DNA from: Brevibacillus humidisoli
GTDB lineage: Bacteria > Bacillota > Bacilli > Brevibacillales > Brevibacillaceae
Direction of reading: 5' to 3'
Length of the DNA stretch: 64,000 bases
Assembly: GCF_020923435.1 (NCBI RefSeq)
Contig: NZ_CP087263.1
Location: 3,181,970 to 3,245,969 of the forward strand
Position 1 is the stretch's first letter. Each line of letters opens with the position of its first letter. The position numbers were made by a program, and so were the translations under genes. The notes under the pieces were generated by a model. It did no database searches. It had not been told where the DNA came from and worked only from the letters and a program-made list of their open reading frames with translations. Below are positions 1-64,000 of the stretch, piece after piece.

Positions 1-779
1 AACTCTTTCTCAGCTATTTTACTAAGTGCAAAGTAGACTCCTGTCGACTCCACCATGCTGATCACACAGACCAGGATCATGGTCAGGATCGCCACCAGAT
101 CAAACTGAGGTGTCCCAAAGTAAAAGGGCTGAACGATGCTGATCCATGATGCGTTGGAGACCTCGGCAAAGCTGACCATCCCCATAAAATAGGCAGCCAC
201 TGTACCTGCAATCAGTCCGATCAACACCGAAATGGCCCGGATGAAACCGCCAAATAGACGATTAACCAGCAGGATCAGCGCAAGCGTACCGAACGCAAGC
301 AGCAGGTTGTGCGGCTGACCGAAATCGGGACTGCCCTGTCCGCCTGCCGCATTGTTCATCGCGACAGGGATCAGCGATACCCCGATAATCGTCACGACCG
401 AACCGGTGACGACGGTGGGAAAGAAGCGCAGCAGCTTGCCGAATAACGGCGCTGCCAGCAGGACAAAGATCCCGGCGAGGATAATCGCCCCGTAAGCCGT
501 AGCCAGGTTGGTCGTAGAGGCAATCGCGATAATCGGCCCGACCGCCGTAAAGGTACAGCCCAACACGACCGGCAGGCGAATCCCCAGATATCGTGTCCCA
601 ATCACCTGCAGCAGAGTAGCGATCCCGCAGGTAAACAGATCGGCGGCGATCAAGTAGGCCATCTGGGCAGAAGACAGCTTGAGTGCTCCGCCGATGATCA
701 GCGGGACAACTACTGCCCCTGCGTACATCGCCAGGACATGCTGCAGTCCCAGCGTAAACTGTTTTTGTTTGCTTAGCAT
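1..779 (-). CDS. pbuX: Xanthine permease (NCS2 family), C-terminus cut by window edge
   Basis: My translation of the minus strand from the ATG at 777-779 runs open to position 1, giving a polytopic membrane protein that begins MLSKQKQFTLGLQHVLAMYA. The GAVVVPLI segment and a later GVSLIPVAMNNAAGG stretch are typical of the NCS2 nucleobase:cation symporters. It would import xanthine with protons across the cytoplasmic membrane. The start codon overlaps the last 7 bases of xpt, so the two are translationally coupled, the same order as B. subtilis xpt-pbuX, and both lie under the upstream guanine riboswitch. The 3' end lies outside the window. The xanthine assignment rests on family and operon position. 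Confidence 0.9.
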   Translation of the reverse strand, partial: MLSKQKQFTLGLQHVLAMYAGAVVVPLIIGGALKLSSAQMAYLIAADLFTCGIATLLQVIGTRYLGIRLPVVLGCTFTAVGPIIAIASTTNLATAYGAIILAGIFVLLAAPLFGKLLRFFPTVVTGSVVTIIGVSLIPVAMNNAAGGQGSPDFGQPHNLLLAFGTLALILLVNRLFGGFIRAISVLIGLIAGTVAAYFMGMVSFAEVSNASWISIVQPFYFGTPQFDLVAILTMILVCVISMVESTGVYFALSKIAEKE

Positions 780-1390
780 CGTGTACTCGTCTCCTCTGCC
801 AGTGTTTTCTCTGTCTCTTCTACAAACCGGATCTCACCAGGCGACATCGATTCAATCCGAGCCAACGAATGGATCGCAACACCCGCTTGTTCCAGTTTGC
901 CCCGACCTTCCTGGAAGCTCTTTTCGATCACAGCACCGACGCCAACCAGTTTTGCACCGGACTGTTTGATGATCTCTACCAGTCCCAGCAGAGCAGCACC
1001 GGTAGCCAGAAAGTCATCTACGATCAGCACGCGGTCCCCCTCGGACAAATAACGCTTGGATACGCTGATCCGGTACGTCTCCTGGCGGGTAAAAGAATAG
1101 ACTGGCACGCTGTAGACATCCTCCGTCAACGTAACCGCCTGCTTTTTCTTGGCGTAGACAAACGGCACCCGCAAGGCATACGCGGCAGCCATCGCGAAGT
1201 GAATGCCGCTCGCTTCGATCGTCAGCACCTTGGTGACGCCATCCGCTCGAAACCGGTTGGCAAACTCCTGCCCGATCTCCATCGTCAGCATCGGATCTAC
1301 CTGATGATTGAGAAAAGAATCTACTTTTAACACCTGACTGGACAAAACGATACCGTCCTGTCTGATGCGCTCCTGCAATGCTTTCATCAT
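773..1390 (-). CDS. xpt: Xanthine phosphoribosyltransferase
   Basis: This 205-residue protein matches the usual length of Xpt, which converts xanthine and PRPP to XMP in purine salvage. The PRPP-binding loop is visible as VLIVDDFLATGAAL (about residues 120-135). The N-terminus MKALQERIRQDGIVLSSQVLKVD is typical of Gram-positive Xpt. A GGGAG ribosome site lies 8 bases before the tandem ATG codons; either Met could be used. It is the first gene of the operon with pbuX and follows a guanine-class riboswitch, so expression should fall when guanine or hypoxanthine is plentiful. Confidence 0.95.
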   Translation of the reverse strand: MMKALQERIRQDGIVLSSQVLKVDSFLNHQVDPMLTMEIGQEFANRFRADGVTKVLTIEASGIHFAMAAAYALRVPFVYAKKKQAVTLTEDVYSVPVYSFTRQETYRISVSKRYLSEGDRVLIVDDFLATGAALLGLVEIIKQSGAKLVGVGAVIEKSFQEGRGKLEQAGVAIHSLARIESMSPGEIRFVEETEKTLAEETSTRC

Positions 1391-1542
1391 CTCGTCTCCC
1401 TTTTGTCGTAATCGGCGGTCCGTCCCGCCGCAAATCTTCTATCTTAATCGGCAATACCTGACGGGCCCGCGCATCTGCTATGTCGCATCAGCACGCAACT
1501 CCCCGACGGCTAGGCTGCCTCCTTGTACCAATAACAAACAAA

Positions 1543-1605
1543 GCCCAGAGGGACAGTTCCACTGATTACAGACATGCAATCGAAGTGAAACCTGTCCTTC
1601 TGGGC
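1543..1605 (-). terminator. Long hairpin in the xpt leader, probable riboswitch terminator
   Basis: On the minus strand a long stem (GCCCAGAAGGACAG pairing with CTGTCCCTCTGGGC, continued by TTTCACT/AGTGGAA) is followed by TTTGTTTG. It lies between the purine aptamer and xpt and is the best candidate for the expression-platform terminator. It starts about 170 nt after the aptamer, which is far; other hairpins or a second promoter may intervene. On the plus strand the same palindrome is followed by TTTTC. Confidence 0.6.
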
Positions 1606-1775
1606 TTTTCTCCCTAAGGTGTAACACATAAGCCAAACTCACGTGTCTGCGTCGCTCGGTCCAGACCTTCTCCTAGAGGATGCGCAGCATGTGCTCTATC
1701 ACTCGCATTCCCATCATCTCTCGACTGTAGCCAAGACGGCAAGCAGCGGAAAAGCGGAACCCTAGACGCTCTTTC

Positions 1776-1844
1776 ACTCGTAGTCAGATGATTTACGGTC
1801 ATCTGGTAGATACTTATGGGCCGTATTCCCATGATTATACGAGT
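1776..1844 (-). promoter_or_regulatory. Purine (guanine-class) riboswitch aptamer
   Basis: The minus strand carries the full purine-aptamer core: ACTCGTATAATC at the 5' side of P1, the TATCTACC element, the ACCGTAAAT loop, and TGACTACGAGT closing P1. The specificity position in the GACTA segment is C, as in guanine/hypoxanthine-binding members; adenine members have U there. It precedes xpt-pbuX, the classic target of this RNA. Confidence 0.95.
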
Positions 1845-1869
1845 CTATTTCGTTGTGTTCGTCCTTCAC

Positions 1870-1898
1870 ATTCTAGTATACATCCTATCAAGCGTCAA
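1870..1898 (-). promoter_or_regulatory. Sigma-A type promoter for the xpt-pbuX transcript
   Basis: On the minus strand TTGACG (1893-1898) and TAGAAT (1870-1875) are separated by 17 bases, and the aptamer begins about 26 bases downstream of the -10 box. The -35 box overlaps the last codon region of the upstream acetyltransferase gene. Confidence 0.7.
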
Positions 1899-2365
1899 GA
1901 CTCTGTTCCGTAAGGGTTTTTGGTTACTTTTTGCAAAAACATCCCCGGTTTGTCCAGCGGAGCAAATCCATAACGATGATAGAGCGTATGGGCGTCTTGC
2001 GTCGCGAGCATAAACCGTCTCGGTCTACTCAACTCAGGGTGCTCCACAATCACCCGTACCAGCCACTTCGACAGTCCAAGCCCCCTATGCGAAGGCAGGA
2101 TAAACACATCAGCAAGATAAGCAAATGTAGCTAGATCGCTGATCACCCGGCCAAAGCCAACCTGCTCGACGGTGCCCTGCCGAGGATCACCCCGGTAAAG
2201 ACCAAAGCAGAGCGCTGAATGCTGAACCGCTTTTTCTACCACTTCTCGCGGTACTCCCTTGGCCCAGTATGAGTCCTGTGACAAAAACGTATGGATTAAA
2301 TCGAGATTCAGGTAACGTTTCTCTGTCGAGATGACGAACTCCTCGTGCTGCCAGTACTGTTCCAT
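1895..2365 (-). CDS. GNAT-family N-acetyltransferase
   Basis: A 156-residue protein with a GNAT core: strand VGFGRVISD, then YLADVFILPSHRGLGLSKWLV, in which R-G-L-G forms the acetyl-CoA pyrophosphate loop, and a C-terminal YHRYGF motif that is common in these enzymes. It should transfer an acetyl group from acetyl-CoA to an unknown amine. The start was taken at ATG 2363-2365 because AAAGGAG sits 7 bases before it; a longer frame beginning 21 bases earlier lacks a site. It stands alone between the S-box operon (divergent) and xpt. Confidence 0.85.
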   Translation of the reverse strand: MEQYWQHEEFVISTEKRYLNLDLIHTFLSQDSYWAKGVPREVVEKAVQHSALCFGLYRGDPRQGTVEQVGFGRVISDLATFAYLADVFILPSHRGLGLSKWLVRVIVEHPELSRPRRFMLATQDAHTLYHRYGFAPLDKPGMFLQKVTKNPYGTES

Positions 2366-2437
2366 CGTCCAACTCCTTTGTTTCAATATTTTCCTGGCAA
2401 GGTCAGTATAGCGATAATTCTAAAGCATAAAAACAGA

Positions 2438-2466
2438 TTGACATCATGATCATCAAATGGTACATT
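2438..2466 (+). promoter_or_regulatory. Sigma-A promoter of the S-box ECF operon
   Basis: A perfect TTGACA (2438-2443) is followed after 17 bases by TACATT (2461-2466). Transcription would start near 2473, just before the SAM riboswitch. Confidence 0.8.
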
Positions 2467-2490
2467 TTATCTGTTTTTACATAGCCAAAG

Positions 2491-2603
2491 ATCTCTTATC
2501 CAGAGAGGTGGAGGGGCAGGGCCCTATGAAACCCGGCAACCACATGTGACGCACAACATGATGGTGCCAATTCCCGCAAGCGCGATGCTTGCAAGATAAG
2601 AGG
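2491..2603 (+). promoter_or_regulatory. SAM-I (S-box) riboswitch
   Basis: The conserved S-box elements appear in order: CTCTTATCCAGAGAGGTGGAGGG, then GGCCCTATGAAACCCGGCAACC, then GGTGCCAATTCC, closing with GATAAGAG that pairs with CTCTTATC to form P1. When SAM binds, P1 forms and releases the downstream terminator. When SAM is low, ATAAGAGG pairs with CCTCTTAT of the terminator. It controls the ECF importer that follows. Confidence 0.97.
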
Positions 2604-2611
2604 ACGTGTAC

Positions 2612-2637
2612 AACTCCTCTTATTGGGAGTTTTTTTA
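2612..2637 (+). terminator. S-box terminator hairpin
   Basis: AACTCC pairs with GGAGTT and is followed by seven T residues. The loop side CCTCTTAT is complementary to the 3' strand of riboswitch P1, giving the mutually exclusive antiterminator expected of an S-box. Confidence 0.9.
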
Positions 2638-2664
2638 TTTTATCATCAAAGGGGAAATGCACTC

Positions 2665-3231
2665 ATGTCTTCATCTAAGTCTATCTTTGAACTTAGTACC
2701 AAAACGGTCGTGGTGATCGGGATTGGTGCTGTCCTCTACGGTCTGCTATCCTACGTGACCAACTTCGTTCCGGTCGCCGGGAACAGCCTGCGTCCGGCCA
2801 TCTCCGTCCTCACCCTGATCGGAGCGATGTTCGGTCCGCTGGTCGGCTTCTTCGTCGGCACGTTTGGTGCGATGATCAATGATCTGTTCTCTGGCCAGAT
2901 CTGGCTGCACTGGAACATCGGCAACGGGATCATTGGCATATTCGCCGGTCTCGTCTTTCTTATGAAGGATTTCGATGTGAACCGCGGCCAGGTTCGTACA
3001 AAGCATTATCTGTGGGTTGTCCTCTACGGTTTGGTTGGCAACATCGTCGGTCTTACCGCAGCCGCTCTGGTAGACGTCGCGATGGGAACGCCGTTTGCAA
3101 CAGCCGTTGTGAGTTGGGCCATCGTCCCGGCACTGGTTAACGTCGTCTGGGTAGCTACTTTGGGCTTGCTGTTGATCGCTGCCTTTGCTCGCCGCAAAAG
3201 CGGGCATACCGACCTGGAGATCGGCAAGTAA
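2665..3231 (+). CDS. mtsT: ECF transporter S component, probable methionine-precursor specificity (MtsT-like)
   Basis: A 188-residue hydrophobic protein with about six membrane segments and the S-component pattern LRPAISVLTLIGAMFGPLVGF followed by an acidic GAMINDLFSG loop. It would bind substrate in the membrane and dock onto the EcfAAT module encoded next. The start at ATG 2665 has AAAGGGG 10 bases upstream; the longer frame starts inside the terminator. SAM-riboswitch control points to a sulfur compound linked to methionine, the role predicted for S-box ECF transporters named MtsTUV. Substrate is inference from regulation only. Confidence 0.75.
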   Translation: MSSSKSIFELSTKTVVVIGIGAVLYGLLSYVTNFVPVAGNSLRPAISVLTLIGAMFGPLVGFFVGTFGAMINDLFSGQIWLHWNIGNGIIGIFAGLVFLMKDFDVNRGQVRTKHYLWVVLYGLVGNIVGLTAAALVDVAMGTPFATAVVSWAIVPALVNVVWVATLGLLLIAAFARRKSGHTDLEIGK

Positions 3232-3282
3232 GAAACGAACTGCAGCGCCCCATCACGTCTTATCAATTGGATCAAGATAGAG

Positions 3283-3308
3283 AAACCCTCTCGCTGCAGA
3301 GGGTTTTT
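3283..3308 (+). terminator. Intercistronic terminator inside the ECF operon
   Basis: AAACCCTCT pairs with AGAGGGTTT around a six-base loop, with a T tract, between the S-component gene and the ATPase gene. It would let only part of the transcription proceed, which could set more S component than energising module. No separate promoter was obvious after it. Confidence 0.75.
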
Positions 3309-3326
3309 CACTGAAAAGGAGTCAGA

Positions 3327-5042
3327 ATGGAACCAATCGTATCTGTAAAACAGGTGAGCTATACATACGAAGGTCTGAAGCATCCGACCATTCGCGAGAT
3401 CAATCTGGATATCCGCCGCGGCGAGAAAATCCTGATCGCCGGTCCGAGTGGTTCCGGCAAATCGACGCTGGCCCGCTGTCTCAACGGGCTGATTCCCCAC
3501 AGCTACAAGGGAGAACTGCAGGGGCAGATCATCATCGATGGCAAACCGACCTCGTCCATGAGAATCGTCGAGATCTCCGAGAGTGTCGGAACCATCTTGC
3601 AGGACCCGGAAGGGCAGTTTGTCGGACTTTCCGTCGGTGAGGACGTGGCGTTTGCCCTGGAGAACCAAGAGATGTCTTACAAAGAGATGGTCGCGCTGGT
3701 CAAGGAAGCATTGGCCAAGGTAAACATGGTTAGTCAGATCGACAAAAGTCCTCAGGAACTCTCCGGGGGTCAGAAGCAAAAGGTAGCGATCGCCGGCATC
3801 CCCGCCATGAATCCGGACATCCTGCTGTTCGACGAGCCCTTGGCCAACCTTGACCCCCAAAGCGGGCAGCAGGTGATGGCCCTGATTGACGAGATTCACC
3901 AGCGGTACAACAAAACGATCATCATCGTCGAGCACCGCATTGAAGAAGTGCTGGAGATCGGCATGGATCGGATCATCCTGATGGAGCAAGGAGAGATCGT
4001 GGCCGATGACAGCGCATCCGATGTCGTCAGCTCTGGAAAACTGAAGCAAACCGGCATCCGTCATCCACTCTATCTGGAAGCACTGGAGCGGGCCGGTCTC
4101 ACCTATACCGCAGAGACGATTCCCCTGGCGGTCAGCGCAGTCGAACGCGACGATGTCCTGCCTAGCTTCCGCCAATGGCAATTCCATACTGCAGCATCCG
4201 ATGCCCCCTTGGTGGATACGGCTCCTCTGCTTCAGTTCGACGATGTCTGGTTTTCCTATACCCCTGAGGAGCCCTTGCTGAAGGCGATCAGCTTCGCGGT
4301 CCGTCCAGGGGAACGTATTGCCCTGTTAGGCCATAATGGAGCCGGCAAATCGACACTTTCCCATCTGATGCTTGGCATACTGAAACCGCTGCAGGGGCGG
4401 ATTTTTCTGGAGGGGAAACCGGCTGAATCGGCAAACGTCATCCAGCGGGGCGGCAAGATCGGCTACGTAATGCAAAATCCACACCACATGATCTCTCAGG
4501 AGACCGTAAAAGATGAAGTGGCTTTCGGTCCGCGCAACTTTGGTCTGGATGAAGCGGAAGTCCTGCAACGTGTGGAAGAGGCGCTCCACGTATGCGACCT
4601 GCTTGGCCACAAGAACTGGCCGGTCTCTGCGCTCAGCTTTGGACAAAAAAAACGCCTTACGATAGCGTCGATCCTCTCCATGAAGCCGCGGGTCCTGCTG
4701 CTTGATGAACCGACAGCCGGACAAGACTACCGTCACTATCGGGAGATGATGGACTTTATCAGCCGTCTGACAGAGACGGGTATCGCTCTGCTGATGGTAA
4801 CCCATGACATGCATCTTGCCCTGGAGTACACCAGCCGCTCCATCGTGCTTAGTCAGGGGGAGATCATCGGCGATATGGCCACATCCCGCTTGTTTGCCGA
4901 CGAGCCGCCGCTGACAGCGGCCAGTCTGCGCACAACCAGTTTGTACCAGTTGGCCAAACACCTGGGGGTTGCGCAGCCAGACCAGTTTATCCAGTACTTT
5001 ATCGATGCGGACAGGCAGGTGAAGACAGATGCAATCGTTTAA
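3327..5042 (+). CDS. Fused double ATPase of the ECF transporter (EcfA-EcfA')
   Basis: The 571-residue protein holds two complete ABC ATPase domains. Domain 1 (about 1-270) has Walker A GPSGSGKST, signature LSGGQ and Walker B ILLFDEP. Domain 2 (about 295-560) has GHNGAGKST, a variant signature LSFGQ and VLLLDEP. It hydrolyses ATP to drive import through the EcfT and S partners. In most ECF systems the two ATPases are separate genes, as in the second ECF cluster at 44-46 kb; here they are fused. The ATG at 3327 follows AAAGGAG. The gene overlaps ecfT by 14 bases. Confidence 0.93.
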   Translation: MEPIVSVKQVSYTYEGLKHPTIREINLDIRRGEKILIAGPSGSGKSTLARCLNGLIPHSYKGELQGQIIIDGKPTSSMRIVEISESVGTILQDPEGQFVGLSVGEDVAFALENQEMSYKEMVALVKEALAKVNMVSQIDKSPQELSGGQKQKVAIAGIPAMNPDILLFDEPLANLDPQSGQQVMALIDEIHQRYNKTIIIVEHRIEEVLEIGMDRIILMEQGEIVADDSASDVVSSGKLKQTGIRHPLYLEALERAGLTYTAETIPLAVSAVERDDVLPSFRQWQFHTAASDAPLVDTAPLLQFDDVWFSYTPEEPLLKAISFAVRPGERIALLGHNGAGKSTLSHLMLGILKPLQGRIFLEGKPAESANVIQRGGKIGYVMQNPHHMISQETVKDEVAFGPRNFGLDEAEVLQRVEEALHVCDLLGHKNWPVSALSFGQKKRLTIASILSMKPRVLLLDEPTAGQDYRHYREMMDFISRLTETGIALLMVTHDMHLALEYTSRSIVLSQGEIIGDMATSRLFADEPPLTAASLRTTSLYQLAKHLGVAQPDQFIQYFIDADRQVKTDAIV

Positions 5043-5862
5043 CTTTCAGTACATTCCCGGCAGCTCGTTTTTGCATCGGATGGACGGACGAACCAAGCTT
5101 GCTCTGTTGGCGTGCTGGGTTGTCTCCATCTTCCTGTTCTATGACATTCGTATCCTGGCCGTCTTTTTACTGGGGGGGTTTCTGCTGATTCCACTAGCTC
5201 AGATCTCCTTTTGGCGCATCCGGCGGATGATCCTGATGATGATCGGATTCGTCACCCTAACCGCTGTACTGACCAATATCCTGACACCTTCCTACGCTGG
5301 CAGGTTCGTAGCGGTGCAGCATCCGCTCTTTACGGTTGCCGGTCTGACGATCACCAAAGAAACCGCTTTTTACAGTGTGATGCTGATCGTCAAATACCTG
5401 GCGATCTTCCCGATGGCCATCCTGTTTATCCTGACCACTCACCCCAGCCGACTGGCCAGCAGTCTGCATCGGATTGGCGTTCCCTACAAGATCGCTTATT
5501 CGCTGAACATCGCCTTGCGCTATCTGCCCAATGTGCAGCGTGAATTCATGCAGATTGCCCATGCCCAGCAAGCTCGCGGCGTCTCTCTGGAAAAAGGAAG
5601 CGGCAGCATAGGGAAGCGGATGAGAGCGTGGGTAGCCTTGCTGATGCCGCTGTTTGTCTCCAGTCTCGACCGAGTGGAGACGGTGAGCAACGCGATGGAA
5701 CTGCGTGGCTTCGGCAACCGACGCAGCCGCAGCTGGTACAACGCTACGTCGTTTACCCGACTGGATACCTTCACACTGACCGCGAGCGTCGGATTGGTCG
5801 TCTGTTCTATCTTTCTGAAGCTGTATGTGTTTGAGAGTTTTTGGTATCCCTTCGGCCCTTAG
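5029..5862 (+). CDS. ECF transporter transmembrane component (EcfT/CbiQ family)
   Basis: A 277-residue membrane protein with hydrophobic segments at about 20-60, 65-90, 105-140 and 240-265. The two coupling-helix motifs typical of EcfT are present: QARGVS (near residue 183) and ELRGFG (near residue 225), which contact the ATPases. The ATG lies inside the last codons of the ATPase gene, so translation is coupled. It completes the three-gene S-box operon. Its natural terminator follows at once but is interrupted by an insertion sequence. Confidence 0.92.
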   Translation: MQSFNFQYIPGSSFLHRMDGRTKLALLACWVVSIFLFYDIRILAVFLLGGFLLIPLAQISFWRIRRMILMMIGFVTLTAVLTNILTPSYAGRFVAVQHPLFTVAGLTITKETAFYSVMLIVKYLAIFPMAILFILTTHPSRLASSLHRIGVPYKIAYSLNIALRYLPNVQREFMQIAHAQQARGVSLEKGSGSIGKRMRAWVALLMPLFVSSLDRVETVSNAMELRGFGNRRSRSWYNATSFTRLDTFTLTASVGLVVCSIFLKLYVFESFWYPFGP

Positions 5863-5981
5863 ATCTTGAGAATGAATGCTTAGCTAAAAAACCTCCGCTG
5901 ATGTATGAAGTGCACCCCTTAAAGTAGACATTGGAAAAACCCCTAGGGAAAACCGATGTTACTTTAGGGGGTGTATTCTTT

Positions 5982-6278
5982 ATGGCATTCAAAGGGCAAA
6001 AGTTCAAGCATTATCCAATGACGATGAAAATTGAGGCGATTCGGTTGCATGTAGCGGAGAATTGGACGTACAAACAAATCACTGAGCATTTGGGAATCCA
6101 GGATAAGGATCGAGTGAAAAAGTGGATGCGGAAATACAAACAACTTGGGGAGTTTGGTCTTTTGGACCAGCGTGGACGACGTGCAGAGTACATCGATCAA
6201 GGTCGACATGTGCGAAAATTGAAACGGGAGAACGAAATCCTAAAAAAGTGTTTGGAAATCTGGATGCGGGAGGTGTAG
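5982..6278 (+). CDS. IS3-family transposase OrfA
   Basis: Starting at ATG 5982, the 98-residue product has a helix-turn-helix (about 15-45, MKIEAIRLHVAENWTYKQI then HLGIQDKDRVKKWM) and a C-terminal leucine-zipper-like helix (RKLKRENEILKKCLEIW). OrfA proteins bind the element ends and provide the first part of the OrfAB transposase. An upstream ATG at 5931 lies within the terminal repeat and is unlikely. The A6G stretch at 6242-6248 sits in the frame expected for -1 slippage, but the -1 frame does not lead into orfB in this copy. Confidence 0.88.
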   Translation: MAFKGQKFKHYPMTMKIEAIRLHVAENWTYKQITEHLGIQDKDRVKKWMRKYKQLGEFGLLDQRGRRAEYIDQGRHVRKLKRENEILKKCLEIWMREV

Positions 6279-6992
6279 GAAGAAAGTACAGAACGAAAAG
6301 GAACATATGGGTATCGAAGAATTCAGGCGGAACTCCTTCGTCAATACGGCAAGGTTGTGAATCATAAGAAGGTGTTACGGCTCATGCAAATTCTTGGGCT
6401 GAAAGCCATTATTCGTCGCAAGCGAGCGTATCGGAGCACGTATCAAGCGGCTGAATTAGATGGTCGTGTTGCCGAAAATCTGTTGAAGCGTAACTTCACA
6501 GCCGAGAAACCGAACCAAAAGTGGGTGACCGACGTTACCCAGTTTCGTGTAGGAGATCAACGCATTTTCTTATCAGCGATTAAAGACTTGTTTCACAACG
6601 AAATCGTGGCGTACCATGTGAGCTTACACAATGACAATGCCCTTGTCCTAGAGACGTTTCGGAAAGCATTTGAAAAGCATAAGGACGTGATTGGACTGAT
6701 CGTTCACAGCGATCAAGGCTACCCGTACACGTCCCACGCATACCACGACATGCTGCTGAAGGTTGGCGCCCGAATCAGCATGTCCCGTCGCGGCAATTGT
6801 TTGGACAATGCCGCTATGGAAAGCTTCTTCTCGCATCTGAAGGCGGAAGCTCTCTATCCTTATGATATACGAAGTCTGGATGAGGCACAAAGACGAATTG
6901 AGGACTACATTCGTTTTTACAATGAGGAGCGTATACAAATCAAATTAAATAAGCTGACGCCAGTCGAGTACAGGCGTCAGCTTGCGGCCTAA
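6279..6992 (+). pseudogene. IS3-family transposase OrfB, N-terminally incomplete
   Basis: The reading frame runs in the same phase as orfA directly after its TAG stop; the first ATG is at 6357. The integrase core is complete, with the DDE triad in WVTDVTQ, VHSDQG and DNAAMESFF, ending in LTPVEYRRQLAA. OrfB of this group normally has about 45-50 more residues before the GTYGYRRI motif and lies in the -1 frame relative to orfA. Here that part is absent, so an internal deletion of about 150 bp is inferred. The enzyme is probably inactive, or would need stop readthrough. Confidence 0.75.
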
Positions 6993-7150
6993 CGGCCGGG
7001 GGGGTTTTTTAGTGTCTACAAAATGGGGTCTTGACCAGTATGCTGACGTACAACGGCGGAGGTTTTTCGTTTTGATATTTTTATCCAAGGCATGTATCAG
7101 TCACATATGGTTCAGGTTATCTTACAAACGTACACAAATAATTGGAAAGG

Positions 7151-7720
7151 ATGAGGTCATTGCAGTTGTACGCCGTTGATGCCGGTCTCATGGGCAATCA
7201 CCTCCCGATGCACCAGGGGACGATTGCCAAGCTGAGCTACTACTTATCGTTGCAGACGAGCCATTCATTACAGTTGATCGTACAGAACAACCTGCAAATC
7301 ATGGTTGCCCACATGAAAGCAATGCAACAACTCCTGACCCCTCAAGACTCGGGATACGTTTCCTTGCCTCCTGTGCAGCAACTCCCAACCATTGGCGCTG
7401 TTTCATCCGAAACAGACTATTTGATTGCCCTGGACGGACGTCTCAACGCAGTCTCCATGGCCAAGGAAGATTTTTCTTCGGCGATGGGCATGCATACTCC
7501 CATGGCTCGCAACATTCACATTGAGATGGCACTGCAAAAAGTTCAAATCGCAGAGCAGTACGAACAGTTTCTCCTGAACGCCGGCTTATCGGTCCACCCG
7601 TATGCCTCGGCAGAGATCCAACAGGCCTTGACTGAACAGTATCGGGCTGCACTTGCTTCACTCTCCGCCCGACATGGATCGGGTGCCAGACCAAAACCGG
7701 CCGCCTTGCAGCATGCCTAA
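7151..7720 (+). CDS. Uncharacterised helical protein, possibly spore-coat-F-like
   Basis: About 190 residues with no signal peptide or membrane segment and a high helix content: LSYYLSLQTSHSLQLIVQNN, then MALQKVQIAEQYEQFLLNAG. The NHLPMHQGTIAKL start and His/Gln/Met-rich helices recall CotF-type coat proteins, but I cannot identify it firmly. The start is uncertain: ATG 7151 lacks a good site, while GGAAAGGATGAGG (7144-7156) would better serve TTG at 7160 or 7166. It begins about 110 bases after the insertion sequence and the restored terminator, so it is not part of the ECF operon. Confidence 0.6.
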   Translation: MRSLQLYAVDAGLMGNHLPMHQGTIAKLSYYLSLQTSHSLQLIVQNNLQIMVAHMKAMQQLLTPQDSGYVSLPPVQQLPTIGAVSSETDYLIALDGRLNAVSMAKEDFSSAMGMHTPMARNIHIEMALQKVQIAEQYEQFLLNAGLSVHPYASAEIQQALTEQYRAALASLSARHGSGARPKPAALQHA

Positions 7721-7721
7721 T

Positions 7722-7766
7722 AAAAAAGCCGGGGGGCGGACGGTTCGGAACGTCTGCTCCCTCGGC
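7722..7766 (-). terminator. Terminator of the lipoprotein gene
   Basis: On the minus strand GCCGAGGGAGCAGACG pairs imperfectly with CGTCCGCCCCCCGGC and is followed by six T residues (7722-7727). It lies 30 bases past the lipoprotein stop and between convergent genes. Confidence 0.75.
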
Positions 7767-7795
7767 AAAGGCAGGAGAACCCACTATCAATAGAA

Positions 7796-8326
7796 TCAAA
7801 TGGCTTGCTCTTTTACTTCACCATTTGGCAGCACTCGATAATCGTACACATTTCCATCGCTTTTTTTCATGTAGTAGGCGGAAAAAGTGTCAACCCTTCC
7901 ATCGATCGTCCAGCCAACGAATACGATCATCTCCAGTTCTCCGTTCTTGATCCCTTCCACATCTACCGTGTCATACTGATCATCTGGCGACTGGTATCCT
8001 TCTCTGGCACCGAAATCATATCGCCACATGTCGGTGTTGTCCATCGCGCTTTTTACTTTCGTGAACTTGTCGCCAAACAACTTCTTCACTTCGTCTTGGG
8101 AGAGACCTTGCTTCAGGTTTTCCTTTACATAGGAAATATCCAGTTCTTTCACTTGTTCTCCACTTGGTTGTTCCCTATTTGATTGCTCCCCATCCGGCTG
8201 TCCTGTTGTCGTTTCTCCGGCATTGCTGTGCTCCGAATGTGGCGGTGTTTCTGTCTGATCCGAACACGCTGCTATTCCCAGTAAAAGTGCCAACGCCAAG
8301 AAGAATACGACTGTTACGTTTTTCAT
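7796..8326 (-). CDS. Small secreted lipoprotein with a BamE/SmpA-like domain
   Basis: From ATG 8326 the 176-residue product has a lipoprotein signal (hydrophobic stretch ending LGIAAC, cysteine at about 21), a Ser/Glu/Gln-rich linker, then a compact domain starting ENLKQGLSQDEVKKLFGDKF, a helix-turn pattern seen in BamE-like folds. It should be anchored to the outer face of the membrane. AAAGG lies 8 bases before this ATG; the GTG and ATG just upstream overlap the site. Function is unknown. It has its own terminator and is divergent from the next gene. Confidence 0.75.
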   Translation of the reverse strand: MKNVTVVFFLALALLLGIAACSDQTETPPHSEHSNAGETTTGQPDGEQSNREQPSGEQVKELDISYVKENLKQGLSQDEVKKLFGDKFTKVKSAMDNTDMWRYDFGAREGYQSPDDQYDTVDVEGIKNGELEMIVFVGWTIDGRVDTFSAYYMKKSDGNVYDYRVLPNGEVKEQAI

Positions 8327-8580
8327 GTTCATCACCTTTTACTCTCATTTCTTTACCTGATGAACGAATTCATGGTCAGTTTATCCAAGTCAACAAATTA
8401 CCATAATCGGGCAATTGGTGCAAATCTCAAGGAAGAAAGCAAAACCTTCCTATTTTGCCTTGCTCTGTTGCTGATCTGAACGTTATTCTTTGAAATCACA
8501 AGGTGATTCAAGGTATTTCTTTGATTCCTGGTCCTTTTTGCTCGTTCAGCAAATTTTCACACAAAATGGAGGTGCGCTCT

Positions 8581-8631
8581 GTGGACCATTATTCTCCTGT
8601 AGAAATCCTGCACATGAAAATGGCCGACTGA
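8581..8631 (+). CDS. Possible 16-codon leader peptide coupled to the next gene
   Basis: GGAGGTG is followed after 6 bases by GTG and a 16-residue frame (MDHYSPVEILHMKMAD). Its TGA stop (8629-8631) shares the A with the ATG of the next gene. The downstream gene has no ribosome site of its own, so this tiny frame may deliver ribosomes by termination-reinitiation. Alternatively it is the remnant of a longer N-terminus lost by frameshift. Confidence 0.4.
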   Translation: MDHYSPVEILHMKMAD

Positions 8632-9089
8632 TGAAGAGTCGGCCTAGCTTGAAGACCAAGCCTCGGTACAGGTGGAAAGCAGCTCTTTTCCGGACACTTT
8701 TGCCAACCAACCTAGCGGAGCCGATGGTGATAACACATCAGATTTGGTCAGACAGCTTTTGGTGGTTGGCGGCTGAATTGGCTCTTGTACAGTTCGGCGT
8801 AAAAGCGTTCACCAATTGGAAGGGGTATCGTACAGCGGTAAGGGGTGAATACGAGGAGTACCGCAAATGGATGATTCACAGTTTCGGCATTACATTGGTC
8901 GCTGTTGGCGCACGCGTCCTGGTGCCGATTCTGCTGCTTCTTTCCTATTTGTTCAATGGTTTGGCTCTTCCTGCTGGAGGAATAGCGTACATGGTGCAAG
9001 AAGTACTGAATGTGAACATTTGGGCCGGTCTCGTCCTGCATTTGGTTGTCAGCGAGTGGATCGTTCTGAGATCTAAGAGGGGGCGGTGA
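8631..9089 (+). CDS. Short integral membrane protein, DUF2306-like
   Basis: 152 residues with three to four hydrophobic segments (about 45-60, 83-105, 113-128, 132-147). The cytoplasmic motif EEYRKWMIHSFGITLVAVGARV followed by a last helix VVSEWIVLRSK resembles the HRRWMIRS...EW pattern of DUF2306 membrane proteins, which are often longer. The N-terminus may therefore be shortened. ATG 8631 overlaps the stop of a tiny upstream frame with a strong ribosome site. Function unknown. Confidence 0.6.
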   Translation: MKSRPSLKTKPRYRWKAALFRTLLPTNLAEPMVITHQIWSDSFWWLAAELALVQFGVKAFTNWKGYRTAVRGEYEEYRKWMIHSFGITLVAVGARVLVPILLLLSYLFNGLALPAGGIAYMVQEVLNVNIWAGLVLHLVVSEWIVLRSKRGR

Positions 9090-9104
9090 GCCCCACTAAA
9101 AGCA

Positions 9105-9150
9105 AAAGCCTTTTAGGGAGCTCACTCTGTCCCTAAAAGGCTTTCTTTCC
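9105..9150 (+). terminator. Bidirectional terminator
   Basis: AAAGCCTTTTAGGGA pairs perfectly with TCCCTAAAAGGCTTT (9105-9144), followed by CTTT on the plus strand. It separates the membrane-protein gene from the convergent phosphorylase gene and could serve both. Confidence 0.85.
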
Positions 9151-9220
9151 GTACATCTGCCCGTTTTCTCTAGCTTCTCTATCGCTTATCCTCTGTCGTC
9201 CTACTCTCGTTCACGTTCCT

Positions 9221-9952
9221 TTATGCCTCCTGGGACGACAGCCTGCGGAACGCCTCCAGTGTGATCTCAATCTCCCGCGCCACCGCTTTGGCCACTTCAT
9301 CGGTATGCGGGTTGTACTCCTGAGCCAGATCCACGTCGGCATAACCGTCGATCGCCAAGATCGATCCCGCCCTAACGCCGCGCAGGGAGGCGATCACGAA
9401 CAGCGCGGCTGTCTCCATCTCCACCGCAATCACACCTGCCTGCTGATACGTTTTATGCGGGAGTTCGACCACGCCACGAAAAAAAGCATCCAGCGTGAGG
9501 GTAATTCCCTTCCTGACGACTCCTTCTCTCTCGCGTGCACTAGTGTACAGAGCTTCGACCACGGTGCTGTCGGCAACTGCCGGAAAACCCTGCGGCACAT
9601 ACTGGCGGGTCAACCCTTCCTCACGTACCGCGGCGGTGCTGATCGCCAAACTACCAGGTGGAAGTTCGCCGGTCAGTGAGCCTGCCGTGCCCACCCGGAC
9701 CAAGGTGGTTACCCCGGCCCGAATCAGTTCTTCAAAGCAGACAGCGGCACCGGGTGAACCGACGCCGTGGCTGACCACCGCCAACGGCACCCCTTTATAC
9801 TCGCCGACAAACGTGCGGTATTCGCGGCTGAACGCCAATTCCCGGCTGTTCTCCAAGTAATCAGCGATTACTGCCGCACGGTGCGGATCGCCGCAGACAA
9901 TCGCCTGGGCTGGGATCTCTTCCGGATTGACACGTAGGATGGATAACAGCAT
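9221..9952 (-). CDS. Nucleoside phosphorylase (PNP/UDP family)
   Basis: A 243-residue enzyme of the trimeric/hexameric PNP-UDP phosphorylase family. It cleaves a (deoxy)nucleoside with phosphate to base and sugar-1-phosphate. Visible motifs are the phosphate loop GDPHRAAVIADYLE, VRVGTAGSLTG, and VEMETAALFVIA with the ribose-binding Glu. The ATG at 9952 lies 10 bases after AAGGAG. It is one base downstream of the YuiH-like gene and near an S-box-controlled nucleoside importer. The family includes uridine, inosine and methylthioadenosine phosphorylases; I cannot fix the base. Context makes a sulfur-linked nucleoside a fair guess. Confidence 0.85.
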   Translation of the reverse strand: MLLSILRVNPEEIPAQAIVCGDPHRAAVIADYLENSRELAFSREYRTFVGEYKGVPLAVVSHGVGSPGAAVCFEELIRAGVTTLVRVGTAGSLTGELPPGSLAISTAAVREEGLTRQYVPQGFPAVADSTVVEALYTSAREREGVVRKGITLTLDAFFRGVVELPHKTYQQAGVIAVEMETAALFVIASLRGVRAGSILAIDGYADVDLAQEYNPHTDEVAKAVAREIEITLEAFRRLSSQEA

Positions 9953-9953
9953 C

Positions 9954-10616
9954 TCAATCAAACTCCTTTTTCAACCATTCGTCTTCCGGTATCGGCAGTT
10001 CCTCTCCAGAGAAACGCTGCTCCCGAAACGGATCGGCATCATTGTGAAAACCGTTCTGCTCCCAGAATCCGGGGCGGTCTTCGGTCATAAACTCAATCCC
10101 GCGAATCCATTTGACACTTTTCCAAAAGTAAAGGTGCGGTACGATCAGCCGCAGCGGCCAGCCGTGCTTCGCGGTGAGCGGTTTGCCTGCATAGGTGTGA
10201 GCCAAGAGAATCCCCTCGCCCATCAGCTCGCGAAGCGGCAGGTTGGCCGTGTAATCATGGTCGCCGTAGAGCATCACGTACTTCGCTGTCGGCTTCACTT
10301 GCACCACGTCCAGCAACTCAGTGAAGCGCACGCCCTCCCACTGGGTATCAAACTTGGACCAGCGAGTGACGCAGTGGATGTCGCAGACTGACTGGGTCTG
10401 CGACAGCGCCATCAGATCGGTGAACGAGAAAACTTTCTCTTGCTCTACCTCGCCAAAGACCCGCAGTGTCCAGGTGTCAAGGTCATATGTCGGCACGTCT
10501 CCTTCATGCAGGATCGGAAACCGATCCGTCAGTACCTGACCCGGCGGCAATCGGTGCGCCAGGGACGGATCGACGGCGGGAACCTTCATCCGCTTGATCC
10601 GCTCTGCTTTGTTCAT
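9954..10616 (-). CDS. Sulfite-oxidase-like molybdopterin oxidoreductase (YuiH-like)
   Basis: 220 residues, the length of the stand-alone molybdopterin (SUOX-type) domain without heme or dimer domains. The molybdenum-ligand cysteine is in DIHCVTRWSKFDTQWEG (near residue 92), followed by HGWPLRLIVPHLYFWKSVKWIRGIEF, the conserved substrate-pocket stretch. There is no Tat or Sec signal, so it should be cytoplasmic, as expected for YuiH. Ribosome site GGAGG lies 9 bases before ATG. It is co-transcribed with the phosphorylase (1-bp gap). Its physiological substrate is unknown. Confidence 0.85.
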   Translation of the reverse strand: MNKAERIKRMKVPAVDPSLAHRLPPGQVLTDRFPILHEGDVPTYDLDTWTLRVFGEVEQEKVFSFTDLMALSQTQSVCDIHCVTRWSKFDTQWEGVRFTELLDVVQVKPTAKYVMLYGDHDYTANLPLRELMGEGILLAHTYAGKPLTAKHGWPLRLIVPHLYFWKSVKWIRGIEFMTEDRPGFWEQNGFHNDADPFREQRFSGEELPIPEDEWLKKEFD

Positions 10617-10638
10617 CTGCTACCGCCTCCTCTCTCGT

Positions 10639-10684
10639 GTGGAGTTGTTCTAAAGCGGGGCAGCGGTTCGCCTCACAACTCCAC
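10639..10684 (-). repeat. Perfect 10-bp inverted repeat between importer and YuiH-like genes
   Basis: GTGGAGTTGT (10639-10648) is exactly complementary to ACAACTCCAC (10675-10684), with a 26-base loop. It lies between the last importer gene and the YuiH-like gene. There is no T tract, so it is more likely an RNA-processing stem or weak attenuator than a full terminator. Confidence 0.5.
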
Positions 10685-10719
10685 TCTGCCCATGAATCAC
10701 CATACTTGTCAAACACTCG

Positions 10720-11643
10720 CTAGCGCGAACCGCCCCCGCCCCGCTGTGCGAGCTGCAGATAGCTCTTGTCCCGGAAGAAGAACATCGCTGCAATCGTCAT
10801 CACGTACGGCAGCATCAAGGTGAAATGAGTAGGGATCGAGAATCCCTGCAGACGGATGCTGAGCGCATCCATGAAGCCAAAGAGTAGACTGGCCCCCATC
10901 ACGCCAAATGGATTAGACTGCCCGAGCATCATCGCCACCAGCGCGATAAAGCCGCGACCCGCGGTCATCCCCTCAGAAAACATGGTCACCTGTCCAAGCG
11001 ACAACTGGGCACCTGCCAATCCGCACAAGAGACCGCAAACCAGGATCGCTCCGTATTGGGTTCGACGAACTTTCATCCCCAAGCTTTTGGCAGCAGTCAG
11101 ATTCTCACCGGCAGCCAGCAGCCGGAAACCAGAGACCGTCTTAAACAGGTAGATGTGCAGGACGAAAACCAGGCCAAAGGCAAGGTAGACCAGTGGCGAA
11201 TGTCCGGAGAGAATCGTCCCCACCACCGGAACGTCACCCATGATGGGCAGATCGATTGATGGCAGCCCCTCCATATTTTTGTCGTAAAAGGCACCCTTGA
11301 CATCGAAGATCGTGCGCAGGGCAAACGTGGTCAGTCCAGTCGCCAGGAAGTTTAGGGCGATCCCGACGACGATCTCGTTTGCCTTGAGGTCGATGGTGAT
11401 GTAGGCAAACAAGAGGGAAAACAGCACCACACAAAGCACCGCAAAGAGAATGGCCAACAGCAGGCTGCCTGTAAAGTGATTGCCGACGATCGCCGAAAAC
11501 GCTCCGATCAGAATCAGCCCTTCCAGCCCCACGTTAAACAACCCGACGCGGGCGCAGAGCGCTCCTCCGAGAGCGGCAAGCAGGATCGGCGTCACCATCC
11601 GGATGGTTGAGTTCAACAAGGAGAGGTCAAGCAGTTGTTCCAT
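10720..11643 (-). CDS. nupQ: Nucleoside ABC importer, permease 2 (NupQ-like)
   Basis: A 307-residue permease of the BPD_transp_2 (LivH/RbsC-like) type with about eight to nine membrane helices. Recognisable features are LGGALCARVGLFNVGLEGLILIGAF near the N-terminus and LGMKVRRTQYGA at the coupling loop. With the preceding permease it forms the membrane channel of a BMP-type nucleoside importer. It overlaps the upstream permease gene by 17 bases. It corresponds to B. subtilis NupQ. Confidence 0.88.
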   Translation of the reverse strand: MEQLLDLSLLNSTIRMVTPILLAALGGALCARVGLFNVGLEGLILIGAFSAIVGNHFTGSLLLAILFAVLCVVLFSLLFAYITIDLKANEIVVGIALNFLATGLTTFALRTIFDVKGAFYDKNMEGLPSIDLPIMGDVPVVGTILSGHSPLVYLAFGLVFVLHIYLFKTVSGFRLLAAGENLTAAKSLGMKVRRTQYGAILVCGLLCGLAGAQLSLGQVTMFSEGMTAGRGFIALVAMMLGQSNPFGVMGASLLFGFMDALSIRLQGFSIPTHFTLMLPYVMTIAAMFFFRDKSYLQLAQRGGGGSR

Positions 11644-12691
11644 GTGATCCCCTCCCTTTTTTCCGTTTCCAGAACGAGTAGCTAAACTTGACCGAGACGA
11701 ACAAGATCAGGACAGCCTGGATCACACTGGCTATCTCCAGCGGCACCTCTGTATTGCGTTCCACTCCCATCGCTCCCGTCTCCAACGCAGCCAACAGAAT
11801 GCCGGCAGCAGCGGTACCCAGCGGATGAGAATTGGCCAGCAAAGTGGCCATCAGTCCGGTCCAGGCGTACCCCGGTGCGGTCAAGGCGCCATCGATATAA
11901 CGATACTGCATGCCCAATACTTCCACTGTTCCTGCCAGTCCCGCCAACCCGCCGCTGATCAGCATGCTCCACAGCATCACCCGTGTGCGGCGGATGCCGC
12001 CGTAAGCGGCAAAGGAAGGATTGTATCCCAACACCCTCACTTCATAGCCAAATGAGCTGGAGCGGATCATCAAGTACAGCAGGATCGCCGCCGTGACCGC
12101 GATCAGAAAACCGGCGTGCAGGCTCATGCCGGAAAACAGCTTGGGCAGCCAGACCGTATTGTCGATCATCGGCGTCTGTGCCATCGCTGCCGAACCTGAT
12201 GTGTCCTTAAACGGTTCGGTCACCAGATAACCGGCAAACAAGGCGGCAATATAGTTCATCAGCAAGGTCGTAATCAACAGATTTAAGCGGAAGGCGGCAT
12301 CCAGCCAACCAGCGAGGATCGACCAAAGCCCTCCTGCGAGAAACCCGGCCAACAAGGCCGCGATCAGCTTCACCCATCCAGGACCTGGCAGGTAGAGAGC
12401 CGTTAAAGCAGCCGACACAGCTCCCAGCACCATTTGGCCCTCTGCCCCGAGATTGAAAAACCCGGCTCGAAAGGCAAGCGCCACCCCCAATCCGATCAGG
12501 ATGATCGGCGTCGCTCTGGTTAGCGTATTGGTAAAAAAGTAAAAGCTGCCAAACGCACCTTTCCACAGTTCGGCATACGTCTCGATTACCGAAGCACCCA
12601 CCACCCAGATCGCAAGGGCACCGGCGAGCAGCCCGACGCATACGGCCAGCAGCGGATGGAGCAGGGCAAAAGCTAGTTCTTTCGTTCTCAT
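11627..12691 (-). CDS. nupP: Nucleoside ABC importer, permease 1 (NupP-like)
   Basis: A 354-residue permease with about ten membrane helices. GLGVALAFRAGFFNLGAEGQMVLGA and the cytoplasmic LGYNPSFAAYGGIRRTR loop are typical of the first permease in BMP systems. It pairs with the NupQ-like protein. The ATG overlaps the stop of the ATPase gene by 4 bases. The next gene starts 17 bases before its end, so the whole cluster is one translational chain. Confidence 0.88.
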   Translation of the reverse strand: MRTKELAFALLHPLLAVCVGLLAGALAIWVVGASVIETYAELWKGAFGSFYFFTNTLTRATPIILIGLGVALAFRAGFFNLGAEGQMVLGAVSAALTALYLPGPGWVKLIAALLAGFLAGGLWSILAGWLDAAFRLNLLITTLLMNYIAALFAGYLVTEPFKDTSGSAAMAQTPMIDNTVWLPKLFSGMSLHAGFLIAVTAAILLYLMIRSSSFGYEVRVLGYNPSFAAYGGIRRTRVMLWSMLISGGLAGLAGTVEVLGMQYRYIDGALTAPGYAWTGLMATLLANSHPLGTAAAGILLAALETGAMGVERNTEVPLEIASVIQAVLILFVSVKFSYSFWKRKKGRGSHGTTA

Positions 12692-14196
12692 CGTGCTCCT
12701 CCTCCCGCCATCAACAGGCTGATCGCTTCTTCCGTCGCTTCCCGACTGTCCAACTCCCCGACAACTCTGCCTTCGTACATCACCAGGATGCGGTCGGACA
12801 AGGCCATCACTTCTGACAATTCCGATGAGACGAGCAGGATCGCGTCACCCTGCTCCCGCTTTTTTAGCAGCTGGGCATGAATAAACTCCATGGCCCCGAT
12901 GTCTACGCCACGGGTCGGCTCAGCCGCTAGCAAAAAAGGCGTCTCCTGTCCGATCTCTCTGGCGGCGATCAGCTTCTGCAGGTTCCCCCCTGACAGATGC
13001 TGCGCTTTTTCATACAGTGAGTTGGTTTTGACAGCAAACTGTTTCACCCAGCGCTCGGTCAACTGCTGGAGCCGCTTCTGCCTGAGCAGGCCAAAGCGCC
13101 GGTAGAGCGGCTGCACGTACTGATGCAAGATCGCATTTTCGACGATACTGCCGTCCTTGGCTGCTCCCAACAGATAACGATCTTCCGGGATGTGGGCCAT
13201 ACCCTGCTGTCGAATGCTGCGCACCGGTGCGTTGGTGATCGGTTGTCCGAGCAGGTAAACGTCTCCCTGGTCTGCCTTGCGCAGACCGGTGATGACCTGT
13301 ATCAGTTCTGACTGACCGTTGCCGGACACACCGGCAATCCCGACAATCTCACCAGCATGGACGCGAAAACTGACACGGTCCAACAGCGGTTTCCCCGAGT
13401 TGCCGCGGATAAACAGTTCGTTTACCGCAAGCAGCACATCACCTCGCGGCCGTTCGCTGCGCTGGATCTCAGCGATGTCGCGGCCGACCATCAACCGGGA
13501 GAGTTCCTCCACGTTTGTCTCCGCTGTTTTCAGCGTCCCCGTAACCTGTCCACCCCGCAGCACCGTGATACGATCGGCCACTTCCATCACCTCGTGCAGT
13601 TTGTGCGTGATCAGGATGACGCTTTTTCCTTGCTGAGCGAGATGTTTCAGTGTAACCAGCAGCTCTTTTACCTCCAGCGGCGTCAACACGGCCGTAGGCT
13701 CATCGAGAATCACGATATCGGCACCGTGGTAGAGGACCTTGAGAATCTCCACACGTTGCTGCATGCCCAGGGTGCACTCCCAGACCTTCTTGTGGGGATC
13801 GACGCTCATCCGGTACTTTTCCGAGAGCTCCTTCACCTGAGCGGCCGCCTTTTTCCGGTCAAACCAGACCCCTTTTGCCGGTTCCTGACTGATCACGATA
13901 TTTTCTGCCACCGTGAAAGTGGGAAACAGCATGAAGTGCTGGTGAACCATGCCGATCCCGCTTTTGATCGCGTCTGCCGGGCTGTCAAACCGCTTCACTT
14001 CTCCGTTGATCCGGATGGTGCCATCTGTCGGCTTTTCCATGCCGTACAACATGCGCATCAGCGTTGTTTTGCCCGCTCCATTCTCCCCCACGATCGCGTG
14101 GATCTCCCCTTGTCTGAGGGAAAAGCTAACCTGCTGATTGGCGGCAAACGTGCCATACAGCTTGGTGATGTTCTCCATTTCCAGTAAAACAGTCAC
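12688..14196 (-). CDS. nupO: Nucleoside ABC importer ATPase (NupO-like, two ABC domains)
   Basis: The 502-residue protein has two tandem ABC domains as in sugar/nucleoside importers. Domain 1 has Walker A GENGAGKTT and DEPTAVLTP; domain 2 has a degenerate loop GVSGNGQSE, signature LSGGN and AAEPTRGVD in place of the Walker B Asp-Glu. This asymmetry is normal for the family. It energises uptake through the two permeases. It starts at GTG 14196, about 65 bases after the lipoprotein gene. Confidence 0.92.
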   Translation of the reverse strand: MTVLLEMENITKLYGTFAANQQVSFSLRQGEIHAIVGENGAGKTTLMRMLYGMEKPTDGTIRINGEVKRFDSPADAIKSGIGMVHQHFMLFPTFTVAENIVISQEPAKGVWFDRKKAAAQVKELSEKYRMSVDPHKKVWECTLGMQQRVEILKVLYHGADIVILDEPTAVLTPLEVKELLVTLKHLAQQGKSVILITHKLHEVMEVADRITVLRGGQVTGTLKTAETNVEELSRLMVGRDIAEIQRSERPRGDVLLAVNELFIRGNSGKPLLDRVSFRVHAGEIVGIAGVSGNGQSELIQVITGLRKADQGDVYLLGQPITNAPVRSIRQQGMAHIPEDRYLLGAAKDGSIVENAILHQYVQPLYRRFGLLRQKRLQQLTERWVKQFAVKTNSLYEKAQHLSGGNLQKLIAAREIGQETPFLLAAEPTRGVDIGAMEFIHAQLLKKREQGDAILLVSSELSEVMALSDRILVMYEGRVVGELDSREATEEAISLLMAGGGAR

Positions 14197-14226
14197 ACAG
14201 TGTCACCCCTTTGTCGAGAAAAGAGG

Positions 14227-14253
14227 AAACCGACTACGGTGGGTAGCCGGTTT
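14227..14253 (-). other. Intercistronic stem-loop after the binding-lipoprotein gene
   Basis: AAACCGGCTAC pairs with GTAGTCGGTTT on the minus strand with one mismatch and a 5-base loop, between the lipoprotein and ATPase genes. Such stems often stabilise or partly terminate the message so that binding protein is made in excess. The T run after it is weak (CCTCTTTTC). Confidence 0.6.
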
Positions 14254-14260
14254 GCCCGAT

Positions 14261-15301
14261 CTAGTTTTTCAGCGGGTCGGGGACCTCACGCTTGCCAGAG
14301 ACGATCTCGTCATTGATTTCTTTCACTTTGGCGATCGTCTCTTCGCCGATAAACGGATGGAGCGGAGACTTGCTTTCGTGGGTGACGAAAGTGAGACCAA
14401 CGCCTTTCTCTTTCAATCCGTAATCGACCACCCCTGGTGTAAACGTGCCGTTGACAAAATCTTTTACCGTCTCATACGCCGCTACATCGGTACCCTTTAG
14501 TTGTGACAAGACGACATGTTCCGGGTCCACTTCCGTACGGTCTATGTCTTGGCCGGCTGTGTAAAACCCTTTCTCCTTGGCCGCTTCGAACACGCCCAGA
14601 TCGCCTACAGCAGCGGCCCCTGCAATAAAATCAGCACCTTGTGAATGCTGCAGCAGCGCCAATTCTTTCGCTTTTGCCGGATCTTCAAAGCTGCCTACGT
14701 AGTTCAACAGGAACTCCGCATCCGGATTGGTCGCTTTCAGACCTTCCTCGAAGCCAACCGTATATTTTTTCAACAGTGGAATATCCATCGCTGCTACCAT
14801 TCCCACTTTTCCTGTCTTGGTCGCCAGTCCGGCGGCAGCCCCCATCAGGTATGCCGCTTCGTGCTCGCGGAATGAGACGCTGCGCACGTTGGGCAGATCA
14901 ATGACCGTGTCGATGATCGCAAACTGACGGTCCGGATTTTCTGTCGCCACTTTTTTCAAAGCATCTTCTGCCTGAAAGGTAGCCGTAATAACCAAATCGT
15001 ACTGTTCAGCCACCGCAACCCGCAGGTTTTCTTCGAACGCGTTGGGATCGGTCGCCTCAATTGTTTTTGCCTCCAGTCCAAACTCCTCAGCCGCTTTCTT
15101 AACCCCTTCATCCATCTGCTGGAAGAACGGATTGACGCCGATTTTTTCCGGGAGCACCAGGGCGATCCGTTTCTTCGGCTGATCTTGGCCTCGATCTCCT
15201 TCTGCCGATTGCGACTGGCTGGAGTCCGCTGGCTGCCCGCCGCCGCCACAGCCAGCCAAGGCCAAGGCAAACAGACACAGCAGCAAAAATACTCTCTTCA
15301 T
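14261..15301 (-). CDS. BMP-family nucleoside-binding lipoprotein
   Basis: 346 residues with a lipoprotein signal ending LALAGC (cysteine near 18) and a glycine/serine-rich linker. The BMP fold begins RIALVLPEKIGVNPFFQQMDEGVKKA and contains ITATFQAEDALKKVA and FREHEAAYLMGAAAGLATKTGKVGMVAA. It captures the ligand outside the membrane for the NupOPQ-like importer. AAGGAGAG lies 8 bases before ATG 15301. It is the first gene after an S-box riboswitch, which is unusual for this family and suggests a ligand tied to SAM or methionine metabolism, such as methylthioadenosine. That ligand is a hypothesis. Confidence 0.9.
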   Translation of the reverse strand: MKRVFLLLCLFALALAGCGGGGQPADSSQSQSAEGDRGQDQPKKRIALVLPEKIGVNPFFQQMDEGVKKAAEEFGLEAKTIEATDPNAFEENLRVAVAEQYDLVITATFQAEDALKKVATENPDRQFAIIDTVIDLPNVRSVSFREHEAAYLMGAAAGLATKTGKVGMVAAMDIPLLKKYTVGFEEGLKATNPDAEFLLNYVGSFEDPAKAKELALLQHSQGADFIAGAAAVGDLGVFEAAKEKGFYTAGQDIDRTEVDPEHVVLSQLKGTDVAAYETVKDFVNGTFTPGVVDYGLKEKGVGLTFVTHESKSPLHPFIGEETIAKVKEINDEIVSGKREVPDPLKN

Positions 15302-15341
15302 GACTGCTTCTCTCCTTGTTGTGTAAGTGTAAAAGAATACG

Positions 15342-15373
15342 AAAAAACCTCTCCCCTGCTGACAGGGAAGAGG
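15342..15373 (-). terminator. S-box terminator ahead of the BMP lipoprotein gene
   Basis: On the minus strand CCTCTTCCCTG pairs with CAGGGGAGAGG and is followed by six T residues (15342-15347). It lies between the SAM aptamer and the lipoprotein start. Confidence 0.9.
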
Positions 15374-15390
15374 ATCGCATCTGCACCGCT

Positions 15391-15505
15391 CTCCCTTATC
15401 TGCCAGGTCGTATGCCTGCAGGAATTGGCACCTTCCTGAAAGTTTGCCTTCCAGTGGGTTGCCGGGTTTCATCGGGCCAGTCCCTCCACCACTCATAATA
15501 AGGGG
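15391..15505 (-). promoter_or_regulatory. SAM-I (S-box) riboswitch controlling the nucleoside importer
   Basis: The minus strand shows the S-box order: CCCCTTATTATGAGTGGTGGAGGG, then GGCCCGATGAAACCCGGCAACC, then GGTGCCAATTCCTGC, and GATAAGGGAG closing P1. A terminator follows before the BMP lipoprotein gene. So the BMP-NupOPQ operon should be off when SAM is abundant. Confidence 0.96.
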
Positions 15506-15527
15506 TCTTTCTATGAACTTCTTTTTC

Positions 15528-15555
15528 ATTTTAAATGAAAATATGATTTTATCAA
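15528..15555 (-). promoter_or_regulatory. Sigma-A promoter of the S-box importer operon
   Basis: On the minus strand TTGATA (15550-15555) and TAAAAT (15528-15533) are spaced by 16 bases in an A/T-rich stretch, with the riboswitch starting about 22 bases downstream. Confidence 0.7.
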
Positions 15556-15615
15556 CCCTTTTCATATAATGTGTTTTTTTCCTGATTTTACATATCTGTA
15601 TGTCTTCGGTCCCAC

Positions 15616-15652
15616 AAAAAGGCCCCACCCGGTCTGCGCGTATTTGGGTGGG
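15616..15652 (-). terminator. Terminator after the MaoC-type gene pair
   Basis: On the minus strand CCCACCC pairs with GGGTGGG around a 15-base loop, followed by GCC and five T residues. It ends the dehydratase operon before the S-box promoter region. Confidence 0.8.
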
Positions 15653-15725
15653 ACTGTCGACAACCTTTTTCCCGAGGAGGAGAAGGCTTCTATTTCTAAT
15701 AACGGTAAAAATGTGAATCAATTTT

Positions 15726-16148
15726 CTAGGGAATTAATGGTAAGTTCTCCGAACCTTCTGGTTCACCTTTCCATACTTCAAAGGTTCCTTTCAGCTTTGC
15801 TTCACCCGTCTGGTTGGTCACGATCAGCTCGCCGAGCCAGCGTTCCTCACCATCGCGGACCATCGACTCCACTAGTTGACCACTCACAGACAACTGCTCG
15901 CCTGGATAGGTCATTCGCGAAAACCGCACTTGGAAACTGCGCAAATACTGACGGGGGAACCACTCTGTCAGCGCCTGTCCCGCGAACCCCATCACCAGCA
16001 TCCCATGGGCGATGACATCTTGCAGTCCAGCCTGTTTGGCTACGGGTACAACCGTATGAATCGGGTTGAAATCACCAGAGGCACCGGCGTAGCGGACTAA
16101 TTGGGTGTGGGTAATCGCTTGCTTATGTAGGATGGGCAGTTCTTTCAT
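15726..16148 (-). CDS. MaoC-like hydratase, HadB-type subunit
   Basis: 140 residues forming one hotdog domain with the hydratase motif: YAGASGDFNPIHTVVPVAKQAGLQDVIAHGMLVMGF, including the catalytic Asp and His of D-x4-H. With the upstream FAS1-type partner it should form a heteromeric (R)-3-hydroxyacyl-thioester dehydratase, as in mycobacterial HadAB. Its ATG overlaps the partner's stop by 4 bases. The thioester chain it works on is not evident from the neighbours. Confidence 0.85.
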   Translation of the reverse strand: MKELPILHKQAITHTQLVRYAGASGDFNPIHTVVPVAKQAGLQDVIAHGMLVMGFAGQALTEWFPRQYLRSFQVRFSRMTYPGEQLSVSGQLVESMVRDGEERWLGELIVTNQTGEAKLKGTFEVWKGEPEGSENLPLIP

Positions 16149-16618
16149 CCTTTTCCCTCCTTCGCTCTCATTCTCTCCTGCATCTCGATGATCACCGACT
16201 CAGCTCTCAGTACTTGTTCTCCCTGCTGATTGGCATACTCTGTCACCAATGTGAACAGGTTCATTCTGCTTTTCGACTCGGCAGCGACAATCCGTGAGCA
16301 GGCGGTGATCTCATCACCCGCGCAGATCACACTGCCGTAATCGTACCGTTGTTTTCCGTGCAGCACGCGAAGCGGGTCCAGCTCTAACACTTCTATCAAA
16401 TGTTCGAAACTGGGTCCTGCCCACATCTCGATCACGGTAGAAAATGTAGGGGGTAGAGGGATGTCGCGAAAGCCTGACTGCTGGGCAACATCTCTGTCAT
16501 GGTAAATCGGGTTGTCATCGCCGATCGCAAGTGCAAACTCGCGGATTTTTCCTGCTTCTACGCGATACGCATACGGCTCAAATGTGTATCCGACGTATTT
16601 GGATAGATCTTTGGTCAC
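16145..16618 (-). CDS. FAS1-type dehydratase domain protein, HadA-type subunit
   Basis: 157 residues of the N-terminal MaoC/FAS1 dehydratase type: an early YRVEAGKIREFALAIGDDNPIYHD segment, then PLPPTFSTVIEMWAG and HGKQRYDYGSVICAGDEI. This subunit type usually lacks the full catalytic pair and helps bind the acyl chain, with HadB supplying catalysis. It starts at GTG 16618 with AGGAGG 7 bases upstream. It forms a two-gene operon with the following MaoC-like gene and ends at the 15.6-kb terminator. Confidence 0.82.
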   Translation of the reverse strand: MTKDLSKYVGYTFEPYAYRVEAGKIREFALAIGDDNPIYHDRDVAQQSGFRDIPLPPTFSTVIEMWAGPSFEHLIEVLELDPLRVLHGKQRYDYGSVICAGDEITACSRIVAAESKSRMNLFTLVTEYANQQGEQVLRAESVIIEMQERMRAKEGKG

Positions 16619-17109
16619 CGCTGACCCTCCTCGCTTTTCCTGGATTGCTGCCTATTGGCCGGCTTCATCCTCCAGACAGCAGGCAACTGCCTCTTCTCTT
16701 CTTTTATGCGGGAATTCAAACTCGCAGACGATATCTTCTCCTTAACTGACAATATGGTCTGCTTATATGAAGACGTACACACAGCCGCAATATTCACCTG
16801 AGATCCTAAGTTCGCAAAAAACAAGATGATCTCACAACTAGGTATAGCAGGATATCTGCTTGTTCCGCACTTGTCGCGAGACTAACCTGCTTCTTTTTCA
16901 ACCCGTTTCGCTGGCTTCTTTCACACCTATTCATTCTACAACTGCCGTTTCCCATTAGTATCCAGGGAACAATTTTTGCACAAGTCTGCTTGGTAACATT
17001 CGGTCTGACAATACAAATGCCCCATATAGTAAAGTAGTAGTATAAACAGATGTTCTACCATCTGTGCAAGCAGCAGATTGTGCATGATTTTGTGCTAAAG
17101 GTGGCCACC
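16619..17109 (+). other. Gene-free divergent intergenic region
   Basis: About 490 bases between the dehydratase pair and the PRD regulator gene. No credible coding frame is seen. A small perfect hairpin ACAGATG/CATCTGT lies at 17048-17067, in the leader of the regulator gene. No promoter matched convincingly; weak CTGACA boxes occur near 16746 and 17004. Confidence 0.4.
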
Positions 17110-19164
17110 ATGTTAGACAAAAGAGCAATGCAAATCTTGCAGTATCTACTGCAGTCCCATCACTACGTGTCAGTCAAGGAATTGATGGAACATTTCTCGA
17201 TTTCTCGTAGAACATTATACTACGACATCGGGAAAATCAACGATTGGCTCAAACAATCTGGTTTGCCAGCCGTACCGTACATCTATGCAAAAGGGTTTTA
17301 TTTCGACGACAGCAGGAAGCAAGCGATAGCTCGGATCACGGGAACAAAAAGCTTCGATCTATCTGCTTTGCGCCCAGGTGAAAGGCAGCTCTATTTGCTT
17401 TTCTATCTGCTCCTGACCGATGAACGAATTACCACACGCGAGTGCATGGAGAAGACTGGTGTCAGCCGCAATACCACTTTACATGATATCAAGCACATCA
17501 AAAAGGAAGTAGAACGGCAGGGGCTGCGACTCTCCTACTCGCACACGGATGGATATCGGATCAGCGGGAGTGAATTGACGATCCGCAATCTGTTAAGTCA
17601 ATCCGTACATTCTCTGCTGCATGATGGTCAAGAACGGTTGATCCAGGAACTGCTTGCAGGCCGGGGAGACATTCCTACTCCCGACGCGATCCTGCAATGG
17701 CTGGGGGAATGCGAGTACCACTTGCATCTGCAGTTTGCCGATGATTCGACCAAGCTATTAAGTTATCTCTTTTCTCTCTACCTCCAGCGGTTTTTGAGCG
17801 GCCATCCCGTCTCTTTTCCACAAAAACAGATCAAGCACATCGTGACGACAAAGCATTATCAGGTAGTTGATACGCTGGAGCGAATCATCCCAATCAAGCT
17901 GAATCAGGACGAAAAATGCTATTTGTCTACCTTGCTGCTAAGCGCCAAGGTGAATGAACTGGATCAGTCGACGGAGCAGCATGAGATTCCTTTTCTAAAA
18001 GCGGCGATCCGGAAAATGGTTGATCTGTTTGAGATGCGAGCCTGTGTGGTGTTTGATCACCGCGTTGAACTGGAACAAAATTTGTATCTTCACCTGCAGC
18101 CAGCCTATTACCGCTTTATCTATAACATCGACGTCTCCAACCCGCTGAAAGGCGTGATTGTGCGCCAATATCGCGACATTTATGAACTGACCAAAAAAAG
18201 CATCTCACCGCTGGAAGAATTGGTCGGCAAAACGATCACAGAAGATGAGATCGCCTATATTACCGTTCATTTCGGAGGCTGGATGCGGCGACAAGGGATC
18301 ACAGCGAGCACCCTGCGGCGTGTCTTGCTGGTTTGTGCAAATGGCGTAGGCACCTCTCGCATCCTGGCGCAGCAGTTGGAGGGGCTTTTTGCCAACATTG
18401 ATTTGCTTGGTCCCCTTACCCTCAGGCAATACGAACAGTTTCAGGAAGAGGTAGACTTGGTTGTCTCTACGACCAAAATAAGCAACCCGCGTCATCGGAT
18501 CATTTTCGTCAACCCGATCTTAACGGATGCCGATAAAGTGCACCTGTTAAATGAAATGGAGAACTTATCCAACCATTCCCCTTCCCATGTGACGGCACAA
18601 AGCATCGTCGAGGTAGTGAAAAAATATGCAGTCCTGGAAAAAGAGGAAGAGGTCATAGAGGAAATCAAGCAGGTGTTGCAACAGCATAAGCAGCTAAAAA
18701 GGGAGCGAAAACCAATGCTAGACGAGTTGTTACGCGAAGAATATATCCTGTTGAAAGACCAGGTGAGTGATTGGCGGGAAGCCATACGTACGGCAGCCGA
18801 ACCGCTTCTGCGCAGCCAGTCGATCACAGAGGGGTATGTGCAGGCGATGATCGCCAACGTGGAAGAAAACGGTCCTTATGTCGTGATTGCTCCCAAAGTG
18901 GCGCTGCCGCATGCAAGACCGGAGCAGGGAGTAAACCGGGTCGGCATGAGTTTGCTTCGATTGAAGAAGCCCGTCTCATTCTCAGAGGACCAAGAGCGGG
19001 AAGCACAGTTGATCATCGTATTGGCCGCCATCGACCAAGAAACCCACTTAAAAGCATTGGCGCAGATGTCAAAGATGCTGTCCGAAGAAAGCAACATCGA
19101 CGAACTGATCGCCGCCAATGATAAAGATACCATACTTCGATATATCGCAACGTATTCCGAATAG
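17110..19164 (+). CDS. PRD-containing PTS-controlled regulator with EIIB and EIIA domains
   Basis: From ATG 17110 (AAAGGTGG just upstream) the protein has 684 residues. It has an N-terminal helix-turn-helix (about 5-60, HFSISRRTLYYDIGKINDWL) and a second HTH region (TTRECMEKTGVSRNTTLHDI). Two PRD modules follow (about 175-400), then a GatB-like EIIB domain with VLLVCANGVGTS (Cys near 408) and a mannitol/fructose-type EIIA with VALPHARPE (His near 600). Such MtlR/LicR-type activators are tuned by phosphorylation. It precedes an ascorbate-type EIIB-EIIC pair that has no separate EIIA, so its own EIIA may serve that transporter. Confidence 0.9.
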   Translation: MLDKRAMQILQYLLQSHHYVSVKELMEHFSISRRTLYYDIGKINDWLKQSGLPAVPYIYAKGFYFDDSRKQAIARITGTKSFDLSALRPGERQLYLLFYLLLTDERITTRECMEKTGVSRNTTLHDIKHIKKEVERQGLRLSYSHTDGYRISGSELTIRNLLSQSVHSLLHDGQERLIQELLAGRGDIPTPDAILQWLGECEYHLHLQFADDSTKLLSYLFSLYLQRFLSGHPVSFPQKQIKHIVTTKHYQVVDTLERIIPIKLNQDEKCYLSTLLLSAKVNELDQSTEQHEIPFLKAAIRKMVDLFEMRACVVFDHRVELEQNLYLHLQPAYYRFIYNIDVSNPLKGVIVRQYRDIYELTKKSISPLEELVGKTITEDEIAYITVHFGGWMRRQGITASTLRRVLLVCANGVGTSRILAQQLEGLFANIDLLGPLTLRQYEQFQEEVDLVVSTTKISNPRHRIIFVNPILTDADKVHLLNEMENLSNHSPSHVTAQSIVEVVKKYAVLEKEEEVIEEIKQVLQQHKQLKRERKPMLDELLREEYILLKDQVSDWREAIRTAAEPLLRSQSITEGYVQAMIANVEENGPYVVIAPKVALPHARPEQGVNRVGMSLLRLKKPVSFSEDQEREAQLIIVLAAIDQETHLKALAQMSKMLSEESNIDELIAANDKDTILRYIATYSE

Positions 19165-19175
19165 GAGGGAAAAGC

Positions 19176-19451
19176 ATGAAAAAGATTCTGGTGGTATGTG
19201 GAAATGGATTGGGCAGCAGCTTCATTGTGGAGATGAACGTAAAGAAAATCCTCGCTGAGATGGGCGTGCAAGCGGAAGTCTCCCACACCGATCTGGCGAC
19301 GAGCAAAACAGAGCAGGCAGATGTGTATCTGGGCTCAAAAGATATTGTGGATCAACTGGAAGATGGCAAACGCTGCGTGATTGGTCTTGAGAACATTTTA
19401 AACCAAGCAGAGATCAAGGAAGCCTTGCAACAATACTTCACGAAGGGATGA
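19176..19451 (+). CDS. ulaB: PTS EIIB, ascorbate (UlaB) type
   Basis: A 91-residue EIIB with the P-loop-like phosphorylation site ILVVCGNGLGSSFIVEMNVKKIL; the cysteine at position 8 carries the phosphate from EIIA to the sugar. Length and the EVSHTDLATS segment match the SgaB/UlaB group of the ascorbate superfamily. It starts 11 bases after the regulator stop with AGGAGGG upstream, and the EIIC gene follows 6 bases later. Ascorbate is the type substrate, but related systems import other carbohydrates. Confidence 0.88.
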   Translation: MKKILVVCGNGLGSSFIVEMNVKKILAEMGVQAEVSHTDLATSKTEQADVYLGSKDIVDQLEDGKRCVIGLENILNQAEIKEALQQYFTKG

Positions 19452-19457
19452 TCATCG

Positions 19458-20720
19458 ATGCTTGATCTAATCATGAAAGACATACTGGGAACCCCAGCGA
19501 TCTTGGTCGGGCTGTTTGCCCTGGTCGGATTGCTGCTGCAGAAAAAAGGGACGGCTGATGTCGTCTCCGGAACCTTAAAGACAGTCATGGGCTTTCTGAT
19601 CCTGGGCGCTGGCGCAGGCATATTGGTGGGCGCGTTAGACGCTTTTGGCAAAATGTTTGACATGGCCTTTCACATCCAGGGTGTGATCCCCAACAATGAA
19701 GCGATCGTCGCGCTCGCCCAGCAAACCTTTGGCGCGGAAACAGCGATGATCATGCTGTTCGGGATGATCGTCAACATCCTGTTGGCGCGCTTCACCCCGT
19801 TTAAGTACATTTTCTTGACGGGTCACCACACGATGTTTATGGCGTGCCTGATTGGCGTGATCTTGTCGACCGGTGGTGTGAAGGGCGTACCAATGGTGAT
19901 CATCGGGTCGATTATCCTCGGTGCATTGATGGTCTTATCTCCTGCCATGCTGCAGCCTTTTATGAGAAAAATTACAGGTACCAATGACATTGCGATGGGT
20001 CATTTCGGTTCTGTCGGTTACTTGGTGGCCGGGTATATCGGAAAAGTGGTCGGCAACCCGGAAAAATCGACAGAAGAGATTAAAGTGCCAAAATCACTGG
20101 GCTTTTTGCGAGATACATCCGTTTCTGTATCCTTAACGATGACGCTCTTGTTTCTCATTGTGGCCCTTGCAGTAGGGCCAGGATTGGTTGAGCAGGAACT
20201 AAGCGGTGGCCAAAACTACCTCGTCTATGCGGTATTGCAAGCGATTACCTTTGCCGCAGGGGTCTACATCGTACTGGCCGGGGTGCGGATTCTGCTGGCC
20301 GAGATTGTGCCCGCCTTTAAAGGGATTGCCGACAAAGTAGTGCCAAACGCCATTCCGGCACTTGATTGTCCGACGGTCTTCCCGTTTGCCTCCAATGCCG
20401 TTGTGATCGGATTTTTTGCCAGCTTTGTCGCAGGTTTGGTATCGATGTTCTTATTGCCGATCTTCGGATTGAAAGTGATCGTACCCGGACTTGTCCCCCA
20501 CTTCTTTACCGGTGCCGCGGCCGGCGTGTTTGGAAATGCGACAGGCGGCCGTCGCGGAGCGATTGCCGGCGCCTTCGTAAACGGTTTGCTGATCAGCTTT
20601 TTGCCTGCGATGCTTCTGCCGGTACTGGGCTCGCTCGGATTTGAGGGAACCACCTTTGGCGACGCTGATTTTGGCATCGTCGGGATTATTCTGGGGAAAG
20701 TAGTGGCTTTAGTGAACTAA
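19458..20720 (+). CDS. ulaA: PTS EIIC, ascorbate (UlaA) type
   Basis: A 420-residue membrane transporter with about eleven hydrophobic segments and the UlaA hallmarks GTPAILVGLFALVGLLLQKK near the N-terminus, LARFTPFKYIFLTGHHTMFMA and DCPTVFPFASNAVVIGF. It imports and phosphorylates its sugar with UlaB. It is the last gene of the PRD regulator-EIIB-EIIC operon. Its final codons lie in a 19-nt repeat that continues past the stop. No ula catabolic enzymes are nearby, so the substrate remains open. Confidence 0.88.
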   Translation: MLDLIMKDILGTPAILVGLFALVGLLLQKKGTADVVSGTLKTVMGFLILGAGAGILVGALDAFGKMFDMAFHIQGVIPNNEAIVALAQQTFGAETAMIMLFGMIVNILLARFTPFKYIFLTGHHTMFMACLIGVILSTGGVKGVPMVIIGSIILGALMVLSPAMLQPFMRKITGTNDIAMGHFGSVGYLVAGYIGKVVGNPEKSTEEIKVPKSLGFLRDTSVSVSLTMTLLFLIVALAVGPGLVEQELSGGQNYLVYAVLQAITFAAGVYIVLAGVRILLAEIVPAFKGIADKVVPNAIPALDCPTVFPFASNAVVIGFFASFVAGLVSMFLLPIFGLKVIVPGLVPHFFTGAAAGVFGNATGGRRGAIAGAFVNGLLISFLPAMLLPVLGSLGFEGTTFGDADFGIVGIILGKVVALVN

Positions 20721-20759
20721 TATGGCTTTGGTAAACTATTATGGCTTTGGTGAATGCAT
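20703..20759 (+). repeat. Triplicated 19-nt tandem repeat at the ulaA 3' end
   Basis: Three adjacent 19-base units begin at 20703, 20722 and 20741, each carrying TGGCTTTRGTRAA. The first unit encodes the last residues of UlaA and its stop; the next two lie past the stop. It looks like a recent slippage or duplication event. Confidence 0.75.
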
Positions 20760-20797
20760 ACGCTGCGATTACACCGCATGATGATCTGTCTATTAAG

Positions 20798-20830
20798 CAG
20801 GCGCTGCTGAAAAAAAGCAGCGCCTGTTTG
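20798..20830 (+). terminator. Terminator of the PTS operon
   Basis: CAGGCGCTGC pairs perfectly with GCAGCGCCTG around a 9-base A-rich loop, followed by TTTG; AAG before the stem adds pairs with the T run. The reverse strand also reads as a terminator, serving the convergent MATE gene. Confidence 0.85.
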
Positions 20831-20879
20831 CTTGCTGTATTCCCCTGCATGTTTGCTAACCAATCGAAACAGCCCACCC

Positions 20880-22220
20880 TTACACCATCGGATCGGGAAC
20901 AGACCGTCTCAAGCGTCCAAAGAGAAAGATCATAAGCGCGGTCAACGCCTCAGCCGCAGGTACGGAGAGCCAAATCCCGTTGAGACCCAACCAGTCCGGC
21001 AGCAGCCATAAAAACAGCAAAACGAGCAGGATTCCCCGGCCAATCGTAATGATCAAGGCGACGGGGATATACCCTACTGATTGAAAATAGGTGGCGTACA
21101 CCAGGTTGTAGCCTAAAAACAAATAGTTTAAGAAAAACAAACTCAACCCGTTCACCGTCAGTTGATACAGTTCCTCCGAGGTGACGTCGAACAGGGCGAC
21201 GAGGGGTCCGGCAAAAAGCCAGCCTGTACCAAGAAAAAAGAGGCCCAGCCCCAGCGCCGTGATCACGGCCAGCCGCATGCAGCGCTTCAGACGATCGTAC
21301 AGCCGTGCTCCGTAGTGAAAACTGGCGAGCGGCTGCAGCGCTGACCCGACTCCGAGAAATACGAGCAGCATCAAGGAGTGCAGATAGTTCAAGATTGAAT
21401 AGGAAGCAACGCCGATCTCTCCAATCATCCGCATGAAGGCCAGATTCATCGCAATCGTCACGATCGCGATGGCGATCTCGGCAACAAAACTGGGAAAGCC
21501 GATCGTCAAGATGCGCTTGATCGTGTGACCATCAAAGCGAACGGGCACCCACCGCAGCGTCCTGTTCCGCCGGAAAAAATGGGTAAGCAGGACGATAAAG
21601 CCGATCCCGGTTGCCTGAACAATCGCGTACGCCGCCCCCGCCACTCCCCATCCCCAGACAAATATGTACACGTAATCGAGGATCACATTGAGGATCGCAG
21701 TTACAATCAGAGAGGCCATCGACAGATTGGGATTGCCATCGTTGCGAACAAAGATGCTCAGTATATTCTGAAAAACAAACACGATCCCGTACATCAACAG
21801 AATCGACAGGTAATCCAACGCATACGGCAGGATCACCTGATTGGCCCCAAGCAGCAGGGCGAGAGGTTCGATGTTGAACAGGCAGATAATCATGATCACG
21901 CCGATCAGCAGAATAGCCAGGGTACAGGCTTGGGAAAAGATCGATTGCGCCTCTCTCTGCTTGTTTTCCCCCAGGGAAATGGAATACAGCGTCGCTCCGC
22001 CAATCCCAATCCATAGCGAGATCGAGATGAAGATCGAAAAAGCAGGAACGGCGATATTGACCCCTGCCAATCCATTGGGGCCGACTCCATGACCAATAAA
22101 GATACCGTCAATCACAATGTTGACAGACATTAAAAGCATACCGAGAACCGAAGGGAGCAGATAGGCAAAAAACAACTTCCCGATTGGTGCTTCACGTAGT
22201 TTTGCTGCTGTTGCTGACAT
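20880..22220 (-). CDS. MATE-family multidrug efflux transporter
   Basis: 446 residues with twelve predicted membrane helices in two related halves. The first helix carries FAYLLPSVLGMLLMSVNIVIDGIFIGHGVG, the typical MATE start, and the second half repeats a similar pattern (GFPSFVAEIAIAIVTIAMNLAFM). It should export cationic compounds using Na+ or H+. ATG 22220 lies 7 bases after GGAGGT; the longer frame starts within that site. It is divergent from the AraC-type regulator, which might control it. Confidence 0.88.
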   Translation of the reverse strand: MSATAAKLREAPIGKLFFAYLLPSVLGMLLMSVNIVIDGIFIGHGVGPNGLAGVNIAVPAFSIFISISLWIGIGGATLYSISLGENKQREAQSIFSQACTLAILLIGVIMIICLFNIEPLALLLGANQVILPYALDYLSILLMYGIVFVFQNILSIFVRNDGNPNLSMASLIVTAILNVILDYVYIFVWGWGVAGAAYAIVQATGIGFIVLLTHFFRRNRTLRWVPVRFDGHTIKRILTIGFPSFVAEIAIAIVTIAMNLAFMRMIGEIGVASYSILNYLHSLMLLVFLGVGSALQPLASFHYGARLYDRLKRCMRLAVITALGLGLFFLGTGWLFAGPLVALFDVTSEELYQLTVNGLSLFFLNYLFLGYNLVYATYFQSVGYIPVALIITIGRGILLVLLFLWLLPDWLGLNGIWLSVPAAEALTALMIFLFGRLRRSVPDPMV

Positions 22221-22392
22221 GGTTGTAACCTCCACTCAAACTGTTTCCAGTATAAACCGCAGTTGTCCAACTTGAAAGTCACACTGTTTCCAGCACGCTC
22301 AAGAGGTATAATGAAAGCAAATCTTTTGATCGAACATCCCTTCAGGGCCGCTTCTTGTTCCCCCTAAAGACAGATAGTGAAGGAGGATTCCC

Positions 22393-23880
22393 ATGGCCAA
22401 ACTGCTGATAGCCGACCGCGACCAAAACGAACGAACCGGGATTGCCTGGCTCGTCTCCTCCTATGCGCTCAACTATGAGATCGTGCTGACAGCGGGAACG
22501 CCGACCGAAGCATTTCGCCTGATCGAAGCAGAAGTACCTGACGTGATCTGTATCGAACTGGACATGATTCCGCGGGAAGCATGGGACAGTTTTAAGGAGC
22601 TGATCCATCATTACCAGCCCGTGGTCATCGTGATGACCGCAGAGGCCACATTTGAGAGAGCTGTGCAGGGAATTGAACTGCACGCTATTGACCTGTGGGT
22701 GAAGCCACAGTCACCCGATACGATCAAACGGGTCCTCACCCGCTGCGCAAGGGAACTGCTCCCATCTGTGCGGGCATCGGCAGGAACCGCGGCTCCTGCT
22801 TCACCTGCCGTCTCCTACCGTTCCTTGTTTTTGCCGCAAGAAGCATCTGGCACCTCCTACCACTTGATGCTGATCCAGCCGGAAGATACGGCACAACTGA
22901 CGACGCTGCTCAGCTATTTGCAGGAGTACCCGTTTCACGCGCCGCCCGTGCTGCTGCCGCTCAGCGACGCCATCGTCTGTGTCTTCCCCTCCGAGCACTT
23001 GCAGTCAGCACAGCAGCTGCACTACCTGGGAAGCCGTCTCTTGCGGGAGTGGGAAGAAACATCTGCTGAACCCTTGTCTATCGTCATCTACGACACAGAC
23101 GATCCGCTGCTGACACTCAACCAGAAGTACCGTCATGCCAAGCAGGCTCTCGAAATCCGTTTCTTTAAGGGATACCGGCAGATTTCAGTGGTACAAGGAA
23201 AAGTAGATTGGCTGATGATTGACCCGTTCCTCACGCCTGCCGAACAGCGAACCTGGATCGAGATGCTTAACGACGGGGATCGGGAGAAAATCAAACGCTG
23301 GATGTACCGGGAGTTTTTAAACAAGGAAGCACCCTATCCCGAACCGGGACTGCTGCGGATTCGGCTGACCAGCATACTGGCACAGGTACGCCGCTTCATG
23401 AAGTCGTACTACCTGGACGAAGGCGCGGTGGAAGATCTCTATCACCGTGTTTTTGAGACGATCCTGTACAATCCGATCCTCTACCGGATCGTCCAGGAAT
23501 TCCTGCTGTTTCTCTACGAAGTGCTGGATGCCGCCAGTCACCACCGGGAGAGTGCTCGTACCGATGTGGTCGAACAAGCGCTCCGCTATATGGAAGAACA
23601 GTTTCAGCAGTCTGATCTGCGTCTGGAAGACGTCGCCCGCTACGTCGACCGCAGCCCGGCTTATCTCAGCTCGCTGATGACCAAACGGACGGACAGCTCG
23701 TTCCGCCAGCTGCTCACCTCGATCCGACTCAAGGAAGCACAGCGCCTGCTGCTGGAAACCAACCTGTCCGTACAGGAAATCGCAGATAAGAGCGGGTTTG
23801 TGAATGCCAACTACTTCAGCAGAATTTTTAAAGAAAAAACAGGAACATCCCCCCGCTCGTTTCGAAATCGTAAAAAATGA
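22393..23880 (+). CDS. AraC-type pseudo-response regulator
   Basis: 495 residues: an N-terminal receiver domain (1-120), a long middle region, and a C-terminal AraC/XylS double helix-turn-helix (about 395-492, DLRLEDVARYVDRSPAYLSSLM and LSVQEIADKSGFVNANYFSRIFKEKTG). In the receiver the acidic pair is D8/D10, Thr and Lys switch residues are present (VMTAEAT, LWVKP), but the phospho-acceptor Asp position holds Glu55 in VICIELDMIP. Glu often mimics the phosphorylated state. No sensor kinase is adjacent. It lies between a divergent MATE gene and the hut cluster, so either could be its target. Confidence 0.85.
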   Translation: MAKLLIADRDQNERTGIAWLVSSYALNYEIVLTAGTPTEAFRLIEAEVPDVICIELDMIPREAWDSFKELIHHYQPVVIVMTAEATFERAVQGIELHAIDLWVKPQSPDTIKRVLTRCARELLPSVRASAGTAAPASPAVSYRSLFLPQEASGTSYHLMLIQPEDTAQLTTLLSYLQEYPFHAPPVLLPLSDAIVCVFPSEHLQSAQQLHYLGSRLLREWEETSAEPLSIVIYDTDDPLLTLNQKYRHAKQALEIRFFKGYRQISVVQGKVDWLMIDPFLTPAEQRTWIEMLNDGDREKIKRWMYREFLNKEAPYPEPGLLRIRLTSILAQVRRFMKSYYLDEGAVEDLYHRVFETILYNPILYRIVQEFLLFLYEVLDAASHHRESARTDVVEQALRYMEEQFQQSDLRLEDVARYVDRSPAYLSSLMTKRTDSSFRQLLTSIRLKEAQRLLLETNLSVQEIADKSGFVNANYFSRIFKEKTGTSPRSFRNRKK

Positions 23881-23891
23881 AAGAAACCGAA

Positions 23892-23929
23892 AGAAAGTGC
23901 TTATATCGCTGTAAGCGCTTTTTCTTTTG
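23892..23929 (+). terminator. Terminator after the AraC-type gene, overlapping a cre-like sequence
   Basis: AAAGTGCTTA pairs with TAAGCGCTTT around an 8-base loop (23892-23921), followed by TTCTTTTG. The 3' arm contains TGTAAGCGCTTTTT (23910-23923), close to the CcpA cre consensus. Because it is also a terminator arm, the cre reading is only a possibility; hut operons are often catabolite-repressed. Confidence 0.65.
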
Positions 23930-23985
23930 TCCACGTTGACAGAAAAAAATGAAACCGATTCGAAAGGGAGCCTCCTGTTTTTCGC

Positions 23986-24016
23986 TGCTCCTCTTTTTCT
24001 ATACTAAAGAGGAGCA
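23986..24016 (+). promoter_or_regulatory. Perfect 11-bp inverted repeat in the hutU leader
   Basis: TGCTCCTCTTT (23986-23996) is exactly complementary to AAAGAGGAGCA (24006-24016) with loop TTCTATACT. It ends 28 bases before the hutU start. It could be a regulator's operator, with TATACT as a -10 box in the loop, or an RNA stem that masks AGAGGAG, which looks like a ribosome site. Confidence 0.55.
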
Positions 24017-24044
24017 AATCCATTATCGAAAAGCAGGTGAGATC

Positions 24045-25718
24045 ATGCCTATCACAAACCATACGAACAAGCGAGTTGTGCCCCTGTTGACCGGCACAGA
24101 ACTTCATACCAAAGGCTGGATACAGGAAGCAGCACTGCGCATGCTGCACAACAACCTGAATACCGATGTAGCCGAGCGGCCGGAAGACCTGGTCGTCTAT
24201 GGCGGCATCGGTAAAGCAGCCCGCAACTGGGAATGCTTTGACGCGATCGTAGAAACACTGAAAAACCTGGAAGCCGACGAGACACTGCTGGTGCAGTCGG
24301 GTAAGCCGGTAGCCGTCTTTAAAACACATGCAGACGCGCCGCGCGTACTGATCGCCAATTCCAACCTGGTACCAGCCTGGGCTAATTGGGACCACTTCCA
24401 TGAGTTGGACAAAAAAGGCTTGATGATGTACGGCCAGATGACGGCCGGCAGCTGGATCTACATCGGCAGCCAGGGCATTGTGCAGGGCACGTATGAGACG
24501 TTTGCTGAATGCGCGCGCCAACATTTTAACGGCAGCCTGGCAGGTACGATCACGGTTACCGCTGGTCTCGGCGGGATGGGCGGCGCCCAGCCACTGGCCG
24601 TCTCTCTCAACGGCGGGGTCAGCATCAATATCGAAGTAGACCCTACCCGCATCCAGCGCCGCCTCGATACGAAGTACCTCGATGTGATGACCGACAATCT
24701 GGACGAGGCGATTCGGTTGGCGCTCGATGCTAAACGGGACAAAAAAGACCTCTCGATCGGACTGCTCGGCAACGCTCCCGAAGTGCTGAACGAGATGCTG
24801 CAGCGCGGCTTCATTCCCGATGTGCTGACCGATCAGACATCGGCGCACGACCCGCTCAACGGGTACATCCCAATCGGCATGAGTCTGGAGGAGGCAGCCG
24901 AACTGCGCCAGCGCGATCCCAAGGCGTACGAGGAAAAATCACGGGCAAGCATCGCCACTCATGTTCGGGCGATGCTGGAGATGCAGCAGCGGGGAGCGAT
25001 CACCTTTGACTACGGCAATAACATCCGCCAAGTAGCCAAGGATGAGGGAGTGGATAATGCTTTTGACTTCCCGGGCTTTGTTCCTGCCTATATTCGCCCT
25101 CAGTTCTGCGAAGGTAAAGGACCGTTCCGCTGGGCGGCGCTGTCTGGAGATCCGGAAGACATCTACAAAACGGATGAAGTGATCCTGCGCGAGTTCAGCT
25201 ACAACACGCATCTCTGCAACTGGATCAAAATGGCCCAGCAGCGGATTCAGTTCCAAGGTCTCCCCGCCCGCATCTGCTGGCTGGGCTACGGCGAGAGGGC
25301 CCGCTTCGGCAAAATCATCAACGAGATGGTTGCCAAGGGTGAACTAAAGGCTCCCATCGTGATCGGGCGCGACCACCTCGACTCTGGCTCGGTCGCTTCC
25401 CCCAACCGGGAGACGGAAGCGATGAAAGACGGCAGCGATGCGGTGGCCGACTGGCCGATCCTCAACGCGCTGATCAACGCCGTCGGAGGCGCGAGCTGGA
25501 TATCGGTCCACCACGGCGGCGGTGTAGGGATGGGATACTCGCTGCACGCCGGGATGGTCATCGTAGCAGACGGTACAAAAGAAGCGGAGAAACGTCTGGA
25601 ACGCGTCCTGACTAGTGACCCGGGAATGGGAGTCGTTCGCCACGCCGACGCCGGATACGAGCTTGCCATCCAGACGGCAAAGGAAAAAGGGGTCCACATC
25701 CCGATGCTAAAAGAGTAG
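24045..25718 (+). CDS. hutU: Urocanate hydratase
   Basis: 557 residues, the normal size of HutU, which adds water to urocanate to give imidazolone propionate using NAD+ as an electrophile. The NAD-binding segment [25 protein letters not shown] is intact, as are the active-site stretch with Cys, [14 protein letters not shown], and the [11 protein letters not shown] motif near the C-terminus. ATG 24045 was chosen from the family start; AGGTGA lies just before it. It heads the hutU-hutI-hutG run, the middle of histidine breakdown to glutamate. Confidence 0.97.
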
Positions 25719-25783
25719 TGACCAGTCATGCATACGGAAACGATTTGTCCTGATTGCAACGCTTGATTGAAAGGAGAGATTCC

Positions 25784-27061
25784 ATGAGCACAAAACCGCT
25801 CTGGATTCGCCATGCCAGCCAGTTGGTGACACTGGCTGGCAGTTCCCGCGAACCGCTCACCGGAAAACGGATGGAGCAACTGTCCATCATTGAAGACGGC
25901 AGTGTCTGGCTGGAGGATGGCCTGATCCGCCATGTCGGCACCGACCAAGAGGTGGCTACAGCCTGCCGGGAACGGATGCAGGATGCAGACATCATCGATG
26001 CCAGCGGCAAAGTGGTCACCCCTGGCCTGGTTGATCCCCACACCCACCTGGTGTTCGCCGGCAGCCGTGAAGACGAATTCGACTTGAGACTAAAAGGCGC
26101 GACGTACATGGAGATCATGAATCGGGGCGGCGGCATCCACGCTACCACCTCCGCTACCCGCCAGGCTAGTCACGAGACCCTTTACCGTGAAAGCAAAAAA
26201 CGGCTGGACCAGTTCCTCCTGCATGGGGTGACCACCGTGGAAGCAAAGAGCGGATACGGTCTGTCGCTGGAGAATGAACTGAAGCAGTTGGAGGTCGCCG
26301 CCGAGTTGAACAAGAGCCATCCGATCGACATCGTCAGCACCTTCATGGGTGCCCATGCTGTTCCACAAGACTACAAAGAGGATCCCGACCGCTTCGTCGA
26401 TTACGTCATCGATGTGATGATCCCGGAAGTAGCCCAGCGTAAGCTGGCTGAGTTTAACGATGTATTCTGCGAACGAGGTGTTTTCACGCCTGAGCAGTCA
26501 CGTCGGATTCTCGAAGCAGGGCGAAAGCATGGTCTGCTGCCCAAAATCCACGCGGATGAGATCGAACCATATGAGGGAGCGGAACTGGCCGCCGAGATCG
26601 GAGCCGTATCTGCCGATCATCTGCTGCGCGCATCCGACAAGGGGATTGCGATGATGGCGGAGTCTGGCGTGATCGCTGTCCTGCTGCCTGGAACCGCCTT
26701 TTTCCTGATGGCGGAGTCAGCCAACGGCCGGAAGATGATCGACGCTGGCGTGCCGGTGGCCCTCTCCACCGACTGCAATCCCGGCTCTTCACCGACCGTT
26801 TCCCTGCCGTTGATCATGAATCTGGGCTGTCTCAAAATGGGCATGACCCCGGCGGAAGTACTGGTCGCCACCACGATCAACGCAGCCCACGCCATCCGCC
26901 GCGGTCATGAAGTAGGCAGCATCGAAGTAAACAAAAAAGCAGACATCACGATTTTTGACGTGCCCAACTACATGCAGCTGCAGTACCGCTACGGCGTCAA
27001 CCACACCGATACGGTGATCAAGGCTGGCGTGAAAGTAGTGGAAGGAGGACGGTTGGTGTGA
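25784..27061 (+). CDS. hutI: Imidazolonepropionase
   Basis: A 425-residue amidohydrolase that opens the imidazolone ring to N-formimino-glutamate. The metal-binding HTHLVFAGSREDEFDLR motif is at about 84-100, followed by ATTSATRQAS, KSGYGLSLENELK, HADEI and the late DCNPGSSPT. It starts at ATG 25784, 8 bases after AAGGAGAG, and its stop overlaps the hutG start. It lies 65 bases downstream of hutU with no terminator between them, so they form one operon. Confidence 0.97.
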   Translation: MSTKPLWIRHASQLVTLAGSSREPLTGKRMEQLSIIEDGSVWLEDGLIRHVGTDQEVATACRERMQDADIIDASGKVVTPGLVDPHTHLVFAGSREDEFDLRLKGATYMEIMNRGGGIHATTSATRQASHETLYRESKKRLDQFLLHGVTTVEAKSGYGLSLENELKQLEVAAELNKSHPIDIVSTFMGAHAVPQDYKEDPDRFVDYVIDVMIPEVAQRKLAEFNDVFCERGVFTPEQSRRILEAGRKHGLLPKIHADEIEPYEGAELAAEIGAVSADHLLRASDKGIAMMAESGVIAVLLPGTAFFLMAESANGRKMIDAGVPVALSTDCNPGSSPTVSLPLIMNLGCLKMGMTPAEVLVATTINAAHAIRRGHEVGSIEVNKKADITIFDVPNYMQLQYRYGVNHTDTVIKAGVKVVEGGRLV

Positions 27062-28059
27062 CACGGTACCCGTATCCCCAACTAAAACCGCCATCGTTTT
27101 CCTGGGAGCGGAGCACGGCTGGAGCCGAGCGAAAAGTGCACGAGTGGATTGAGACACTTGATCCGGCGCAGACAGCGGAAGTTGACTGGTCCCGTTATGA
27201 TGTGGCCATTCTTGGCGTTCCCCTGTCCCGCTCGTCGATTTCTGCTTCCGCTGCCAGTGAGAATCCGGATGCGATGCGTCGGGCCTGGAAGTACTTCAAT
27301 ACGTACAACCTGGATTACGATCAGGACCTATCCGCTCTGCGCGTCGTCGATCTCGGCGACGTCCGCCAGCACGTAACCAGCATCGAGACTTGTCATCGCC
27401 ATATCCGCGAAGCGATGGCCAGCATGCGCACCCATCATCCCAACATCATGCCGGTGGTGATGGGGGGCGATCACTCGATCACCGCGATGTTGGTCAAAGG
27501 CTACAGGGACGTGCACCGCGACGAACGGGTCGGCATCCTGCAGTTGGACACCCACTTCGACCTGCGTGACCTGTCGGACAACGGGCCGAGCAACGGCACA
27601 CCGATCCGCAATCTGATCGAAAGCGATGTAATCCGCGGCGAAGATGTCTACAACATCGGACTGCACGGCTTCTTCAACGCCCGCTCGCTAAAAGAATACG
27701 CTGACCAAAAAGGTGTCAACTACGTAACCCTGCACCAGGCTCGCAAAAGAGGGATCGAGAACACGATTGGCGAAGCGCTGGAGTCGTTGAGCCGCAAGGT
27801 GGATACGATCTACCTCACCGTTGACATGGACGTGCTGGACATTGCCTATGCCCCTGGTGTGCCGGCTTCCACTCCCGGCGGGATGCGCAGTGACGAACTG
27901 TTTGCAGCCGTTTGGCTGGCTGGTCAGTGTGACAAGGTAAAAGCGGCTGACATCGTCTGCCTCGATCCGTTCAAGGACCTGAGGGACATGACTGTCAAAA
28001 CGGCGGTCCATGTGATGCTCTCGTTCTTGACAGGGGTTGCCCAGCGGTTGCAGACGTGA
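27058..28059 (+). CDS. hutG: Formimidoylglutamase
   Basis: A 333-residue member of the arginase/agmatinase family that hydrolyses N-formimidoyl-glutamate to glutamate and formamide. The Mn-binding motifs are present: GGDHSI (about 138), DTHFDLRD (about 163) and DMDVLD (about 258). The GTG start at 27058 overlaps the hutI stop, with GGAGGA 8 bases upstream. With hutU and hutI it covers all steps of the histidine pathway after deamination. Confidence 0.95.
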   Translation: MTRYPYPQLKPPSFSWERSTAGAERKVHEWIETLDPAQTAEVDWSRYDVAILGVPLSRSSISASAASENPDAMRRAWKYFNTYNLDYDQDLSALRVVDLGDVRQHVTSIETCHRHIREAMASMRTHHPNIMPVVMGGDHSITAMLVKGYRDVHRDERVGILQLDTHFDLRDLSDNGPSNGTPIRNLIESDVIRGEDVYNIGLHGFFNARSLKEYADQKGVNYVTLHQARKRGIENTIGEALESLSRKVDTIYLTVDMDVLDIAYAPGVPASTPGGMRSDELFAAVWLAGQCDKVKAADIVCLDPFKDLRDMTVKTAVHVMLSFLTGVAQRLQT

Positions 28060-28076
28060 AACATTTCTTGGTTCAT

Positions 28077-28109
28077 ATAGGAAGTGCGCGTATCAGGCGC
28101 ATTTCCTAT
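28077..28109 (+). repeat. Hairpin between hutG and the BCCT gene
   Basis: ATAGGAAGTGCGC pairs with GCGCATTTCCTAT (one G-U pair) around a 7-base loop. There is no T tract, so it may be a weak terminator or a message-stabilising stem. Confidence 0.5.
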
Positions 28110-28210
28110 GCGAAGCTTCTGAAAGCGCATTCAGTTCGTTTTTCTGCACGCCAAGATTTTAATGCAGTATAACAGTAAAGTGATCCGCAGCATGGGAGGG
28201 AACGATCAAG

Positions 28211-29824
28211 ATGAACAATCAAAAGAAGATTCGTTGGGGAGTATTTTTACCTATGGCCATCTTGCTGGTGACAACGGTTTTGATTGGCATCGTCGCACCA
28301 GAGCAGTTCTACAATCTGCAAACGGCGATTGTCGATTTTGCCTTCACCAACTTCGGTTGGCTCTTTAACCTGATGGCCCTCGCTCTTATTTTCATCTGTC
28401 TCTATCTCGGATTCTCAAAGTACGGATCGATTCGCTTTGGCGGAAAAGACGCCACTCCCATTGTGACCAAATGGCAATGGTTCGCAATCTCACTCACGGC
28501 CGGGATCGGGGTTGGCATCTTGTTTTGGGGTACCGCAGAACCGCTTTATCACTTCAGCAGTCCGCCACCAGAATTGGGCATTCAACCAGGCACGGAAGAG
28601 GCAGCGCTTTTCTCGATGGCCGCGGTCATGGAACAATGGACCCTCGCTCCCTATGCGATGTACGTCATCTGCGGTATTGCGGTAGCCTATGCCCACTACA
28701 ACTTGAAACTCCCTTACAGCGTCGGATCAACCCTTTATCCGCTGCTGGGCAAAAAAGCATTCGGTGTATTCGGCACGGTCATCGACGCCATCTGCATGTT
28801 CGCGATCGCCGGAGCGATGGCTGCCATCCTGGGTGAGGGCGTCCTGCAGATTGGCAGCGGGCTCGACCACCTGGCGGGCATCAGCACCGGTCCCGGGTTA
28901 TGGTCCGTGCTAGTGATTGCAATCACTGCCACCTATATCATCTCCAGCTACACCGGGCTGCAGAAAGGGATCAAGACCCTTGCAGACTTTAACGCCAAAC
29001 TTTTCCTGTTCTTGATGATTTTTGTCTTTGTTTTCGGACCGACTACCTTTGTACTCAATCTCGGTACAGAAGCAACTGGACATTATCTCAGTCACATGCC
29101 GGAAAAACATCTGTGGATGAGTCCGATGGAAGGATCCGATTGGCCAAAAAGCTGGCCGATCTTCGAGTGGGCCTTGTGGATGGCTTATGCTCCCATCATC
29201 GGGATGTTCCTGGCCAGGTTGGCGTACGGCAGAACGATTCGCCAGTTTGTCGTGATGAATCTGCTTTTGCCCGCCGGTTTTGGAGCGATCTGGTTCTGGG
29301 TTTTTGGGGGCTCAGCGATTTACTTTGACTGGAAAGGCGGCGGCCAGTTGTGGGACATGATTCACACGCAAGAAGGCGGCCTGGAGCTCTCGCTGTTCGC
29401 CTTCCTTGAGCACTTCCCCTTGGCTACCCTGATCAGTTGGATTCTCTTGATTGCCGTCTATATTTCCTTTACGACCTTGGCTGACTCGCTGACGACCACT
29501 GTCTCATCGCTTACCACCACGGGCAATACGATTGCCGATCCGGAACCGCCCGGAAAAATCAAACTATTCTGGGGTATCATCATGGGTTTGTTGGCCCTGC
29601 TGAACATTACAGCGGGAACCGGCGGAGATATCACCGGTATCGACGCAGTCAAGCAGATGGCCACCGTGGCAGGATTTCCTGTTCTCTTCTTCATGATCGT
29701 CCAGACGTACTCTACCATCAAAGGAATCTTGCAAAAGGAAGTATATGACCGAGCGAATCACCCGGACACGGCGAACATCGACATGGCTGAGGAAGAAGCT
29801 GTCGCAGCAAACCACACGGCCTGA
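28211..29824 (+). CDS. BCCT-family transporter
   Basis: 537 residues with twelve membrane helices and the betaine/choline/carnitine signature: FAISLTAGIGVGILFWGTAEPLYH, and later WTLFEWALWMAYAP-like WPIFEWALWMAYAPIIGMFLARLAYGRTIR. These carriers use Na+ or H+ gradients to take up betaine-like or trimethylammonium compounds. Its place between hutG and the hutH-like gene suggests a substrate tied to this cluster, perhaps a histidine derivative such as a betaine. That is inference. Ribosome site GGGAGGG precedes ATG 28211. Confidence 0.9.
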   Translation: MNNQKKIRWGVFLPMAILLVTTVLIGIVAPEQFYNLQTAIVDFAFTNFGWLFNLMALALIFICLYLGFSKYGSIRFGGKDATPIVTKWQWFAISLTAGIGVGILFWGTAEPLYHFSSPPPELGIQPGTEEAALFSMAAVMEQWTLAPYAMYVICGIAVAYAHYNLKLPYSVGSTLYPLLGKKAFGVFGTVIDAICMFAIAGAMAAILGEGVLQIGSGLDHLAGISTGPGLWSVLVIAITATYIISSYTGLQKGIKTLADFNAKLFLFLMIFVFVFGPTTFVLNLGTEATGHYLSHMPEKHLWMSPMEGSDWPKSWPIFEWALWMAYAPIIGMFLARLAYGRTIRQFVVMNLLLPAGFGAIWFWVFGGSAIYFDWKGGGQLWDMIHTQEGGLELSLFAFLEHFPLATLISWILLIAVYISFTTLADSLTTTVSSLTTTGNTIADPEPPGKIKLFWGIIMGLLALLNITAGTGGDITGIDAVKQMATVAGFPVLFFMIVQTYSTIKGILQKEVYDRANHPDTANIDMAEEEAVAANHTA

Positions 29825-29867
29825 TTGAAATGAATACAGTTCTGATCAGCAAAGGGGAGTGCAGAAG

Positions 29868-31400
29868 ATGTGTCTTCCGAACAAGGTAACGATCGACCAT
29901 GATGATCTTCGCATAGAGGAACTGGTCGCCGTCGCCCGCTATCATGCTCAATTGGAGCTAGCAGATGAAGTAAAGGCGCGGATTGTTCATGGACGCAGCC
30001 TGGTCGAACGGTTTGTCTTCGAGGAAAGGGTCGTCTACGGCATCACGACGGGAGTTGGCGACAACGCGCGCGTAAAAATTTCGACTGCCGACTCCAAAGA
30101 ACTGCAAAAAAACCTGATTATGAGCCATGCTTGCGGAGTGGGAGAGCCTCTGGCACAAGAGCAGGTCAGAGCGATCATCATGATGATGATCCAAAGTCTG
30201 TCCCAAGGCTACTCTGGTGTCCGCCTGGAAACCGTGGAAGCGCTGGTTTCCCTCCTGAACCATGAGATCACCCCGCTTGTGCCAAAAGAGGGGTCTCTGG
30301 GCTACTTATCCCATCAAGCCCATATCAGTCTCGTTTTGTTGGGCATGGGAGAAGCGATCTGCGACGGGCGGCAGATGAGCGGGCGTGAAGCATTGCACAG
30401 CTGCGGACTTGAGCCGATCGAGCTTTTTGAGAAAGAAGGACTTTCGTTGATCAATGGAACCGTGGATATGACCGCCCTTGGTGCGCTTGCTGTCTATGAT
30501 GCGATCAATCTGCTGAAGACTGCCGACATCGTCTCGATGATCAGTTTCGAAGCGCTGAAAGGAACCTATCGCGCCTACGATCCGCGAATCGCCAGGGTGA
30601 AACGTCATCCAGGGATACAGAAGACCATCGAAAATATACAGCAATTGATCAAAGGAAGCGAAATCGCCGAAAGATTCAAAGATTACCGAACTCAGGACGC
30701 GCTCAGTATCCGTTCGATCCCCCAGATCCATGGGGCTAGCAAGGATGTGGTGGCCTTTGTAAGAGAGGTAATCGAAAGAGAAATCAACTCCGCCTCGGAT
30801 AACCCCCTGGTTTTTGATGAGCATGGAGGCGTCGCCATCTCCTCTGCCAACTGCCATGGGGAATCGGTCGCCATGGCGATGGATATGCTGGCTATGGCAA
30901 TCACAGAAATCTCCAATGTATCCGAGCGCAGGATATTCCGGCTGGTCTCTCCACAGTACAGCGGGCATCCCGCCTTCTTGGTGGATAAGAGCGGGGTTCA
31001 CTCCGGCTATATGATACCGCAGTATACGGCGGCTGCCCTGGTGTCGGATAACAAGGTGCTGTCCCACCCCGCTTCCGTCGATTCGATTCCAACTACGGCA
31101 GGGCAGGAGGACCATGTCAGCATGGGCACTTCTGCCGCATTGAAAGCCGTAAAAGTTATCGGGAATACCGAAAACGTACTGGGGATTGAATGGATGTGCA
31201 GCAGCCAGGCGCTGGAGTTTATGCAGCCCCTCAAACCGGGGGTCGGAACGGCAGCGGCGTACCACCTGTTCCGCCAGCATGTTCCACCGCTTGAACAAGA
31301 CAGGGTATTATCCCCCGACATCCGGCAAGCTGCCGATCTGATTCGCAGTGGCAAGCTCGTAGGCTTGATCGAAGAGGAAATCGGCGAATTGCAGGTATAG
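29868..31400 (+). CDS. Histidine/aromatic ammonia-lyase homologue lacking the MIO triad
   Basis: 510 residues, clearly of the HAL/PAL family: YGITTGVGDNARV, MSHACGVGEPL, LSLINGT, TQDALSIRSIPQIHG, EINSASDNPL, SERRIFRLVSP and HPASVDSIPTTAGQEDHVSMG are all recognisable. But the segment that forms the MIO electrophile reads EGSLGYLSHQAHISLVLLG, where canonical enzymes have [14 protein letters not shown]. Aligning the flanks places a three-residue gap exactly at Ala-Ser-Gly. LINGTV also differs from the usual NGTQ, and NCHG from NFHG. It may not deaminate histidine, or may do so differently. ATG 29868 lies 9 bases after AAAGGGGA. Confidence 0.85.
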   Translation: MCLPNKVTIDHDDLRIEELVAVARYHAQLELADEVKARIVHGRSLVERFVFEERVVYGITTGVGDNARVKISTADSKELQKNLIMSHACGVGEPLAQEQVRAIIMMMIQSLSQGYSGVRLETVEALVSLLNHEITPLVPKEGSLGYLSHQAHISLVLLGMGEAICDGRQMSGREALHSCGLEPIELFEKEGLSLINGTVDMTALGALAVYDAINLLKTADIVSMISFEALKGTYRAYDPRIARVKRHPGIQKTIENIQQLIKGSEIAERFKDYRTQDALSIRSIPQIHGASKDVVAFVREVIEREINSASDNPLVFDEHGGVAISSANCHGESVAMAMDMLAMAITEISNVSERRIFRLVSPQYSGHPAFLVDKSGVHSGYMIPQYTAAALVSDNKVLSHPASVDSIPTTAGQEDHVSMGTSAALKAVKVIGNTENVLGIEWMCSSQALEFMQPLKPGVGTAAAYHLFRQHVPPLEQDRVLSPDIRQAADLIRSGKLVGLIEEEIGELQV

Positions 31401-31411
31401 GAGCCATTAGC

Positions 31412-31445
31412 GCCCTGTTTATCCCTCATCAGGTGTAGACAGGGC
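31412..31445 (+). repeat. Small hairpin after the hutH-like gene
   Basis: GCCCTGT (31412-31418) pairs with ACAGGGC (31439-31445). No T tract follows, so it is probably an intercistronic stem before the YjiH-type gene. Confidence 0.4.
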
Positions 31446-31494
31446 ACTATGGCCATCCCCATAAAGGATCATTTCGCAAAGGAGGATGTTGCGT

Positions 31495-32826
31495 TTGAAA
31501 GAACAATCCGGCATTCAGCTTGAAACCAGAGGGCCTTCTACTGCCCCTGCCAGTGTGGTCAAGTTCATTGTGTTTAGTTTAGTCGGTATTTTCATGTTTT
31601 TTATTCCTGTCACCGTGAACGGTAGTTCTTCTATCCCGCTTGATCATATCGTCACCTGGTTCAGGACAAGTTTTCCGTCTGTAGTTCCTCTCTATGCTCT
31701 GATCGTCATTCTGTTAGGTGCTCTTTATCCCTTTATTACGAAAAGCTGGAACAAAGACAAGGTCAGCATCGTTTTCTCCTTTTTAAAAGTACTTGGCGTG
31801 ATCGTCGCTGCGATGATTTACTTCCAGATGGGACCTGCCTGGATGATGGCCAGCAGCATGGGGCCGTTCCTCTTTGAAAAGTTGGTGATTCCGGTAGGGC
31901 TTTTGGTGCCGATCGGTTCCGTCTTTTTGGCCCTGATCGTCGGCTATGGTCTGCTGGAGTTTATCGGCGTGCTGCTGCAGCCGGTCATGCGTCCAATCTG
32001 GAAAACACCGGGCCGCTCAGCGATTGACGCTGTCGCCTCGTTTGTCGGCAGTTATTCGATTGGTCTTTTGATTACAAACCGGGTATTTAAAGAAGGCAAG
32101 TACACGATCAAAGAAGCAACGATTATCGCTACCGGATTTTCCACCGTATCGGCCACCTTTATGATCGTCGTGGCCAAGACCCTCGGCCTGATGGAAATCT
32201 GGAATCTCTACTTTTGGGCTACGCTGATCATTACTTTTGCCGTAACCGCCATCACCGTGCGGATCTGGCCGCTTAGCAAGCTGAGCGACAGCTACTATAC
32301 GGAGACAGGGGAGCCGGAACAAGTGATTCGCAGTCAATTCCTGTCCACTGCTTGGAGACAAGCGATGGAAGCAGCAGACAAATCGTCAGGTCTAGCCCGC
32401 AATGTCTGGGAAAACCTGCGCGATGGGTTTGTGATGACGATGAGCATCCTGCCCTCGATCATGTCTGTCGGCTTGATCGGCCTAGTGCTGGCCGAGTACA
32501 CCCCGGTATTTGATCTGCTGGGCTACATCTTTTATCCATTTACCCTGCTGCTGCAGATTCCGGAACCGCTGCTGGCAGCAAAAGCGTCTGCGATCGAAAT
32601 CGCCGAGATGTTCCTGCCCGCTCTGCTGACGGCAGACGCACCCCTGATCACAAAGTTCGTCATCGGCGTCCTGTCCGTCTCGGCCGTCCTGTTCTTCTCG
32701 GCCACGATCCCCTGCATCCTGTCGACGGATATTCCGATCAGCATTCCCAAGCTGCTGATCATCTGGCTGGAGCGGACCATCCTCACCTTGATTATCGCTG
32801 CGCCCGTGGCTTACCTGCTGTTGTAG
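31495..32826 (+). CDS. YjiH-family membrane protein with GATE (nucleoside-recognition) domains
   Basis: About 443 residues with ten or more hydrophobic segments and two GATE-like halves (VGYGLLEFIGVLLQPVMRPIWKTPGRSAIDAVASFVGSYS contains the conserved PGRSA...VGS pattern). YjiH proteins are membrane proteins of unknown substrate, often beside amino-acid or amine catabolic genes. The strong AAAGGAGG ends one base before ATG 31486, so TTG 31495, 9 bases away, is the likelier start. It is the last gene of the hut-associated cluster and is followed by a terminator. Confidence 0.8.
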   Translation: MKEQSGIQLETRGPSTAPASVVKFIVFSLVGIFMFFIPVTVNGSSSIPLDHIVTWFRTSFPSVVPLYALIVILLGALYPFITKSWNKDKVSIVFSFLKVLGVIVAAMIYFQMGPAWMMASSMGPFLFEKLVIPVGLLVPIGSVFLALIVGYGLLEFIGVLLQPVMRPIWKTPGRSAIDAVASFVGSYSIGLLITNRVFKEGKYTIKEATIIATGFSTVSATFMIVVAKTLGLMEIWNLYFWATLIITFAVTAITVRIWPLSKLSDSYYTETGEPEQVIRSQFLSTAWRQAMEAADKSSGLARNVWENLRDGFVMTMSILPSIMSVGLIGLVLAEYTPVFDLLGYIFYPFTLLLQIPEPLLAAKASAIEIAEMFLPALLTADAPLITKFVIGVLSVSAVLFFSATIPCILSTDIPISIPKLLIIWLERTILTLIIAAPVAYLLL

Positions 32827-32853
32827 GAAGTACAGAGAAGTAGTGGATAAGCC

Positions 32854-32886
32854 AAACGCCCGAGGGTAAAACCTCGGGTGTTTCCT
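32854..32886 (+). terminator. Terminator of the hut-associated cluster
   Basis: AAACGCCCGAGG pairs with CCTCGGGTGTTT around a 6-base loop, followed by CCTTTTC. Confidence 0.85.
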
Positions 32887-33034
32887 TTTCGTTCACACTT
32901 TCTTGTTATTCTGAGTCGTACAACTTATTCTGAGTAATGACACCAAGAAGACTGTCATTTCATGGTATACTATCATGGGTCTTACAACGGAAGGCCACTG
33001 CAATGACCATTTGGCCAAAAGGGTGGGGTCTGGA

Positions 33035-33553
33035 TTGAAACGCGTACTCGTACTGGGGTGTGCTGGATAAGGGAAGTCAACTTTTGCTCAGTCTTTGGGC
33101 CGCCTGACAGGTTTGCCGGTGATTCATCTGGATTCATTTTACTGGAAGCCCGGTTGGCAAGCGACTCCCCGTGAGGAGTGGGAGGAGATTGTAACAAAGT
33201 TGGCCGAACAAGACGAGTGGATCATCGACGGAAATTACTCACAAACGCTTGATGTTCGATTGGACAAGTCCGACACGGTGATTTTCTTCGACTTTCCAAG
33301 ATCCCTCTGTCTTTACCGGGTAGTCAAGAGGAGAATACAGTATCACGGAAAAACCAGAGCAGACATGGCAGAAGGCTGCTCGGAAAAAATTGATTGGGAG
33401 TTCTTGCAATGGATCTGGAACTTTCGTAAAAAGAAAAGACCGGCGATTCTACAAAAGCTAAAGGCGGTACAAGACGGAAAAACGGTGGTCATCTTCCGCC
33501 ATCCTCAAGAAGCGGAGCAGTATCAAAAGGGGATTCGCGACAACTTCTATTGA
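33035..33553 (+). pseudogene. P-loop kinase-like (FlaR/adenylate-kinase-related) pseudogene
   Basis: Reading from TTG 33035, preceded by GGGTGGGG, gives KRVLVLGCAG, then a TAA at 33068-33070, then GKSTFAQSLGRLTGLPVIHLDSFYW and the rest to 33553. The interrupted motif is GCAG-[stop]-GKST, a Walker A loop whose Ser (TCA) would become TAA by one base change. The rest is a typical topology-modulation/adenylate-kinase-like protein (DSFYWKPGW, DGNYSQTLD). The product cannot bind ATP if translation restarts later at TTG 33095, so it is a pseudogene, unless this is a sequencing error. Confidence 0.85.
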
Positions 33554-33624
33554 AGCAGAAACGCGGCCGAAAAGCCTACTCCTGAATACTGTCACACCAT
33601 CATGCCATTTTCTATCCAATGACG

Positions 33625-33656
33625 ATGAGGTCTCCAGAAAAATCTGAAGACCTCAT
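33625..33656 (-). repeat. Long hairpin after the antiporter gene
   Basis: ATGAGGTCTCCAGA pairs with TCTGAAGACCTCAT with one mismatch around AAAA. It lies 12 bases past the antiporter stop and between convergent genes. No clear T tract is seen on either strand; a terminator role is likely but unproven. Confidence 0.55.
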
Positions 33657-33667
33657 GACGGCCAAAC

Positions 33668-34813
33668 TTATTTCTCTACTGCTACCACGTTTTTTTCTTG
33701 GAACAGAACTTTCAATATCGGAGGAGTCACAATTGTCGTAACCAACACAACCATAATCAGCACGGAGAACATCGACCCTTCAATAATCCCCTGTTCCAGC
33801 CCAAGCGCAGCCAGAATCAAGGCAACCTCTCCTCTGGAGACCATACCTGCCCCGATGCCGAGAGAACTGCGCCAAGAGAATCCAACCCATTTCGCCCCCA
33901 ATCCGCTGCCGATCAGCTTGGCGAGAATCGCCAGCAGACTGAGCGGTATGACCATCCACATCCCGTCTACACCGCTGATTTGTGTACTGATCCCAATGCT
34001 GACGAAGAAGATCGGGACAAAGATGCCGTAACTGAGCACTTCCACCTTTTCGATCATCTCTTCCTGCATCCGGGTCGTGGAAATAGCGATGCCCGCCAGA
34101 TAAGCCCCAATGATACCGGCTACACCGGTTGCCTCTGCGAAGTAAGCAAACGAGAAGCAGAGGATCACGGCCAATACCAGAGGAGCCTGCTGAATACCTG
34201 AGTGGGCAAAGCGATTCATCACCCACGGAACAACCTTCCAAGCGATAAGGATGGCTGCAGCAAAGAACAGGAATTTCTTCAGCACCACCATTCCGACGCT
34301 TACCCCCGAATCGATCAAGCTCATCAACAACGCAAGCAAGATGATCACCGCAATGTCGTCGAGCACGGCCGCTCCAAGGATGGTGGCTCCTTCTTTGCTT
34401 TTTAATTTCCCCAGTTCACGCAGCGTCTGAACGGAGATGCTCACGCTGGTCGCCGTCAGCACCAATCCGAAAAACATCGATTCAAATGGAGATAGTCCGA
34501 GCATCATCCCGGAAGCATATCCCCCAGCTAGCGGCAGGATAATGCCACCAATCCCGACGGCTGTAGAGGCCTTGGCGCTAGCCCGAAACTCCCTGAGATT
34601 GGTCTCCAAACCAGCAATAAACATCAGTAGAATAACGCCTACATTGCTAAGTTCCTGCAAAATTTCACTGTTATTGACCCACCCCAACAGAGACGGTCCG
34701 ATCACGATTCCGGCAACCAACTGCCCCAGCACTGACGGCTGCCCCATCTTGACACTAATGCTTCCCGCCAGTTTTGCTGCAAGCAAGATAATGACTAGTT
34801 CCAATACCAACAC
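33668..34813 (-). CDS. Cation:proton antiporter (CPA2/NapA-like)
   Basis: 381 residues with about twelve helices of the Na+/H+ exchanger fold. The ion-binding aspartate pair is in ILGAAVLDDIAVI (near 150), and GQPSVLGQLVAGIVIGP is the usual N-terminal pattern. It would exchange Na+ or K+ for protons. No TrkA-N domain is attached. Start GTG 34813 lies 8 bases after GGAGG. It begins 32 bases after the anti-sigma gene, so it belongs to the sigma-factor operon and may be one of its targets in an envelope or ionic stress response. Confidence 0.88.
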   Translation of the reverse strand: MLVLELVIILLAAKLAGSISVKMGQPSVLGQLVAGIVIGPSLLGWVNNSEILQELSNVGVILLMFIAGLETNLREFRASAKASTAVGIGGIILPLAGGYASGMMLGLSPFESMFFGLVLTATSVSISVQTLRELGKLKSKEGATILGAAVLDDIAVIILLALLMSLIDSGVSVGMVVLKKFLFFAAAILIAWKVVPWVMNRFAHSGIQQAPLVLAVILCFSFAYFAEATGVAGIIGAYLAGIAISTTRMQEEMIEKVEVLSYGIFVPIFFVSIGISTQISGVDGMWMVIPLSLLAILAKLIGSGLGAKWVGFSWRSSLGIGAGMVSRGEVALILAALGLEQGIIEGSMFSVLIMVVLVTTIVTPPILKVLFQEKNVVAVEK

Positions 34814-34845
34814 ACGTACTACCTCCTTAGCGTAAAGCTGCAGCC

Positions 34846-35229
34846 TTACAGCAAGGGAACAAGATGAATGACCTCACGTACGGACTGCATGGGGTTATCG
34901 GCGGGAATCGGTTCGTACAGATAAGTCCGAAGCATCCAGGTAACGGCTGAAAACAACACGATCAGCAGCAGGAAGAACAACCCGCTCCTCCTTCGCCATT
35001 TTTTCACTTCTTTGATAAAACGGGCTTCCTCTGTCGAGATGGTCAGCGGCTCTTGTCCGATGGACCGACCCGCCTGCCACTTGTCGAGCTTCTCCCATTC
35101 CTGTTTGACTGCCCGACATCTCTCACACTCAGCCAAGTGACGTTGTACATAATCCTTGGTTGGTTGGCGAAGTGCCCCATCCATGTAGAGAGGGAGTATA
35201 TCTTGCACAATGTCACACTGTTCCCTCAT
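34846..35229 (-). CDS. Zinc-finger anti-sigma factor (ZAS type)
   Basis: 127 residues. The N-terminal zinc-binding anti-sigma domain has Cys5, then HLAECERC (His31, Cys35, Cys38), followed by a linker and one membrane helix (about 82-100, SGLFFLLLIVLFSAVTWML) and a short outside tail. It should hold the sigma factor encoded just upstream at the membrane. The genes overlap by 17 bases, and GGAGGTGATC before ATG 35229 lies in the sigma gene's last codons. Zinc or redox sensing is possible for such proteins. Confidence 0.85.
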   Translation of the reverse strand: MREQCDIVQDILPLYMDGALRQPTKDYVQRHLAECERCRAVKQEWEKLDKWQAGRSIGQEPLTISTEEARFIKEVKKWRRRSGLFFLLLIVLFSAVTWMLRTYLYEPIPADNPMQSVREVIHLVPLL

Positions 35230-35782
35230 CCCTGATCACCTCCAGGTCGTATAGCTGTCGAAAGCGCTTCTTCGCTCGATAGAGGAGAACTTTGGTTGTT
35301 TGAGGGGTTTTATTCAGGATCTCGCCGATCTCCATGTGAGATAATCCTTCGACCTCCTTGTAAATCAAGACATCGCGGTAGTCTTCGGGCATAAGTCTGA
35401 AGATCTGCTGTATCAGAGAATGCGAATATTTCTGCAAAGCCACTTCTTGCGGATTGTTCGTTTCATCGGGCTGCAGCTCAACTTCAACCGGAGCGTATAC
35501 CAACTGATCCCTGGCCCACGACCGCACCTTGTTGCGATACACATTGCGGGCAATTTGCAGCAACCAGGTCTTCAAGCTGGAGTGTCCCTTAAATCGATGA
35601 ATCGACTTGACCGCTTGATAAAATGTCTCTTGCGTCAGTTCCTCGCTCTCTTCACTAGAACCCGTTAGCTGGAAAAAATACACGTAGACCAGCGATTTGT
35701 ATTTCTTGTAAAACCCCGTCAATTCATCCAATAAAGAACTACGAGCCCGATGATTACGCTTCAGTTGATCAAATAGGCTCAA
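35213..35782 (-). CDS. ECF-type RNA polymerase sigma factor
   Basis: 189 residues with sigma-2 (SLVYVYFFQLTGSSEESEELTQETFYQAVKSIHRFKGHSSLKTWLLQIARNVYRNKVRS) and sigma-4 (IFRLMPEDYRDVLIYKEVEGLSHMEIGEILNKTPQTTKVLLYRAKKRF) regions, and no region 3. The TTG start at 35782 was chosen because AAAAGGAGG lies 8 bases before it; the GTG 27 bases earlier has no site. It is followed by its likely anti-sigma gene and the antiporter gene. A second anti-sigma-like gene and an M50 protease gene lie upstream in the same direction. Confidence 0.9.
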   Translation of the reverse strand: MSLFDQLKRNHRARSSLLDELTGFYKKYKSLVYVYFFQLTGSSEESEELTQETFYQAVKSIHRFKGHSSLKTWLLQIARNVYRNKVRSWARDQLVYAPVEVELQPDETNNPQEVALQKYSHSLIQQIFRLMPEDYRDVLIYKEVEGLSHMEIGEILNKTPQTTKVLLYRAKKRFRQLYDLEVIRDEGTV

Positions 35783-35812
35783 AAGATAGTCCTCCTTTTC
35801 CCCTCTCACTCA

Positions 35813-35842
35813 TGTAGTAACAAACAAAGGCGAAAGGTTACA
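35813..35842 (-). promoter_or_regulatory. Candidate autoregulatory ECF promoter
   Basis: On the minus strand TGTAACC (35836-35842) lies upstream of the sigma gene, resembling the AAC-containing -35 boxes of ECF sigma factors. A possible -10 region falls around 35815-35822. No other promoter is seen between the upstream terminator and the sigma gene. This is a pattern match only. Confidence 0.35.
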
Positions 35843-35851
35843 CCTGTGATG

Positions 35852-35890
35852 AAAAAATAAAAGCCTCGGGTTATCCGTCCCCAGAAGGCT
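35852..35890 (-). terminator. Terminator between the anti-sigma-like gene and the sigma gene
   Basis: On the minus strand AGCCT...GGG pairs with CCC...AGGCT (35862-35890), followed by TTTTATTTTTTC (35851-35862). It separates the upstream M50/anti-sigma-like pair from the sigma operon. Confidence 0.8.
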
Positions 35891-35897
35891 CGCAACA

Positions 35898-36971
35898 TTA
35901 TGGTTGAACATCAAACTTGTAACGCATACCTGGAACAATGAGCGCCGCATGTTCGAGGCGAAGTGCTACCAGCCCCTCCATGTCTTTGTAAATCGGCAAG
36001 CTGGTCGTACGTTTTTCCGATATTTGAAAATCGATATTCGGCTCCTTGTTCCACTCCGTTTCCTGTTCGTCGACCAGAGAAAAGCTAAGCTCGTACAGCC
36101 CAACCTCCTGTACGTCGCTCAATTGTTGGTAGTAAACGATCACTTGTGAATCCTTCACATCCGCCTTTTCAATGTAGAATTGTACCTGGTTTACTTCCAC
36201 GATCTGGTCAATCCGTGTCTCCCCGCTTTTGTTCAGAGCGGTCTCCCACTCACCCGGTTTGTAGAAGATCGCAAAGTTCGGCAGCTCAATCCCGATCGTC
36301 TCCGTATTTTCACGCACGCCTTCCAGCTTCCAGGTGACCAGATCCTCACGATGCCCAAATGAACTGACATTTTCTTTACGCATGATCAGTTCGTTGTTGG
36401 TTAAGTCCATGGCGATGAGATGATTGGGCCAGTATATGTCTTCCTGTACATAGTCAATGTTGGGACTATCCCAGTGGTATCGATAGACCAGTTTGCTCTC
36501 ATCTTGACCAAAGGTTCGTTCTACAACCTCGATTGCAACACCTGACCGCTTCAGAATCTCCAATTGGGGCGGCGATAGGGAGACCAGACTGCTGTCAATC
36601 TGTATCAACTCCCGATTCTCCTCAAGCTCCTCGGCTTGATGCTCCTCCTCAGTAAAGATCTTGCCCAGCGTCCAGCTAGCAGCAGAGAAGAGGAGCACAC
36701 CAGCCAAGACAGCGGCTAACGTATTGCGGGCTACTCGCTTCATGCGTCTGACGAAGCGGAGGTCGTCAGCACTATCTTTGTCGTGCCGAGTTTTTCCCAT
36801 ATGGTCCGTATGAGACGGTTCCGCCAGTTCGTCCAGCATCTCTTTTAGACGTTGTCGACAGCGTTCACATTCTGTCAGATGCTGTTCGATCGCTTCTTTT
36901 GCTTCATCGCTTACCATGCCTTCCATGTAAGCAGGAAGCAGCTCATTTATGAGGATGTGATGCGTCTGCAT
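35898..36971 (-). CDS. Membrane protein with a zinc-finger anti-sigma-like N-terminus and large outer domain
   Basis: 357 residues. The N-terminal 45 residues match the ZAS/putative zinc-finger domain (NELLPAYMEG, then HLTECERC), but the usual first Cys is replaced: MQTHHILIN has His at that place. One membrane helix lies at about 82-102 (ARNTLAAVLAGVLLFSAAS), followed by an outside domain of about 250 residues rich in beta strands, of unknown fold. It lies 47 bases after an M50 protease gene and upstream of the ECF sigma gene. It may be a second regulator of that sigma factor. Function inferred from domain order. Confidence 0.75.
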   Translation of the reverse strand: MQTHHILINELLPAYMEGMVSDEAKEAIEQHLTECERCRQRLKEMLDELAEPSHTDHMGKTRHDKDSADDLRFVRRMKRVARNTLAAVLAGVLLFSAASWTLGKIFTEEEHQAEELEENRELIQIDSSLVSLSPPQLEILKRSGVAIEVVERTFGQDESKLVYRYHWDSPNIDYVQEDIYWPNHLIAMDLTNNELIMRKENVSSFGHREDLVTWKLEGVRENTETIGIELPNFAIFYKPGEWETALNKSGETRIDQIVEVNQVQFYIEKADVKDSQVIVYYQQLSDVQEVGLYELSFSLVDEQETEWNKEPNIDFQISEKRTTSLPIYKDMEGLVALRLEHAALIVPGMRYKFDVQP

Positions 36972-37018
36972 CCCAAGTCACTCCCCTGCGTGATTCCTGT
37001 TTGACTCTGCGAGAACGG

Positions 37019-37477
37019 TTATCTCTCTTTCTTTTTCAAAAAGGCATAAAGATTATGAAAGAACAGCCAACCATCAGACCTGATCTGACCTAACTTGACA
37101 GGTATGACGTTCATCACGGCCAACCAGAGATTAAACATCAGAAAATAGGTCGGCAGGATACTCTCGATATGATAGCTCGTGATCCATTGCTGGATGAGCC
37201 AGTAACACAGCAGGTTGGACAAAGGTCCGCCAAGCGAGATAAGGGCTACTTTTCCTCTCATACTGGGGTCTTCTGAAACGGAATACTCGGTCGTTCCTCC
37301 CATGAAAAAAGCTAGTCTCACCGTCACTCTGCTCCCGCTATACAGAACAGGGCCCACTCCCAGATGGATTTTACACTCCCTCACCCGCATCAGGATGGCT
37401 ATCAGCAGATGGCCGCATTCATGAACCAATATGCCAAGTGGTGCTACCACAAACAAAAAAAGCATGATGTTGCTCAT
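37019..37477 (-). CDS. M50-type (site-2-protease-like) membrane metalloprotease
   Basis: 152 residues, nearly all membrane-embedded. The zinc motif HECGH is at about 19-23 in an early helix, and the partner motif near the C-terminus appears as NVIPVKLGQIRSDG, in place of NxxPxxxxDG. It is shorter than RseP/RasP and has no PDZ domain, as in minimal M50 proteases and SpoIVFB-like relatives. Its position next to anti-sigma-like genes suggests it cuts a transmembrane anti-sigma protein. It could also be only an M50-like protein of unknown target. Confidence 0.75.
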   Translation of the reverse strand: MSNIMLFLFVVAPLGILVHECGHLLIAILMRVRECKIHLGVGPVLYSGSRVTVRLAFFMGGTTEYSVSEDPSMRGKVALISLGGPLSNLLCYWLIQQWITSYHIESILPTYFLMFNLWLAVMNVIPVKLGQIRSDGWLFFHNLYAFLKKKER

Positions 37478-37557
37478 CTATGACACAACCTTACTCGGCA
37501 AATAAACTTTTTTGTCTTCCGATACAGGATACCATAAAACTGCATCGGAGTCTTTTT

Positions 37558-38280
37558 CTAACCTCTGGGACGAAACCGTCGTCCCAAAAACCAGACGAGA
37601 AACAGATGGTAACACAAACTGCATAGAATCCAAAACCAGACGTCCTCACTCCCCCGGGCACTGGCAAAAAAGGCTTTGGCTGCCCAGAAGGAGGGAAGGA
37701 TACCGGCCGTATACTGCCAGACTGACGGGACGAAATAGACGACTGCCGGCGCAATAAGTATGAGAGAGAGGACTTTGGATACGGCCATCCCCTCCACCTT
37801 GTTGGCAGCGAATGAAACCATTGCCAGTGCAATGATTGGCGCTTCCAGCGCCATCGTAGCCACAATCGGGATCATCTCGAACAGGGACAGCGGATTAATA
37901 CCGGCAATCGGCATCACGAAAAACGACAGCACGGTACTGACCAACACGGGGCCCAGCATGCGATACAACAGATAACGGGTATGGGAAAGCGGCGTGACCG
38001 CTAGCTGCATCAAAATCCCTTCGTCTCGCTCGTCCAGGATGATAAACCCGCTCAGCACACCCAGCATCAGCGGACTGACGAGCAGGAGAAAGCTGAGCGA
38101 GAGCAGATCATAATCACCTAGTGCAAACGGCAAACCGACAAGCCATGTGCCATCTATCCAAGGCACGGCATAACCAATAACGAGAGAAAGCAGAACGGGA
38201 GCCACCGTTACCAGGATCATCAGCGCGTCCCTGCTGATCTGTTTCAGATCACCAAGTGCCAACGTTGCGATCTGTCTCAC
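37558..38280 (-). CDS. ABC-2 type exporter permease (second)
   Basis: 240 residues with six hydrophobic segments and the ABC-2 pattern LLLVSPLMLGVLSGFIILDERDEGILMQLAVTPLSHTRYLLYRM. The GTG start at 38280 has GGGAGGGG just upstream and shares its G with the stop of the upstream permease gene. With that permease and the following ATPase-type partner (38981-39835) it would form an ABC exporter; the substrate is unknown. No terminator with a T tract was evident after it. Confidence 0.83.
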   Translation of the reverse strand: MRQIATLALGDLKQISRDALMILVTVAPVLLSLVIGYAVPWIDGTWLVGLPFALGDYDLLSLSFLLLVSPLMLGVLSGFIILDERDEGILMQLAVTPLSHTRYLLYRMLGPVLVSTVLSFFVMPIAGINPLSLFEMIPIVATMALEAPIIALAMVSFAANKVEGMAVSKVLSLILIAPAVVYFVPSVWQYTAGILPSFWAAKAFFASARGSEDVWFWILCSLCYHLFLVWFLGRRFRPRG

Positions 38281-38984
38281 TATCCCCTCCCCCCTTTCTG
38301 CAAAACGATATGACGATATAAGGAGCGACCCGCCCACACGACAGCCGCTGTGTTCCACACCAGCAGTACCAGCACACTATACAGCCATTCCTGTACAGTG
38401 AGCGGGACAAAAGCACCGTGGATCAGGATGAGCGCCCCCTGCGTCGGGAACAGCCAAAACCAGGGAGTTTCCATGAGTCCGACATGTTCCAATAGTGGCA
38501 GGCAAAGAATCGTCATATATACCGGCGAGGTGAACAGATACTGATTAATCGACTTGACCCGTACCGCTACAGACAAACCAATGAGGGTGAACAGACTGGA
38601 TGTAAGCATGATTCCGATGAGCAATGGCAACGCAGAGAAGTCGGTGCCAAACGTACCAAAGACGATCACCCCGGTCGAGGCCAGCGCCAACAGGATAAGC
38701 GAGGCCAACTTGGCGGTTACGTATTCAGAGATGCGAAACGGTGTCACAAACAAAGGATCAAGAATCTGCTGCCCCCTCTCCAACAACACAATCCCGCCGA
38801 TGAAAAAAAACCCTAGCATCCCTGGATCAGAAAACAGCAAAAAGGAGGCAGTCAACGGTTTTGCCTCTCCAGACAGACGATGCAGCAGCAGGATGTAGAT
38901 CACGCTGATCACCGCATAGGCGTAATAGAACCCATGTCGGAACTGAAAGCGGACATCGTGACGAACAGCTGCGATCACCCTCAT
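38280..38984 (-). CDS. ABC-2 type exporter permease (first)
   Basis: 234 residues with six membrane segments: GFYYAYAVISVIYILLLHRL at the N-terminus and GFFFIGGIVLLERGQQILDPLFVTPFRISEYVTAKL in the middle, the usual ABC-2 permease core. It starts 4 bases before the end of the ATPase gene (ATGA overlap) and ends overlapping the second permease. The operon order is TetR, ATPase, permease, permease. Confidence 0.83.
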   Translation of the reverse strand: MRVIAAVRHDVRFQFRHGFYYAYAVISVIYILLLHRLSGEAKPLTASFLLFSDPGMLGFFFIGGIVLLERGQQILDPLFVTPFRISEYVTAKLASLILLALASTGVIVFGTFGTDFSALPLLIGIMLTSSLFTLIGLSVAVRVKSINQYLFTSPVYMTILCLPLLEHVGLMETPWFWLFPTQGALILIHGAFVPLTVQEWLYSVLVLLVWNTAAVVWAGRSLYRHIVLQKGGRG

Positions 38985-39835
38985 GACAACCTTCTCCCTG
39001 TCACGTCAATAAAAATATCCTCCAGCGTCGCTTCCTGCGTGTGCATCGTCACAATCTCTGTTTCGCTCAATAGGTGGAGAAATTGTGCATTTTCGGCCAA
39101 ACGGTCAAGCGCAAAATCAGCCGTCTGCAGCTGCCTGTCCCGCCTGTACTCCACCCGGACTACTTTCCTGCCGTACTTTACTTTCAAGGAGCTTGGCGAG
39201 TCGATCAGGCTCACCTGTCCATCGACGATAAAAGCGACGCGGTCACACAATTCATCCGCGGCGTTCATGTTGTGGGTCGTAATTACGATCGTCTTGCCTG
39301 CCGCTTTTTGCTCCAGGATAAAATCCTTGACGATTCTTGCGTTGACCGGGTCCAACCCAGAAGTCGGCTCATCGAGGAAGATGATCTCGGGATTATTCAG
39401 AAAAGCTCGGCAGAAGTTGAGCCGCATCTTCATTCCCTTGGAGTAGGAGGCTACTTTGATCTCTGCGTCCCGCTCCAACCCGACTCGGGCCAGCAAACGG
39501 CGAGGGTCCACTGTCTTCCCAGTGTATAAGGAACGAAAGAATTGCAGATTTTCCAGAGCAGTGAACTTGCTGTAAAAGTTGGGAAACTCAAAGGCAACTC
39601 CGATCCTCTCATAGTAGTCCGGCCCCGCCGAGCGCAGCTCCCGTTTCAGCACAGAGACGTGTCCTCGATACTCTTTTAACATGCCAATCAGAACTTTTTG
39701 CGTTGTGCTTTTGCCTGCGCCTGACGGGCCAAGAAAACCAAAAATCTCACCAGGGGCGATGGAAAAATCAATCCCTTTGATCGTATCCTCTCGCTCGCCC
39801 GGATAGGCATACTGCAGATCCGCCACCTCAATCAT
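38981..39835 (-). CDS. ABC exporter ATPase
   Basis: 284 residues with Walker A GPSGAGKST, signature-region YSKGMKMRL, Walker B IIFLDEPTSGLDP and the switch histidine in ITTHNM. The C-terminal part (about 215-284) is the extra domain seen in drug-export ATPases (CcmA/DrrA type). It powers the two ABC-2 permeases encoded after it. It overlaps the TetR gene by 8 bases, so the regulator and exporter share a transcript. Confidence 0.92.
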   Translation of the reverse strand: MIEVADLQYAYPGEREDTIKGIDFSIAPGEIFGFLGPSGAGKSTTQKVLIGMLKEYRGHVSVLKRELRSAGPDYYERIGVAFEFPNFYSKFTALENLQFFRSLYTGKTVDPRRLLARVGLERDAEIKVASYSKGMKMRLNFCRAFLNNPEIIFLDEPTSGLDPVNARIVKDFILEQKAAGKTIVITTHNMNAADELCDRVAFIVDGQVSLIDSPSSLKVKYGRKVVRVEYRRDRQLQTADFALDRLAENAQFLHLLSETEIVTMHTQEATLEDIFIDVTGRRLS

Positions 39836-40448
39836 GCTGTTCCCTCCTCTCGATAACCAGACCGTTGGCGATCAGTTCAGCCAACAAATCCAAGGTTTGT
39901 TCATAAACCTCCTCGCCAATCTCCCGTTTGTGCAGGGCAAGAGTAAAAAAAGAGCGAATCACCCCGCCAATCACCGCGCTATCTTGTCTTATCATCATGC
40001 CGCGCTGCTGCCAGGCCTCGATCAACGGTCTCAGCACATCCGTATCGTTTTGAATGTGTGCCTCCATCCGCTCCAGAGGCAGTTTCCTCAAAATCGCCTC
40101 GTATTGGTCTTCCAAATAGATCTGACGGATGATCGGGTTGTTGTGCACCATCTGCATCGCGGTCAGCAGAAACCTTTTAAAAAAGGATTTGCTAATCGTT
40201 GGCTCCACCAGAACTTCTTGCAGCAGCTGCTCTTTCATCTTCTGTTCTTCCCGTTCCATGATTTCAAAGAACAATTCCTCTTTGGAGGAAAAGAAAAGGT
40301 AGAACGATCCCTGAGCGATCCCAACCGCCTGCGTCAGGTCGGCGACACTGGTTTTTTTCACGCCGCGGGAGCCAAAAAACTCACGTCCTTGCTGGATGAG
40401 CTTGGTGCGAATGATCTCCTTCTCTCGTTCGTTGAAGCCTCTGGCCAT
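39828..40448 (-). CDS. TetR/AcrR-family regulator of the ABC exporter
   Basis: 206 residues with an N-terminal helix-turn-helix (GVKKTSVADLTQAVGIAQGSFYLFFSSKEELFFEI). ATG 40448 was chosen because GGAAGG lies 9 bases before it; the ATG at 40457 touches that site. It is the first gene of the exporter operon and probably represses it, binding the inverted repeat about 45 bases upstream until a ligand is present. Confidence 0.88.
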   Translation of the reverse strand: MARGFNEREKEIIRTKLIQQGREFFGSRGVKKTSVADLTQAVGIAQGSFYLFFSSKEELFFEIMEREEQKMKEQLLQEVLVEPTISKSFFKRFLLTAMQMVHNNPIIRQIYLEDQYEAILRKLPLERMEAHIQNDTDVLRPLIEAWQQRGMMIRQDSAVIGGVIRSFFTLALHKREIGEEVYEQTLDLLAELIANGLVIERREQHD

Positions 40449-40493
40449 CAGTATCATCCTTCCGTGCGAATGTCATTTGGTCGAATTATGAAC

Positions 40494-40522
40494 ATATGAA
40501 TAAATTTATTTTATATTCATAT
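40494..40522 (-). promoter_or_regulatory. Candidate TetR operator
   Basis: ATATGAATA (40494-40502) and TATTCATAT (40514-40522) are perfect inverted copies separated by 11 A/T-rich bases, upstream of the TetR-ABC operon. The TGAATA/TATTCA half-sites are of the kind TetR proteins bind. The rest of the 308-base gap before the lipid-kinase gene holds nothing else I can name. Confidence 0.6.
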
Positions 40523-40756
40523 ATAGCTTACCCTGTCCTTCCACTCTTCGTCAACATCATAATAAAGTGATGCGACGGTTGGCTGTAAACCCAGTCCATC
40601 TGCTTGAGAATTTCCACTGGACCACTTCCTCTCGCTTGTTCCAGAGCGGCTCTTGAGGTACATTGAAAGTAATCACAACAGGAGAACAAACAACGTCGTG
40701 CGGTTCATGATGGACAGACAGCGGCGTATGAACCTACTGGGAACGGAGAATGTGCG

Positions 40757-41659
40757 ATGATCGGATTCGTCGTAAACCCCGTCTCTGGCAATGGACAGGG
40801 ACGGGCCGTGTGGCAGAAGGTAGAGAGCATCCTGGAGGAGCATAAAACGTCGTATACCGTACGGTTCACCTCTGCTGCAGGCGATGCGACCCGTTTGACC
40901 ACATCATTGGCTGATGATCCACAGTGCGAGATCGTGATTGCCGTAGGAGGCGACGGCACGGTAGGCGAGGTGGTCAACGGTCTGGCACAAGCCGGGCGGA
41001 GCTGCGTATTGGGTCACATCCCTGCCGGCACAGGCAACGACTTTGCGCGCGGCCATGGCATCCCGCTGGACCACATAGACGCCCTTCGTCTGATCTTGTC
41101 CGCACCAGCGTTCAGGCCGGTTGACTTGCTTCTTTTAGGCCAACACATTGCTGTCAACTCCATTGGTGTCGGATTTGATGGGGAAGTAGTCCGTCTGACC
41201 AACCAGTCACGCAGCAAGCGATGGCTCAACCGCCTGGGCTTGGGCAAACTGATCTACGCCCTTTCCACTCTGCGTGTTCTGGCCCGCTACAAGCCAAGTC
41301 TTCTGTCGATTACGGTGGATGGCAGAGAGGAGCAATGCAGGGATAGCTGGGTGGTGGCTGTGACCAATATTCCATACTACGCCGGTTCGATGATGATCTG
41401 TCCGCAAGCGGTACCGGATGATGGGTTGGCCAATGTGATGGTAGTGACGGGTCGAAACCGCCTGAAACTTTTGCCGATTCTGTTGATGGTGTATAAAGGG
41501 AGACACCTGTCCCACCCGGCCGTTCGCTTTTTCAGCGGTCGCGCGATCACAATCCGTCCTGATGCACCTCAGTTAGTGCATGCAGACGGAGATCTACTAG
41601 GAGAATTCCCGGTGATAGAGGTGAAGGTACGATCAGACTGGCTGCGGGTCTGCAAGTAA
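40757..41659 (+). CDS. Diacylglycerol/lipid kinase family protein (YegS/DagK-like)
   Basis: 300 residues. The catalytic GGDGTV loop is at about 62-67, after VNPVSGNGQG at the N-terminus, and the typical PAGTGNDFARGHGIP follows at about 95. These enzymes phosphorylate diacylglycerol or related lipids with ATP at the membrane surface. The gene stands alone; ATG 40757 follows ACGGAGAA. DgkB of Bacillus, which recycles diacylglycerol from lipoteichoic acid synthesis, is the closest functional guess. Confidence 0.88.
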   Translation: MIGFVVNPVSGNGQGRAVWQKVESILEEHKTSYTVRFTSAAGDATRLTTSLADDPQCEIVIAVGGDGTVGEVVNGLAQAGRSCVLGHIPAGTGNDFARGHGIPLDHIDALRLILSAPAFRPVDLLLLGQHIAVNSIGVGFDGEVVRLTNQSRSKRWLNRLGLGKLIYALSTLRVLARYKPSLLSITVDGREEQCRDSWVVAVTNIPYYAGSMMICPQAVPDDGLANVMVVTGRNRLKLLPILLMVYKGRHLSHPAVRFFSGRAITIRPDAPQLVHADGDLLGEFPVIEVKVRSDWLRVCK

Positions 41660-41715
41660 CGTCCTCCACGCCGTGTAGAAAAACTCAAACCAAACAGGGG
41701 GACGGGACATGACCA

Positions 41716-42417
41716 TCAGGATAGCAGGTCGTCCCGCTTATCAACATGCAGGCTGCCATCTGATTGAAGCTCAGCGTAAAACACTTCTTCCAGATAGGTC
41801 ACCCCTGCCTTTTTCAGTTCCTCGCCCAACCACGCCTGGCTGAGATTAAGTTCGTCCAGGTTTTGTTTGATCAACTTTCCATCGACGATAATCTCTGTAG
41901 GCAAATAGAGCAGAGGTGGCGTGGGTACCTGTACGTCCTGCTTCGTCGCTGTTTGTTTTTCCGTCTTCTTCAATATGCTGATTTTGCCGTTTGGCTCCAG
42001 GATCGCGTATTCAACGTCCTTTATGGAAAACACACCGTTCACCCGTAGCATCATGCTTAAATCATCCATGTTCAGACGGGATCCGGCCAATGCCCGTTCG
42101 AGAATTTTCCCCTTTTTGATCACAATGGTCGGCTGGCCATCCAGGATGAGCCGCGCTTTCCCCGACTTCATCCCGATAAACCCGATCACAAATGTTAAGA
42201 CGACCCACCAGATCAGACTGATTAAACCACCCACTACAGGAGCTTCCCGTCTGGCTGCTATTTCTGCAGCAATCGATCCAATGGTAATCCCGGCAACATA
42301 GTTAAAAAAGGTTAGTTGCCCAACCTGCTTCTTCCCCAACAGGCGAGTCAGCAGCAGCAGCACCAGGAAGGTTACCGTCGCACGGCCTATCATCTCCAGG
42401 GCATGAACGTCCTTCAT
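41716..42417 (-). CDS. DUF421-family membrane protein (YetF-like)
   Basis: 233 residues: three N-terminal helices (about 12-80, TRLLGKKQVGQLTFFNYVAGITIGSIAAE is the family hallmark), then two small cytoplasmic domains with SRLNMDDLSMMLR and VFSIKDVEYAILEPNGKIS. In Bacillus these proteins (YetF, YrbG and others) are membrane proteins of unsettled function, often expressed in sporulation. The gene is isolated between the lipid kinase and the small-protein genes. Confidence 0.88.
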   Translation of the reverse strand: MKDVHALEMIGRATVTFLVLLLLTRLLGKKQVGQLTFFNYVAGITIGSIAAEIAARREAPVVGGLISLIWWVVLTFVIGFIGMKSGKARLILDGQPTIVIKKGKILERALAGSRLNMDDLSMMLRVNGVFSIKDVEYAILEPNGKISILKKTEKQTATKQDVQVPTPPLLYLPTEIIVDGKLIKQNLDELNLSQAWLGEELKKAGVTYLEEVFYAELQSDGSLHVDKRDDLLS

Positions 42418-42607
42418 CTGTTTCCTCCCTTATCCAATATGTTTTTTCTTACCATCTCCTACAACGACATCTTTTATCAGATCAGTAGAAAAAGGTTCCG
42501 TGCAACAAGGGGATCCATAAAAATCAGCGACCGCCGTATGCGCTTGTCCGGTGCTTTGTCAGAGTTCCTCCATATGATGTAGCAAACGGATGAAAGGAGG
42601 CGCTAAC

Positions 42608-42793
42608 ATGAACCAGATCATTGCCTTTTTGGCCGGACTGATTGGTGGTTATGCGTTGACAGAAGCACCGCTTGCCGGAACCTTTCTATCTAGTCTTGAA
42701 TCATTGATTGATGTAGTCGGCCTCATCTCCATGGTAGTATTCTCTGCAGGGCTGATCTACAGCGGAGTGAAAGGACTAATCGGTAAATCGTAA
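42608..42793 (+). CDS. Small two-helix membrane protein
   Basis: 61 residues with two hydrophobic helices (about 4-20 and 35-57) and few charges; it ends KGLIGKS. ATG 42608 follows AAAGGAGG by 8 bases. I do not recognise a family. It sits just before the arginine-rich microprotein genes in the same direction, with about 90 bases between, so they may share a sporulation setting, but it lacks the conserved promoter block of those genes. Confidence 0.7.
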   Translation: MNQIIAFLAGLIGGYALTEAPLAGTFLSSLESLIDVVGLISMVVFSAGLIYSGVKGLIGKS

Positions 42794-42814
42794 ATTGAGC
42801 AAGATGACGGAAAT

Positions 42815-42853
42815 CACTTATCCCTATCATTCTCGTCTACGCCACATAGAATA
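42815..42853 (+). promoter_or_regulatory. Candidate sporulation (sigma-E/K-like) promoter of arginine-rich gene 1
   Basis: CATAGAATA (42845-42853) fits the CATA-N3-TA -10 element of mother-cell sigma factors. A block starting CACTTATCCCTATCA begins exactly 30 bases before it. The same arrangement recurs at 43081-43119, also with 30 bases between CACTT and CATA. The start codon is 40 bases after CATA. Confidence 0.55.
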
Positions 42854-42884
42854 GAGCAAGCTTCTTGTGGAGGGAGGTGATTTC

Positions 42885-42971
42885 ATGAGCCGCCGCCGTC
42901 GCCCGATTCGGATCACGCTCAGACGTGGTCAAAGTGTACTAGTTCGCTGCCGTCGCCGTCGTAGCTGGTAA
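42885..42971 (+). CDS. Arginine-rich microprotein 1 (28 residues)
   Basis: ATG 42885, preceded by GGGAGGTG at an 8-base spacing, encodes a 28-residue protein with 12 arginines: MSRRRRP, a central IRITLRRGQSVLV, then RCRRRRSW. It has one cysteine, no acidic residues, and a very high positive charge. A paralogue lies 265 bases downstream. The strong ribosome site, conserved promoter block, and own terminator argue for a real gene. I know no family for it. A nucleic-acid- or polyanion-binding role, perhaps in spores, is inferred from charge and promoter type. Confidence 0.75.
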   Translation: MSRRRRPIRITLRRGQSVLVRCRRRRSW

Positions 42972-43005
42972 TTACCGGAAGATAGAGAGAACATCGATCA
43001 TATGC

Positions 43006-43044
43006 AAACAGCCGCCATGGTATTGCTCACATGGTGGCTGTTTT
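43006..43044 (+). terminator. Terminator of arginine-rich gene 1
   Basis: AAACAGCCGCCATG pairs with CATGGTGGCTGTTT (one G-U pair) around a 10-base loop, followed by a T run. It makes the microprotein gene a complete single-gene transcription unit. Confidence 0.88.
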
Positions 43045-43080
43045 ATCATTTTCTATGAAAATGATGGGAATGTCCCATAG

Positions 43081-43119
43081 CACTTGTCCATACCAATTCT
43101 CTAACCTCCTCATAGGATA
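43081..43119 (+). promoter_or_regulatory. Candidate sporulation (sigma-E/K-like) promoter of arginine-rich gene 2
   Basis: CATAGGATA (43111-43119) again fits CATA-N3-TA, with CACTTGTCCATACCA starting 30 bases before it. The -35-like ACC sits 16 bases ahead of CATA, as in sigma-K promoters. Conservation with the first copy while the spacer has diverged suggests selection. Confidence 0.55.
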
Positions 43120-43149
43120 TAGTATCCAGTGGCAGAGGAGGTGTTGTTT

Positions 43150-43233
43150 ATGTCGTGCCGCCGTCGTCGCCCGGTTCGGATCACGCTCAGAGCTGGTCAA
43201 AGTGTATTGGTACGCTGCCGCCGCCGCCGCTAA
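43150..43233 (+). CDS. Arginine-rich microprotein 2 (27 residues)
   Basis: ATG 43150, with AGAGGAGGTG about 8 bases upstream, encodes 27 residues with 11 arginines: MSCRRRRP, VRITLRAGQSVLV, RCRRRR. It matches the first copy except at a few positions (Cys for Arg at 3, Val for Ile, Ala for Arg, and loss of the SW end) with several silent codon changes, so the protein sequence is being kept. Two cysteines are present. It has its own promoter-like block and terminator. Function unknown. Confidence 0.75.
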   Translation: MSCRRRRPVRITLRAGQSVLVRCRRRR

Positions 43234-43267
43234 TTGCCACGAGGTGTAAGGGATAAGATCCCAATCA

Positions 43268-43305
43268 AAGAGCCACTATGTCCAAGGCATAGTGGCTCTT
43301 CTTTC
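43268..43305 (+). terminator. Terminator of arginine-rich gene 2
   Basis: AAGAGCCACTATG pairs perfectly with CATAGTGGCTCTT around a 7-base loop, followed by CTTTC. Confidence 0.88.
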
Positions 43306-43364
43306 TAATATATATCCTCTTTTTTCCAACAGGAACCAAACCACCTAAAAGCGGCCCAATCAGG

Positions 43365-44193
43365 TCAAATCCGGTAGGGCAGAACTACTCCCACTTGCTC
43401 AGGGTGAATCCGTGCCAGGTAGATCAATACAGCTACCAGACAAAATCCAATGACCAGGATGGCGATCTCGCTCCGCTTCCAGGCGGGCATGCGGTAAAAA
43501 CGATGGGCCCGATTCCGTATCGCAAATCCTTTTGCGTCCAATGCGTTGGCCATCAACTGCACTCGCTTCAGGGGGGTGAAGATCAGTGGCAGCAACAAAT
43601 ACCCGTATTTACGCACTTTCTCAAACAGGGTGCCCTCGTTGATCCGCAGTCCGCGCACCATCTGTGCCTCACGAATGGTGAGCAGATCGTTTTTAACCAA
43701 TGGAATAAAACGAAAGATCAAAGAAAGCAAGAAACCGAACGAAAATGGCACCCCAATGCCTTTCAGACCAATCGCGATCTGGCGTGGTGTTGTTTTAAAG
43801 AGATAAAACATGGACAGCAGGGCGACGTTGGCTATGCGCAGCCCCATGCCGAATGCCCACAACACACCCACATCGGTCACCTGTATCGGATACCCGATCA
43901 GCGGGATTTCTCCCGCCCAGTAGGCCTCTCCAGCCGAAACAAACGGCAGCCAGGTTAGAGTGGTAAACAAGCCTCCGACTCCCCCCCAGCAGCAGATATG
44001 TCTTGCCAATGGTACGGGTCCATCCCCATCTGGACACGATGAACAGATTCAGCAGCAAGTCAATCAACAGTATGCGCGGGTCTTGGAAAATAAACGGTAC
44101 CATTCCCAACAAAGCACACCCGAGCAGCATGAAACTAGGGTGGAAACCTCGGCCTTGTACCGTAAGCGGTTCCGATCTCAACAATTGGTTCAT
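43365..44193 (-). pseudogene. ECF transporter EcfT, frameshifted at a G7 run
   Basis: The N-terminal part (from ATG 44193, MNQLLRSEPLTVQGRGFHPS) is open to the minus-strand GGGGGGG at 43981-43987 and then shifts into nonsense. The rest of EcfT continues in the next frame as VGGLFTTLTWLPFVSAGEAYW, with MVRGLRINEG and DAKGFAIRNR as the coupling motifs, to 43365. Removing one G restores a single protein of about 275 residues. It is the last gene of the second ECF operon. The shift could be a sequencing error, a true inactivation, or slippage-prone switching. Confidence 0.85.
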
Positions 44194-45026
44194 CAGTTCG
44201 CTTCTTTCCTCTCCTTTGCCAATCTCGCCTGCAAACGAGACAAGGTAAGCGGCAGCGGATCGACAATTCCTGCTGCCAAGCCAAAGCGACAGGCGGCAGG
44301 GGGCTCCACTTGGGCCTGAGACAGCAGCTCAGGCTGCGCAAAAACAAACTCCGGTTTGTCGTCACACAGAATCTGTCCTTGATGCATGACCAGCACCCGT
44401 TCTGCGTATTCGGCCACCAGTTGCATATCATGCGTGATCACCAAGATGGTATGCCCCTGTTGATGCAATTGTTTGATCAGTGCCATCATATCAGAGACTC
44501 CTCGGTAATCCAGCCCGGTCGTCGGTTCATCCAGTATGATCGACTGCGGCTGCATCGCCAGGATGGAGGCAACGGCGATCATTTGCCTCGTCCCTTTTCC
44601 CGCAAAATAGGGCTCTTCATCACGTAAATGCTCTAGTCCGACAGAGCGAAGCGCCTCGCCCACTCGGACTTCCACATCCCGCTCGTCAAGTCCCAGATTC
44701 TTCGGACCAAACGCAACTTCTTCCCAGACGCTTGATTGAAAGATTTGATGATCAGGATTTTGATAACAATAGGCCACCTCAACAGCCAATTCGGCAACCG
44801 TACTCTCTCTCGTGTCTCGACCGTTGACCAGAACGCGCCCCACTGTTGGCTTGTACAAGCCGTTGCAGAGCTTGGCAAATGTCGTCTTTCCTGAGCCGTT
44901 GCCGCCAATGACCGCAACCAGTTCCCCCTGCCCGATGGTTACAGTGACATTGTTCAGTACCGGCTGCTCTGATGCATATGAGTAAGAAACGGAATCGAAG
45001 TGGATAGCCGATGGTATGCTCGTCAT
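44193..45026 (-). CDS. ECF transporter ATPase (EcfA' type)
   Basis: 277 residues with Walker A GGNGSGKTT (about 36-44), the Q-loop stretch CYQNPDHQIFQSSVWEEVAFGPKN typical of ECF ATPases, and Walker B IILDEPTTGLD. The signature region reads YFAGKGTRQM instead of LSGGQ, a marked departure that may lower or asymmetrise ATP hydrolysis; its partner has a standard LSGGE. It overlaps the first ATPase gene by 4 bases and touches the EcfT start. Confidence 0.9.
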   Translation of the reverse strand: MTSIPSAIHFDSVSYSYASEQPVLNNVTVTIGQGELVAVIGGNGSGKTTFAKLCNGLYKPTVGRVLVNGRDTRESTVAELAVEVAYCYQNPDHQIFQSSVWEEVAFGPKNLGLDERDVEVRVGEALRSVGLEHLRDEEPYFAGKGTRQMIAVASILAMQPQSIILDEPTTGLDYRGVSDMMALIKQLHQQGHTILVITHDMQLVAEYAERVLVMHQGQILCDDKPEFVFAQPELLSQAQVEPPAACRFGLAAGIVDPLPLTLSRLQARLAKERKEAN

Positions 45027-45865
45027 GTCCGTACCCCTGCTCTCGCGCCCATCTCCTGATACATTCTGACCATCTCTTCCACACTTAGCGGAATCGAGGT
45101 CTCATCCCCTTGCAAGATGCCTTGTTCCCGCAGCCAGTGATACAACCGGATCATCTCCGGTATCAAAACCCCGTGTCGGGCCAAACCCTCTACTTCAGCA
45201 AAAAAGGGGCGAACCGGGAGATCATAGATCATCGATCCGGCAGAGACCAGCAGCATCCGATCGCAAAACTGGGCCAGTTCCTCTGTGGCGTGAGAGGAGA
45301 CGACGATGGCCATCTCATGCTCCTGTTTCAACTGCCTCAGCAGTGTAAACACCTCCCTCGCCCCTCTGGGGTCGAGCTCCGAGGTAGGCTCGTCCAGCAG
45401 CAGCAGTTGCGGTGACGTGGCCAGTGCCGAAGCGATCGCAACCCGTTGCTTTTCCCCACCGGACAGTTCGAAGGGGGAACGCTTCGCAAACCCCTCCAGC
45501 CGCACGAGACGCAAGACTTCTTCAATGCGCTGCTCGATCGCCTGATCACTGTACCCCTTGTTTTCCAGAGAAAAGGCGATCTCTTCTTCTACGGTAAGTC
45601 CGATGAACTGGGTTTCCGGGTCTTGGAACACCATTCCAATCTCGGCCGAGATACGCCGCGTCCCAGCGAAGTATCCGGCGTAGTTGTCGGGGATAAAACC
45701 GGCCATGGTCAGCAGAAGGGTCGTCTTGCCGGCCCCCGATGCACCGACAAGGCCTACCACCTCCCCTGGTTTCAGCGAGAGGTTGATGTTGTTCAAGGCT
45801 GGTTTCTGGCCGCCTTCGTAGCGCCATTCAACTTGTTTCAACGCAAGAAGAGGCTGATCGTTCAC
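45023..45865 (-). CDS. ECF transporter ATPase (EcfA type)
   Basis: 280 residues with Walker A GASGAGKTT, the ECF-type FQDPETQFIGLTVEEEIAFSLEN, signature ELSGGEKQRVAIA and Walker B LLLLDEPTSELD. It pairs with the following ATPase to power the EcfT-S complex. Start ATG 45865 overlaps the S-component stop by 4 bases. Both partners are separate genes here, unlike the fused ATPase at 3.3 kb. Confidence 0.92.
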   Translation of the reverse strand: MNDQPLLALKQVEWRYEGGQKPALNNINLSLKPGEVVGLVGASGAGKTTLLLTMAGFIPDNYAGYFAGTRRISAEIGMVFQDPETQFIGLTVEEEIAFSLENKGYSDQAIEQRIEEVLRLVRLEGFAKRSPFELSGGEKQRVAIASALATSPQLLLLDEPTSELDPRGAREVFTLLRQLKQEHEMAIVVSSHATEELAQFCDRMLLVSAGSMIYDLPVRPFFAEVEGLARHGVLIPEMIRLYHWLREQGILQGDETSIPLSVEEMVRMYQEMGARAGVRT

Positions 45866-46455
45866 GATCCATACCCTCTACCGTATGGTGTGCTGACTGC
45901 TCGCCCACGGTACAGCCCGGTCCGCCTCACAAACGGATAAAGCAGCTTGAGCAAGATCGGCCCCAGTATCCCAGTAGCAATCGCCTGATTGAGGAAGACC
46001 ACCGGGATAAACATGGAGGCTACCTCCATCGGTGTAAACCCGAGACCTACGTTTACCAAAATAGCGCAGGCAACAACAGCAGATGCGAACAGCACCACGA
46101 ACAGATAGTACTGTATGTAGCTGCGTACTGTTTTCAGGCCTGGGTGGCTGACCGCCAAAAACCCGATGAACCCGCCGAGAAAATTGGAAACAAAACCAGT
46201 AATCAATATATGAGGTGCGGCACTCCCCTGCAGCAGGTCACTTACCAGATTGCCGAAACCTAAGCCGAGACAACCGGGAATTCCGAACAAGATGCCAAAA
46301 ACCGGCTGCAGTGCATTCGCCGGTCGGATCGGGACCTGGGGAATAATCTTGATCTGCGCAAGCGTGATAAGCGCGACGGCGTACAGTGCAGCCGTCACCA
46401 CGATGAGGACAAAGTCGACTGTGGTCCACTTGCGGCCAAAGAGAGACGTAGTCAT
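45862..46455 (-). CDS. ECF transporter S component, substrate unknown
   Basis: 197 residues with about six helices. The first is VDFVLIVVTAALYAVALITLA, and IRPANALQPVFGILFGIPGCLGLGFGNLVSDLLQG is a typical S-component motif of the group whose ligands are not well known. ATG 46455 lies 7 bases after GGGAGG. It heads the operon S-A-A'-T. I found no recognisable riboswitch in the leader that would reveal the ligand. Because EcfT is frameshifted, this system may be off unless another EcfT substitutes. Confidence 0.85.
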   Translation of the reverse strand: MTTSLFGRKWTTVDFVLIVVTAALYAVALITLAQIKIIPQVPIRPANALQPVFGILFGIPGCLGLGFGNLVSDLLQGSAAPHILITGFVSNFLGGFIGFLAVSHPGLKTVRSYIQYYLFVVLFASAVVACAILVNVGLGFTPMEVASMFIPVVFLNQAIATGILGPILLKLLYPFVRRTGLYRGRAVSTPYGRGYGS

Positions 46456-46697
46456 AAAGAAACCTCCCAAATCTTTTTGCGTCACATGACGTCCAAACGA
46501 AAGAATCATAAGCAAGAAGAAAACCTATCGTCTATCTTACTCCTCTCTATGTTTGCTGGCAATGGGAGAGATTGTAGGCGAAAATCATGGCCGGGATAAC
46601 GGTTAGACTTCAAAAAATGATCCTTTTCGGAAGTTGGAAAAACCGTTAGTGGAAACGTCGCGCTGACGGTTCTTTGCTTTGGACGAGCTATAGTGGG

Positions 46698-46916
46698 GGC
46701 GAAAGAGAAAAACAGGTTCGCTCTGCTCGTGCCAGTGCCTGCGGGGAAGCCGGGATGACCGTCTCCGCTCCAACAAATCGGTACGGCGGCCAAAAGCCCT
46801 CAAGGGGCGAATGCATCTCAGAGGAGCGGTTGGCCGCCAAGCGTGTACCGCTTTGTTTCCGCTCCGACTCTGTAGGCACTGACAAGGCTTTCGCTCACCT
46901 GTTTTTCTCTTTCGCC
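46698..46916. repeat. 219-bp fold-back (long imperfect inverted repeat)
   Basis: The ends are a perfect 20-bp inverted repeat: GGCGAAAGAGAAAAACAGGT at 46698-46717 and its complement at 46897-46916. Further in, AGTGCCT/AGGCACT and GGTACGGCGGCC-type segments pair with GGCCGCC...GTACC, so the whole stretch can fold into one long broken hairpin. No gene is evident inside, and no clear target duplication flanks it. It may be a small non-autonomous element or a structured RNA. It lies upstream of the second ECF operon, within an 860-base gene-free gap. Confidence 0.7.
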
Positions 46917-47042
46917 TCGTAACGTTTGTTTAGCAACATTTCCTTCCGTGCGTCGGAAATGTTGTCCTTCTAGCCTTGCAACCCTTTTTTGGGGAGGATT
47001 GTATGATTCCTTTCTCCAACTCATGCTTTCTTATCGGTGAAA

Positions 47043-47070
47043 AAAAACACCTTCCAGAATGGAAGGTGTT
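47043..47070 (-). terminator. Strong terminator about 250 nt past nagZ
   Basis: On the minus strand AACACCTTCC pairs perfectly with GGAAGGTGTT around a 5-base loop, followed by seven or more T residues. The 246 bases between the nagZ stop and this terminator hold no credible frame, so they are either a long 3' leader end or a small RNA; no known RNA family is recognised. Confidence 0.9.
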
Positions 47071-47316
47071 AGCGTTCCGAAGCAGGGGCTTTCGGGCACA
47101 ACTCTGAGGTACTTCGTAGCGATGACCACTTTTGCGACCGCCCGCTATGCACTGGCGCAGCGGACAGTCCCACTTCCCCGCAGGTTGGCAACGGAGCGAC
47201 TGGAGGAAAAGAGCTGCTCTCCCCACACGCCGCTCCCCATTATCTGTAGGCCGACACTCCCTAGAGAAGTGCAGATAAACTGCCATTGGTTAGGCTACCG
47301 CTCAGACAGCAACGAT

Positions 47317-49461
47317 TCAATATCCCAAACCGTGCCCATAACGGTACAAGACGCCGCCGTGCGAATCCGGAATCGTCACCGGCAGTTTTCCGGCAGGCGA
47401 TTGTTCGCCAAACAGCACATTGGCAGTGGCTGCAAAGCTGGCCGCACGGAATCCGTACTGGGCCAGGTAGGCATCCACATCCGGGTAGGCCATCACGTCG
47501 TATGGATTGCGGATACCTACAGCCACCACCGGTTTATCGTACTTGGAGATGATCTGGTTGAAGGCTTTCATCGTTTCGTTATCGGCAGAACGTCCGCTGA
47601 CATTGTAGGTGTAGGAGCCGATGATAATCACATCCGCTCTGTCCAGCAGCTCCCATTGAGCCGCTGTCAGCCCGCCTTTTTCCAGTTGAACCGGTACCGT
47701 ATTGGCGTGATGCGATTTGACTGCTCCCACCAAACTATCCAGATAACTGGTTCCGACAACAGCGATCTCTTGGTTGTCATCCAGGCCAAGCGGCAGAACC
47801 TGCTCGTTTTTCACCAGCGTGATAGAGGCTGCCGCAGCCTCTGCTTCCACCGCTTTATGTTCAGGGGCACCAACGATCTGCAGTGCCTCCTGCAGACGTT
47901 GCTCGACATCAACAGGAGTTTCTTCTTTCATGATTCCCCGTTTTACTTTCAACGTCAAGATTCGTTTCACCGCAGTATCGATCCGCTGCTGCGGGATCTC
48001 ACCTGACGCTACCGCCTCCTGCAGCCCCTCGCTCACTTCTTGCAACCCGACCGGCATCAAGACGATATCGACGCCTGCCTTTACGGCTCGCACCGCCGCA
48101 TCAACAGGGCCGAAATGATCCGTGATCGCCTGCATGTTCATCGCATCGGTGATCACAACCCCGTCAAACTGCAATTCGTCACGGATTAAACCGGTCAGCA
48201 CTTTCTCAGACAGCGTAGCCGGCAGGGCGATCTCTGTACCGTCTTTCCGAGAGACTACTTTGGTGTTGTCGATCTTAGGAAACGTCACATGGGCCGTCAT
48301 AATCGCATCAATCCCTGCATCAATCGCCTGTTGGAACGGATACAGCTCGACGTCTACCAGACGTTCCTTATCGTGCGGTACTTCTGGCAATCCCAGATGG
48401 GAATCGACGGACGTATCACCATGTCCCGGGAAATGTTTGGCCGTGGCAGCAATGCCATTCTGCTGCAATCCTCTGGTATAAGCAATGCCGAGGTCAGCGA
48501 CCAGTTGCGGGTCTTCAGCGAATGAACGGACACCGATGACCGGATTGTCAGGATTGTTGTTTACGTCCAGTACCGGCGCAAGGTCCATGTTAAATCCAAG
48601 CGAAGCCAGTTCACGCCCGATCACATCACCCGTCTTTTCGGCCAACTCTGTCGAGCGGGCCGCTCCCAATGCCATGTTGCCAGGCAAGTCGGTACCGCTC
48701 TGCAGTCTGGTAACGATGCCGCCTTCCTGGTCGATGCTGATCAGCAGCCCGTACTTTTCGGCAGCTTGCCGATAAGCATCCACGAGACGAAGCGTCTGCT
48801 CAGTGGTAACCACGTTTTCACGGAACAGGATCACTCCGCCGATATGATACTTCTTGATCTGCTGCTCTATCTCCGGCAGCATCTTGATAACATCCTGCCC
48901 ATTGTACTTGCGGAAGTCCGGCATCAGCATCTGCCCGATCTTCTCTTCCAGCGTCATGTTCTGTACCGCCCGGTCGATGATCTGATACCGTTCCCCCTCT
49001 TCCTTTACAATGGTGATCACGGACTCCGGCTTGCCTTTCTGCTTAGGCTGTGGGTCCATCCTGACATCGAGCGCGATACGGTCAGTGTAATGGCCATCTG
49101 TAACTGTGACAAACGTCCGACCTGGTTTGCCGGCAGCTGTCACCACACCGTTCTCAACGGAGGCGACTGTTATATTGGAAGATTCCCACGTCAGGCCCTC
49201 CGTAACCTTCGCAAAATGGCCGTCCTCGTATACATGCAGGGCGGATAACCGGAGTGTCTGACCCGATGCTGCTGCCTCTACTTCCGGCACATTTTGATAG
49301 ATGATCAGATCGGCTGCACTGCCTTCAGTCGATGCTGCTCCGACATGATCTGTCGCCGCACGTTCCCCGCCGTTCCCCTGACTCCCGGCAGCAACCGCTT
49401 GCGCCGCCAGCAGCAGACATAAAAGCAATCCGATCAGAATCCTCTTGCTTCGACCTTTCAT
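47317..49461 (-). CDS. nagZ: Secreted beta-N-acetylglucosaminidase, GH3 (NagZ-like) with a Big2-type domain
   Basis: 714 residues. A signal peptide (about 1-25, LLLCLLLAAQAVAA) lacks a lipobox, unlike B. subtilis NagZ. A bacterial-Ig-like (Big2) domain follows (about 60-135, LTWESSNITVASVENGVVTAAGKPG). The GH3 barrel (about 165-500) has the NagZ His-Asp motif KHFPGHGDTSVDSH, and a C-terminal domain ends the protein. It removes GlcNAc from muropeptides outside the cell. It lies 68 bases after namZ in the same direction, forming a peptidoglycan-recycling pair. Confidence 0.92.
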   Translation of the reverse strand: MKGRSKRILIGLLLCLLLAAQAVAAGSQGNGGERAATDHVGAASTEGSAADLIIYQNVPEVEAAASGQTLRLSALHVYEDGHFAKVTEGLTWESSNITVASVENGVVTAAGKPGRTFVTVTDGHYTDRIALDVRMDPQPKQKGKPESVITIVKEEGERYQIIDRAVQNMTLEEKIGQMLMPDFRKYNGQDVIKMLPEIEQQIKKYHIGGVILFRENVVTTEQTLRLVDAYRQAAEKYGLLISIDQEGGIVTRLQSGTDLPGNMALGAARSTELAEKTGDVIGRELASLGFNMDLAPVLDVNNNPDNPVIGVRSFAEDPQLVADLGIAYTRGLQQNGIAATAKHFPGHGDTSVDSHLGLPEVPHDKERLVDVELYPFQQAIDAGIDAIMTAHVTFPKIDNTKVVSRKDGTEIALPATLSEKVLTGLIRDELQFDGVVITDAMNMQAITDHFGPVDAAVRAVKAGVDIVLMPVGLQEVSEGLQEAVASGEIPQQRIDTAVKRILTLKVKRGIMKEETPVDVEQRLQEALQIVGAPEHKAVEAEAAAASITLVKNEQVLPLGLDDNQEIAVVGTSYLDSLVGAVKSHHANTVPVQLEKGGLTAAQWELLDRADVIIIGSYTYNVSGRSADNETMKAFNQIISKYDKPVVAVGIRNPYDVMAYPDVDAYLAQYGFRAASFAATANVLFGEQSPAGKLPVTIPDSHGGVLYRYGHGLGY

Positions 49462-49529
49462 TGCTCATTCCCCTTCCTGGTGCTGATCAGCGTATTCGAT
49501 ACGCGTGTCTTCTGTCTTTCTTTCTCCCT

Positions 49530-50810
49530 CTAATGATACAGCAGATACGATTCTCGCAGTGCTTTAAATTCCTCCAACTCGGTCTGCCAGTCAGCGACGA
49601 TGTCGTCTACGGACGTCCCTGCGTCAAGCGCCTGCCGCACGCTGTTTGTCCCCATCAGCTTGTCAATCCAGTTGTCGCTGCGCCAGGCCAACTGGTCGGG
49701 ATACAAGCTTTTTACCTCACGGATCATCATGAGGGCAGTGCGGACAGGTTGATAGGCCTCACGATCGGTTACGTACACCTGAACACCTCCGACGTTTTCC
49801 CCTTTATACTTGGAGAATGTGGGAGAAAAATAAGCTTCCCGAAAGGAAACACCCGGCAGATTGAGGCTGTTCAGCCGCTCAGCCAATCGCCAGCCCTCGA
49901 TGTAAGGAGCGCCGATCAGTTCAAAGGGACGAGTCGTGCCGCGCCCTTCGGAAAGGTTGGTACCCTCAAACAGGCCGTTCCCTGGGTAAACCATCGCGGT
50001 CTCCAGTGTCGGCATGTTGGGAGAGGGGAGCACCCAAGGCAGACCCGTGTCGTCAAACCACATGCTGCGCCGCCATCCTTCCATCTGAATCACCTGCAGC
50101 TTCGCCTTCCTGCCAATCTCTTCCTCCAGGAAACGATCATTAAACAGTTGCGCCAGTTCCCCCACCGTCATTCCGTGACGAATCGGGATCGGGAATATCC
50201 CGACAAACGACTGGTACTCCGGCTCCAGTACCGGTCCCTCCACGATCTGGCCGCCAATCGGATTGGGACGGTCCAGCACAAGAAACGGTTTCTCCTGCAG
50301 GGCAGCCGCTTCCATCGCATGTGCCATCGTCGAGATATAGGTATAGAAACGAGACCCTACGTCCTGAATATCAAACAAAAGGACATCAACATCCTCAAAC
50401 AAAACAGCAATCTCTTCCGGTTTTTTGCCATACAAATTATAAAACGGCAATCCCGTTTTGGGATCCTCAAAGGTGCCCGGGATATCCCCTGCCTGCTCCG
50501 TCCCACGAACACCGTGTTCCGGTCCGTATACCTCAACCAACTGAACCCCATGCTGAAGCAAGGCATCCACATCATGCGTCAACTCCTGCGTAATGCCGGT
50601 CGGGTTGGTGATCAAGCCCACTTTTTTGCCTTCCAGCAGCTCGGGGTTTTCCAACAAGACATCGATGCCGTTCTTCACCCCGTGATCCCGCCCGTGGTTC
50701 TGCTTAGGTCCCTCCCGTTCGGCTGAGACAGCGGAATCCGTGCCAGTCGGTCCAATCGTACACACCAAAGCCAACACTCCTGCCAACGCCAGACTGCACC
50801 ATCTTTTCAC
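49530..50810 (-). CDS. namZ: Exo-beta-N-acetylmuramidase (NamZ, DUF1343)
   Basis: 426 residues with a signal peptide (about 1-30) and the DUF1343 fold: VGLITNPTGITQELTHDVD, YGPEHGVRG, LFDIQDVGSRFYTYISTM, and DTGLPWVLPSPNMPT. NamZ (B. subtilis YbbC) releases MurNAc from peptidoglycan fragments; NagZ removes the GlcNAc. GTG 50810 has AAGGAGG 8 bases upstream. It is the first gene of the namZ-nagZ operon. No murQ, murP or murR lies in the window, so how MurNAc enters the cell is not shown here. Confidence 0.92.
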   Translation of the reverse strand: MKRWCSLALAGVLALVCTIGPTGTDSAVSAEREGPKQNHGRDHGVKNGIDVLLENPELLEGKKVGLITNPTGITQELTHDVDALLQHGVQLVEVYGPEHGVRGTEQAGDIPGTFEDPKTGLPFYNLYGKKPEEIAVLFEDVDVLLFDIQDVGSRFYTYISTMAHAMEAAALQEKPFLVLDRPNPIGGQIVEGPVLEPEYQSFVGIFPIPIRHGMTVGELAQLFNDRFLEEEIGRKAKLQVIQMEGWRRSMWFDDTGLPWVLPSPNMPTLETAMVYPGNGLFEGTNLSEGRGTTRPFELIGAPYIEGWRLAERLNSLNLPGVSFREAYFSPTFSKYKGENVGGVQVYVTDREAYQPVRTALMMIREVKSLYPDQLAWRSDNWIDKLMGTNSVRQALDAGTSVDDIVADWQTELEEFKALRESYLLYH

Positions 50811-50966
50811 AGAGAATCCCTCCTTGCGATAGGCAATATCAGAACCATTGGAAAACGCTTACACCTCTCTTTCTATCGTACCTTATTTCCCTTTTGTTTC
50901 CATAGTTGTTCTTTCCTATTTTTCTAGATTCTTTTTCCCTATATGCTTTAAAAATGAAAAACAGAA

Positions 50967-50998
50967 GACCCCGCCTCTATCAAAAATAGAGACGGGGC
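50967..50998 (-). terminator. Terminator of the GATE-domain membrane protein gene
   Basis: On the minus strand CCCCGTCTCTAT pairs with ATAGAGGCGGGG (one mismatch) around a 5-base T-rich loop, followed by TCTTCTGTTTTTC. Confidence 0.8.
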
Positions 50999-51002
50999 TC
51001 CG

Positions 51003-51956
51003 TTACACCGCTCCCCCCTGCTGCAGGCGGTGTCCTTTGTTTTCCATGTGTGTCCAGATTTTTGCCGTGATCACAGTCAGCACGACGGCACCGACAAATC
51101 GCAGGCCCAGCAGCAAAAATCCATTTACCCCGAGCGGGACGAACAAGAGTGTATCTTCTATGACGGCGTGGCAAGCCACCAGAAAAAGGGACGTGAGATA
51201 GAGATCTTTTTTGGACAAGTTGTCTTCCTTCGCTGCCTGGATCATCGCACCCGCTCCGTACGCGATCCCGAAGATTAGACCGGCCATCAGGGTAACCCCC
51301 GTTTTTTCGGAAACCCCAAGTGTGCGGGTAAAAGGCGCAAGTCCTTTTGCCAGATAAGGAAGTGCCTTGACATCCTTCAGCAGTTGGATGCCGATCATCA
51401 GCGGGATTACAATCACCGCCAGTTGGATAATCCCGATCAGCGCTGTCTGCAAACCATGCCAACCAATCTCAAGCCATCCATTCAATTCCGCTTGTTTCTC
51501 TGGAACGATGCCATAGACTGCCGTCTCCGCTCCACCTCGCCAGAGCAGATTGATCAAGATCCCCGACAGAAAAGCGAGACCGAGCCGGACCGAAACGATA
51601 ATCCAGGTCTTGACGCCGATCCTGCTCGCCACCGCTGATTCCACAAACAGGTTGTGGCTGAAGCTGAGCATAACAGAGAGAATGAAAACCTCCTTGACCG
51701 ACATCGTCATCGTCAGCATCGCACCAATCGCTGCGTACAAGTTGAGCACGTTGCCCAGCACGAGGATCAAGGCCGCATCGCCCGACAATCCAAACAGACT
51801 CATCACAGGTGCAAACAGTTTCACAATCCAATCAATCACCGGAGTATGCTGCAGGATCGTGATGATCAGCGTAATCGGAAAGATGACTTTGCCCAGCCGC
51901 CAGGTGGTTTCCATACCGGAACCAAGCCCTTTTTTCCACGATTCCGCAGTAATCAT
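51003..51956 (-). CDS. GATE-domain (nucleoside-recognition) membrane protein
   Basis: 317 residues with about eight membrane helices in two repeats. SFSHNLFVESAVASRIG and FLVACHAVIEDTLLFVPLGVNG are the paired conserved His motifs of this family. Relatives occur with spore maturation proteins (SpmA/B) and in amine or nucleoside contexts, with no proven transport substrate. ATG 51956 lies 9 bases after GAAGGA; longer frames have no site. It ends at the terminator at 50.97 kb. Confidence 0.82.
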   Translation of the reverse strand: MITAESWKKGLGSGMETTWRLGKVIFPITLIITILQHTPVIDWIVKLFAPVMSLFGLSGDAALILVLGNVLNLYAAIGAMLTMTMSVKEVFILSVMLSFSHNLFVESAVASRIGVKTWIIVSVRLGLAFLSGILINLLWRGGAETAVYGIVPEKQAELNGWLEIGWHGLQTALIGIIQLAVIVIPLMIGIQLLKDVKALPYLAKGLAPFTRTLGVSEKTGVTLMAGLIFGIAYGAGAMIQAAKEDNLSKKDLYLTSLFLVACHAVIEDTLLFVPLGVNGFLLLGLRFVGAVVLTVITAKIWTHMENKGHRLQQGGAV

Positions 51957-52091
51957 AAGCCAATTCCTTCTTTCGAAAGCTGTTTTCTCAAGCATTATAC
52001 CTGTTTTCGAACCTGACTGACTAGGTATAAAATAAAACTGTGTCTGCTGACATCGCCCCATGCTACTCTCTTCGCAAAGGAAGGATTGCAC

Positions 52092-52562
52092 ATGATACGT
52101 GTTTTATTCGTTTGTCTGGGCAATATCTGTCGTTCTCCGATGGCCGAAGCGGTATTTCAACACCTCGTTGAAGAAGCAGGTTTGTCAGAGCATATCCGTA
52201 CTGATTCTGCCGGGCTGGGCGGCTGGCACGCCGGAGCCAAGCCGCACAGGGGGACGCGTCAGGTGCTGTCTGCCAAGGGCATCCGGCATGATTGGCTTAC
52301 GGCTCGACAGATTGTCCCCGCAGACTTCGAGCAATTCGACTATATCGTCTGCATGGATGAAGAAAATCTCTCGGAGCTGAGGCGAATCGCTCCGCAAGGG
52401 AAGAAGGTTTTCCGCCTGCTCGATTTCGCACCTGAGAGCAACGAGCAAAACGTGGAAGACCCCTACTACACCGGCCGGTTTGAGTACGTCTATCAACTGG
52501 TCGAGGCCGGCTGCAGCAGTCTCTTGCAAAGGATTCGCGAAGAGCACACTCTGCAGGGGTAG
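52092..52562 (+). CDS. Low-molecular-weight protein-tyrosine phosphatase
   Basis: 156 residues with the P-loop CLGNICRS at 8-15 right after the start (Cys nucleophile, Arg) and the general-acid Asp in EDPYY near 123. It removes phosphate from tyrosine, or as in B. subtilis YfkJ/YwlE from arginine; Ile in the CLGNIC loop rather than Thr favours the tyrosine type, a point that rests on memory of the family. ATG 52092 has AAGGAAGGA 7 bases before it. It stands alone, convergent with the TetR gene. Confidence 0.92.
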   Translation: MIRVLFVCLGNICRSPMAEAVFQHLVEEAGLSEHIRTDSAGLGGWHAGAKPHRGTRQVLSAKGIRHDWLTARQIVPADFEQFDYIVCMDEENLSELRRIAPQGKKVFRLLDFAPESNEQNVEDPYYTGRFEYVYQLVEAGCSSLLQRIREEHTLQG

Positions 52563-52566
52563 CGCC

Positions 52567-53166
52567 TCACCCGGCTGATCCCGATTGCTGCAATATCCCG
52601 TGCAAAAACAGATCAGCCATCTTGTCGGCCAGCTCTGCTGGGGGTTTCTCCCGGGTGAACAGAAAGCGCTGGGTAAGTCGTTCTACCATACCGAGCAAAC
52701 ACTCTGCGGCCACCTCGACGGCCAGTTCCTGGCGAATCCGTCCTGCCGCCTGATTGTTTCGCATGTTTTCCATTACTAACGTCACGATCTGCCGCTTGAA
52801 CGCTTCCGCCTCAGGAGCGACGAAGAGCGCGACCCGGGTTACATCCGGGTTGTCGGCGAAAAAAACGAACAATCGCTGCAAACTGTCGCGTACCACTTGC
52901 GGAACGTCAGCCGGTTGCAGTTGTGCGATCTGCCGACCGGCATCGGCCAACTCTTTCAGTTCCCGGCCAAAGCTCTCGATCAGCTCTTCAAATACGGCCT
53001 GTTTGCTCGGAAAGTAGAGGTAAAAGGCAGCCTGGGTGAGTCCGGCAGCAGCAACGATCTGGCTCACCCTGGTGCCATGGAACCCATACTCCGCGAATTG
53101 ACCGGCGGCTGCAGCAAGCAGCCTGGCCCGGCTCGCTTCTCCCTTCGTTCCGAACTTTCCTTTCAT
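52567..53166 (-). CDS. TetR/AcrR-family regulator
   Basis: 199 residues with an N-terminal helix-turn-helix (QFAEYGFHGTRVSQIVAAAGLTQAAFYLYFPSKQAVFEEL) and a ligand domain rich in Ala/Leu helices. Its ATG overlaps the monooxygenase stop by 4 bases, so it is the second gene of that operon. It probably represses the operon through the 26-bp perfect palindrome upstream of the monooxygenase. The inducer is unknown but may be a monooxygenase substrate. Confidence 0.88.
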   Translation of the reverse strand: MKGKFGTKGEASRARLLAAAAGQFAEYGFHGTRVSQIVAAAGLTQAAFYLYFPSKQAVFEELIESFGRELKELADAGRQIAQLQPADVPQVVRDSLQRLFVFFADNPDVTRVALFVAPEAEAFKRQIVTLVMENMRNNQAAGRIRQELAVEVAAECLLGMVERLTQRFLFTREKPPAELADKMADLFLHGILQQSGSAG

Positions 53167-54257
53167 CTTTCCGCTCCTCTCTGACGCTCATCTTGCATGC
53201 TGTTAATCTCGTGGGCAATCCGCTCTGTCAGATAAGCAGCATCACGCCCGACACCGCCAATCAATGCCGATCCCCTGCGATACTGCCAGGGCAGCCCGAT
53301 GAAGTACAGCCCCGGTACCTGGCTCACCCCTCTGCGGTGCATCACTTGCCCTTGCCCATCTACCACTCCCGGAATCTCAATCCAGTGATAATCGCTCTTA
53401 TAGCCGGTGCACCAGACGACATTTTGCACCTCAGCCGTACTTCCGTCAGCAAAGCGAACCGACTGACCCTCCAGCAGGCTCACTTTTGGCTTCAATGTGA
53501 GTCGTCCCAGTCGAACCTGTTGTTTCAACTGTGCTTTCCAGCCAAAAACAGGGTCGTTTTTCCTACTCAGCCACTTGCCAAGCCACGATTCGATATGCGC
53601 GTCCAGCAAGCCTAGTTTCTCAAACCACCAGAAAATATTTTTGTTGAAAAGAAACAGCGGTAAAAACGTGCGGCGTTCTCCCTGGGCCAGATACACCGGC
53701 CGATCATGCGACAATTCAATCGCCAACTGTACGCCGGTATTGCCGCCGCCTGCCACCAGCACCGAACCTGGCTGCAAATCCTGAGCGGACCGATAATGAG
53801 CTGAGTGAAGGTGGCGAACCTGATCCTGACTGCTTCTCACATCGGCTGGGATCTTCGGCTGTTGGAAAGCTCCCGTCGCAACAACCACACACCGTGCTTC
53901 AACGTTTCCGTTATCTGTAATGACGCGAAACCGCTCGCCGACTCGCTCTACCCTCTGTACGGCCGTGCCCATTTGCACGGGCAGCTGGAAGCGATCAGCA
54001 TAGGCTTCCAGGTAGTCAGCTACTTCATCTTTGCCCGGCAGACCATCCGGCTCTCCGGGAAAGGGGAAACCGGGTAAAGAACTATAGGCTCGGGGCGTAA
54101 ACAAAACCAGGGAATCGTAGCGCTTGCGCCAGGAATCGCCAAGCCTCTCTGCAGCATCAAGCAGGAGACAAGAGAGTCCTCGTTGTCGCAAATAGTATCC
54201 GACAGCCAATCCCGCTTGTCCGGCTCCAATCACCAATACATCTACTACACGGTTCAT
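53163..54257 (-). CDS. Flavin-containing monooxygenase/CzcO-type FAD-NAD(P) oxidoreductase
   Basis: 364 residues. The FAD dinucleotide motif GAGQAGLAVGYYL is at about 10, the second (NADPH) motif GGGNTGVQLA near 170, and WCTGYKSDY near 280. These enzymes oxygenate small lipophilic or sulfur/nitrogen compounds; CzcO-type members occur in detoxification operons. ATG 54257 follows GGGAGG by 9 bases. It heads the monooxygenase-tetR operon, probably self-regulated. Confidence 0.9.
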   Translation of the reverse strand: MNRVVDVLVIGAGQAGLAVGYYLRQRGLSCLLLDAAERLGDSWRKRYDSLVLFTPRAYSSLPGFPFPGEPDGLPGKDEVADYLEAYADRFQLPVQMGTAVQRVERVGERFRVITDNGNVEARCVVVATGAFQQPKIPADVRSSQDQVRHLHSAHYRSAQDLQPGSVLVAGGGNTGVQLAIELSHDRPVYLAQGERRTFLPLFLFNKNIFWWFEKLGLLDAHIESWLGKWLSRKNDPVFGWKAQLKQQVRLGRLTLKPKVSLLEGQSVRFADGSTAEVQNVVWCTGYKSDYHWIEIPGVVDGQGQVMHRRGVSQVPGLYFIGLPWQYRRGSALIGGVGRDAAYLTERIAHEINSMQDERQRGAER

Positions 54258-54360
54258 GCTTGCTTCCTCCCGTCTCCTCAGCTGCTGTGACGTTTGACCG
54301 GGTGAAACCATATCCGATCAAACTTCCGCACATGATGTCGAGGGTATATCTCTTGCCGAA

Positions 54361-54386
54361 GATAACTAACTGATCAGTTAGTTATC
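54361..54386 (-). promoter_or_regulatory. 26-bp perfect palindrome, operator for the monooxygenase-tetR operon
   Basis: GATAACTAACTGA is followed directly by its exact complement TCAGTTAGTTATC. On the minus strand GATAAC at its start lies 17 bases after TTGGTC, so the palindrome covers a possible -10 box and would block transcription when bound. It lies about 100 bases upstream of the monooxygenase gene. Confidence 0.75.
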
Positions 54387-54467
54387 TAGTTATAAGAATA
54401 TTAGACCAATCGAATCCACGTTGTCAACCAATTGTTGCCAAACCTTCTTCGCCGAACCCAACCCATG

Positions 54468-54507
54468 TAAAAAGAGCGGCAGACACGCATCTGTGTCTAC
54501 CGCTCTT
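54468..54507 (-). terminator. Terminator of the lipoprotein gene
   Basis: On the minus strand AAGAGCGGTAGACAC pairs with GTGTCTGCCGCTCTT (one mismatch) around a 6-base loop, followed by a T run. Confidence 0.88.
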
Positions 54508-54538
54508 CTCATAGGTGGATCTTCCCTATTGTCTCCTA

Positions 54539-55618
54539 TTAGGGGGCCATCATCATCATATTTTGCAGTTCCGTGAAAGGCAGAACGTCATCGCCTTCCG
54601 GAATGCCCAATTCCCACTTCGGTTCCTGATTGAAGTTGGACTGTTTCACATCAAGCGTCATGCCAAAGGAGACCTTCACATTGCTCTCTTTGTCATCGAC
54701 AGTGACGTCGAAGTCAATCAGCGAATAAGGAACTTGGTTATTTTTGTCGATTGCAGTCAAAATGTCCAGTTTGTCGATTTTGACCATCTCTTTTACCTTT
54801 TCGCTTTCTTTCTCAAACTCTTCCATACCGCTCTTTAGTTCTGCTTTGGCTTGCTCCAGTTCTGCCTTTTGAGCCTCGGCAATATGTTCGGATTGAGCGA
54901 TTGCATCCAATGCTTCCGGCAACACATTATTGGCGATCAGCTTCACAAACGGAATGAAGTTGTCATTGTTCACCTGCAGCTTCACTACGTGCTCCGCTTC
55001 GATTCCTTCCGGCAGTTTGGCTTCCTCTTTGCTCACTTCGACGAAATAGTCATCGCCTACATGCTTGTAGAAAATGTCGGAAATCTTTTTCGACAGTTCT
55101 TGCTGAGCTTTCAAGTCTTCAGCCGGATTAAACGGTTGTTGAGACAGTTCGCTCAGCTCTTTGTAATCAATCTCCAGGTATTTGCCTTGGAGTTGTGCCA
55201 ATTCGGGAACCATGTCGATTGCCGGGATCTTGATCCACATTTTTTCTTTGTTCATGATGATCGGGACATTGAAGTTCATCGACATTCCCTGCAGTGCAAT
55301 CTTGGCATCCAACTGCAGTTCTGTTTGCATCGGATCTACTTGGGTGGTACCTTTAAACGTCAACTCCGACTTTTCCAGAGCGTCCAGCACCATCTTGATC
55401 TGAGCCGCTTCCGGACTGTTCTCGAACTCTTCTCCTTCGAGGTTGGCCCGGAACTTCAACGCTCCTTCAAAACTGTAGGAGTTTAGCGTCAGTTGGTTGT
55501 TGTACGCATCCTGCAATACTTGTTTCGCGCTCTTCTTTTCTCCACACCCGGTTACAAAAACCGCTAGCATAGTAAGAATGGAGAGCATGATGAGCAATAC
55601 TCTTTTTTTGGACAGCAT
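54539..55618 (-). CDS. Large lipoprotein of unknown function
   Basis: 359 residues with a lipobox VTGC (cysteine near 24) after a hydrophobic signal. It then alternates strands and amphipathic helices, with a charged coiled-coil segment (about 245-285, AEAQKAELEQAKAELKSGMEEFEKESEKV) and a methionine-rich end MMMMAP. The YSFEGALKFRANL and LQLDAKIALQG strands resemble the beta-sheet lipid-binding shape of LppX/DUF6612-like lipoproteins, but this is a weak match. It lies outside the membrane. ATG 55618 follows GGGGGAGG. It is a single-gene unit with its own terminator. Confidence 0.75.
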   Translation of the reverse strand: MLSKKRVLLIMLSILTMLAVFVTGCGEKKSAKQVLQDAYNNQLTLNSYSFEGALKFRANLEGEEFENSPEAAQIKMVLDALEKSELTFKGTTQVDPMQTELQLDAKIALQGMSMNFNVPIIMNKEKMWIKIPAIDMVPELAQLQGKYLEIDYKELSELSQQPFNPAEDLKAQQELSKKISDIFYKHVGDDYFVEVSKEEAKLPEGIEAEHVVKLQVNNDNFIPFVKLIANNVLPEALDAIAQSEHIAEAQKAELEQAKAELKSGMEEFEKESEKVKEMVKIDKLDILTAIDKNNQVPYSLIDFDVTVDDKESNVKVSFGMTLDVKQSNFNQEPKWELGIPEGDDVLPFTELQNMMMMAP

Positions 55619-55989
55619 GGTTGTTCCTCCCCCAGATTTTGTCACACTTTCCCATTATAACGTCGGATTCGACAAATGGAATCGAAAAATGATCGCTCCT
55701 CCAAAAACGGGAAAATATTTCTATTTTTTCATTCAATCGGATGAGACAAAAGAACTATATCTCAAGTATGGCACACCGTCAAGTAACATTCCTTCCCATC
55801 GTATTCAGGGATGACCACTCGATCCGGAAAGTGCAGGTTGATACCCAGTCGCCATTGCCTTTGTCTGCTTCACCGTCATCGTGAAAAGATGATCACCACG
55901 ACAGTGCCGAGTGCCGTCAGTGATGGGAGCGATCCCATCCTTTTCTACGTTTATCGCGTCGTAAGGTTACAAACAAATCGGAGAAAAAA

Positions 55990-57089
<1,100 letters not shown>

Positions 57090-57172
57090 CTACCCCTTTG
57101 ACTACAGTCAGTGGTTCCCGGCACACGCTAACGCGTACGGCAATTCGGCCGGAAACCGGTCGACTGCAAAGC

Positions 57173-57469
57173 AAAAAAGCCCATCCATCCCTGTCGATGC
57201 AGGGACGAATGGACCGCGGTACCACCCTGATTACTTTGGCACAAAGCCAAAATCACTCTGCCGTGCAAACCTTCTACACGGTGTCCGTGGTAACGTCTGG
57301 ACGGGACGCCAAAGCCTACTTCCTGACGGGTTCGGTCTGGAGCTCGGAAGTCCATTCAACATGCATTCCGCACCGGTTCTCACCTACCCACCGGCTCTCT
57401 GCAGCTTCCTGTCATGTCTACTCTTCTTCCTCATTGCCGAAAACTATCGTTATCGCTTCCTGTCATTTT
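57173..57469 (-). promoter_or_regulatory. T-box riboswitch (tRNA-Trp) of trpS, with terminator
   Basis: On the minus strand the leader has a Stem I pattern (GCAGAGAGCCGGTG, GGTGAGAACCGGTG), a specifier bulge with TGG in GAATGGACTTCCGAGC, and the invariant GGGTGGTACCGCGG (complement at 57213-57226). The terminator follows: CCATTCGTCCCTG pairs with CAGGGATGGATGG and then six T residues (57173-57212). TGG matches tryptophan. Uncharged tRNA-Trp should pair with it and prevent termination. Confidence 0.96.
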
Positions 57470-57475
57470 TATAAC

Positions 57476-57503
57476 AGTATACCTACCGTTTTCTCTCTGT
57501 CAA
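57476..57503 (-). promoter_or_regulatory. Sigma-A promoter of trpS
   Basis: On the minus strand TTGACA (57498-57503) and TATACT (57476-57481) are separated by 16 bases, placing the start near 57469, just ahead of the T-box stem. Confidence 0.82.
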
Positions 57504-57642
57504 GTGAGACGAGAGGCCGTCCCGTCCCATCCCAGTCACATCCCAGCCTGGACCGTAACCGTTCCATCTGCCTATCAGCACACCACAACGTTTGACTGTA
57601 CGGTTTTCTGCCGAGTATAATAAGGATAAGGAGGCAGATAGC

Positions 57643-58059
57643 GTGGGACGACAGTATCGCATTGGAGAGTTGGCCCGAGAGATGGGCGTTTCAAAACGAA
57701 CAATTGATTATTACACGCAGCTTGGGCTGCTGCAACCAGAACGCTCGGAGTCCAACTATCGCTACTACACTGACCGGAGCGTCGAAAGGCTCAAGCTGAT
57801 TCAACAGTTAAAAAGAGAAAAGCTAACCCTCGAGGAGATTCGGGATCGGTTGGCACTGCTGGAACGACTGGATCCTTCCCATGTTCCGGAGAAAATCCAC
57901 GAGTTGCACCACCAAATCTGCCACCTTGAAAACAACTTGCTGGAAGTAAAGGAGCTGCTCGGTCGGCTGGACAGCAGTCAGCGTCGTATCTTGGCCAACC
58001 AGCTCTCCGTTCCCTGCTTTTCGCTCTACCATACACTGGCGATGATCCTAGGACTATAA
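57643..58059 (+). CDS. MerR-family transcriptional regulator
   Basis: 138 residues: a MerR winged helix-turn-helix (about 3-70, YRIGELAREMGVSKRTIDYYTQLGLLQPERSESNYRYY) and a coiled-coil dimer helix (about 85-125). The C-terminal ligand part is short (RRILANQLSVPCFSLYHTLAMILGL, one Cys), so it is neither a metal sensor of the usual kind nor a large-domain drug sensor. GTG 57643 has AAGGAGG 8 bases upstream. The YugP-type protease gene follows 36 bases later. Confidence 0.88.
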   Translation: MGRQYRIGELAREMGVSKRTIDYYTQLGLLQPERSESNYRYYTDRSVERLKLIQQLKREKLTLEEIRDRLALLERLDPSHVPEKIHELHHQICHLENNLLEVKELLGRLDSSQRRILANQLSVPCFSLYHTLAMILGL

Positions 58060-58095
58060 CCGAACACAAACACGAGAGAATAGGAGTGGTGTGTG

Positions 58096-58776
58096 ATGTT
58101 GTTTCATCCGATGGACTTTCTCATTTTTATCGCATTTGGTCTGTCGTTGTGGGCGCAGTTTCGGGTAAAAGGGACGTTTGCCCGCTTTGCCGATACCGCA
58201 GCTTCCTCCGGCATGACAGGAGCGGAAGCCGCGCGCCGGATGCTCGATGCCAATGGCCTGTCCCACATCCCGGTGGAGCACGTGCCGGGCATGTTGACCG
58301 ATCACTACGATCCGCTGTCTAAAGTCGTCCGCTTGTCCGATCGCGTCTACTTTGAGAACTCCATCTCCGCGATTTCGGTCGCCTGTCACGAAGTGGGGCA
58401 TGCCATCCAACATAAAGCGGCCTATCCGATGCTGGTGGCCCGCCACTACATCTTTCCGGTGGTCAACCTGACTTCCGGAGTAGCGCCGCTGCTGTTATTG
58501 GCCGGTATTTTCATGGGATTGAGCGGACTGACCCTGCTGGGGATCATCTTCTTCAGCGTGGCGGTCACTTTTCAATTGATTACCCTGCCGGTTGAGTTTA
58601 ATGCCAGCAGCAGGGCCAAACGCCTCATGACGGAAATGGGCTTTATCAACGGCGCAGCTGAACAAGCGGGCGTGAGCAAGGTGCTGAATGCCGCCGCTTT
58701 GACGTACGTGGCCGCCGCACTGGTCTCGCTGTTGGAACTGCTCAAGTTCATCATGATTTTCCGCAGTGAAGAATAA
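58096..58776 (+). CDS. Integral-membrane zinc metallopeptidase (YugP type)
   Basis: 226 residues with an N-terminal helix (DFLIFIAFGLSLWAQFRVKG), the zinc motif HEVGHAIQH near 100, and three to four C-terminal helices. The conserved GMTGAEAARRMLDANGL and DHYDPLSKVVRLS pieces match the YugP/Peptidase_Zn family, which is of unknown target. ATG 58096 lies 10 bases after GGAG. It is co-directional with and close to the MerR gene, so they may form an operon. A clear terminator follows. Confidence 0.9.
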   Translation: MLFHPMDFLIFIAFGLSLWAQFRVKGTFARFADTAASSGMTGAEAARRMLDANGLSHIPVEHVPGMLTDHYDPLSKVVRLSDRVYFENSISAISVACHEVGHAIQHKAAYPMLVARHYIFPVVNLTSGVAPLLLLAGIFMGLSGLTLLGIIFFSVAVTFQLITLPVEFNASSRAKRLMTEMGFINGAAEQAGVSKVLNAAALTYVAAALVSLLELLKFIMIFRSEE

Positions 58777-58856
58777 CCCCATCGGAAAAGAGGGGCAATC
58801 GGCCAGCAGGATAATGGGTTTTGTTCCAAGGTAGAAAACATCTCAAAAACATGTGA

Positions 58857-58897
58857 ATGGCGTGCAAACTGACAACAGTTTTGACACGCCATTTTTC
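58857..58897 (+). terminator. Terminator after the metallopeptidase gene
   Basis: ATGGCGTGCAAACTG pairs with CAGTTTTGACACGCCAT (one bulge) around ACAA, followed by TTTTTC. Confidence 0.85.
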
Positions 58898-59022
58898 TTG
58901 TTATGTAATTGGACGTGAGCAATTCGCTGTTATGAGCGCTGCGGCTTCAAAAAGATGAAGCTGCTGCCTAAACACGAGATGCACGAAGGTGAGTTAAAAG
59001 ATTGTTGGCTATCCGTTTTCCA

Positions 59023-59778
59023 TCAGCAGCCCAGCGGCTGGCCCACATCTGCGAGCAGCTTGGCTGCCGCCCGATCAGCGAGCACCGTCACATTTGGATG
59101 GAGTTGGAGATACGAGGCGGGCAGGCCGTTCTCCACCTTTCCGCAAACCATCCGATACAGTGCCTCTGCCTTTGCCTCGCCGGACGCCAGCAGCAGGATC
59201 TTCCTGCTGTTCTGCATAATCGTGCGAATGCCCATCGTGACCGCCTGATGCGGCACCTCTGTTGGCCGAGCAAAAAAACGGGCATTCGCCTGGCGTGTGT
59301 GTGCCGCCAATCGTACCACTCTGGTGCCTTCACCGGGATCGGCGCCCGGTTCATTAAATCCGATATGCCCGTTGGCCCCAATCCCCAGGATTTGCAGATC
59401 AATCCCGCCAGCCTGGCGAATCAGTTCCTCGTACCGGCGGCAGACGAGCGACAGATCACTTGCGTCACCGCACGGGATGTAGGTTCGCTCCGCCCTGATG
59501 TTAATCTGGGAAAACAGATGCTGTTGCATGAACGAACGATAGCTGTTGGGATCATCCGGGGTCAGACCGACGTATTCATCCAGATTAAACGTCGTCACAT
59601 CGACAAAGTCCAGCTGTTCTTCCCGATGCAGCCTGATCAACTCCTGATAGAGCCCCATCGGTGTACCGCCGGTGGCCAACCCCAGCACAGCCTGCCGTTT
59701 GCGCCTGATCAGTCCGGCCACGATGGCGGCCGCCTGCCGGCTCAATGTCTGGTAGCAGTCGACAATCTGTAACTTCAT
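59023..59778 (-). CDS. nagB: Glucosamine-6-phosphate deaminase
   Basis: 251 residues. The conserved motifs are LGLATGGTPMGLYQELIR, FNLDEYVGL, GIGANGHIGFNEPG and TMGIRTIMQNSRKILLLASG. It converts glucosamine-6-phosphate to fructose-6-phosphate and ammonia, feeding amino sugars into glycolysis. ATG 59778 lies 6 bases after AGGAG. It follows the cytoplasmic NagZ gene by 29 bases, so released GlcNAc could be used after phosphorylation and deacetylation; nagA is not in the window. Confidence 0.95.
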   Translation of the reverse strand: MKLQIVDCYQTLSRQAAAIVAGLIRRKRQAVLGLATGGTPMGLYQELIRLHREEQLDFVDVTTFNLDEYVGLTPDDPNSYRSFMQQHLFSQINIRAERTYIPCGDASDLSLVCRRYEELIRQAGGIDLQILGIGANGHIGFNEPGADPGEGTRVVRLAAHTRQANARFFARPTEVPHQAVTMGIRTIMQNSRKILLLASGEAKAEALYRMVCGKVENGLPASYLQLHPNVTVLADRAAAKLLADVGQPLGC

Positions 59779-59807
59779 CTCCATCTCCTCACTCGTCAAA
59801 CCAATCG

Positions 59808-61418
59808 CTACAATACAAAAGGATGGGCTTCCGACAGGGTAACCGGCAGTCGCCCACTCGCTGTTCTCTTGCCAGTCAGTACGTCCGCTGCCGCCCGCAT
59901 CGCCTGCGGTCGGCTCTCATAACAAGCTAGATAGGTAGAGACGTCGGGAAAATCAAGCAAATCAAACGGATTGCGCACTGCGACGACAATCAGCTTATCT
60001 CTGTACCGCTCGTGCAAAGCGCGAATCATCTTGGCCTGCTGCGGAAACAGGGCCGTATTGTACGTCGCAGCCACCACTTGCTCACAGCGGTCGCACTCTT
60101 CTACGATCTGCACAATCGCCTCGTCCGTCGGATCGGTATCCACTACCCGCTCGTACAAGTTGTTGCAGTCTGCCGCCAAACAAAATCCCAATGTCTCCTG
60201 CTGCTCGTAGATTTCGTCCACTGCCGAGGCGACGCTTACTCTCGGCCAGATCACACAGGTGTACTTCTGCCGGTCGAGCGGCAGATGGTTCCGTTCGTCT
60301 TTTACCAACGTGATGCTGGACTGACTGATCGACTCGACAAACCGCTGATTTGTAGGCAGCATCAGCCTTGGTTCCACTTCCTCGAAAGGCAGCATGCTGC
60401 ATCTCTCCAACCTGCGCTGTTTGACACGCAGGATCCGTTCTACCGATCGATTGATCCGCTCCTCCGAGATGCGGCCGTTTTGCACGGCCTCTTCCAGGGT
60501 ACGGAGCACGCTTAGCTGCCGGTCAAGGCGGTGACTGACCAACAAGATGTCCACCCCGGCCTCCACCGCCATGACCGCTGCCCGCTCCACACCGTAGTAT
60601 TGGGCGATCGCATCCATCTCCAGACAGTCCGTAAGCACCAGGCCATCGTAGAGCATCTCGCCGCGCAGCAGACCATCGATCACCGCAGGGGAGAGTGTTG
60701 AAGGGAGACCTGACCCATCCAAAGCGGGAAAGACCACGCGAGCGGTCATCACCGCGTCCACCCCCTGCATCACCGCCCGCCGAAACGGCACCAGCTCCAC
60801 CGCATGGATTCGCTCTTGGTCGTGTTCAATCACCGGCAGCCCGAGGTGGGAGTCTACCACCGTATCCCCGTGTCCCGGGAAGTGCTTGACCGTGCTCACC
60901 ACGCCTTCCTCCTGAAAACCTCGAATCGCGGCAGCTCCCAGAGCGGCTACCAGGTCAGGACTTTCACCATAGGAGCGCACTCCGATCACCGGATTGCGCG
61001 GGTTGTTGTTGATGTCGAGGCAGGGAGCCAGGTTCATATTCACCCCTAAGAGTCGCAGCTCTTTGCCGCAGATCCGGGCGGATTCGCAGGCCGCCACTTC
61101 ACTGCGGGTCGCACCGATGGCCATGTTGCCGGGGGGCAGGGTAATGCCGGCCGTAAACCGAGCCACCATCCCTCCTTCCTGGTCGCCGGCGATAAACAGC
61201 GGGATGTCCGAGACCTCTCTCGCTGCCTCCAGCAAACGCTGTGAGAGCTGGTGCAGCTGACGGGGAGAAGCGTAGTTGCGACTGAAATAGATGACGCCTC
61301 CCAGCCGGTTTTCGCGGATTAGGCGGAGAATCCCGTCTGTCGGCTGATGCCCGTCAAAACCAGCCATCACCATTTGTCCGATCTTTTCCGTGAGCGTCAA
61401 TTCATCCACACGTCTCAT
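59808..61418 (-). CDS. GH3 beta-N-acetylglucosaminidase (NagZ-like), cytoplasmic
   Basis: 536 residues without a signal peptide, in contrast to the secreted NagZ at 47-49 kb. The N-terminal TLTEKIGQMVMAGFDG and VKHFPGHGDTVVDSHLGLP motif (catalytic Asp and His) are NagZ-like, and LTDCLEMDAI carries the nucleophile Asp. The C-terminal domain (about 350-536) resembles that of the secreted paralogue. It would split GlcNAc from imported sugars. ATG 61418 is 9 bases after AAGGA; GTG 61421 is also possible. It lies between an AraC-type regulator and nagB, likely a regulated amino-sugar operon. Confidence 0.9.
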   Translation of the reverse strand: MRRVDELTLTEKIGQMVMAGFDGHQPTDGILRLIRENRLGGVIYFSRNYASPRQLHQLSQRLLEAAREVSDIPLFIAGDQEGGMVARFTAGITLPPGNMAIGATRSEVAACESARICGKELRLLGVNMNLAPCLDINNNPRNPVIGVRSYGESPDLVAALGAAAIRGFQEEGVVSTVKHFPGHGDTVVDSHLGLPVIEHDQERIHAVELVPFRRAVMQGVDAVMTARVVFPALDGSGLPSTLSPAVIDGLLRGEMLYDGLVLTDCLEMDAIAQYYGVERAAVMAVEAGVDILLVSHRLDRQLSVLRTLEEAVQNGRISEERINRSVERILRVKQRRLERCSMLPFEEVEPRLMLPTNQRFVESISQSSITLVKDERNHLPLDRQKYTCVIWPRVSVASAVDEIYEQQETLGFCLAADCNNLYERVVDTDPTDEAIVQIVEECDRCEQVVAATYNTALFPQQAKMIRALHERYRDKLIVVAVRNPFDLLDFPDVSTYLACYESRPQAMRAAADVLTGKRTASGRLPVTLSEAHPFVL

Positions 61419-61430
61419 CACGTCACATCC

Positions 61431-63041
61431 TTACATCGATTTGGTTGCTGCCTTTTCCCGATATTCGGAAGGGGTGATCCCGACGCACTTCTGGAATACT
61501 TTGCTGAAGTAACGGCGATCGGGGTAGCCTACCGCTCTGCTGATCTCTGAGATGTTTTTGCTGCTCATAACCAGCATCGACTGTGCTCGCTCGATCCGCT
61601 GTCTGGTCACGTACTCCACAAACGTCTCGCTGAACCTCTGTTTAAACAGCAGGCTAAAGTAACTGCAACTGATTCCCAGGTAACCTGCTACCTCTTCCAC
61701 GCCTAGATCACGCGTCAGATGGCGATCGATATACGCTTTCGCCGAGACCATCAGCGTCTCGCTCGTCTTCTTGGTCACGCTCTCCTGTACACCGTTCTCC
61801 AGCAAATGACGGATCGTATGGAACAAATCTTTCAGATTGCGGCTCGCCTCCAGCTTCTCCCAGATCTGTTCCTCCTGATCAGTGGTGATGATCTTCATGC
61901 TCCTCATCTCCCGGACCAGATGCAGGACAAAATAACGCAGCATCTGTTCCACACGGACGAGCGAATACCCATTGATCCCTTGCATCCCCTGCTGCACACG
62001 GGCCAGAGCCTGACGAATCGCCGACAAGTCGTTACGCTGCAGTCCGTCGATCAACTCTTCCAGCATCCGCCACCACACGTTGTCACCGCTCTCTGCCCCC
62101 TGCTCTCCCCCCTCCTCAGGGATTAGCAGGAACGCCTTGTGCTGGCGTGTCAAATCGAAATGGATCGCCTTTCTCACCTGTTCGTAGCGGCGGGCAAGCT
62201 GGTGGATGGAGAGCCGTTCCCTGTACAGGCCAACGCTTATGGAGAATTGCAGGACCTCTTCCACTTGCCGCTGCATTTTCTCCGCCCACTCCCTCAGCAG
62301 ATCGAGAGCAGATACCATCTGTCCGTTTTGTTCGGTCAGGATGCACCATTCGCCTTCCCGCACCTGCAGGACCGCCGCCCGGACAGTTCCCGATGTCAAC
62401 ACGTCCTCCAGTACGTTTTGTACCGCGAAGTTCCACAACTCGCGATCTTTCTGACTCCAGAAGCGAGCCTGCTGGGCGTAGTCATCCATGTCCACCACCA
62501 GCAGGTGATAGACCGGCTCGTCGTAGTGAATCTCTTGATCGAGCAGCAGATACTGCCCATGCGTCATCGACAGGCCCATCAGGGAATGAAGCAAAAACTT
62601 TTTGTACGCCAGTTCCCTCGCCGCCATCAGCCGTTTTCGCTCTTCTTGGCGCTCTTGCTTCTCCAGTCGGATCTGCTCGCTCACCCGTCTGATCACGTCG
62701 TGCAGTTCCTGATAGTTGATCGGTTTGACGATGTAATCCCTGACGCCGCTTCGGATGGCGGAACGCGTGTATTCAAAGTCTTTATACCCGGTCAGCATGA
62801 TGATTTCGCAGGGCTTTTTCCCCTCCCTGATCCGCTCCACCAGACCGATCCCGTCCATCATCGGCATGCGGATATCGGTCAGCACCAGATCGGGGGTGTG
62901 ACGGTTGTACAGTTCCATCGCTTCGATGCCATTGCGGGCCAACCCGACGATCTCCACGCCAAGCGCCTCCCACGGAACCACCACTTGCAAGTTTTTTAAA
63001 ATGTTGACCTCGTCATCGACCAGCATCGCTTTAATGTCCAT
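61431..63041 (-). CDS. Response regulator with AraC-type DNA-binding domain (YesN type)
   Basis: 536 residues: a receiver domain (1-120) with AMLVDDEVNILKN, phospho-acceptor Asp in PDLVLTDIRMPMMDG, Thr in IIMLTGYKDF and Lys in YIVKPINY, all intact; a long middle region; and a C-terminal AraC double helix-turn-helix (GVEEVAGYLGISCSYFSLLFKQRF and NISEISRAVGYPDRRYFSKVFQKCVG). ATG 63041 was chosen from AGGTGAGGTG upstream. The histidine kinase gene is 10 bases upstream. It probably activates the nagZ-like and nagB genes that follow. Confidence 0.93.
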   Translation of the reverse strand: MDIKAMLVDDEVNILKNLQVVVPWEALGVEIVGLARNGIEAMELYNRHTPDLVLTDIRMPMMDGIGLVERIREGKKPCEIIMLTGYKDFEYTRSAIRSGVRDYIVKPINYQELHDVIRRVSEQIRLEKQERQEERKRLMAARELAYKKFLLHSLMGLSMTHGQYLLLDQEIHYDEPVYHLLVVDMDDYAQQARFWSQKDRELWNFAVQNVLEDVLTSGTVRAAVLQVREGEWCILTEQNGQMVSALDLLREWAEKMQRQVEEVLQFSISVGLYRERLSIHQLARRYEQVRKAIHFDLTRQHKAFLLIPEEGGEQGAESGDNVWWRMLEELIDGLQRNDLSAIRQALARVQQGMQGINGYSLVRVEQMLRYFVLHLVREMRSMKIITTDQEEQIWEKLEASRNLKDLFHTIRHLLENGVQESVTKKTSETLMVSAKAYIDRHLTRDLGVEEVAGYLGISCSYFSLLFKQRFSETFVEYVTRQRIERAQSMLVMSSKNISEISRAVGYPDRRYFSKVFQKCVGITPSEYREKAATKSM

Positions 63042-63051
63042 CCCCATCACC

Positions 63052-64000
63052 TCACCTGTACTTGGGAATCGTACACTTGATGGTGGTGCCTTCCCCCGGA
63101 TAGCTGCAGATGTGGATCCCGTATGCTCTGCCGTACTGGATGCGCAGTCGGTCGGCCACGTTTTGCACGCCAAGGCCCCACCGTTCTTTCTTGCGTCCCG
63201 CTGCCTGTGCTGCGGGAATTTTCGGTGCCTGTTCATAGACAAACGTCGCCAGCACCTCATCGGCGATTCCGCTGCCATTGTCCTGAATAAAAAAGATCAG
63301 CCGATCCGCTTCCTCACGAGCCGTAATCGTAAGCTGTCCTCCAGCCGTCATCTGTTCAAACCCGTGCTGGATGCTGTTTTCCACCAGTGGCTGCAGGGTC
63401 AGCTTGAGAACCTTGTACTCCATCAGCGATTCCGGGATGTTGATCTGATAGTCGAACAGCTCCTCAAAGCGGTACGCTTGAATCTCCAGATAGCTTTTCA
63501 GATGGGCGATCTCCGTCTGGATCGGCACATGCTCCTCGCCGCTGATGCTGATCCTGAGGATGTTGCCCAGTCGGTAGATCATCTGGCTTACCTTTTGACC
63601 CTCGTTTTGCACCGCCAGCACATTGATCGACTCCAGCGTGTTAAACAGAAAGTGCGGGTTGATCTGTGCCTGCAGCAGCATGAGCTCCGCTTTTTTCTTC
63701 CGTTCCTGTTCCCGTTTCACCTGTTCCAACAGCCTCCGGATCGTCACCACCAGGCTGTTGAAGCCGGAGGAGAGTCGGGACGTCTCATCCTGGCCGTTTA
63801 CTTCCGCCCGGACGTTTAAATCGCCCCACTCCACCTGTTTCATCAATTGCACGATCTGGATGATCGAACGGGCGATCCGGTTGACGAACAGCATATTAAA
63901 CAGCAATGCAGCCACCAGACACAGCAACAGGATCCCGCCCACCCATTTGGCCAACAGCACGCTCTCGTAGGTCAGCGATTCCCACGAAGCCGCTGAGACC
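63052..64000 (-). CDS. Sensor histidine kinase (YesM type), N-terminus beyond window
   Basis: The visible C-terminal ~315 residues hold one membrane helix (WVGGILLLCLVAALLFNML), a HAMP domain, the His-kinase motif QAQINPHFLFNTLESINVLA (phospho-His in NPHFLFN) and an ATPase with SIQHGF, FFIQDNGSGI and RWGLGVQNVADRL. The frame is open to position 64000, so an extracellular sensor domain lies outside the window. It is the likely partner of the AraC-type regulator, in the common YesMN arrangement for carbohydrate sensing. Confidence 0.93.
   Translation of the reverse strand, partial: VSAASWESLTYESVLLAKWVGGILLLCLVAALLFNMLFVNRIARSIIQIVQLMKQVEWGDLNVRAEVNGQDETSRLSSGFNSLVVTIRRLLEQVKREQERKKKAELMLLQAQINPHFLFNTLESINVLAVQNEGQKVSQMIYRLGNILRISISGEEHVPIQTEIAHLKSYLEIQAYRFEELFDYQINIPESLMEYKVLKLTLQPLVENSIQHGFEQMTAGGQLTITAREEADRLIFFIQDNGSGIADEVLATFVYEQAPKIPAAQAAGRKKERWGLGVQNVADRLRIQYGRAYGIHICSYPGEGTTIKCTIPKYR

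Follow-up and report, generated by a model that had tools for sequence, protein, structure and literature searches.

An arginine-rich microprotein family with a conserved sporulation-type promoter module

Promoters read by sigma-E and sigma-K in B. subtilis share their -10 element and differ at one -35 position, which is T for sigma-E and C for sigma-K (PMC517825). In C. difficile the -35 element is AC for sigma-K and ATA for sigma-E (PMC3789822), and bclB of B. thuringiensis, a sigma-K gene, carries AGC-N16-CATATAATT (PMC4750369). Among spore proteins of B. subtilis, CotG has positively charged repeats that control spore surface permeability (PMC9765600), and homologues of YetF are inner-membrane proteins of the spore that affect its resistance and germination (PMC12548441).

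The window analyzed here is the whole stretch of 64,000 nucleotides, taken from a 4.9 Mb, single-contig genome of the Brevibacillus family (G000). Three plus-strand genes sit in it between a DUF421/YetF gene and a convergent ecf-type transport operon (a label derived from sequence). The features of this locus, by position in the window, are as follows:

41716-42417, minus strand: DUF421/YetF-family gene (PF04239).
42543-42579, plus strand: promoter module of the 61-aa gene, with CTTGTCC (42543-42549), 21 bases and CATATGATG (42571-42579); the same module stands upstream of the orthologues in G001 and G002.
42608-42793, plus strand: gene for a 61-aa hydrophobic protein, with no family match above threshold and with orthologues in G001 and G002.
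42817-42853, plus strand: promoter module of unit 1, with CTTATCC (42817-42823), 21 bases and CATAGAATA (42845-42853).
42885-42971, plus strand: unit 1 microprotein MSRRRRPIRITLRRGQSVLVRCRRRRSW, 28 aa with 12 Arg.
43006-43043, plus strand: terminator hairpin of unit 1, -23.5 kcal/mol, z -5.1.
43083-43119, plus strand: promoter module of unit 2, with CTTGTCC (43083-43089) followed by ATAC, and CATAGGATA (43111-43119).
43150-43233, plus strand: unit 2 microprotein MSCRRRRPVRITLRAGQSVLVRCRRRR, 27 aa with 11 Arg.
43268-43300, plus strand: terminator hairpin of unit 2, -23.9 kcal/mol, z -7.8.

Each unit is equipped with a ribosome site, a CATA-N3-TA element and a terminator hairpin. CACTT stands at 42815 in unit 1 and at 43081 in unit 2, and the direct repeat measures 73 nt (88% identity). 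The original prediction had described two units of about 265 bp, each with a frame of 27-28 codons holding 11-12 arginines and each closed by a strong terminator. The ATGs (42885 and 43150) are indeed 265 bp apart, the stops end at 42971 and 43233, the frames encode 28 residues with 12 arginines and 27 residues with 11, and both terminators fold as hairpins (-23.5 and -23.9 kcal/mol). Its promoter spacings of 30 and 39-40 bases are correct as start-to-start distances and incorrect as gaps. The tandem pair that it named is present as two units, but a third gene with the same promoter (42608-42793) and the GTCC box near the -35 element had been overlooked.

This gene for a 61-aa membrane protein is probably the third member of the cluster. 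The genus was represented by three genomes (G000, G001 and G002): the promoter module of the gene was present in each, and in the latter two its orthologues adjoin the microprotein. The next gene after unit 2 is ecfT-like, lies on the minus strand and converges on the unit 2 terminator. This EcfT-like gene (43365-44193, minus strand) is split over two frames near a run of seven Cs (43981-43987), and is either a frameshifted gene or a sequencing error. Elsewhere in the window, a NagZ-like glycosyl hydrolase family 3 protein is encoded beside a NamZ exo-muramidase gene (47317-50810, minus strand), the two probably being a peptidoglycan-recycling pair; the NagZ-like gene is near the microprotein also in G001 and G002. 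Rfam gathering scores were reached by a T-box leader (57198-57443, minus strand), a purine riboswitch (1761-1862, minus strand) and two SAM riboswitches (2493-2602, plus strand, and 15393-15504, minus strand).

Matches to the microprotein were obtained in 10 of 59 related genomes at E ≤ 0.1, in 13 of 39 family genomes at E ≤ 0.01 (the sole match in G025 was judged to be chance) and, using a profile, in 37 of 398 class genomes at E ≤ 0.003, with G000 included each time. The class matches are spread over 11 families of the sampled class, and these 37 genomes supply the homologues that the original prediction had expected in related genomes. A draw from the phylum gave 4 matches in 398 genomes at E ≤ 0.0003, G000 included; the three outside the class all belong to family f108, and CATATAG- or CATACATAAT-like boxes stand upstream of them. 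Scanning a named genome collection returned four records, from a Brevibacillus sp., B. thermoruber (two copies), Paenibacillus oralis and Rubritepida, the last of which looks like a chance match. Two copies were found in G000, G002, G006, G027 (same family as G000), G098 and G157, and outside the class also in G693. Family-wide counts given below refer to a set of 45 members, from which L003 (own genome, E 1.8), L030 and L036 were excluded as chance matches and in which a doubtful member from G057 (poor start) was kept; the P. oralis relative (L130) and the f108 members were found later and are outside the 45.

SpoIIID (PF12116) was found in 263 of the 398 class genomes and in 36 of the 37 that are microprotein-positive (Fisher p = 2e-6, with kinship uncorrected and with two draws of 398 taken as the same genomes). 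The lone exception, G359, is 94% complete and is absent from the listed SpoIIID genomes, among which seven other genomes of its family, f48, appear. No match was obtained in 227 of the 263 SpoIIID-positive genomes, so sporulation as such does not depend on the microprotein family.

The unit 1 and unit 2 peptides are 92% identical as aligned. Over the 45 members, the core reads [RK]-x-[IV]-x-[IV]-x-L-x-P-G-[QED]-x-[VLI]-[LVI]-V-x-[AC]-[RK] and is followed by a basic tail of Arg, Lys and His. Because L..G was the anchor of the alignment rows, the conservation of L..G[QEDR] is partly by construction. V, I or F occupies the third hydrophobic position after the turn in 43 members, and in 35 a P precedes the G. 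Longer relatives contain extra Asn/Gly-rich or His-rich segments. Two proteins, L075 (G051, 97 aa) and L119 (G201, 89 aa), seem by eye to have at least three copies of the motif LxxG[QE]xVxxxC and are apparently multi-repeat relatives of the microprotein.

A two-strand hairpin is suggested by the hydrophobic core [IV]xLxPG[QED]x[VLI][LVI]V with its Pro-Gly turn. An AlphaFold2 model of the 30-aa P. oralis relative had a mean pLDDT of 73.6 (85 mid-chain) and a pTM of 0.19, with no secondary structure assigned; so weak a model neither backs nor excludes the hairpin, which is therefore unproven.

Codon changes were compared in 13 pairs of relatives over 18 core codons, giving 72.2 synonymous and 47.8 non-synonymous changes (pS 0.39 versus pN 0.09 per site; some members are shared between pairs, so the pairs are non-independent). 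Two of the 13 pairs, G112/G145 and G021/G019, had no synonymous excess. The peptide core is thus kept despite silent changes, as had been proposed from the two units, and the same core recurs in relatives from other genomes. Terminator-like hairpins followed 33 of the 45 members in a permissive scan, compared with 3.9 in random copies.

The upstream consensus of the family is T[TC]GTCCA[AT][AG]C, 16 or 17 bases, and CATANNNT. The -10 element CATANNNT(A) is present at both units and at the 61-aa gene; unit 1 has CACTTATCC, and unit 2 and most module-bearing relatives have TTGTCC or TCGTCC. A strict pattern, TGTCC-N17-23-CATANNNT, was found upstream of 15 of the 45 members (0.029 in random copies). 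A loose pattern, GTCC-N17-23-CATA, was found upstream of 28 (0.469 in random copies), which upholds the claim that the promoter is conserved; unit 1 was scored as a miss in this count because its box is ATCC. Even the loose pattern was absent from 17 members. Since GTCC and CATA were required by the search, only the other positions are independent. Among the 25 distinct box sequences, 22 have T at -2, 23 have A at +4 and 21 have C at +7; position 8 of the -10 element is T in 26 of 29 rows, among which the row of unit 1 was out of register.

Read in reverse, the GTCC box is similar to a SpoIIID site (consensus WWRRACARNY, reverse RYNTGTYYWW), but only 8 of 28 boxes match this consensus in full. 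The C at +7 of the box lies 16-17 bases before CATA, a spacing like that of AGC-N16-CATATAATT at bclB (PMC4750369). The ATAC-N17-CATAGGATA arrangement of unit 2 and the AAGC types fit sigma-K, and, judged by its sequence, the family module fits a mother-cell sigma-K promoter with an extra box.

To find other genes behind the module, 38 family genomes were scanned for TGTCCAWRC-N15-18-CATANNNTA, which gave 27 sites versus 7 for the reversed pattern. A site qualified if an ATG with a ribosome site, opening a frame of at least 20 aa, lay 50-135 bases downstream. This was so for 25 of the 27 sites and for none of the 7 controls (Fisher p = 7e-6, sites in related genomes being non-independent), and all 7 controls lay inside frames of 281-993 codons. 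The genes behind the 27 sites were:

L092: YjcZ (PF09680/TIGR01732).
L108, in the window's own genome: YjcZ-like 25-mer, recognized by eye, with no family match.
L107 and L110: YheC/D ATP-grasp proteins (PF14398), one of which has a GTG start and fails the ATG rule.
L089, L090, L091, L094, L095, L098, L100, L101, L102 and L111 (ten sites): acidic small proteins.
L096 and L097: 119-aa protein with a weak, sub-threshold resemblance to beta/gamma-crystallins.
Three sites: members of the present microprotein family.
Further sites: two FkbM methyltransferases and one GMC oxidoreductase.
L104 and L112: two other proteins.
L099, L105 and L106: no convincing gene.

The 20-aa frames at L105 and L106 look like chance, though they are among the 25 that qualified. 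By this breakdown (one YjcZ and two YheC/D), a sporulation-tied family model lay behind only 3 of the 27 sites. YheC/D proteins are associated with the coat. The acidic small proteins, which in Brevibacillus stand behind the GTCC - CATANNNTA module, are strongly acidic and contain runs of Asp, Glu and Ser. Relatives of them were found in 22 of the 38 genomes, all of genus g7 and none in the genus of the window, so the acidic protein is not a general charge partner of the microprotein. In G000 alone, CTTGTCC...CATANNNT was not enriched genome-wide (5 sites versus 9 reversed controls), and two of the 5 sites belong to the cluster described here. The GTCC - CATANNNT module may serve as a handle for further uncharacterized sporulation genes in Brevibacillus and its relatives.

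Flanks of family members were also scanned, covering 69 of 102 listed proteins, and gave no recurrent partner; among the matches listed, four Pfam families occurred in 2 proteins each and none in more. SpoVR was one of these four, with its genes seen twice among the 69.

On balance we favor, with modest confidence, a sporulation-specific cationic microprotein that the mother cell would make and that would end up in the spore envelope. Each unit is a complete gene of its own, coding for a small and strongly basic protein. During sporulation, RNA polymerase carrying sigma-K (or sigma-E/K) would transcribe it in the mother cell, with a helper factor bound to the conserved GTCC box beside the -35 element. 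The hydrophobic Pro-Gly core would form a two-strand hairpin flanked by clusters of Arg, Lys and His, and the protein would go into the spore envelope, either the coat or the space beneath it. There its basic ends could bind polyanions, namely coat proteins that are acidic or phosphorylated, glycan of the cortex, or nucleic acid from the mother cell as it lyses. The hairpin could pack against itself or a partner, so that the protein would be a minimal cationic glue acting like the cationic repeats of CotG. Conservation of the family and of its promoter is well supported by the comparisons above, which also support a small gene that is switched on in the mother cell. The sigma factor, timing, location, binding and mechanism we infer, with envelope deposition, polyanion binding and the hairpin suggested by how charged the protein is, by its Pro-Gly turn and by its resemblance to CotG.

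The same mother-cell promoter evidence would hold for a protamine-like protein that binds nucleic acid in the mother cell, condensing DNA or RNA late in sporulation or binding ribosomes, and that does not build coat. Arginine clusters are typical of nucleic-acid binding. The window peptides have such clusters and consist of about 40% Arg, with a calculated pI of 12, a net charge of about +11 and a mass of ~3.3-3.6 kDa. The family nevertheless keeps a hydrophobic strand-turn-strand core beside its basic residues, and in relatives Lys or His can take the place of Arg. Moreover, no match at E ≤ 1 to bL34, bL36 or other basic ribosomal or DNA-binding Pfam families was obtained with six short members (the two window peptides and four relatives). 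We regard this role as possible, although unlikely.

Small size, strong positive charge, a hydrophobic core and one or two cysteines would also suit a cationic antimicrobial or lytic peptide, either released at mother-cell lysis or acting on the mother cell itself, and the gene directly upstream encodes a small hydrophobic protein behind the same promoter. No signal peptide is evident by eye, however, and no immunity or export family recurred among the 69 flanking proteins scanned (none in more than two). The cysteine is not conserved either, the main site being Ala in 20 and Cys in 18 of the 45 members, and we consider a peptide of this kind improbable.

Many arginine codons followed by a strong hairpin could indicate leader peptides or a structured RNA that regulates something else through arginine supply. 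Attenuation needs a regulated gene downstream, but downstream of unit 1 comes unit 2, which has a promoter of its own, and the gene beyond unit 2 lies on the opposite strand and converges on it. Codon changes preserve the peptide rather than the DNA, and Rfam at gathering thresholds gave no match at the two units, so that this alternative is largely refuted and very improbable. Although arginine-codon repeats do open frames on several strands at the units, comparison between genomes refutes chance open frames in a CGN-rich repeat: dozens of genomes hold relatives, synonymous changes are in excess, and promoter and terminator are conserved. This alternative can be considered negligible.

Within the favored reading of an envelope protein, the two copies were compared between G000 and G002. 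Promoters (52 nt, ungapped) matched by position are 65% identical for the first copies and 71% for the second copies, and identity between copies is 56% and 42%. Coding parts (60 nt, ungapped) are 87% and 73% identical within a genome versus 53% and 58% between genomes. Because promoters correspond by position and coding parts are alike within a genome, gene conversion of the coding part is suggested, and it may have kept the product uniform; duplication of the coding part alone would give the same pattern. In both G000 and G002, the -35 base that discriminates is T in the first copy and C in the second, while both copies of G027 are of the AAGC type. The T/C split raises the idea, which we hold to be doubtful, of a timed pair in which unit 1 (sigma-E-like T) would be expressed first and unit 2 (sigma-K-like C) later, timing having diverged under a constant product, the product being a new building block of the spore envelope, a cationic hairpin microprotein that cross-links polyanions.

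The six short members gave no match above threshold in Pfam or NCBIfam, the only Pfam listing at E ≤ 1 being FbpC_C_terminal (E 0.096), and none to the YjcZ models TIGR01732/PF09680. One of 24 members matched PHROGs (E 0.0046), and the best result of a PDB sequence search was only E 0.96. Plasmid and phage collections, searched with one peptide each, gave no match, and searches of open-licence papers turned up no name for the family, which is weak evidence of absence. In the curated libraries scanned, the family is apparently unnamed. The prediction of a duplicated, undescribed family of tiny cationic sporulation proteins is supported by these results: homologues were found, SpoIIID is present in 36 of 37 positive genomes, the promoter is common to YjcZ and YheC/D genes, and the libraries name none. 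An apparently unnamed and widely scattered microprotein family may thereby be added to the sporulation programme. Only the joint conservation of promoter, peptide and terminator brought it to view. If it is a spore component, it would offer a 3-kDa model for how polycations organize the spore envelope.

We regard the family as new but of a known kind, the small mother-cell sporulation proteins. Small acid-soluble spore proteins, which are small, forespore-made DNA binders, are likewise small, but no Pfam model of that kind was matched and the promoter of the present family looks to be of the mother-cell type. YjcZ proteins are also tiny and tied to sporulation, and one of them (L092) stands behind the same GTCC - CATANNNTA module; they are hydrophobic, whereas the window peptides are cationic. 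With CotG and CotG-like coat proteins the family shares a strongly cationic character (PMC9765600). As CotG is described there, central tandem charged repeats set it apart from the window proteins, which are 27-28 aa long and have a hydrophobic core and no internal repeat. Sigma-K promoters of coat and exosporium genes likewise have a CATANNNT -10 element and a spacing of 16-17 (PMC517825, PMC4750369, PMC3789822). Their discriminating C in the -35 element is seen in 21 of the 25 distinct box sequences and in unit 2, and is T in unit 1. Unlike those known promoters, the promoters of this family have a highly conserved GTCC box that adjoins the -35 element and is a partial fit to the SpoIIID consensus.
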